DNA of 22,403 bases from contig JAPPEF010000120.1 in the NCBI GenBank assembly GCA_028875335.1, positions 1 to 22,403 on the forward strand, in the 5' to 3' direction. Origin of the DNA: Gemmatimonadota bacterium (GTDB lineage Bacteria > Latescibacterota > UBA2968 > UBA8231). The position numbers were made by a program, and so were the translations under genes. Every line of letters begins with the position of its first letter. The stretch's first letter is position 1. The notes beneath the pieces were generated by a model. It did not search any database and had not been told where the DNA came from. It saw only the letters and a program-made list of their open reading frames with translations. Below, one piece after another: positions 1 through 22,403 of this stretch.

Positions 1-407
1 AAGGTTATCCGCGCTTTCACGACGCTTGGTTCCACTATAACATTTACCACATCCATCGCGAGGAAGACACGCAACACGTTCACTCCCCGCACTCCATGTC
101 GGCAGTGCTGGCAACCGTCCGCAAAACCCCGGTGGGAAAAGTCGGCGGACCTTTCTTGGTGCATTTCCAGCCACGCGAAAAAATCTGGCCGGGCTACATC
201 GTGTTTCGCACCCTGGAGCAACGCCCTGCCCGATTGATACCTTTTGCCCATCCCGAGGTTCAGCAAACCGTAAACAAGATGGTGCGTTCGGCAAATGGCC
301 AGCGCATTGAAGAGCGCTTTGAAGCTTTTCTAAGCCAACTGCGGGAGAAGTACGCCGAGCAAATTGAAATATATCCCGGGCACCTCGCGTCCGAATCAAC
401 CTTATAA
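1..407 (+). CDS. C-terminal part of a probable parvulin-type (PpiC/SurA-like) peptidyl-prolyl isomerase, 5' end outside the window
   Basis: The frame is open from the left edge, so the gene begins upstream; 134 codons are visible before the TAA. The ATG at 96 is internal, because the frame before it reads like protein (aromatic and His-rich). The tail has the layout of a PpiC/SurA C-terminus: a Val-Gly-Lys-Val-Gly-Gly-Pro-Phe segment, a Gly-Tyr-Ile-Val-Phe strand followed by Arg-Pro-Ala-Arg, then a long charged helix with Arg-Phe-Glu-Ala-Phe-Leu and a final Ile-Glu-Ile-Tyr. Such proteins assist folding of exported proteins in the periplasm. The match rests on pattern recognition of a fragment, so the family is tentative. 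The next gene starts 24 bp downstream on the same strand and may be co-transcribed. Confidence 0.45.
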   Translation, partial: GYPRFHDAWFHYNIYHIHREEDTQHVHSPHSMSAVLATVRKTPVGKVGGPFLVHFQPREKIWPGYIVFRTLEQRPARLIPFAHPEVQQTVNKMVRSANGQRIEERFEAFLSQLREKYAEQIEIYPGHLASESTL

Positions 408-431
408 ATTCATTCTCACGAAAGGTATTCC

Positions 432-1544
432 ATGCACATCACTAAAGTCGAAATCCGCACTGTAGCCCCGCCGGTCGATCGCTTCACCTGGTCGGACGAT
501 CTGCCGGATCAATACTCGACCAACACGGTCGTCCGCATCTATACAGACGAGGGCGTCGAGGGCGTAGCTGGCGTCTGGAACGCGACCTCCTTTGACTTCG
601 AGCGCTATACCGCCGAATCCATACGTCACCTAGCTCCCATCCTGTTGGACAAGGACCCGCTTTTGCGGGAGCACATCTGGCACGAGATCAGGCCGCGCGT
701 CTTTCCGCTGCCCCCCCAGTCGCTGGCCGCCATCGACATCGCCTTGTGGGACCTAGCAGGCAAGGTAGCGGGCCTGCCACTCTATCGCCTATTGGGTGGA
801 GCGCGCGACAAAATCCCCGCCTACGCCAGTACCCCACTCTTTGAAGATGTCGAATCCTATCTGAAGAACGCCGAGGAGTTCATCGCCCAAGGCTTCAAGG
901 CCATCAAGTTCCACACCTGGTGCATTCCCGAACTGGATCTCGAGCTCGCCCGCGCCGTCAGAAAGCAGTACCCCAGCAACGACGTCGCCTTCATGCTCGA
1001 CGCCGAGAACAACTACGACCGCGACGGTGCCCTGCGCGTCGCCCAAGAACTCGAAGCAATGGGTTTCACGTGGTTTGAAGCCCCATTGCACGACTCGGAT
1101 CTCGACGGCTACCGGGAGCTGACGAGCCGGGTAACCATTCCCATCCTGCCATCCGGCAACTGGTTCCAAGACCTCCACACCTTTGCCGAAGCCCTCGATT
1201 CAAAGGCGTGGGGTCGCGCCCGTACCGACGCGGCCATGATGGGCGGGATCACGCAGACCAATAAAGCAATCGCCCTCACCGAAGCGGCCGGCATGAAATG
1301 CGAGATCATGTCGTGGGGATACAGCCTAGTATCGACAGCCAACCTGCACCTGATGCTGGCGCACGACAACTGCTCCTATTTCGAGCAATCGGTTCCCTGC
1401 GAACCCTACGAATACGGAATGCAGGACGTCATCCGCGCCCAACCCGACGGCTATGCCTATGCGCCCGCTGGGCCGGGCCTCGGCCTCGCCGTGGACTGGG
1501 AGGCCATGGAGGCCGCCACAATCCATTCGATTGTCGTCGAGTAG
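432..1544 (+). CDS. Enolase-superfamily (mandelate racemase/muconate lactonizing type) sugar-acid dehydratase-like protein
   Basis: A 370-residue protein of normal length for the MR/MLE group. The N-terminal capping domain covers about residues 1-125 (Ala-Ile-Asp-Ile-Ala-Leu-Trp-Asp-Leu-Ala-Gly-Lys near 100-111 is typical). A TIM barrel follows. Lys159-Phe-His161 stands where KxK is usual. Asp190 (Leu-Asp-Ala-Glu-Asn) and Glu216 (Trp-Phe-Glu-Ala-Pro-Leu) are the first two Mg ligands. The third ligand site, normally Gly-Glu-Asn-Trp, reads Ser241-Gly242-Asn243-Trp244, so Glu is absent. Asp266 (Arg-Thr-Asp-Ala-Ala-Met-Met-Gly-Gly) is present, but the His that pairs with it in mandelate racemase is replaced near Met293. 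Members dehydrate or racemise carboxylate sugars; the substrate cannot be inferred. An AAAGG-type ribosome site precedes the ATG. The gene ends 15 bp from the convergent propeller gene. Confidence 0.88.
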   Translation: MHITKVEIRTVAPPVDRFTWSDDLPDQYSTNTVVRIYTDEGVEGVAGVWNATSFDFERYTAESIRHLAPILLDKDPLLREHIWHEIRPRVFPLPPQSLAAIDIALWDLAGKVAGLPLYRLLGGARDKIPAYASTPLFEDVESYLKNAEEFIAQGFKAIKFHTWCIPELDLELARAVRKQYPSNDVAFMLDAENNYDRDGALRVAQELEAMGFTWFEAPLHDSDLDGYRELTSRVTIPILPSGNWFQDLHTFAEALDSKAWGRARTDAAMMGGITQTNKAIALTEAAGMKCEIMSWGYSLVSTANLHLMLAHDNCSYFEQSVPCEPYEYGMQDVIRAQPDGYAYAPAGPGLGLAVDWEAMEAATIHSIVVE

Positions 1545-1559
1545 GACATCCCCACTCAT

Positions 1560-2540
1560 CTATTCTTCGCAGACGGCGACTCCGATGTGGCGGTAAATAC
1601 CGTCTTGATCAACCTGTATTGTGCCGTCGCCCGCGCCGTAGATATTGCCTCGATCGCGGGCCGAGTAATAGAGCAAATAGCGGTCGCCGTCTGCGAGGAC
1701 GCACGGCGTTGAGGTGTAGCGACCGTCAAAGTGGTCGGGATGGCGCGTGGCCGGAAAGGCCGAGCGCTCAAAACGGTGCTTCCAGTGCAGGCCGTCGGCC
1801 GAGGTCGAGGCGTAAATTTCGAAAATGCCGTCCGCTATGTGGCAGCCGTACCACATGGTGTAGGTGCCGTTGTTTTCTAGGACATAGGGATAGACGATGC
1901 TCCTGTGGGTCTCATTGGCCACGACCGCTGGTTCTGCATCGCGGCTCCAGTGCAGACCATCTTCTGAGGTGAAGCGGTAGATGTGGCGAGCCATGGCGCG
2001 AAAATCGTCGTCCGCCGCTGGCGCAGAATTCATCCACATGCGGTAGCGGCCCGGACCATCCTTGAGCACACAGGGGCGGCGACCGCTCGGGTAGAGCGGC
2101 TCGGGGTGGACTTCCCAATGTCGACCATCCGAGCTAGTAGCATAACCAAGCATCTGCCGCACAAGAGGACCTTTGCTGGTGGTACCGAGGCGCTGGCTCA
2201 TCACGAACCACATCTTGTACAGACCTTCATCGCCATCAAAAAGGACGTGCGGTGTCTGCCACGCTTGGCCCACGGGGGTCTCGCCCGTGCGCAGAATGGG
2301 ATTGTCGGGGAAGGCCGTCCAGTGCAAGCCGTCCTCCGATTCGGCATAGCCCAGATCCATGTCGTTGTTGCGCGTGGCACTGCTGTTGCCCAGATACCAC
2401 ATCTCGTACCGGCCATCGACCTTGATCACCGTGGGATTGTAGAGCGTCACTCGGCACCAAGTCTGCCCTGTCGTCATGGTCGAGAGCGCGGGCTGAAACG
2501 ACCGCTGCCAAGCTAATTCGTTGAGAAATGTATCCGCCAT
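1560..2540 (-). CDS. Five-bladed beta-propeller glycosidase-like protein (GH43/GH32/GH130-type fold)
   Basis: A 326-residue protein built from repeated propeller blades. Tyr-x-Met-Trp strands near 46, 108, 166 and 227 (plus Tyr-Leu-Leu-Tyr-Tyr near 288) alternate with Ser-x-Asp-Gly-x-His-Trp turns near 69, 136, 192 and 247. This alternation is characteristic of GH43-like and GH130-like proteins that act on, or bind, plant or algal glycans. There is no signal peptide, so it is probably cytoplasmic. Acidic catalytic residues cannot be assigned with confidence, so it may be a hydrolase, a phosphorylase or a binding protein. It is the last gene of a leftward run and begins 18 bp after the DUF1028 gene. 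The Shine-Dalgarno sequence is weak (GGA), which suggests translational coupling. Confidence 0.8.
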   Translation of the reverse strand: MADTFLNELAWQRSFQPALSTMTTGQTWCRVTLYNPTVIKVDGRYEMWYLGNSSATRNNDMDLGYAESEDGLHWTAFPDNPILRTGETPVGQAWQTPHVLFDGDEGLYKMWFVMSQRLGTTSKGPLVRQMLGYATSSDGRHWEVHPEPLYPSGRRPCVLKDGPGRYRMWMNSAPAADDDFRAMARHIYRFTSEDGLHWSRDAEPAVVANETHRSIVYPYVLENNGTYTMWYGCHIADGIFEIYASTSADGLHWKHRFERSAFPATRHPDHFDGRYTSTPCVLADGDRYLLYYSARDRGNIYGAGDGTIQVDQDGIYRHIGVAVCEE

Positions 2541-2558
2541 TTTATATATCCAAAATCT

Positions 2559-3551
2559 TCACTCGCCGATCATAGCAGCAGTAAGGCGATCTATGAGCGC
2601 ATCGTCGGCTGGCAGCAGACCAGAGGCCGGCAAACGCCGCAGTAAGTCGGCCCAGCGGTCGTACTGTGCCTGCGCCCGTTGCAAGTAGGGCACAGCTTCC
2701 TCCTCGCGGCCCTCAGAAGCCAAGGTCACTCCCACCCAAAACGGAGCCTCGCCGCCTGTTGCCGCATCGGGCACCAGTTCAGTCGCGGCGCGGTAGGCAT
2801 CCATAGCCGCCTCCATGTCTCCTGCGGTCACCCACTCGTCGCCCTCGTTGAGCTTGTGGTAGGCCCGCGCCAAACGCACTAAGCGGCGCAGTTCCTCCAC
2901 CGGCTCGGGATGGTCTTCCACGCGCAGGTCGAACACGCGGTCAACCCACGGCCGACCCGTATCCTCGGCGGAGACTACGAGGATGGCCGCCGACTGTCGG
3001 CCGCGCAGATCGCCTCCCTCGGCTTCGGCGACTTCCAGAGCCACGAGTAGCCGCTCTGCCAGATCGCCTTCGGCATTTTCATAGGCGTGCGCCATAGCTG
3101 GCCACACGCTGTCTTGGTCCATCAGATTTGCCTGAACGCTGTACTGGGCACCGGTCTGATGGCCGGCGGCGGCGATGGCCCGCTCGCCCGTGTGGACGGC
3201 CACGTTCCCCTCGGCATCGACCATGGCCACTTGCCGCACGGCAGCGTCGGCATCCCCCGCGAGCAGGGCAGTGAGAGCCGCCTGGGCCGTCTTGCCCATG
3301 GCCATCAATTCAAGGCCGAGTGGACCGTAAGCCGGATCAACGAGAGATTGAGTCGCCACAGCTCCAACGCCGGGACGAGCCCACGGAACGATAGGCCCCA
3401 CGGAAAACCAGTGGGACTGAACGGCGACGCCGAGCTGTCCGCTGAGGGAATCGCGAGCGACGATGGAATAAGTAGCCACAGGTCGCCGCCAGTCGGGTGC
3501 GTCGGCCGCGACTAGCTGTGCCGTGGTGAGAATTAGGATGAGTAGGCGCAT
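2559..3551 (-). CDS. Secreted DUF1028 family protein with C-terminal TPR-like extension
   Basis: A 330-residue protein with an N-terminal signal peptide (hydrophobic Leu-Leu-Ile-Leu-Ile-Leu core, probable cleavage after Val-Ala-Ala near 16). The DUF1028 domain covers about residues 25-225 and is unmistakable: Thr-Tyr-Ser-Ile-Val-Ala-Arg-Asp, Leu-Gly-Val-Ala-Val-Gln-Ser-His, Gly-Val-Gly-Ala-Val-Ala-Thr-Gln-Ser, His-Thr-Gly, and Ala-Glu-Gly-Gly-Asp-x-Arg-Gly-Arg-Gln-Ser-Ala-Ala. DUF1028 proteins have an Ntn-hydrolase-like fold; their substrate is not established, although they often accompany peptidase or amidase genes. Residues about 230-315 form helical TPR-like hairpins. A strong AGGAG lies six bases before the ATG. 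It sits 29 bp after the dioxygenase stop in the same leftward run. Confidence 0.88.
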   Translation of the reverse strand: MRLLILILTTAQLVAADAPDWRRPVATYSIVARDSLSGQLGVAVQSHWFSVGPIVPWARPGVGAVATQSLVDPAYGPLGLELMAMGKTAQAALTALLAGDADAAVRQVAMVDAEGNVAVHTGERAIAAAGHQTGAQYSVQANLMDQDSVWPAMAHAYENAEGDLAERLLVALEVAEAEGGDLRGRQSAAILVVSAEDTGRPWVDRVFDLRVEDHPEPVEELRRLVRLARAYHKLNEGDEWVTAGDMEAAMDAYRAATELVPDAATGGEAPFWVGVTLASEGREEEAVPYLQRAQAQYDRWADLLRRLPASGLLPADDALIDRLTAAMIGE

Positions 3552-3580
3552 GATTTCTCCTAAATGTCGATGGATGGAGA

Positions 3581-5329
3581 TTAACCTTTCTTGTCCTTTG
3601 CCAACGGCCCGGTCGGTGCATCCTTGCTGTAGAGCGTCGACCCGCGTTCGTACGACACGGTCACCTCGCCATTGGCCACGTCCAGTCGCGGCACGTTGTT
3701 GTTGAACACATCGCGGTCCGGGCCGCGCATCACCGCCAACTGGGCGTCGCTCATTCCTTCAACCAATTCGCCCCAGCGGTTTTCCGGGTGGGCCATCTCG
3801 CCGCCGCTGCGGTTGAAATTGCGCGACGAATACTTGATCAGGATGCCCCGCCGCGCAATCTCGCTCTTCCAAGCCAACGCTCCGTGCGTCGTACCGCCGT
3901 CGCCGAAGAACAGCACATCGCCAGCCTGCATCTCAACGTGTTTGACCAGCCCCATATCGCGGTCGCAGGTCCGCACGCCGGGGGGCAATTTGTAATACGC
4001 CTTGTGGCTGCCCGGCACACAGGCAAACCCCCCGTCGCCCGCACGCACGTCCCTGAGCTGCCAAGTCACGGTAATGGCCTCGCAATAGCTGCGGCCGTTG
4101 TGGTACACATAGCCGCGGCCGGGGTTGAGCGGCTCATTGGCGTCGTGCAGCGCGTGGCCGCTGGTTCCCTTAACCGCGACAAAACCCGTCGCTCCACCCA
4201 TCCGCCCACCACTACCGCCCATCCAGTTCAGCCGGTGCTCAACCACCGGATGCGCTACCATCCGCCGGAACGGTTCGCAATACGGCTGGGGCAAGTCCAG
4301 CAGTCCATTCAACAAGGGCCGCCCAGTTCCCGCCAAGCTTTTGGACCCCCGCGCCAGCTCTTCGCCGACTACGATCCGTTCCTCAAAGCGATCCACCGCC
4401 TCGTTGGCCGCGTCCAACCACTCCTCGTCCATCACCCCGCGCAAAACCAGATAGCCGTTGAGATCCCAAAAGTAAAATTCCCGGTAGTCGATGTCGCTGT
4501 CGGAATCTACCTGCAAAAGCGACGGATGAAAAACCCCAGACTCCATCCGCGTCGTCTTGCCATCGGTCACAATCGTCGGCGACGGAGTCGTAGCTTGATA
4601 GCCCGGCTTGTAGAGCGAGGCCCGCTGCTCTGCGCTCAAGTCGGCGTGCCACTCCGGGCGCGGCTCCGCTGCGGTTTTCGGCCCCGTCCCCGCGCTGCGG
4701 ATCACACCGCGTCCCACGAATTCGTAACTCAACAGCCGCTGGCGTCCTTTCCCCTGCCACGGCCGTATCCCCTGCACCGTCGCCAGCGCCACGATCAGCA
4801 AATCCCCTGCCTTGAGCACCGGCTGCAAGGTAAGCCCCATATCGTCGGCCCCTGTCGCTACCTCCTCTGGCGTCGCCACATTGCCCTTGTGACTGCACGG
4901 CACCAGCACAAAGCCGCCGTCCCCTTCCTCCACATCCTCCAGCGCCCACAGCACCCGCACCCCCTCGCTAAAGCGCCGCCCATTCTGGAAGTAGTACGCA
5001 ATGGCGGGGTCCCGAGGCTCGTTGCCGCCGACCAGCGGCGCGGTCGTGTCGCAAACCTCCTCACACCAAACTTCCGGTGCGCGGTCAAGGATAAACCCCT
5101 GACCGACGAGCTGATTGAGATACCACACCAACGCCGGATGCACCAGCAAATCGCAGAATGGCTCCCGCCCCTTCCCCGGCCAACCCAGCATCCCCTTCAT
5201 CGCCCCCATGACGTCGATCTCCCTATTGAGCCGCTCGACCTCCGGCCGAGTCAACGTCCCCGGCACGTGCAAATACCCAGCCACGTCAAAACAGTAATTC
5301 TCTTCATTGGTCATCACTTCGCGGTCCAT
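3581..5329 (-). CDS. Tandem phytanoyl-CoA dioxygenase (PhyH) family protein with a degenerate N-terminal half
   Basis: The 582-residue protein consists of two homologous PhyH-like halves (about 10-210 and 285-505), roughly twice the usual length. The halves align through Arg/Thr-Val-x-Trp-x-Leu-x-Asp-Val, Gly-Asp-Gly-Gly-Phe-x-x-Val-Pro-x-Ser-His-Lys, Asp-Met-Gly-Leu and Ala-Gly-Asp-x-Leu. The C-terminal half keeps plausible Fe(II)/2-oxoglutarate residues: His395-Asp396 region, distal His482 (Thr-Thr-His-Gly) and Arg493/494. At the equivalent site the N-terminal half has Gln186 (Thr-Val-Gln-Gly) and no obvious HxD, so it is probably inactive. The family hydroxylates hydrophobic or small acid substrates; this substrate is unknown. 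The start is fixed by AAAGGAGGTG seven bases upstream of ATG. It is the first gene of a three-gene leftward unit. Confidence 0.85.
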   Translation of the reverse strand: MDREVMTNEENYCFDVAGYLHVPGTLTRPEVERLNREIDVMGAMKGMLGWPGKGREPFCDLLVHPALVWYLNQLVGQGFILDRAPEVWCEEVCDTTAPLVGGNEPRDPAIAYYFQNGRRFSEGVRVLWALEDVEEGDGGFVLVPCSHKGNVATPEEVATGADDMGLTLQPVLKAGDLLIVALATVQGIRPWQGKGRQRLLSYEFVGRGVIRSAGTGPKTAAEPRPEWHADLSAEQRASLYKPGYQATTPSPTIVTDGKTTRMESGVFHPSLLQVDSDSDIDYREFYFWDLNGYLVLRGVMDEEWLDAANEAVDRFEERIVVGEELARGSKSLAGTGRPLLNGLLDLPQPYCEPFRRMVAHPVVEHRLNWMGGSGGRMGGATGFVAVKGTSGHALHDANEPLNPGRGYVYHNGRSYCEAITVTWQLRDVRAGDGGFACVPGSHKAYYKLPPGVRTCDRDMGLVKHVEMQAGDVLFFGDGGTTHGALAWKSEIARRGILIKYSSRNFNRSGGEMAHPENRWGELVEGMSDAQLAVMRGPDRDVFNNNVPRLDVANGEVTVSYERGSTLYSKDAPTGPLAKDKKG

Positions 5330-5377
5330 TGGACACCTCCTTTGTCCAGAATCAGCGTCGGCGTTTTAATAGAAGAC

Positions 5378-5407
5378 AATATAGCCGCTGCTCCAATCAA
5401 TCGGCAA
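5378..5407 (-). promoter_or_regulatory. Candidate leftward promoter of the dioxygenase unit
   Basis: On the minus strand TTGCCG (5407-5402) is followed after 18 bp by TATATT (5383-5378), predicting transcription from about 5371. It lies in the 136-bp gap between divergent genes and partly interleaves with the rightward promoter at 5408. Confidence 0.45.
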
Positions 5408-5436
5408 TGGACGCCACACCACCGACGCGATATATT
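5408..5436 (+). promoter_or_regulatory. Candidate rightward promoter for the TIM-barrel-like gene
   Basis: TGGACG (5408-5413), a 17-bp spacer and TATATT (5431-5436) predict a start near 5443 and a leader of about 20 bases carrying AGGAG at 5453-5457. The same GACG-N17-TATATT layout occurs before tyrS and before the permease. Confidence 0.5.
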
Positions 5437-5465
5437 GCGCCTACCAATCAACAGGAGAACACGCC

Positions 5466-6809
5466 ATGGCTTTGACCCCTTGGATCCGCATCGGCCAGCC
5501 CTTAGAGGCGGTCATGTCCGACTACGAGCGCATCTTTGACGCCTGGGAACAAGGCGGCATTCGCGGCCTTGTCTTTGGCCGTCTGGTCTTTGCCGATGAG
5601 CAAGGCCAGTCTACCATCCCCGCGTTCAAGGGCGATCCCGCGCCCTACCAAAAGCGCGGCCTCAAAGCCGAGCTGCGCGACGTGCCCCTGCAACCCGACA
5701 AAGAAAAGCTCCTACACGCCATGCTGGCCGACGCCAAAAATCGCGGCTGGACCGTGATGATCTTCGCGCCTGCCTCCGGCACCATTGCCGCCGAGGGCCT
5801 GCCGCTGGAGGAGGACCCCTACGGCACCCAGGCACACGCTGCGTCTTGGGAGGACATCTTCGCGGCTTTCCCAGAAGCCGATGGCGGCATTGTCGATGGC
5901 TGGACCGAGTCGCCCTACGAGCTGACGTATCACCACGGCAACGCGGTCTTCCGCCCGCTCAACGACGGCCAGCGCCGAGAAGCAACGGCTAGAGGCTACG
6001 ACGTTGAACGATTGGATCGAGGCCGCCAGCACTTGTACCAGCGCTTCCAGAGTTTCACCCCTGCCGAAGTGGACTACTATGGCGATTATGGCGTGCTCTC
6101 GGAGATGAACCTCTTCGACATCAACGAGGACGCGCTCTACTGGCTGCGCTGGCGACGCGAAGACGGCATCCGCCAAGGCCGCGCCTTCCGCCAAGCCATC
6201 GATGAGTTGCCGCGCCAACTGCTCTTGGGCAACGGCCCGCGCTCGGCCGTGTTTTCCGGCATGACCGCGCTCGACTTCCACGCCTGGGGCCAGATCGTGG
6301 ATTTGCTGCTGGTCAAGCACTACTTCTGGCATCGCGGCTTTGACGGGATGTACGGCACAGTGGCCCGCTGGATACAGCAAATTCAGGAGTGGAATCCGGT
6401 GTTGAGCGAGGCGCGGTGCTGGACGGTGCTCCGCGCTTGGCTCGGCATCCGCCTGCCCGAGGTGGAGTGCCTAGCCGACATGGAATTGGGATTTCCGCAG
6501 GCGTTTTTCGACGAGGTAGTGCAAGAAGAGACGCGCCGCGCCATCGCCGCGGTCGGCGACCCGCAAAAGATCCTTCCCTGGGTCGATACCGGACGCATGC
6601 CCCACGGCGGCGACCCCATGACCTCCGGCGATCTCTACCGCATTCTCCAAGCTTCAGAAGAGGCAGGACTGCAGCGCTTCCTCTTCCACAACCACGCCCA
6701 CCTGACCGCAGCCGAATGGGCAGTTATCTCGCGGATGTGCGGCACGGCGTGGGACGAAGATCCAGACGGCTACTGGCCTCCGGCAACGCCTAAACCCGGG
6801 ACGTTCTAA
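5466..6809 (+). CDS. Uncharacterised protein, possibly a TIM-barrel glycoside-hydrolase-like enzyme
   Basis: I do not recognise this 447-residue protein as a named family. It has no signal peptide or membrane segment. Alternating strand and helix segments suggest an alpha/beta barrel: a strand Trp-Thr-Val-Met-Ile-Phe-Ala-Pro near 95, Gly-Gly-Ile-Val-Asp-Gly-Trp-Thr-Glu-Ser near 140, and a late Arg-Phe-Leu-Phe-His-Asn-His-Ala-His-Leu-Thr near 410, which resembles the last strand of a barrel glycosidase. Acidic and aromatic residues at strand ends (Trp-Thr-Glu, Phe-His-Asn-His) would suit a carbohydrate site. The ATG at 5466 is chosen because AGGAG (5453-5457) lies eight bases upstream; an internal ATG at 5514 is possible. 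The gene stands alone, divergent from the dioxygenase and convergent with the sulfatase, within the catabolic block. Confidence 0.7.
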   Translation: MALTPWIRIGQPLEAVMSDYERIFDAWEQGGIRGLVFGRLVFADEQGQSTIPAFKGDPAPYQKRGLKAELRDVPLQPDKEKLLHAMLADAKNRGWTVMIFAPASGTIAAEGLPLEEDPYGTQAHAASWEDIFAAFPEADGGIVDGWTESPYELTYHHGNAVFRPLNDGQRREATARGYDVERLDRGRQHLYQRFQSFTPAEVDYYGDYGVLSEMNLFDINEDALYWLRWRREDGIRQGRAFRQAIDELPRQLLLGNGPRSAVFSGMTALDFHAWGQIVDLLLVKHYFWHRGFDGMYGTVARWIQQIQEWNPVLSEARCWTVLRAWLGIRLPEVECLADMELGFPQAFFDEVVQEETRRAIAAVGDPQKILPWVDTGRMPHGGDPMTSGDLYRILQASEEAGLQRFLFHNHAHLTAAEWAVISRMCGTAWDEDPDGYWPPATPKPGTF

Positions 6810-6853
6810 GCGTCATATAGTGTCCCAAGAACTCCGTTGTCAGATCGTACGCG

Positions 6854-8284
6854 TTACTCTTCCAAACACCATTCGTACGGCCCAGGCCCCGTATGGCAAA
6901 TCATCTCGGCGATTTGCCCGCGCATTGACGCAATTCGATCCTGACAATCGGGACGGCCAGCCACGTTTTTCATTTCACCCGGATCGGCATCCAAGTCGTA
7001 CAGTTCGTCGATATCGAAACGGTTCCAGATATATTTCCAATTCCCGTCCCGGACCATCACATGGGCAGCGAGATGTTCCGACTCCTGAGCGTTGTGATAA
7101 ATCGTGTCGAGGCTGGCAATCTCGGCGAAGATGGGACGGTGATCGGGTTCCCGTCCGTTCAGTATTGCCTCCGCTACGGAACGTCCATCAATGGGTGCTG
7201 GCGGACTTGCATTTGCGAGGCCGAGTAACGTCGGCATCAGATCGACGCCGGCCAACGGCGCTTCTACTCGAAACCCGCGCGGCAACTGTTTGGGCCATGA
7301 GATCAAACAGGGCACCCGTGCCGACGCTTCGTACATCAAGCATTTCTCCACATAGCCATGATCGCCTAGCAATTCCCCGTGGTCACTTATGAAGGCGACA
7401 ATCGTATTGTCGAGCAAATTTCGTTCCTCAAGGGCTTCGAGGATGCGCCCGACTTGCGCGTCAATGTGGGTAATGAGAGCGTAATAGTACACCACCATTC
7501 GGCGAAATTCCTCATCGGTCACCTCAGGACGAATGCGAAACTTCCCTCGCGTCTGAAAGTCGGGCTTGCCTTCCAATGGATCTCGCAGTGAGTCAGGAAG
7601 CGGAATCTGTTCTTCTGGATAACTCGCCAGAAGTTCAGGCGGAACCAAGATTCTAGGATGCGGATCCTTGACGCTAGCAAACAAAAAGAACGGATCGTCA
7701 TCTGTCTGACGAATAAATTCCAGACTGCGGTCAACCGTCCAAGTCGTCCGTTGCTGCCGAGGATCCTCAATAGTACCAAACTCCAAGGTATTTTCGTACA
7801 GAGTCATCCCAGGCGCGTCTGAGAGATACAGGTTGGGAACCCCTTCTCGTTCAAAATAATCGAACAGTGGATCTGGATATTCACCCAAATAACGATAGGT
7901 GCACCAGAAGTCCGTGAACCCGTGTTGCGGCAGGTGATCATCGCCCAAATGCCACGGTCCGACAATGCCACAGCGATATCCGGCCGCTTTCAGCACATCG
8001 CCGATTGTAATGCAATTGTCAGGCAGGTAGGAACCAAACTCCCCCTTCCTCCCGGGACCGTAGTTCCTCAGTTGCAGGTGGGCATGCGGATAAAGGCCCG
8101 TCAACCAACTCGCGCGTGCCGGCGAACACACCGGAGAAGCGCAGTACGCGTTCTCAAAGCAAACACCATTCGCCGCCAACCGATCGAGGTGCGGCGTCTG
8201 AACCGTAGGACTACCCGCGAATCCAGCCGCGTCCCATCGCATCTGGTCGCACATAATCAGCACTATATTCGGGCGTGAGCTCAT
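6854..8284 (-). CDS. Type I sulfatase (alkaline-phosphatase superfamily)
   Basis: A 476-residue cytoplasmic-looking sulfatase. The formylglycine signature Cys53-Ser-Pro-Ala-Arg57 followed by Leu-Thr-Gly is present, so maturation by a formylglycine-generating enzyme or anSME is expected. Metal-site residues are Asp13-Gln14 near the N-terminus and Asp301-His302 (Ser-Asp-His-Gly-Glu). His209 sits in Lys-Asp-Pro-His-Pro. The usual Gly-Lys-Trp-His-Leu-Gly reads Gly109-Pro110-Trp-His-Leu-Gly, so the conserved Lys is missing. The family hydrolyses sulfate esters of glycans, choline or aryl compounds, or sometimes phosphonate esters. I place the start at the ATG at 8284: GGAGG (8295-8291) is six bases from it but directly abuts the alternative ATG at 8290. 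No signal peptide is visible. It converges with the preceding gene 44 bp away. Confidence 0.9.
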   Translation of the reverse strand: MSSRPNIVLIMCDQMRWDAAGFAGSPTVQTPHLDRLAANGVCFENAYCASPVCSPARASWLTGLYPHAHLQLRNYGPGRKGEFGSYLPDNCITIGDVLKAAGYRCGIVGPWHLGDDHLPQHGFTDFWCTYRYLGEYPDPLFDYFEREGVPNLYLSDAPGMTLYENTLEFGTIEDPRQQRTTWTVDRSLEFIRQTDDDPFFLFASVKDPHPRILVPPELLASYPEEQIPLPDSLRDPLEGKPDFQTRGKFRIRPEVTDEEFRRMVVYYYALITHIDAQVGRILEALEERNLLDNTIVAFISDHGELLGDHGYVEKCLMYEASARVPCLISWPKQLPRGFRVEAPLAGVDLMPTLLGLANASPPAPIDGRSVAEAILNGREPDHRPIFAEIASLDTIYHNAQESEHLAAHVMVRDGNWKYIWNRFDIDELYDLDADPGEMKNVAGRPDCQDRIASMRGQIAEMICHTGPGPYEWCLEE

Positions 8285-8302
8285 TATCATCCTCCGAGTC
8301 GC

Positions 8303-8331
8303 TGGCGTTTACCGGTGTGCATAGGTATAAT
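8303..8331 (+). promoter_or_regulatory. Candidate promoter of the Gfo/Idh/MocA gene
   Basis: A perfect TATAAT (8326-8331) is preceded after 17 bp by a weak -35, TGGCGT (8303-8308). Initiation near 8338 would give a leader of about 50 bases before the ATG at 8389. This 104-bp gap also separates the divergent sulfatase; I see no convincing minus-strand promoter there. Confidence 0.5.
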
Positions 8332-8388
8332 AAGTCCCCCCCGCACGGCTAGCGAATCTTCCTATCCACAAATACACAGGATCGAATC

Positions 8389-9648
8389 ATGGCCAAAAAA
8401 CGCGGCAAACAACGTCCCATCCGCGTCGGCGTAGTCGGCGTCGGTCGCGGCCGCTCCTTCATGCAGGCGGCTGCGGCGACCGGTATGGAACTGGTCGCCA
8501 TTTGCGACATTTGGGAAGAGCGCCTCGTAGCAGAAGGCAAGGCGCTCAACGTGCCGACATTCGTCGATTACGACGAACTCCTCGGCTGCGACATGGACGC
8601 GGTCGTGCTGGCCAACTACTTCCACCAGCACGCGCCTTTTGCCATCAAAGCGCTCAACGCCGGCAAACACGTAATGAGCGAAACCGCGGCCTGCCACACC
8701 TTGGGCGAAGGCGTGGCACTGGCGCGGGCAGTCGAGAAAAGCGGCAAGATCTACATGTTCGCCGAGAACTACCCCTACATGGTCTTCAACCAAGAGATGA
8801 AGCGGCTCTACCAACAAGGCCGCGTCGGCGACTTCAAATACGGCGAGGGCGAATACGTCCACCCCGACCCACCCGAAGTGAAACTAGCGCGCAGTTGCGG
8901 ACGCGACCACTGGCGCAACTGGATCCCCGCCACGTACTACTGCACCCATTCCATCGCCCCAGTCATGTATATCACCGACACCCGGCCGGTAAAAGTAAAC
9001 GGCTTCGTCGTCCCCTTTGATTTCGCCGACCCCACCCAAACGCTGCACATGAATCGGAGTGACACCGCCGCAGTGATCATCTGTCGGATGGATAACGACG
9101 CGGTGATGAAGTCGCTACACGGCGCATTGCGCGGCCACGGCAACTACGTCCGCATCCACGGCAACAAGGGGGTGATGGAAAATTGCCGCCACGGCGACAA
9201 ACAGCGGCTGCGCGTGTGGTACGAGCCGTGGGAAAAGCGCAAGAGCGATCCAGTCGAAACCGTGTACAGCCCCAACTTCCCCGTGCACCATGGCCTAGCA
9301 ACGCGTGCCGGACACGGCGGCGGCGACTTCTTCACCAGCTACCACTTTGCCGAGGCCATCCGCACCGGCGAGCAACCCTATCTCGACGTGTATCGCGGCA
9401 TCGACATGAGCATCGCCGGAATCCAAGCCTGGCGTTCGGCGCTGAACGACTCGGCACCAATGGAAGTCCCCGACTTCCGCCGCGAATCAGTGCGCAGAAA
9501 ATACGCCAAAGACGACTGGTCGCCCGACCCCGAGCTCAAAAAGAAGGGGCAGCCGCCTAGCAGTATTTTGGGTGAGATCGAACCAGATCCCGAGGCGAAA
9601 AAACTGGCGAGCAAAGTCTGGGCAGACCAAGGCTATCTCGGCGATTGA
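8389..9648 (+). CDS. Gfo/Idh/MocA family oxidoreductase (GH109-like variant possible)
   Basis: A 419-residue protein. A Rossmann NAD(P) site (Gly14-Val-Val-Gly-Val-Gly-Arg-Gly21) covers the N-terminal 130 residues and is followed by an alpha/beta domain. The family-typical Glu-Lys-Pro after Gly-Lys-His-Val reads Ser-Glu98-Thr-Ala-Ala, so the usual catalytic Lys is absent. His187 in Tyr-Cys-Thr-His-Ser-Ile-Ala-Pro may be catalytic. Loss of the Lys together with a retained His is also seen in NAD-dependent glycosidases related to this fold (GH109), so redox-assisted glycoside cleavage is as possible as simple dehydrogenation. The C-terminus is a charged tail. AGGA lies seven bases before the ATG. 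The gene stands alone, divergent from the sulfatase, and its context fits use of modified sugars. Confidence 0.85.
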   Translation: MAKKRGKQRPIRVGVVGVGRGRSFMQAAAATGMELVAICDIWEERLVAEGKALNVPTFVDYDELLGCDMDAVVLANYFHQHAPFAIKALNAGKHVMSETAACHTLGEGVALARAVEKSGKIYMFAENYPYMVFNQEMKRLYQQGRVGDFKYGEGEYVHPDPPEVKLARSCGRDHWRNWIPATYYCTHSIAPVMYITDTRPVKVNGFVVPFDFADPTQTLHMNRSDTAAVIICRMDNDAVMKSLHGALRGHGNYVRIHGNKGVMENCRHGDKQRLRVWYEPWEKRKSDPVETVYSPNFPVHHGLATRAGHGGGDFFTSYHFAEAIRTGEQPYLDVYRGIDMSIAGIQAWRSALNDSAPMEVPDFRRESVRRKYAKDDWSPDPELKKKGQPPSSILGEIEPDPEAKKLASKVWADQGYLGD

Positions 9649-9652
9649 TTCT

Positions 9653-9742
9653 TCACAAAGCGCTCTTGGGACGCTCCTTGGTTGGATCGAAGAACGGCAC
9701 CCGCACCACCTCGGCATCCACAATGCCGTCCTTTGGCCTCAT
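9653..9742 (-). pseudogene. Orphan GcvT-type C-terminal tail (29 codons) behind the FAD/GcvT gene
   Basis: On the minus strand an ATG overlaps the stop of the FAD/GcvT gene (ATGA at 9742-9739). It opens 29 codons ending in TGA at 9655-9653. The peptide contains Asp-Ala-Glu-Val-Val-Arg-Val-Pro-Phe-Phe-Asp-Pro-Thr-Lys-Glu-Arg-Pro-Lys. This aligns residue for residue with the end of the preceding protein (Gln-Ala-Thr-Val-Ala-Lys-Glu-Pro-Leu-Tyr-Asp-Pro-Glu-Gly-Lys-Lys), but in another frame. The simplest reading is the remaining 3' end of a second, paralogous aminomethyltransferase-type gene after recombination or deletion. A translationally coupled micropeptide is the alternative. Confidence 0.55.
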
Positions 9743-12207
9743 ACTTTCATCTTCTTGCCTTCCGGATCGTACAGAGGCTCCTTCGCAACCGTTGCTTGCA
9801 GACGCTCGCCAAAGTAGAGGATGTCAACGCTGGTCCCCACCTCGGCGTAATTCATCGGCAAATAGCCATACGCAATGCCAAGGCCAATCGAGTGGCCGTA
9901 GTTGGCGCTCGTCACGTAGCCCAACACGCAGTCGCCGTCCAAGATTGGCTCCTTGCCCATAACGACGGCATCGGGATCGTCCAGCGTCATACAGCACAGC
10001 TTGCGCGCCAGTCCTTGGGCGAGAATCTTCCTCAACTCGTCCCGGCCCAAGAAATCGCCCTTCCCCATCCTCACCGCGAAACCTATACCCGCCTCGTACG
10101 GATTGTACTCGGTGTGGATGTCGTTACCCCACAGTCGGTAGCCTTTTTCCAAGCGCAGCGAATCGAAGGCACCTCCACCTGCTGCAACGACTCCGAACAA
10201 CTGACCTGCTTCCCACAGGACATCCCACAACCGCAAGCCCTGCTCGGCGGGAGCGTAGATCTCCCAGCCGAGTTCGCCCACGTATGAGATGCGCAACGCC
10301 AGTGCGGAAACCTCGGCTATCCGTATCGGCTGCGCGGTCAAGTAGGGAAACCCCTCGTTGCTCACATCGTCCTCACAAACCCGGTTCAGCAAGTCGCGCG
10401 CGCTTGGCCCCCACAAACCTATACAGCACAGCCCCGACGAAATGTCAGCTACCCCAACCGATCCATCGTCCGGTAAATGCGCCTGAATCCAGCCCAGATC
10501 GTGGCGTCCCATAGCTCCTCCCGTGACCACCATAAAGCGGTTCTCTCCCAAGCGCGTCACGGTCAGGTCGCACTTGATGCCGCCCCGGGGCGTGAGCATA
10601 GACGTGTACGTGATAGTCCCAACGGGCTTGTCCATCTGATTGGTCGCAAGGCGCTGGAGCGCAGCGAGCGAGCCTGCTCCAGTCACCTCGAACTTGGCAA
10701 AGGGAGTCAGGTCGAACAGGGCTACTCGCTCGCGAGTGGCGACGTGTTCTGCAGCAATCGTCGGCGACCATTCTCGCGCCTCCCAGCCAGTACGCGACGC
10801 GCCGGTAACGGTAAGAGAGTCGAGCAACCCCTCGTTCGCACTGCACCACTGGGGACGCTCCCATCCTGCGTTCTCAAAGAAGACGGCACCCAATTCCCGC
10901 TGCCGCGTATAGAACGGCGTCAGGCGAAGGTTGCGCGGGTTGGCTATCTGCTGGCGCGGGTGGATGATGTCGTACACCTCGCGGTACTGTTGCGCAGCCC
11001 GAGCGCGGACGTAGGAGCGGCTGTACGCGTGCGGATGGAAGCGCCTTATGTCGCACTCTCGCAGATCGCTAGTCGGCTCGCCATTTGCAATCCACTCAGC
11101 AACCGCCTTGCCAACGCCGCCAGCGTGCGTAATCCAGACGGCCTGTGCCGACCAGAAACCGCGGACTTGAGGCGATTCGCCGAGTACAGGAAATCCATCG
11201 GTAGTAAACGAGAAGAGGCCGTTGAACTTGCGCGTCAATCCCACGCCCTTGAGGCTCGGCAGCACTTCTCCCGCCGCTGCCATCGCCTTCTCAAAGTGAG
11301 GCGGCGTGAACGGCATCTCGGCCGGAGCAACCGGCGCTTCCTCGTGGTCGAGAATGTCATTGGCATCCACTAAGAGGGGTTCGTGCTGATACGAGCCAAT
11401 GCCGTAGCACTCGCCGACCTGCCGGAAGTACATAGCCTCGTCTTGGTGCCGCAAGAACGGCTGCGATATATCCTCAGTCGCCCCGGCGAGCTCCCGCAGT
11501 GGCGTCGTAACGGCGTAGAGATGTTGCATCGGCGACAGCGGGATGGGCACATCGGCAAGTCCGCCAACCTTTGGAGCCCAGATGCCGGCAGCAGCGACTA
11601 TTAGGTCCGTCTTGATATCGCCGCGCGTGGTATGGACCGCCGCAATCCGTCCGTCCGCGATAGCAAAGCCGGTAACTTTGACATCACTGTAGAACGTTGC
11701 GCCATTCCGTTCCGCCTCTCGCGCCATCGCTTCAGCCGGCCTCGTCGCCTTCGTCTGGATGTCGGAAGGAACGTACAGCGCACCCAGAATTCGGTCGGAC
11801 AGCATGGGAATTAGACTGCGTGCCTCGTCGGCGCTGAGCAGATGGGCCTCCACGCCCCAACTCATGCCATATCCGGCCTTGCGCTTCAGGTCGGTGAGGC
11901 GCTCCTGCGTCCAAGCCACTTCAAGGCTACCTACGCTCTTAGCGCACGGCTCGCCATCGAGTTCCAACTCGCTCCAAAGCTCAACCGTATAGCGAGCAAA
12001 GCCCGTCATGGTTTTCGACGGGTTGAGCTGGAAAACGAGGCCCGGAGCGTGCGAGGTCGAGCCGCCGGTCTCAAACAGCGGTCCTTGCTCGACGACAACG
12101 ACATCCCGCCAGCCGAGTTTCGTCAGATGGTATGCGACGCTGCAACCTACGATGCCTGCGCCAATGATGACGCCCCTAGCTTGCTGCGACAATGTGGTAT
12201 TAGACAT
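9739..12207 (-). CDS. FAD-dependent oxidoreductase fused to GcvT aminomethyltransferase domain (dimethylglycine/sarcosine dehydrogenase family)
   Basis: An 822-residue protein of the usual length for this family. The N-terminal DAO domain (about 10-370) begins with Gly16-Ala-Gly18-Ile-Val-Gly21. His53 in Gly-Ser-Thr-Ser-His-Ala-Pro-Gly-Leu occupies the position where dimethylglycine and sarcosine dehydrogenases bind FAD covalently. An FAO_M linker (about 373-428) precedes a GcvT folate-binding domain (about 430-710), and a GcvT C-terminal barrel (about 720-820) ends the protein. Family members demethylate N-methylated glycines and pass the one-carbon unit to tetrahydrofolate; the exact substrate here is inferred only to family level. 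GGGAG lies eight bases before the ATG. It is separated from the next leftward gene upstream by the palindromic repeat at 12246-12397. Its stop overlaps an orphan paralogous tail. Confidence 0.9.
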   Translation of the reverse strand: MSNTTLSQQARGVIIGAGIVGCSVAYHLTKLGWRDVVVVEQGPLFETGGSTSHAPGLVFQLNPSKTMTGFARYTVELWSELELDGEPCAKSVGSLEVAWTQERLTDLKRKAGYGMSWGVEAHLLSADEARSLIPMLSDRILGALYVPSDIQTKATRPAEAMAREAERNGATFYSDVKVTGFAIADGRIAAVHTTRGDIKTDLIVAAAGIWAPKVGGLADVPIPLSPMQHLYAVTTPLRELAGATEDISQPFLRHQDEAMYFRQVGECYGIGSYQHEPLLVDANDILDHEEAPVAPAEMPFTPPHFEKAMAAAGEVLPSLKGVGLTRKFNGLFSFTTDGFPVLGESPQVRGFWSAQAVWITHAGGVGKAVAEWIANGEPTSDLRECDIRRFHPHAYSRSYVRARAAQQYREVYDIIHPRQQIANPRNLRLTPFYTRQRELGAVFFENAGWERPQWCSANEGLLDSLTVTGASRTGWEAREWSPTIAAEHVATRERVALFDLTPFAKFEVTGAGSLAALQRLATNQMDKPVGTITYTSMLTPRGGIKCDLTVTRLGENRFMVVTGGAMGRHDLGWIQAHLPDDGSVGVADISSGLCCIGLWGPSARDLLNRVCEDDVSNEGFPYLTAQPIRIAEVSALALRISYVGELGWEIYAPAEQGLRLWDVLWEAGQLFGVVAAGGGAFDSLRLEKGYRLWGNDIHTEYNPYEAGIGFAVRMGKGDFLGRDELRKILAQGLARKLCCMTLDDPDAVVMGKEPILDGDCVLGYVTSANYGHSIGLGIAYGYLPMNYAEVGTSVDILYFGERLQATVAKEPLYDPEGKKMKV

Positions 12208-12245
12208 GCCTATGTCTCCCGCGTCAGATCATCGGTGCGGATCTA

Positions 12246-12397
12246 AATACACGACAGTAGAAGTGGTATGAGATGCTTCGCTTCGCTCAGCATGACGCTA
12301 GGAAGCAGCGTACCAGCACTTGTCATGCTGAGCGAAGCGGAGCGGAGTTGAAGCATCTCATACCTAGATAACGTCCATTGGATTACTGTCGTGTATT
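12246..12397. repeat. 152-bp palindromic (MITE-like or REP-like) element with nested inverted repeats
   Basis: Three pairs of inverted arms are nested. The outer pair, AATACACGACAGTA (12246-12259) and TACTGTCGTGTATT (12384-12397), is a perfect 14-mer. The middle pair, GGTATGAGATGCTTC (12265-12279) and its complement (12350-12364), is a perfect 15-mer. The inner pair, GCTTCGCTCAGCATGAC (12280-12296) and its complement (12322-12338), is a perfect 17-mer. An 11-base insertion (12339-12349) and a 25-base centre interrupt it. There is no coding capacity. I could not define target-site duplications. It lies between two leftward genes, and as RNA it could fold into one long hairpin that terminates or processes the transcript. 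Confidence 0.85.
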
Positions 12398-12439
12398 AAG
12401 GGTGCAGACGATGCCACTACACAAATATGGTGTTCCTCC

Positions 12440-13531
12440 TCAGACATCCATCTTCGGCGGTCCATCGTAGCCAATGCTCTGCCACCCGGCGACGTCGCCG
12501 CCCTTGAGGCGATAGGGATGCGGATACAGCTTGAGCGTGCGGTCCGCAAAAGGCAGGGACACCCGCTCGTGTTCCCGATGGGCCGAGCGCACTAAGGCGA
12601 TGGCCACTTCGAGCGAGTGGCGGTAGTCGTCGCCGCTGCTATACGGCTCAGTGCCGTCCCGATGGGCGCGCATTAGACGCTCGATCGTATAGGTGAAGGC
12701 GTCGGCCGCTGGCTGATCCAAAAAGTCGGGATACACCGGAGAAGCCGCCGCGCCGATTCCCTCGATCAGCACGGGCCGTGGACGCGCCAAAAAGACCTGC
12801 CCGCGCTCGCCACTGACCGAGATAAAGGTCGGCACACGGCCATCCGGCTCAGGTGCGACAACCTCGCAGACGATGCCGCCGCTCAGTCCCAAGCGGCCGT
12901 ACGCGGGTACATCCCCCTCCTCTATAGGCGTACCTTCCGCCACGTACCCCGGCACCGCCGGCAAGGTGTACCCTTCCACCCACTCCACATCCATCCCAGT
13001 GAGGATGCGCAAAGCCGCAATCTGCACGCAACCGCCACCCGACACCTCGGTCGGCAACCCACCTGGGATCGCCGCCGCAGTCAACCGACCAATGCGTCCC
13101 TGCCGCACCCACTCGACCACCTCGGGCATATACGGCGTCGCCCATCCGGCCTGAGCGCAACCGAATAACGTGCCGTGTTCCCGGCAGATGCGGATCATTT
13201 CGTCGGCCTCGTGCAGTTCGTGAGAAATCGGCTTCTCGCAGGAAACCACCCGCACGCCAGCGCGAGCGCAGGTAGTAACGCAAGGATAGTTCTGCCCCAC
13301 CGGAACCACGGCGGAGACGATATCGGGCACTTCGGTCGCCAAGAGGTCATCGAGGTCGTCGTACACCTTCTCCACGCCGTAGCGCTGGGCGATAGCATCC
13401 CGCCGCTCTCTAGCGCGATCGACGAGGCCGACAATCTCACAGTTGGGATGAGCGGCGTACGCGCGCGTGTAATAGCGTCCCCACGTGCCGGCCGCACCGA
13501 CGACGGCCACTCGGTATTGTTCATTAGTCAT
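12440..13531 (-). CDS. Gfo/Idh/MocA family NAD(P)-dependent oxidoreductase
   Basis: A 363-residue protein with the canonical family layout. The Rossmann fold begins Val-Ala-Val-Val-Gly12-Ala-Ala-Gly-Thr-Trp-Gly18, with an acidic-end strand Leu-Val-Asp near 38. The catalytic motif Cys-Glu99-Lys100-Pro101 is intact, unlike in the other family member in this window. The C-terminal alpha/beta domain follows Gly-Arg-Ile-Gly-Arg-Leu near 146. These enzymes oxidise or reduce sugars, inositols or their amino derivatives; the substrate is not visible here. AGGAGG lies six bases before the ATG. It starts divergently from the tyrS leader, and its ribosome-binding region overlaps the -35 region of the tyrS promoter, so the two promoters may interfere. 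Confidence 0.9.
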   Translation of the reverse strand: MTNEQYRVAVVGAAGTWGRYYTRAYAAHPNCEIVGLVDRARERRDAIAQRYGVEKVYDDLDDLLATEVPDIVSAVVPVGQNYPCVTTCARAGVRVVSCEKPISHELHEADEMIRICREHGTLFGCAQAGWATPYMPEVVEWVRQGRIGRLTAAAIPGGLPTEVSGGGCVQIAALRILTGMDVEWVEGYTLPAVPGYVAEGTPIEEGDVPAYGRLGLSGGIVCEVVAPEPDGRVPTFISVSGERGQVFLARPRPVLIEGIGAAASPVYPDFLDQPAADAFTYTIERLMRAHRDGTEPYSSGDDYRHSLEVAIALVRSAHREHERVSLPFADRTLKLYPHPYRLKGGDVAGWQSIGYDGPPKMDV

Positions 13532-13545
13532 GGTTAGCCTCCTAA

Positions 13546-13574
13546 TTGACGAGAATAGAGGTCGCAGTTATATT
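13546..13574 (+). promoter_or_regulatory. tyrS promoter
   Basis: TTGACG (13546-13551), a 17-bp spacer and TATATT (13569-13574) give a near-consensus sigma-70 promoter. Transcription is predicted to start at about 13581, leaving a very short lead before the GGAG (13582-13585) of the leader peptide. Confidence 0.7.
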
Positions 13575-13593
13575 TTTGCGCGGAGAATGAATG

Positions 13594-13653
13594 ATGCAAA
13601 TCCTACGCGCCGATCGCCACTATTACTATACCCCGCTTCATAGACAGGGGTAG
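13594..13653 (+). CDS. tyrS leader peptide, 19 residues with three consecutive Tyr codons
   Basis: The frame reads MQILRADRHYYYTPLHRQG and then TAG. GGAG at 13582-13585 lies eight bases before the ATG, a normal spacing. Codons 10-12 (13621-13629) are TAT TAC TAT, a Tyr run placed directly before the first pairing segment of the attenuator, and the gene downstream is tyrosyl-tRNA synthetase. Two nearby ATGs (13587 and 13591) are in other frames and badly spaced. The peptide itself probably has no function; its translation rate would be the sensor. Confidence comes from the coincidence of codon identity, position and target gene. Confidence 0.82.
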   Translation: MQILRADRHYYYTPLHRQG

Positions 13654-13685
13654 CACGTCCGCTTTATCGTCTCAACCGCGTTTAC

Positions 13686-13712
13686 AAGCCCCTGTAATCA
13701 GGGGCTTTTTTT
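13686..13712 (+). terminator. Rho-independent terminator in the tyrS leader
   Basis: A perfect 9-bp stem, AAGCCCCTG/CAGGGGCTT, with a four-base TAAT loop (13695-13698) runs into a tract of seven T residues (13706-13712), 24 bases before the tyrS ATG. No other plus-strand gene lies within 4 kb upstream, so its natural role is to stop leader transcription conditionally. Confidence 0.88.
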
Positions 13713-13736
13713 ATGCCCATACCAGAAGGAAATCTG

Positions 13737-14984
13737 ATGAACATCATACCCGATCTTGAATTTCGCGGCTTGATCTACCAAGTCACCGATCTCGACGGCC
13801 TCGCCGAGCGCCTCGCCGCCGGTCCAATCGTGCTCTACAATGGCTTCGACCCAACCGCCGACAGCCTGACGGTGGGCAACCTCGTGCCGATCCTGCTCCT
13901 GCGCCGCTTCCAGCTCGCCGGCCACAAAGTCATCGCCTTGGCTGGCGGCGGCACCGGCCTGATCGGCGATCCCGGCGGCAAGACCGAGGAGCGCCAGCTC
14001 AATGCCACCGACGTCGTGGCCGAGTGGACGCAGCAGGTCAGAGCACAGCTAGAGCGCTTCCTCGAATTCGACGGCCCCAATCCCGCGATTATGGTCGATA
14101 ATCACGACTGGCTCAGCCAACTGGCGGCCATCGACTTTATGCGCGACGTCGGCAAGCACTTTCCCGTCCCCTACATGCTGGCCAAGGACTCGGTCGCCTC
14201 GCGCCTCGAAACGGGCATTTCCTACACCGAGTTCAGCTACATGGCACTACAGGCGTACGACTTCTTGGTCCTCAACGAAAAATACGGCTGCGAGTTGCAG
14301 ACCGGCGGCTCTGACCAGTGGGGCAATATCACCGCTGGCACCGATCTGATCCGCCGCTCCGCTGGCATCCGGGCCTTTGGCCTGACTTGCCCGCTAGTAA
14401 CCAAAGCAGACGGCACCAAATTCGGCAAGACCGAGGCCGGCACAGTCTGGCTCGACGCCGCGAAGACCTCGGCCTACCAGTTTTACCAGTTCTGGATCAA
14501 CGCCGAGGACCAGAAGGTCATCGACCACCTGAAAACGTACACCTTCTTGGAGCAGGACGCGATCCTCCAGCTCGCCGAGACCGTCCGCGACCAACCCGAA
14601 CGGCGAGAGGCCCAGCGCACCCTCGCCACCGAGGCAACAACCATTGTGCATGGAGCCGACGCTGCTCGCCGAGCCGAACGCATCTCGCACGCGCTCTTTT
14701 ACGGGGAGTTTCAAGACCTATCCGAGGAAGAAATCCTCGAAGGCTTTGACGACGTGCCAACGCACGCTATGGGTCAGGAGGAATTAGGATTGGTCGATCT
14801 GCTCGTCGCGGCCGGCGTCTCGCCCTCCAAGCGCCAAGCCCGCCAAGACGTGCAAAACGGCTCGATCTACATCAACGGCGAGCGCTGCACGGACATGGCG
14901 CGGAGCATGCGGTGCCGAGAGGGACTACACGGCAAGTACTTGATCGTGCGCCGAGGGAAGAAGCAGTACACCCTCGTCTGCTAG
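13737..14984 (+). CDS. tyrS: Tyrosyl-tRNA synthetase (TyrRS)
   Basis: The class I synthetase charges tRNA-Tyr in the cytoplasm. From the ATG at 13737 the protein has 415 residues and begins like other bacterial TyrRS (Leu-x-x-Arg-Gly-Leu-Ile-Tyr-Gln-Val-Thr). AGAAGGA (13724-13730) is six bases upstream. The in-frame ATG at 13713 abuts the terminator T-tract and is rejected. Tyr34 and Gly-Phe-Asp-Pro-Thr-Ala-Asp are present, as are Gly-Gly-Ser-Asp-Gln-Trp-Gly-Asn (190-197) and the KMSKS-type Lys-Phe-Gly-Lys-Thr (228-232). An S4 RNA-binding domain forms the C-terminus (about 350-415). The HIGH motif is atypical, Thr45-Val-Gly-Asn48. Transcription is preceded by a Tyr-codon attenuator. The gene ends at the base next to the stop codon of the convergent hepT-like gene. 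Confidence 0.96.
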   Translation: MNIIPDLEFRGLIYQVTDLDGLAERLAAGPIVLYNGFDPTADSLTVGNLVPILLLRRFQLAGHKVIALAGGGTGLIGDPGGKTEERQLNATDVVAEWTQQVRAQLERFLEFDGPNPAIMVDNHDWLSQLAAIDFMRDVGKHFPVPYMLAKDSVASRLETGISYTEFSYMALQAYDFLVLNEKYGCELQTGGSDQWGNITAGTDLIRRSAGIRAFGLTCPLVTKADGTKFGKTEAGTVWLDAAKTSAYQFYQFWINAEDQKVIDHLKTYTFLEQDAILQLAETVRDQPERREAQRTLATEATTIVHGADAARRAERISHALFYGEFQDLSEEEILEGFDDVPTHAMGQEELGLVDLLVAAGVSPSKRQARQDVQNGSIYINGERCTDMARSMRCREGLHGKYLIVRRGKKQYTLVC

Positions 14985-15449
14985 TTACTCAGGCTGCAAG
15001 AGCGCTAAGAATCGCTCAAAGTCCTGGATAAAATCGCGCTGGATGCACACGGCTTTGGCCGCCAAATTCGCCACCTTGTCGGGATCCAAATCCGCGGTGT
15101 ATGCGTGGCGGAACAGATGGCGGAATCGCCGCAATTCATCTAGGTCGGAAGCGGTCTCTGTCGACAGAAGTGCCGGGCGGATGCCTTGGATTTCTAGCTG
15201 CATCCGCCTAATCATATCCGCGTGATACCTTGCTTCGTCGATTTGGTTCTCAAAGAATCGCGCTACTTCCTCAAACAACTGCTCAAACGCGCCATAGAGG
15301 TTGTGGAGCTGGTACCCCATGCTGTCCACTCCTTCGGCACTATGGGCAAACGTGCCTAGACGTTCCTCAATGCGACCGCCGATGCGACTGATGTCCCGGA
15401 CACGCGCTCGCAACCCCGCTTCGAGAACCGCGAAGGCCCCTTTATCCAT
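14985..15449 (-). CDS. hepT: HEPN-domain HepT-type toxin
   Basis: A 154-residue, all-helical protein with the HEPN signature Arg110-x4-His115-x-Tyr117 (Arg-His-Leu-Phe-Arg-His-Ala-Tyr), the R-x4-H-x-Y motif of HepT ribonucleases. In characterised pairs the partner nucleotidyltransferase silences the toxin by adding AMP units to the motif Tyr. The ATG overlaps the end of the nucleotidyltransferase gene by 8 bp (ATGGATAA), so translation is coupled. GGAG and AAGG lie upstream. The protein is somewhat longer than compact HepT toxins. Its stop touches the tyrS stop with no intergenic base, so read-through transcripts from either side would be antisense to the other gene. Confidence 0.82.
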   Translation of the reverse strand: MDKGAFAVLEAGLRARVRDISRIGGRIEERLGTFAHSAEGVDSMGYQLHNLYGAFEQLFEEVARFFENQIDEARYHADMIRRMQLEIQGIRPALLSTETASDLDELRRFRHLFRHAYTADLDPDKVANLAAKAVCIQRDFIQDFERFLALLQPE

Positions 15450-15780
15450 AAACCTTAACTCCGGACTGGGTAAAGGATTGAGGGGAAGGATGCCGGTCGA
15501 GGTCGATTACGTCCACCTCTCGGCCGGTAGCGTCCTCCAGCGCTTTCATTATTTCGAGCACAACAGGCGAGCAACCTGCCACAGCCACGTCAATGTCGGA
15601 CGACTCTCGCCAAGAATCGGGCGACCGCAGCGAGCCCACAATGTACGCGGCCTCGATTCCGAGAGGTTCTCGTAGCTCCAACAGAGTGCGACGAACACAG
15701 TCGAACAACTCGACTTGCTCTGCCGCTAGCCGCTGGCGTCGCGCTCTTATGGCCTCGTCGAGGATGCTGGTATCGAACAT
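15442..15780 (-). CDS. mntA: MntA-type nucleotidyltransferase antitoxin
   Basis: A 112-residue minimal nucleotidyltransferase. The motif Gly49-Ser50 then Ser-Ser61-Asp62-Ile-Asp64 gives the GS-x(10+)-DxD signature, with a third acidic residue in Glu-Val-Asp90-Val-Ile-Asp. Established MntA antitoxins AMPylate the Tyr of HepT. The ATG at 15780 is preferred: it begins just after the guaA stop (16-bp gap) and gives a compact NTase N-terminus, whereas the open frame upstream overlaps guaA. The ribosome site is weak, which suggests coupling to guaA translation. The order antitoxin then toxin, with overlap, is the usual one. Confidence 0.84.
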   Translation of the reverse strand: MFDTSILDEAIRARRQRLAAEQVELFDCVRRTLLELREPLGIEAAYIVGSLRSPDSWRESSDIDVAVAGCSPVVLEIMKALEDATGREVDVIDLDRHPSPQSFTQSGVKVYG

Positions 15781-15796
15781 ACTTTCGCCGTCTGGC

Positions 15797-17602
15797 TCAC
15801 TCCCACTCCACCGTGCCCGGCGGCTTGTGGGTAATGTCGTAGAAGACCGCCTCAATGCCCGCTAGCGCTAACAGCCGCTCGCACACGTCGTCCAAAAACG
15901 CCTGCGGCAACGGGCAAAAGCGCGCGGTCATAAAGTCGGAAGTCGCAATCGGCCGCAGCACCACGCTTTCTTGTACCCCATCCGACGACAGTGGCAAAAG
16001 CACCGTCGGCATCTGGGTCACTTCCTCCATCAGCCCGTGGCGCTCCAACGCCTCCATGCTGATGGCATCGGCCCGGCGCAGTAGATCGAGCCGGTCGCGG
16101 GTTAAATACCCCGCTTTGATGTTTTGCTGCGGCCGCGGTGTCGGCCCCAGTAGGTAAATCACCCGATTGATCGACGGGAAGTTATTGGTCAGCTCGGTAG
16201 AAAGGGCCTCCAGCGTCTTCCACTCTCTCTGGCCGGTGACCACCGCTGGATGAGCGTAGGTCCGAGAATCGCCCTGCACGCCGACGCTGCGCAATGGCAG
16301 CACATCGAGCGCCAGCCCGAATGTCGCCGCCACCTTTTGCGCCTCGGCGACCATCTCAAGCGCCAACCCGGAGTCAGCGTCCTCTGCGTCTGGCCCATCG
16401 CTGCACAAAGCCCGCACCGCCAGCCCTGGCCCTGGGAATGGATGCCGCCAGACCAAGTGGTGCGGCAAGCCGAGCGTCTCGCCCAAGGTGCGCGCCTCGT
16501 CCTTGTAGAGTTGGTCCAACGGCTCGACAACCTTGCCCTCGGCCAAAAGCTGATCGATGACGCCGACGCGGTTGTGGTGCGTCTTGATAACCGCTGCGTT
16601 TTCCGTGCCGCCGGACTCAATCGTATCCGTGTAGAGCGTCCCCTGGCCCAACAGCCACTCGTCCGGGTCCAGCGCCAGCGCCGCCAGCGCCCGGTCGCGG
16701 ACGCGGATGAACTCCTCGCCAATCCGCCGCCGCTTTTCCTCGGGATCGGCAATCCCCGCCGTAGCGGCGAGGAATTCCGCGCTGGCATCGACGACTTCCA
16801 GATTGTGCAGCCCCGCTCCCTTCATCAGCCGCTCGACCATCGCAGTCTCGCCCTCGCGCATAAAGCCGTTGTCAATGTGCAAGCCCAGCACCCGCTCCGC
16901 ACCCAAGGCGCGGTTGAGCAAAAGAAACGCCACCGACGAATCGACTCCGCCGCTGACGAACAAAAAGACGTTGCGCCCCTTCGCCTGCTCTTGGAGCCGC
17001 TCTATCGTCTCTTCGGTGTAGCGCTCCATCGTCCAGTTCCGCTCTGCGCCACACAGCGCGGCGAAGTTATCGAGGATCTCCATGCCCCGAACAGTGTGCG
17101 TCACTTCTGGATGGAACTGCAAGCCGTATATCTTGCGCTCGCCGTCGCCCATCGCCGCCACCGGGCAGTCCTCGGTCGCGCCCAAGACGGCAAACCCAGG
17201 TGGCAGAGCTGCAACGTGGTCGCGATGGCTCATCCACACCCGCTCGCGCTCGTCCAATCCTGCTAGCACCCCCTCTGCCTTGTGGACGTGCAGATAGGCC
17301 GCGCCAAACTCATGGGTCTCCCCCATCTCGACTTGGCCGCCCAAGCGATGGCAGAGCAGTTGGTGGCCATAGCACAAACCCAGCATCGGCTTGCCCATCG
17401 CCAAAATCTCGGGATTATACGTCGGGGCTTCCGGGTCATAGACGCTGGCCGGTCCACCCGACAGAATCAGCCCGTCGGCGTCTTGCAAATCGGCAACCGC
17501 AGTCTCTGGCGAGCGAATCTCAGCATGGACGCGAAGGCGGCGAAGGCGGTTGGCAATCAGGTGGGCGTACTGCCCGCCAAAGTCGAGGACGACGATGCTC
17601 AA
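15797..17602 (-). CDS. guaA: GMP synthase (glutamine-hydrolysing), long form with two dimerisation subdomains
   Basis: The enzyme makes GMP from XMP, ATP and glutamine. The class I amidotransferase domain (1-185) has Cys77 (Gly-Leu-Cys-Tyr-Gly-His) with His164 and Glu166. The ATP pyrophosphatase domain has the P-loop Ser-Gly-Gly-Val-Asp-Ser-Ser (217-223). At 601 residues it is about 75 longer than E. coli GuaA. The extra length is a second C-terminal subdomain: the first (about 395-490) carries Arg-Ser-Val-Gly-Val-Gln-Gly-Asp-Ser-Arg-Thr-Tyr, and the second (about 491-601) ends Lys-Pro-Pro-Gly-Thr-Val-Glu-Trp-Glu. This D1/D2 layout matches the human enzyme. The start codon is TTG (17602-17600), with AGGTG upstream inside the Cache gene, whose stop is only 3 bp away. 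mntA and hepT follow in the same direction. Confidence 0.96.
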   Translation of the reverse strand: MSIVVLDFGGQYAHLIANRLRRLRVHAEIRSPETAVADLQDADGLILSGGPASVYDPEAPTYNPEILAMGKPMLGLCYGHQLLCHRLGGQVEMGETHEFGAAYLHVHKAEGVLAGLDERERVWMSHRDHVAALPPGFAVLGATEDCPVAAMGDGERKIYGLQFHPEVTHTVRGMEILDNFAALCGAERNWTMERYTEETIERLQEQAKGRNVFLFVSGGVDSSVAFLLLNRALGAERVLGLHIDNGFMREGETAMVERLMKGAGLHNLEVVDASAEFLAATAGIADPEEKRRRIGEEFIRVRDRALAALALDPDEWLLGQGTLYTDTIESGGTENAAVIKTHHNRVGVIDQLLAEGKVVEPLDQLYKDEARTLGETLGLPHHLVWRHPFPGPGLAVRALCSDGPDAEDADSGLALEMVAEAQKVAATFGLALDVLPLRSVGVQGDSRTYAHPAVVTGQREWKTLEALSTELTNNFPSINRVIYLLGPTPRPQQNIKAGYLTRDRLDLLRRADAISMEALERHGLMEEVTQMPTVLLPLSSDGVQESVVLRPIATSDFMTARFCPLPQAFLDDVCERLLALAGIEAVFYDITHKPPGTVEWE

Positions 17603-17605
17603 AGT

Positions 17606-18151
17606 TTACACCTGCCCTTTCAGGCTACCCCACGAAATGGGCGCGACATTTGTCTGATCTTCAGTGAGATACAACCCCGCGCCAATGTAATAGGATGCCC
17701 CCTCAATCTCGATGGGGGCCACGTAGCTTACCTTGGTGGACTCGTCCTCTCCTGCGATCGCCGGATTATCAAAGAGATATTCCGTAAATCCGCCCCCGGC
17801 TTGTGCCGCCGCGATATTCTGCTGTACGATCTTAACGCCATTGCTGTCTTCTGAGTCGATATTATTGACCCCTTCGCGATCGGGTTGGGTCGCGTGGAAG
17901 AAGCCCACGCCCTCAAAACTGGTGATGAAGATATAAATCGGCCCATGCCTCCATCCTTCATCGGTCCTGAAGGTCTCCAAAATAGCCGCCCGCTCCGCCT
18001 CGTCTTGTGCCGACTCCAACAGGCTCTTCGCTTCCAGCACGAAATTCTTCAGCGTCTCTCGATCTACTACATCCCTTGCGGCAGCGTCGGCTTTTTCTGC
18101 TCCGCCGAGTAGCCCTATCGCAACTAGGATAAACGACAATATTCGGATCAT
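17606..18151 (-). CDS. Secreted single-Cache-domain protein
   Basis: A 181-residue exported protein. A signal peptide (Met-Ile-Arg-Ile-Leu-Ser-Phe-Ile-Leu-Val-Ala-Ile-Gly-Leu-Leu) with likely cleavage near Ala-Asp-Ala-Ala precedes one sCache_2-like sensor domain. This has a helix Leu-Lys-Asn-Phe-Val-Leu-Glu-Ala-Lys, then Gly-Pro-Ile-Tyr-Ile-Phe-Ile, Gly-Val-Gly-Phe-Phe-His-Ala and Gly-Ala-Ser-Tyr-Tyr-Ile-Gly-Ala-Gly-Leu-Tyr-Leu. Cache domains bind small ligands outside the cytoplasm; this one has no attached kinase or chemoreceptor, so it may be a free binding protein. The ATG at 18151 is chosen over a longer open frame because GGGGAG is six bases upstream and the signal peptide starts there. 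It is directly followed by guaA (3 bp). Confidence 0.82.
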   Translation of the reverse strand: MIRILSFILVAIGLLGGAEKADAAARDVVDRETLKNFVLEAKSLLESAQDEAERAAILETFRTDEGWRHGPIYIFITSFEGVGFFHATQPDREGVNNIDSEDSNGVKIVQQNIAAAQAGGGFTEYLFDNPAIAGEDESTKVSYVAPIEIEGASYYIGAGLYLTEDQTNVAPISWGSLKGQV

Positions 18152-18190
18152 GATTCTCTCCCCATGATTGGTTAATGAGTGATAGATAGT

Positions 18191-18219
18191 ACGTAAAGGG
18201 GCTTTAAGTATATAGTCAA
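18191..18219 (-). promoter_or_regulatory. Weak candidate promoter for the Cache-guaA operon
   Basis: Minus-strand TTGACT (18219-18214) is a good -35, but the hexamer 17-18 bp downstream (TTACGT or TACGTA, 18196-18190) is a poor -10. It is the best leftward candidate in the 133-bp divergent gap. Confidence 0.3.
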
Positions 18220-18248
18220 GGCGCGTCGGCTCTTTTCGCTCCTTAGAC

Positions 18249-18277
18249 AAGACGCGAGCGCGCCGCCGGACTATATT
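18249..18277 (+). promoter_or_regulatory. Candidate promoter of the permease, leaderless arrangement
   Basis: AAGACG (18249-18254), 17 bp and TATATT (18272-18277) predict initiation at or next to the A of the ATG at 18285. No Shine-Dalgarno sequence precedes that ATG, which agrees with a leaderless transcript. Confidence 0.4.
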
Positions 18278-18284
18278 TGCTCGC

Positions 18285-19574
18285 ATGACCTCCGCACCCA
18301 CCCCATCCGAACGCCTGCGTCCCGAGTTGGGCCTAATCGGCACCATCGCCCTCGGCTTGGGTTCGATCGTCGGCACCGGCGTCTTCGTCAGCATTGGCAT
18401 CGGCGCTGGCATCGCTGGGCCGGCGGTCCTCGTCGCCATCGCCATAGGAGCGCTGGTCGCCCTCTGCAACGGCCTGTCCAGCGCCCAGCTAGCCGCCAAC
18501 CATCCGCTCAGCGGTGGCACGTACCAATACGGCTATGAATATGCTTCACCAACCATCGGCTTTACCGCCGGATGGATGTTCCTCTGCGCCAAGAGCGCGA
18601 CTGCCGCCACTGCGGCGCTGGGGCTGGCCGGCTACCTGCTCAACGCACTAGATCAGACCGCATCTATCACTCCGGTCGCCTTGGCCGCCGTGCTAGCACT
18701 CACCCTCATCTCCCTCCTAGGCATCAACCGCACCAACAAGGTCAACATCGCCATCGTCGCTGCGACGCTTTGCTCGCTGATCGTCTTTATCGTCGCTGGC
18801 ACACCCAGCGCCCTGTGCAACCTGTACCTGACCCCTTTATTGGGAGAACAAGGCTGGTCGGCCCTGCTACATGCCAGCGCCCTGATGTTCGTCGCTTATA
18901 CGGGCTACGGTCGCATTGCCACGCTTGGCGAAGAAGTGCGCCAACCCCGCAAGACAATCCCCCGCGCCATCGTCGCCGTGCTGCTGATCTCTATGATGCT
19001 CTACATCGGCGTCGGTGCCGTCGCCATAGCCGCCGTAGGGTCGGAGGCGTTCTACGCGGCCACTATGGACAAGGCCGCTCCCCTAAAGATCATCGCCCAC
19101 ACCTTTGACGCGTCCGGCATCTCTTGGCTCCTAGCCTTGGGAGCTATCACCGCTATGGCCGGGGTGCTGCTCAACCTAATTCTCGGTCTGTCGCGAGTCC
19201 TGCTGGCCATGGGCCGCCGAGGAGATATGCCCCAAGCGCTTGCCCGTCTCAATCGGGATCAGACCACGCCCTCTATTGCCGTGGTGGTCGTCGGGCTGGC
19301 GATCTCCGGGCTAGTCCTCGTGGGCAACATCAAGACTACTTGGTCCTTTAGCGCTTTCACCATTCTGGTCTATTACGCCATCACCAACTTCTGCGCCCTG
19401 CGCTTGCCAGCCGACCAACGGCTCTATCCCCGATGGATAGCCATAGTGGGCCTAGTCGCCTGCTTGGGGTTGGCGTTTTTCGTCGAGCGCACGATCTGGC
19501 TCAGCGGCTTGGGGCTGCTCTTGCTCGGCTGGTGTTGGCACCGCGTGGCACAGTATCGCATGGGGAAAGCCTAG
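18285..19574 (+). CDS. APC-superfamily amino-acid permease
   Basis: A 429-residue integral membrane protein with about 12 hydrophobic segments. It begins with the APC signature in helix 1 (Gly-Leu-Gly-Ser-Ile-Val-Gly-Thr-Gly-Val-Phe, about 24-34). Helix 2-3 has Ser-Ala-Gln-Leu-Ala followed by Pro-Leu-Ser-Gly-Gly-Thr-Tyr-Gln-Tyr-Gly. Helix 6 has Phe-Val-Ala-Tyr-Thr-Gly-Tyr-Gly-Arg-Ile-Ala-Thr-Leu-Gly-Glu-Glu-Val, then Pro-Arg-Lys-Thr-Ile-Pro-Arg-Ala. These features place it with cationic-amino-acid or amine-type exchangers of the inner membrane; the substrate is not predictable. No Shine-Dalgarno sequence is visible, and the -10 box lies seven bases before the ATG. It diverges from the Cache-guaA operon. 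Confidence 0.9.
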   Translation: MTSAPTPSERLRPELGLIGTIALGLGSIVGTGVFVSIGIGAGIAGPAVLVAIAIGALVALCNGLSSAQLAANHPLSGGTYQYGYEYASPTIGFTAGWMFLCAKSATAATAALGLAGYLLNALDQTASITPVALAAVLALTLISLLGINRTNKVNIAIVAATLCSLIVFIVAGTPSALCNLYLTPLLGEQGWSALLHASALMFVAYTGYGRIATLGEEVRQPRKTIPRAIVAVLLISMMLYIGVGAVAIAAVGSEAFYAATMDKAAPLKIIAHTFDASGISWLLALGAITAMAGVLLNLILGLSRVLLAMGRRGDMPQALARLNRDQTTPSIAVVVVGLAISGLVLVGNIKTTWSFSAFTILVYYAITNFCALRLPADQRLYPRWIAIVGLVACLGLAFFVERTIWLSGLGLLLLGWCWHRVAQYRMGKA

Positions 19575-19638
19575 GTGGCCAGTCAACGCATGGAACGAAC
19601 GGACGCGCTTGATCGTCATTTACAGGTATTGCGACCGT

Positions 19639-19676
19639 GTCATGCTGAGCGCAGCGGAGTCGAAGTATCTCGCTGG
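19639..19676 (+). repeat. Solitary copy of the 'GTCATGCTGAGCG' repeat
   Basis: This 38-bp stretch (GTCATGCTGAGCGCAGCGGA, then GTCGAAGTATCTC and a few bases) matches one arm of the palindrome at 12322-12364, apart from a short indel and three or four substitutions. It has no inverted partner here. It lies in the 146-bp gap between the permease and the first barrel gene, which otherwise shows only the AGGAG of the next gene. Confidence 0.75.
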
Positions 19677-19720
19677 ACGATGCGCAAAGCCAGCTAATCA
19701 GTGCTCTAGGAGAAGCTCCC

Positions 19721-20320
19721 ATGTCTATCCCCCGTCTGATCTGGATCGTCCTACTGACGAGCGGCATCGCCGCTGCCGACCAAGGCCCCTTGGCCGACCG
19801 AGGCGACTGGGCGCTGGGCGTCGCCTTGCCCTCTAACAGCGGAAGCAGCTTCAGCCTGTGGAAAATTCGCTCTCCCACCACCGCCGTGGGCTTGGAAGTA
19901 GGTGTTTCGTGGAGCTACGCCGATTCCACCCTCGACGCCGATGATCCCAACCCGACCAGCCTCCAAAATCATTCCCTGTATCTACGACTAAGTCCTACTA
20001 TCAAGCACTATCGTCCGCTGCACGACCGAGTTGCACCTTTTATGTACAGCCGAGTCGATGCCAGTTTTTGGGGCCGCAAATGGGATGCCGACCCACCTAC
20101 TCAATACGGCGGCAGTTCTGGTAGTGCAGGGCTATCACTGGGTTTGGGAGTCGAATGGTTCCCATTCCAACGCATCAGCTTAGGCGGTCAGACCGGACTG
20201 AGCCTGAGCTACCGCTACGGGCGGTACGATACTAGGAGCTATAGCAACAGCTCTTTTCGCAGTTGGGCCTTGTATATAGGAACCTTCCAATCAGAGGTAA
20301 AGGCATTGATGTATTTTTGA
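19721..20320 (+). CDS. Small outer-membrane beta-barrel protein, paralogue 1
   Basis: A 199-residue protein with a signal peptide (Leu-Ile-Trp-Ile-Val-Leu-Leu-Thr-Ser-Gly, cleavage near Ala-Ala-Ala). It has alternating amphipathic strands rich in Tyr, Trp, Ser and Gly, and a C-terminal Met-Tyr-Phe. A terminal Phe with that strand pattern is typical of substrates of the outer-membrane BAM insertase, and the length suits an 8-stranded barrel. It shares long blocks with the gene at 21286: Asp-Arg-Gly-x-Trp-Ala-Leu-Gly-Val-Ala-Leu-Pro-Ser, Tyr-Arg-Pro-x-His-Asp-Arg-Val-Ala-Pro-Phe, and Trp-Phe-Pro-Phe-Gln-Arg-Ile-Ser-Leu. No named family is recognised and the function is unknown. AGGAG lies eight bases before the ATG. 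A lipoprotein gene follows 9 bp later. Confidence 0.78.
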   Translation: MSIPRLIWIVLLTSGIAAADQGPLADRGDWALGVALPSNSGSSFSLWKIRSPTTAVGLEVGVSWSYADSTLDADDPNPTSLQNHSLYLRLSPTIKHYRPLHDRVAPFMYSRVDASFWGRKWDADPPTQYGGSSGSAGLSLGLGVEWFPFQRISLGGQTGLSLSYRYGRYDTRSYSNSSFRSWALYIGTFQSEVKALMYF

Positions 20321-20329
20321 CGAAAGGCG

Positions 20330-21220
20330 ATGCCTCTACTCATCACCCTCTACTATTTGAACAATGCGATGCCTCTTTTAGCTCTTACTTTGCTGTTAGC
20401 CATCCAGATAACGGCGTGCGACTATTGGAGCCCGACACAGTCCTTTGACTCATCCGATGTTCCCAGGCGCCCGGAACGTGTTTTTCTGAATGACGATACC
20501 CGCTTCAATGAGAGTCGTCATTTCTCCCTAATTCTCTGGAATTGGCCAGCAAGTGCCGTAGATGCCATCTATTTTTTACCAATTAGCGAGGCTACTAGCT
20601 ATGGTCTAGACGATCCCGATTACAGGATATACGTTTTTGTGCGGTCATCCGAGGCCGAACCAACTACGCTGTGCCGCGACGATGGACAAGTTATTGATGG
20701 GTTTCAGCCAAACCCCGCCTTCGCAGAAGTCTGTATTGACAATGGCCGAATAACCTTGCGCAAAAAGCAAGACTATTCTTTTAAGGACAATCCCGTCTCC
20801 CTAAGGATCATCCCCACAGTAGAAGAACCCTACCGACGATCAGAATTCCTCGTTACGACGGGAATACGTCTTACTAGCGATACTTCTTTGCGGTTCGAGG
20901 AAGGTGGAGTTATTCGAAGCCTCGTAAATTGGCCGGCGAGTGCTGTAGATAAAATCTATCTTGCACCAATTAACGAAGCCACCGACTATGGTCATAGATA
21001 TGATCCTGATCAATGGATATACATTTTCGTGCGGCCGTCTGAGCCAGCGGTACTGTGCCGCGACGATGGACAAGCCATTGATGGGTTTCAGCCAAACCCC
21101 GCCTTCGCAGAAGTCTGTATTGTCGATGGCCGAATAACCTTACGCAAAAAGCAAGACTACTCCTTCAAGGACAATCCCGCCTTTTTATGGGTGGCTCCAG
21201 TACCAGAGACTCTAAGATAA
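20330..21220 (+). CDS. Internally duplicated lipoprotein of unknown function
   Basis: A 296-residue protein with a hydrophobic N-terminus ending in a lipobox-like Ile-Thr-Ala-Cys30. An internal Met14 (20369) would give a more standard signal peptide, but neither start has a well-spaced ribosome site. After the Cys, two copies of a domain of about 95 residues (about 69-163 and 200-292) each begin Asn-Trp-Pro-Ala-Ser-Ala-Val-Asp. Each contains Leu-Cys-Arg-Asp-Asp-Gly-Gln and Gly-Phe-Gln-Pro-Asn-Pro-Ala-Phe-Ala-Glu-Val-Cys, and ends Lys-Lys-Gln-Asp-Tyr-Ser-Phe-Lys-Asp-Asn-Pro. Two Cys per copy could form a disulfide. No known family is recognised. Flanked by two paralogous barrels, it is a candidate periplasmic or surface partner of them. 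Confidence 0.78.
   Translation: MPLLITLYYLNNAMPLLALTLLLAIQITACDYWSPTQSFDSSDVPRRPERVFLNDDTRFNESRHFSLILWNWPASAVDAIYFLPISEATSYGLDDPDYRIYVFVRSSEAEPTTLCRDDGQVIDGFQPNPAFAEVCIDNGRITLRKKQDYSFKDNPVSLRIIPTVEEPYRRSEFLVTTGIRLTSDTSLRFEEGGVIRSLVNWPASAVDKIYLAPINEATDYGHRYDPDQWIYIFVRPSEPAVLCRDDGQAIDGFQPNPAFAEVCIVDGRITLRKKQDYSFKDNPAFLWVAPVPETLR
20669..20795 (+). repeat. First 127-bp copy of a near-identical intragenic duplication
   Basis: This matches 21053-21179 with 8 differences in 127 bases and no indels. The parts of the duplicated domain upstream of it differ much more. Confidence 0.9.
21053..21179 (+). repeat. Second 127-bp copy of the intragenic duplication
   Basis: The partner of 20669-20795, in direct orientation and 384 bp downstream, so recombination between copies would stay in frame (384 is a multiple of three). 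Confidence 0.9.
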
Positions 21221-21285
21221 ACTAGCGGCTAAGAGGGGATGTTCTACGCTCTATATGAGATCCAACTTCTTTCGTGGAGAAAGCC

Positions 21286-21861
21286 ATGTTTATTTGCCCG
21301 CTGATCGGTATCGTCCTGTTGATAAGCACCGCCGCCGCGGACCAAGACCCTTTAACCGACCGAGGCAACTGGGCGTTGGGTGTAGCTCTGCCTTCCAGTA
21401 GCGGACTCGACCTCAGCCTGTGGAAAGTACGCTCTCCCGTCACGGCCCTCGGCTTGGAAATAGATTTTTCGTTGTACCGCAGCGACCACACTTCCGACGA
21501 CCTCGGAAACCGCGACCGAAACGACACCCAATCACAGTATCGTTCTCTAAGTCTGCAACTACGTCCTACCATCAAGCAATACCGTCCCATACACGACCGA
21601 GTCGCCCCTTTTATTTTTTATCAAGTCCACGCGGACTTTTCCGTTTGGGATCGCCAAGAGGAAACCGGTTTGAGGATGACACAAAGCACCAGAAGCAATA
21701 GCGATCTGGGGATAGCGCTAGGTCTGGGAGCCGACTGGTTCCCCTTCCAACGCATCAGCTTGAGCGGTCAGACCGGCCTAGACCTAAGCTACCGCTCCAA
21801 CCCTAGACTGTGGTCCCTCAAGACCTTCCAAACGGAGGTAGCGGCGCTAGTGTATTTTTGA
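21286..21861 (+). CDS. Small outer-membrane beta-barrel protein, paralogue 2
   Basis: A 191-residue paralogue of the gene at 19721, with a signal peptide (Ile-Gly-Ile-Val-Leu-Leu-Ile-Ser, cleavage near Thr-Ala-Ala-Ala) and a C-terminal Val-Tyr-Phe. Conserved blocks sit at the N-terminus, in the middle (Leu-Arg-Pro-Thr-Ile-Lys-Gln-Tyr-Arg-Pro) and near the end (Asp-Trp-Phe-Pro-Phe-Gln-Arg-Ile-Ser-Leu-Ser-Gly-Gln-Thr-Gly-Leu). Variable stretches between them would be extracellular loops. The ATG at 21286 with GGAG six bases upstream (21276-21279) is preferred over a GTG at 21274 that would overlap that site. Its last 15 bases overlap the 3' end of the convergent nadB gene. Function is unknown. 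Confidence 0.78.
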   Translation: MFICPLIGIVLLISTAAADQDPLTDRGNWALGVALPSSSGLDLSLWKVRSPVTALGLEIDFSLYRSDHTSDDLGNRDRNDTQSQYRSLSLQLRPTIKQYRPIHDRVAPFIFYQVHADFSVWDRQEETGLRMTQSTRSNSDLGIALGLGADWFPFQRISLSGQTGLDLSYRSNPRLWSLKTFQTEVAALVYF

Positions 21862-22403
21862 CGCCGCTGCCCGATCCTTCACCAGCAGCGTCGGTCGCTG
21901 CCAGCGGGCATCGTCGCGCGCGGGATGGTCGCAGTTGTAGTGGACGCCGCGGCTTTCCAAGCGCTGCCGCGCCGAGCGGGCAATAAGCTGAGCCACAGTC
22001 GCCAAGCTGCGTAGCTGGACTAGCTCAGCGTCGAGCCGGTGCTCGCTGTACAACGCTTCAATTTCCCGCGCCATCCGCTCCGTTTCCTCCTGAGCCTGCG
22101 CCAAGCCCCGGTCGCTGCGCACGATCCCCACTTCGTCCCACATCAAGCGCCGCAGCAACTCCCGCCGCTCCTCCAGCGCATCGGGCGCAACGGCATCGCC
22201 CCTATGCTCCATCTCGAACAGCCCCACAGCCACGGGCGCAACTGTACTGGCGTGCTCGACAGCGCGCCGCGCAAAGACCAACCCTTCCAACAGCGAATTA
22301 CTCGCCAGCCGATTAGCCCCTTGAAACCCGCTCATCGCCACCTCACCGGCCGCGTATAGACCCGCAATATCCGTCTGTCCGTGCGCGTCCGTCCACACCC
22401 CAC
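21847..22403 (-). CDS. nadB: L-aspartate oxidase, C-terminal part (5' end outside the window)
   Basis: The frame is open to the right edge; about 185 codons are visible. NadB oxidises L-aspartate to iminoaspartate, the first step of de novo NAD synthesis. Diagnostic sequence is Gly-Val-Trp-Thr-Asp, Gly-Leu-Tyr-Ala-Ala-Gly-Glu-Val, then Gly-Ala-Asn-Arg-Leu-Ala-Ser-Asn-Ser-Leu-Leu-Glu-Gly-Leu-Val-Phe, followed by the helical C-terminal domain (Leu-Met-Trp-Asp-Glu-Val-Gly-Ile-Val-Arg) and Ser-Arg-Gly-Val-His-Tyr-Asn-Cys-Asp-His-Pro. The last of these is typical of NadB rather than succinate dehydrogenase. The residue before Gly-Ala-Asn-Arg is Gln where His is usual. It converges on, and overlaps by 15 bp, the barrel gene. 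Confidence 0.93.
   Translation of the reverse strand, partial: GVWTDAHGQTDIAGLYAAGEVAMSGFQGANRLASNSLLEGLVFARRAVEHASTVAPVAVGLFEMEHRGDAVAPDALEERRELLRRLMWDEVGIVRSDRGLAQAQEETERMAREIEALYSEHRLDAELVQLRSLATVAQLIARSARQRLESRGVHYNCDHPARDDARWQRPTLLVKDRAAASKIH

Follow-up and report, generated by a model that had tools for sequence, protein, structure and literature searches.

How is expression of the tyrosyl-tRNA synthetase gene, tyrS, adjusted in a bacterial phylum known from uncultured genomes, and can a ribosome translating a short upstream open reading frame (ORF) do the sensing? Two kinds of RNA leader provide the background to this question. The T-box responds to the charging state of tRNA and can regulate tyrS through termination; it binds uncharged tRNA directly and involves no translated ORF. 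The pheST operon has a leader peptide, PheM. Within the window, by which we mean the whole 22,403-nucleotide stretch of DNA analysed here, a sequence-only reading had assigned to tyrS a complete trp-type, ribosome-mediated attenuator with a Tyr-Tyr-Tyr leader peptide. Here, we describe a computational analysis of this leader and of its relatives. Judged from comparative sequence and RNA folding, the element is very probably a Tyr-tRNA-sensing, ribosome-mediated transcription attenuator of tyrS.

The proposed parts between 13546 and 13739 were all recovered: the promoter, the GGAG, the 19-codon Tyr-Tyr-Tyr ORF, the pairings, the terminator and the tyrS start (Table 1). The gene 5' of the attenuator, a member of the GFO/IDH/MocA family at 12440-13531, is divergent from tyrS, and the terminator at 13686-13712 can therefore act solely on RNA going into tyrS. 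In the genus alignment of the eight nearest sequences the -35 box is invariant, as are the ribosome site and both arms of the terminator, and the terminator loop varies. More widely in the family, TTGAC with a 17- or 18-nt spacing occurs in 19 of 23 tyrS upstream regions. The leader has a second in-frame ATG at 13591 besides that at 13594; the 19-codon length given by the sequence-only reading is supported by a relative (L006) that retains just the ATG equivalent to 13594. An overlapping ORF beginning at 13587 (MNDANPTRR...) was rejected, since two loci, L001 and L002, lack its ATG.

Table 1. Parts of the tyrS leader, with positions in the window.
Feature	Position	Strand	Basis or remark
Promoter, TTGACG-N17-TATATT	13546..13574	+	Read from sequence; scores 10 of 12
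-35 box, TTGACG	13546-13551		Followed by 17 nt
-10 box, TATATT	13569-13574
GGAG, ribosome-binding site for leader ORF	13582..13585	+	Sequence; invariant in 8/8 nearest
Leader peptide ORF, MQILRADRHYYYTPLHRQG and stop	13594..13653	+	ATG 13594, TAG 13651-13653; 19 codons
Tyr control codons, TAT TAC TAT	13621..13629	+	Sequence
Segment 1, UACCCC	13629..13634	+	Pairs with GGGGUA, 13647-13652
Segment 2, ACAGGGG, antiterminator half	13644..13650	+	Pairs with CCCCUGU, 13689-13695, within the terminator 5' arm
Terminator hairpin, 9-bp stem	13686..13707	+	5' arm, segment 3; 3' arm, segment 4
Terminator U tract, T7	13706..13712	+	Sequence
Ribosome-binding site of tyrS, AAGGA	13726..13730	+	Sequence
tyrS, tyrosine--tRNA ligase	13737..14984	+	TIGR00234 equivalog, 392 bits; start backed by homologues

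The order of these parts suggests how the leader would work. We infer that RNA polymerase starts near 13581, closely followed by a ribosome translating the leader. Under a shortage of Tyr-tRNA(Tyr), this ribosome would stall at the Tyr codons and mask segment 1; segment 2 would then be free to pair with segment 3, no terminator would form and tyrS would be transcribed. With Tyr-tRNA in good supply, the ribosome would go on to the stop codon and mask segment 2, the 3:4 hairpin would form, and transcription would end near 13712.

Conservation was examined in the family of the genome nearest to the window (f1; 25 genomes, 24 with a tyrS match), from which 22 genomes plus the window gave 23 tyrS upstream regions; two genomes in which the tyrS 5' end is missing (G003, G006) and one with no tyrS match (G031) were left out. 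A second, partial tyrS-like match at a contig end in genome G002 (L117; 58% identity over 77 residues), which has no clear leader and is perhaps contamination of the metagenome-assembled genome (MAG), was also omitted. The sequence-only reading had been made to depend on whether homologous leaders lack both the Tyr codons and the alternative pairings. All 23 regions contain a short ORF, chosen by eye, that has one or more Tyr codons and is followed by an intrinsic terminator located between it and tyrS; in each, the terminator 5' arm has a possible pairing partner close to the stop codon, the helices being of unequal quality. At least two Tyr codons are present in 20 of the 23 leaders and a single one in three (L114, L115 and L193), the leader and terminator of L193 lying further upstream, with the ORF at -270. 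Examples are MQTLRADRYYYYYYTSRPKGG (L006), MMQTLRADRYYPYYTSLHKQG (L007), MTMHTLHVYRYYYYTLSTRGV (L009), MKPIYRYYHLGTSGG (L112), MRTIKRRYRGYAYYSTRGTIFGGRG (L013) and MLRDHRRYRRYVDILPVLTGVRLP (L029). The DNA of the window's attenuator has a full-length match in 7 of the 25 genomes, once each and always at tyrS, and a match over 121 nt, also at tyrS, in G007; the remaining matches in the f1 genomes are fragments of at most 36 bases, mostly of the terminator. Across the family the spacing of the attenuator differs greatly.

Because the leaders were picked by eye, a blind automatic rule was written as a check: the ORF had to have 12-30 codons, two Tyr codons within five, and a stop 15-100 nt before a terminator. 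The rule selected a leader in 19 of the 23 f1 regions, missing L008, L114, L115 and L193. It selected none in three comparison sets: 33 tyrS regions of other families in the phylum, 83 regions upstream of f1 control genes (pheS 18, trpS 22, ilvB 20, hisS 23; L171 and L218, with too little upstream DNA, omitted), and 65 named tyrS loci outside the phylum, chiefly from Bacillota, though 41 of these have a terminator. The corresponding rule for the cognate amino acid likewise found nothing in 63 f1 regions upstream of pheS, trpS and hisS. An Ile/Leu/Val version gave one hit in 20 f1 ilvB regions (L205), an Ile/Leu-rich short ORF, MAGILAGNWLRLLGQHWKDSL, 66 nt before a terminator, which may be chance. 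At pheS, the window's genus has a GC-rich hairpin and T tract (AAGGGGCC...GGCCCTT) between an upstream gene and pheS. It is present at L122-L127, L130 and L147 and lies 165-183 nt ahead of the match to the pheS profile; no Phe leader ORF was found at this hairpin in the genus, and it may be an operon terminator or some other type of attenuator.

In nine representative leaders, one per group, Tyr makes up 26 of 195 residues; in 13 genes of the window the corresponding figure is 209 of 5736 (3.6%), giving an enrichment of about 3.7-fold (binomial p ~1.5e-8); the other two frames of the same leaders contain 1 and 5 Tyr codons in 195. Among six leaders of equal length, the variable sites fall 3, 1 and 5 times on the first, second and third codon positions, and the Tyr codons alternate between TAT and TAC alone. 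Compared with the window, the leaders in L006 and L007 differ in length by whole codons.

These features bear directly on the view that the hairpin either terminates part of transcription constitutively or marks the end of a separate small RNA, with no translation-dependent regulation. That view, which gains from the finding that the window's own predicted switch does not exceed shuffled controls (below), leaves unexplained the Tyr enrichment in one frame, the length differences in whole codons and the fixed placement of the antiterminator helix relative to the stop codon, and we consider it highly unlikely.

A different challenge to Tyr sensing comes from arginine, which accounts for 35 of the 195 residues (p ~1.5e-7) and is thus about as striking as Tyr. 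When the blind rule was run for each amino acid over the 23 regions, Tyr and Arg each gave 19, Gly 11, Met 9 and the others at most 6. The signal could accordingly be nascent-peptide arrest at an Arg-Tyr motif, or joint sensing of Arg and Tyr, the Tyr codons being one part of it, and the recurrence of R-Y or R-R-Y together with the three leaders that have one Tyr codon fits such a scheme. Starvation for a codon, however, better fits the members of the window's genus (L001-L007 and the window), in which runs of 2 to 6 Tyr codons stand beside a single Arg, and the CGN codons may stem from base composition or RNA pairing. We therefore hold the Arg-Tyr explanation to be distinctly unlikely and retain Tyr-tRNA sensing, of which the Arg enrichment and the single-Tyr leaders remain weak points.

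An Arg-Arg-Tyr motif recurs in seven f1 leaders (L013, L014, L029, L114, L115, L116 and L193). In 7 of the 23 regions (L011, L013, L014, L029, L114, L115 and L116) the leader start codon lies exactly 7 nt past a -10-like box, a spacing which suggests that the leader ORF may be leaderless in those seven. A bolder, tentative proposal, which we rate as unlikely, is that f1 contains lineage-specific tyrosine attenuators in which an Arg-Tyr motif, and not merely a Tyr run, sets the stall, one Tyr codon sufficing in some species; in addition, one sub-clade would have a leaderless leader ORF (start codon 7 nt past the -10 box), with the ribosome on the nascent RNA from its first base.

The regulation proposed above further requires that the RNA have mutually exclusive folds. 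The minimum free energy structure of the 140-nt leader of the window consists of the 1:2 hairpin and the terminator, with a z-score of -2.31 (4 of 200 shuffles fold as well). All eight pairs of the window's 2:3 helix can form, and the 2:3 and 3:4 helices exclude each other. The 1:2 hairpin has all six pairs in 8/8 genus members, two of which form it partly via G-U, whereas six other aligned rows keep 1 to 4 of the six. Because the hairpin is not conserved across the family, the description as a complete trp-type attenuator suits the window's genus better than the rest. In folds with no ribosome present, segment 3 is mostly free in the window (0.77 unpaired) and 0.12-0.27 unpaired in L008, L009, L013, L111, L113, L115 and L193; since it is mostly paired in those seven loci, protection by 1:2 is missing there.

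In the 23 regions the best 2:3 helix starts 14-36 nt past the last Tyr codon and ends, at the latest, by the third base of the stop codon. The geometric claim of the sequence-only reading, that the helix is sited so that a Tyr-stalled ribosome frees it and a stop-codon ribosome hides it, is borne out by this placement. Folding was also done after removing the RNA covered by or upstream of a ribosome. For a ribosome at the stop codon, segment 3 was then predicted to be unpaired with a probability of 0.54-0.92; for one on the last Tyr codon the probability was 0.12-0.50, the lower of the two values in 23/23. The mean size of this switch is 0.465, compared with a shuffle mean of 0.266 and a highest value of 0.39 in 100 shuffle rounds, a pooled figure that overstates independence because the loci are related. 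Taken singly, just 4 of the 23 loci had at most 5 of 100 shuffles with as large a switch, and the switch in L006 and in L011 is smaller than its shuffle mean; for the window, 23 of 100 shuffles are as large, which is not significant, the shuffling preserving G runs. Additionally, when segments 2 and 3 were swapped among the nine groups, own pairs gave -16.3 and permuted pairs -14.6 kcal/mol, with 637 of 20,000 permutations as good. Shuffles and swaps together give moderate support for the 2:3 pairing. The best 2:3 helix is not in a single register: L012, L029 and L116 differ. The helices of L116 and L012 are built from bases other than the window's G and C runs, and that of L029 has 3 bp; in a 14-row alignment L008 and L009 keep 4 of the window's eight 2:3 pairs. 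The predicted switch is thus supported more by position than by covariation.

A leader of a known class was also considered. No Rfam family matches the window at its gathering score; the top match below threshold in the leader is Phe_leader (RF01859), over the full model at 26.7 bits (E 0.011; gathering score 55). The pheST attenuator represented by this family resembles the present one as a leader-peptide attenuator on an aromatic aminoacyl-tRNA synthetase operon, and differs in having Phe codons and pheST, where Tyr codons and tyrS are found here, and in belonging to a distant phylum. Alternatively, the leader could be a T-box (RF00230), or a terminator-bearing leader that binds some other ligand or a protein, and the short ORF would then be incidental. 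T-boxes do occur at 3 of the 15 tyrS loci of other phyla that were searched. The window leader, unlike these, has no covariance-model match to the T-box at gathering score, nor does a T-box appear among the 22 leader matches up to E 10, and it is the leader ORF that persists across f1. We regard this alternative as extremely improbable, and the Tyr-tRNA-sensing attenuator is again preferred.

Leader-peptide control of single synthetase genes has been described for other amino acids. In the portions of PMC1262725 available, classical attenuators are predicted upstream of trpS and leuS in Streptomyces, pheST is cited, and tyrosine is given as T-box-regulated in other species; these candidates are alike in standing before single synthetase genes and differ in sensing Trp and Leu and in belonging to Actinobacteria. 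In bacilli, His leader peptides are reported before paralogues of hisS (PMC2965389, available in part), again a synthetase gene associated with a T-box elsewhere; they differ in amino acid and in being from Firmicutes; the main text of that article contains neither "tyrS" nor "tyrosyl". No Tyr leader on tyrS is described in the available portions of PMC9413887, PMC1183508, PMC3847290 and PMC4833913, and none was found in the open-access literature searched; the 2010 survey by Lopatovskaya and others (doi 10.1134/S0026893310010164) falls outside that scope, so priority is not proven. The suggestion that the attenuator may be undescribed is plausible, as no Tyr leader on tyrS appeared in the literature searched and no Rfam model matched at gathering score. 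The logic of ribosome-mediated attenuation is known, and, as far as could be seen, the amino acid, the target gene and the phylum are new. The element would extend leader-peptide attenuation to tyrosine and tyrS and to an uncultured phylum. Furthermore, the 22 distinct leaders, with 1 to 6 Tyr codons and with and without a ribosome site, form a natural series for the minimum number of control codons.

The relatives of TyrS suggest where the leader arose. The nearest proteins found, 98% identical, are from MAGs SB0670_bin_29 and SB0661_bin_36 (filed as Gemmatimonadetes bacterium), and the next, 92-97% identical, are filed as Latescibacteria or Latescibacterota; judged by these labels, the window is taken to belong to Latescibacterota. 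In a tree of 36 TyrS rows, 15 of them from f1, f1 forms one clade (99/98) beside family f3 (joint branch 87/66), both lying among sequences from Bacillota, Calditrichota and other groups. At the loci of families f3 and f4 (L016-L025, L174-L178, L187 and L188) a trpF-like gene, its identity checked by profile in L019 and L174, ends shortly before tyrS, and no leader ORF was seen upstream of tyrS in those examined. Since no leader was seen there and all 23 f1 regions carry one, it most likely originated in the f1 line. This distribution suggests another sensor swap on a synthetase gene, with T-boxes in some Bacillota relatives, tyrS placed behind trpF and no leader seen in the sister families, and a leader peptide in f1.

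Just past tyrS, on the minus strand at 14985-15855, adjoin genes for a HepT-like protein (PF20797) and a small Polbeta-type nucleotidyltransferase (PF18765). They are a probable toxin-antitoxin pair, which we take to be HepT/MntA.
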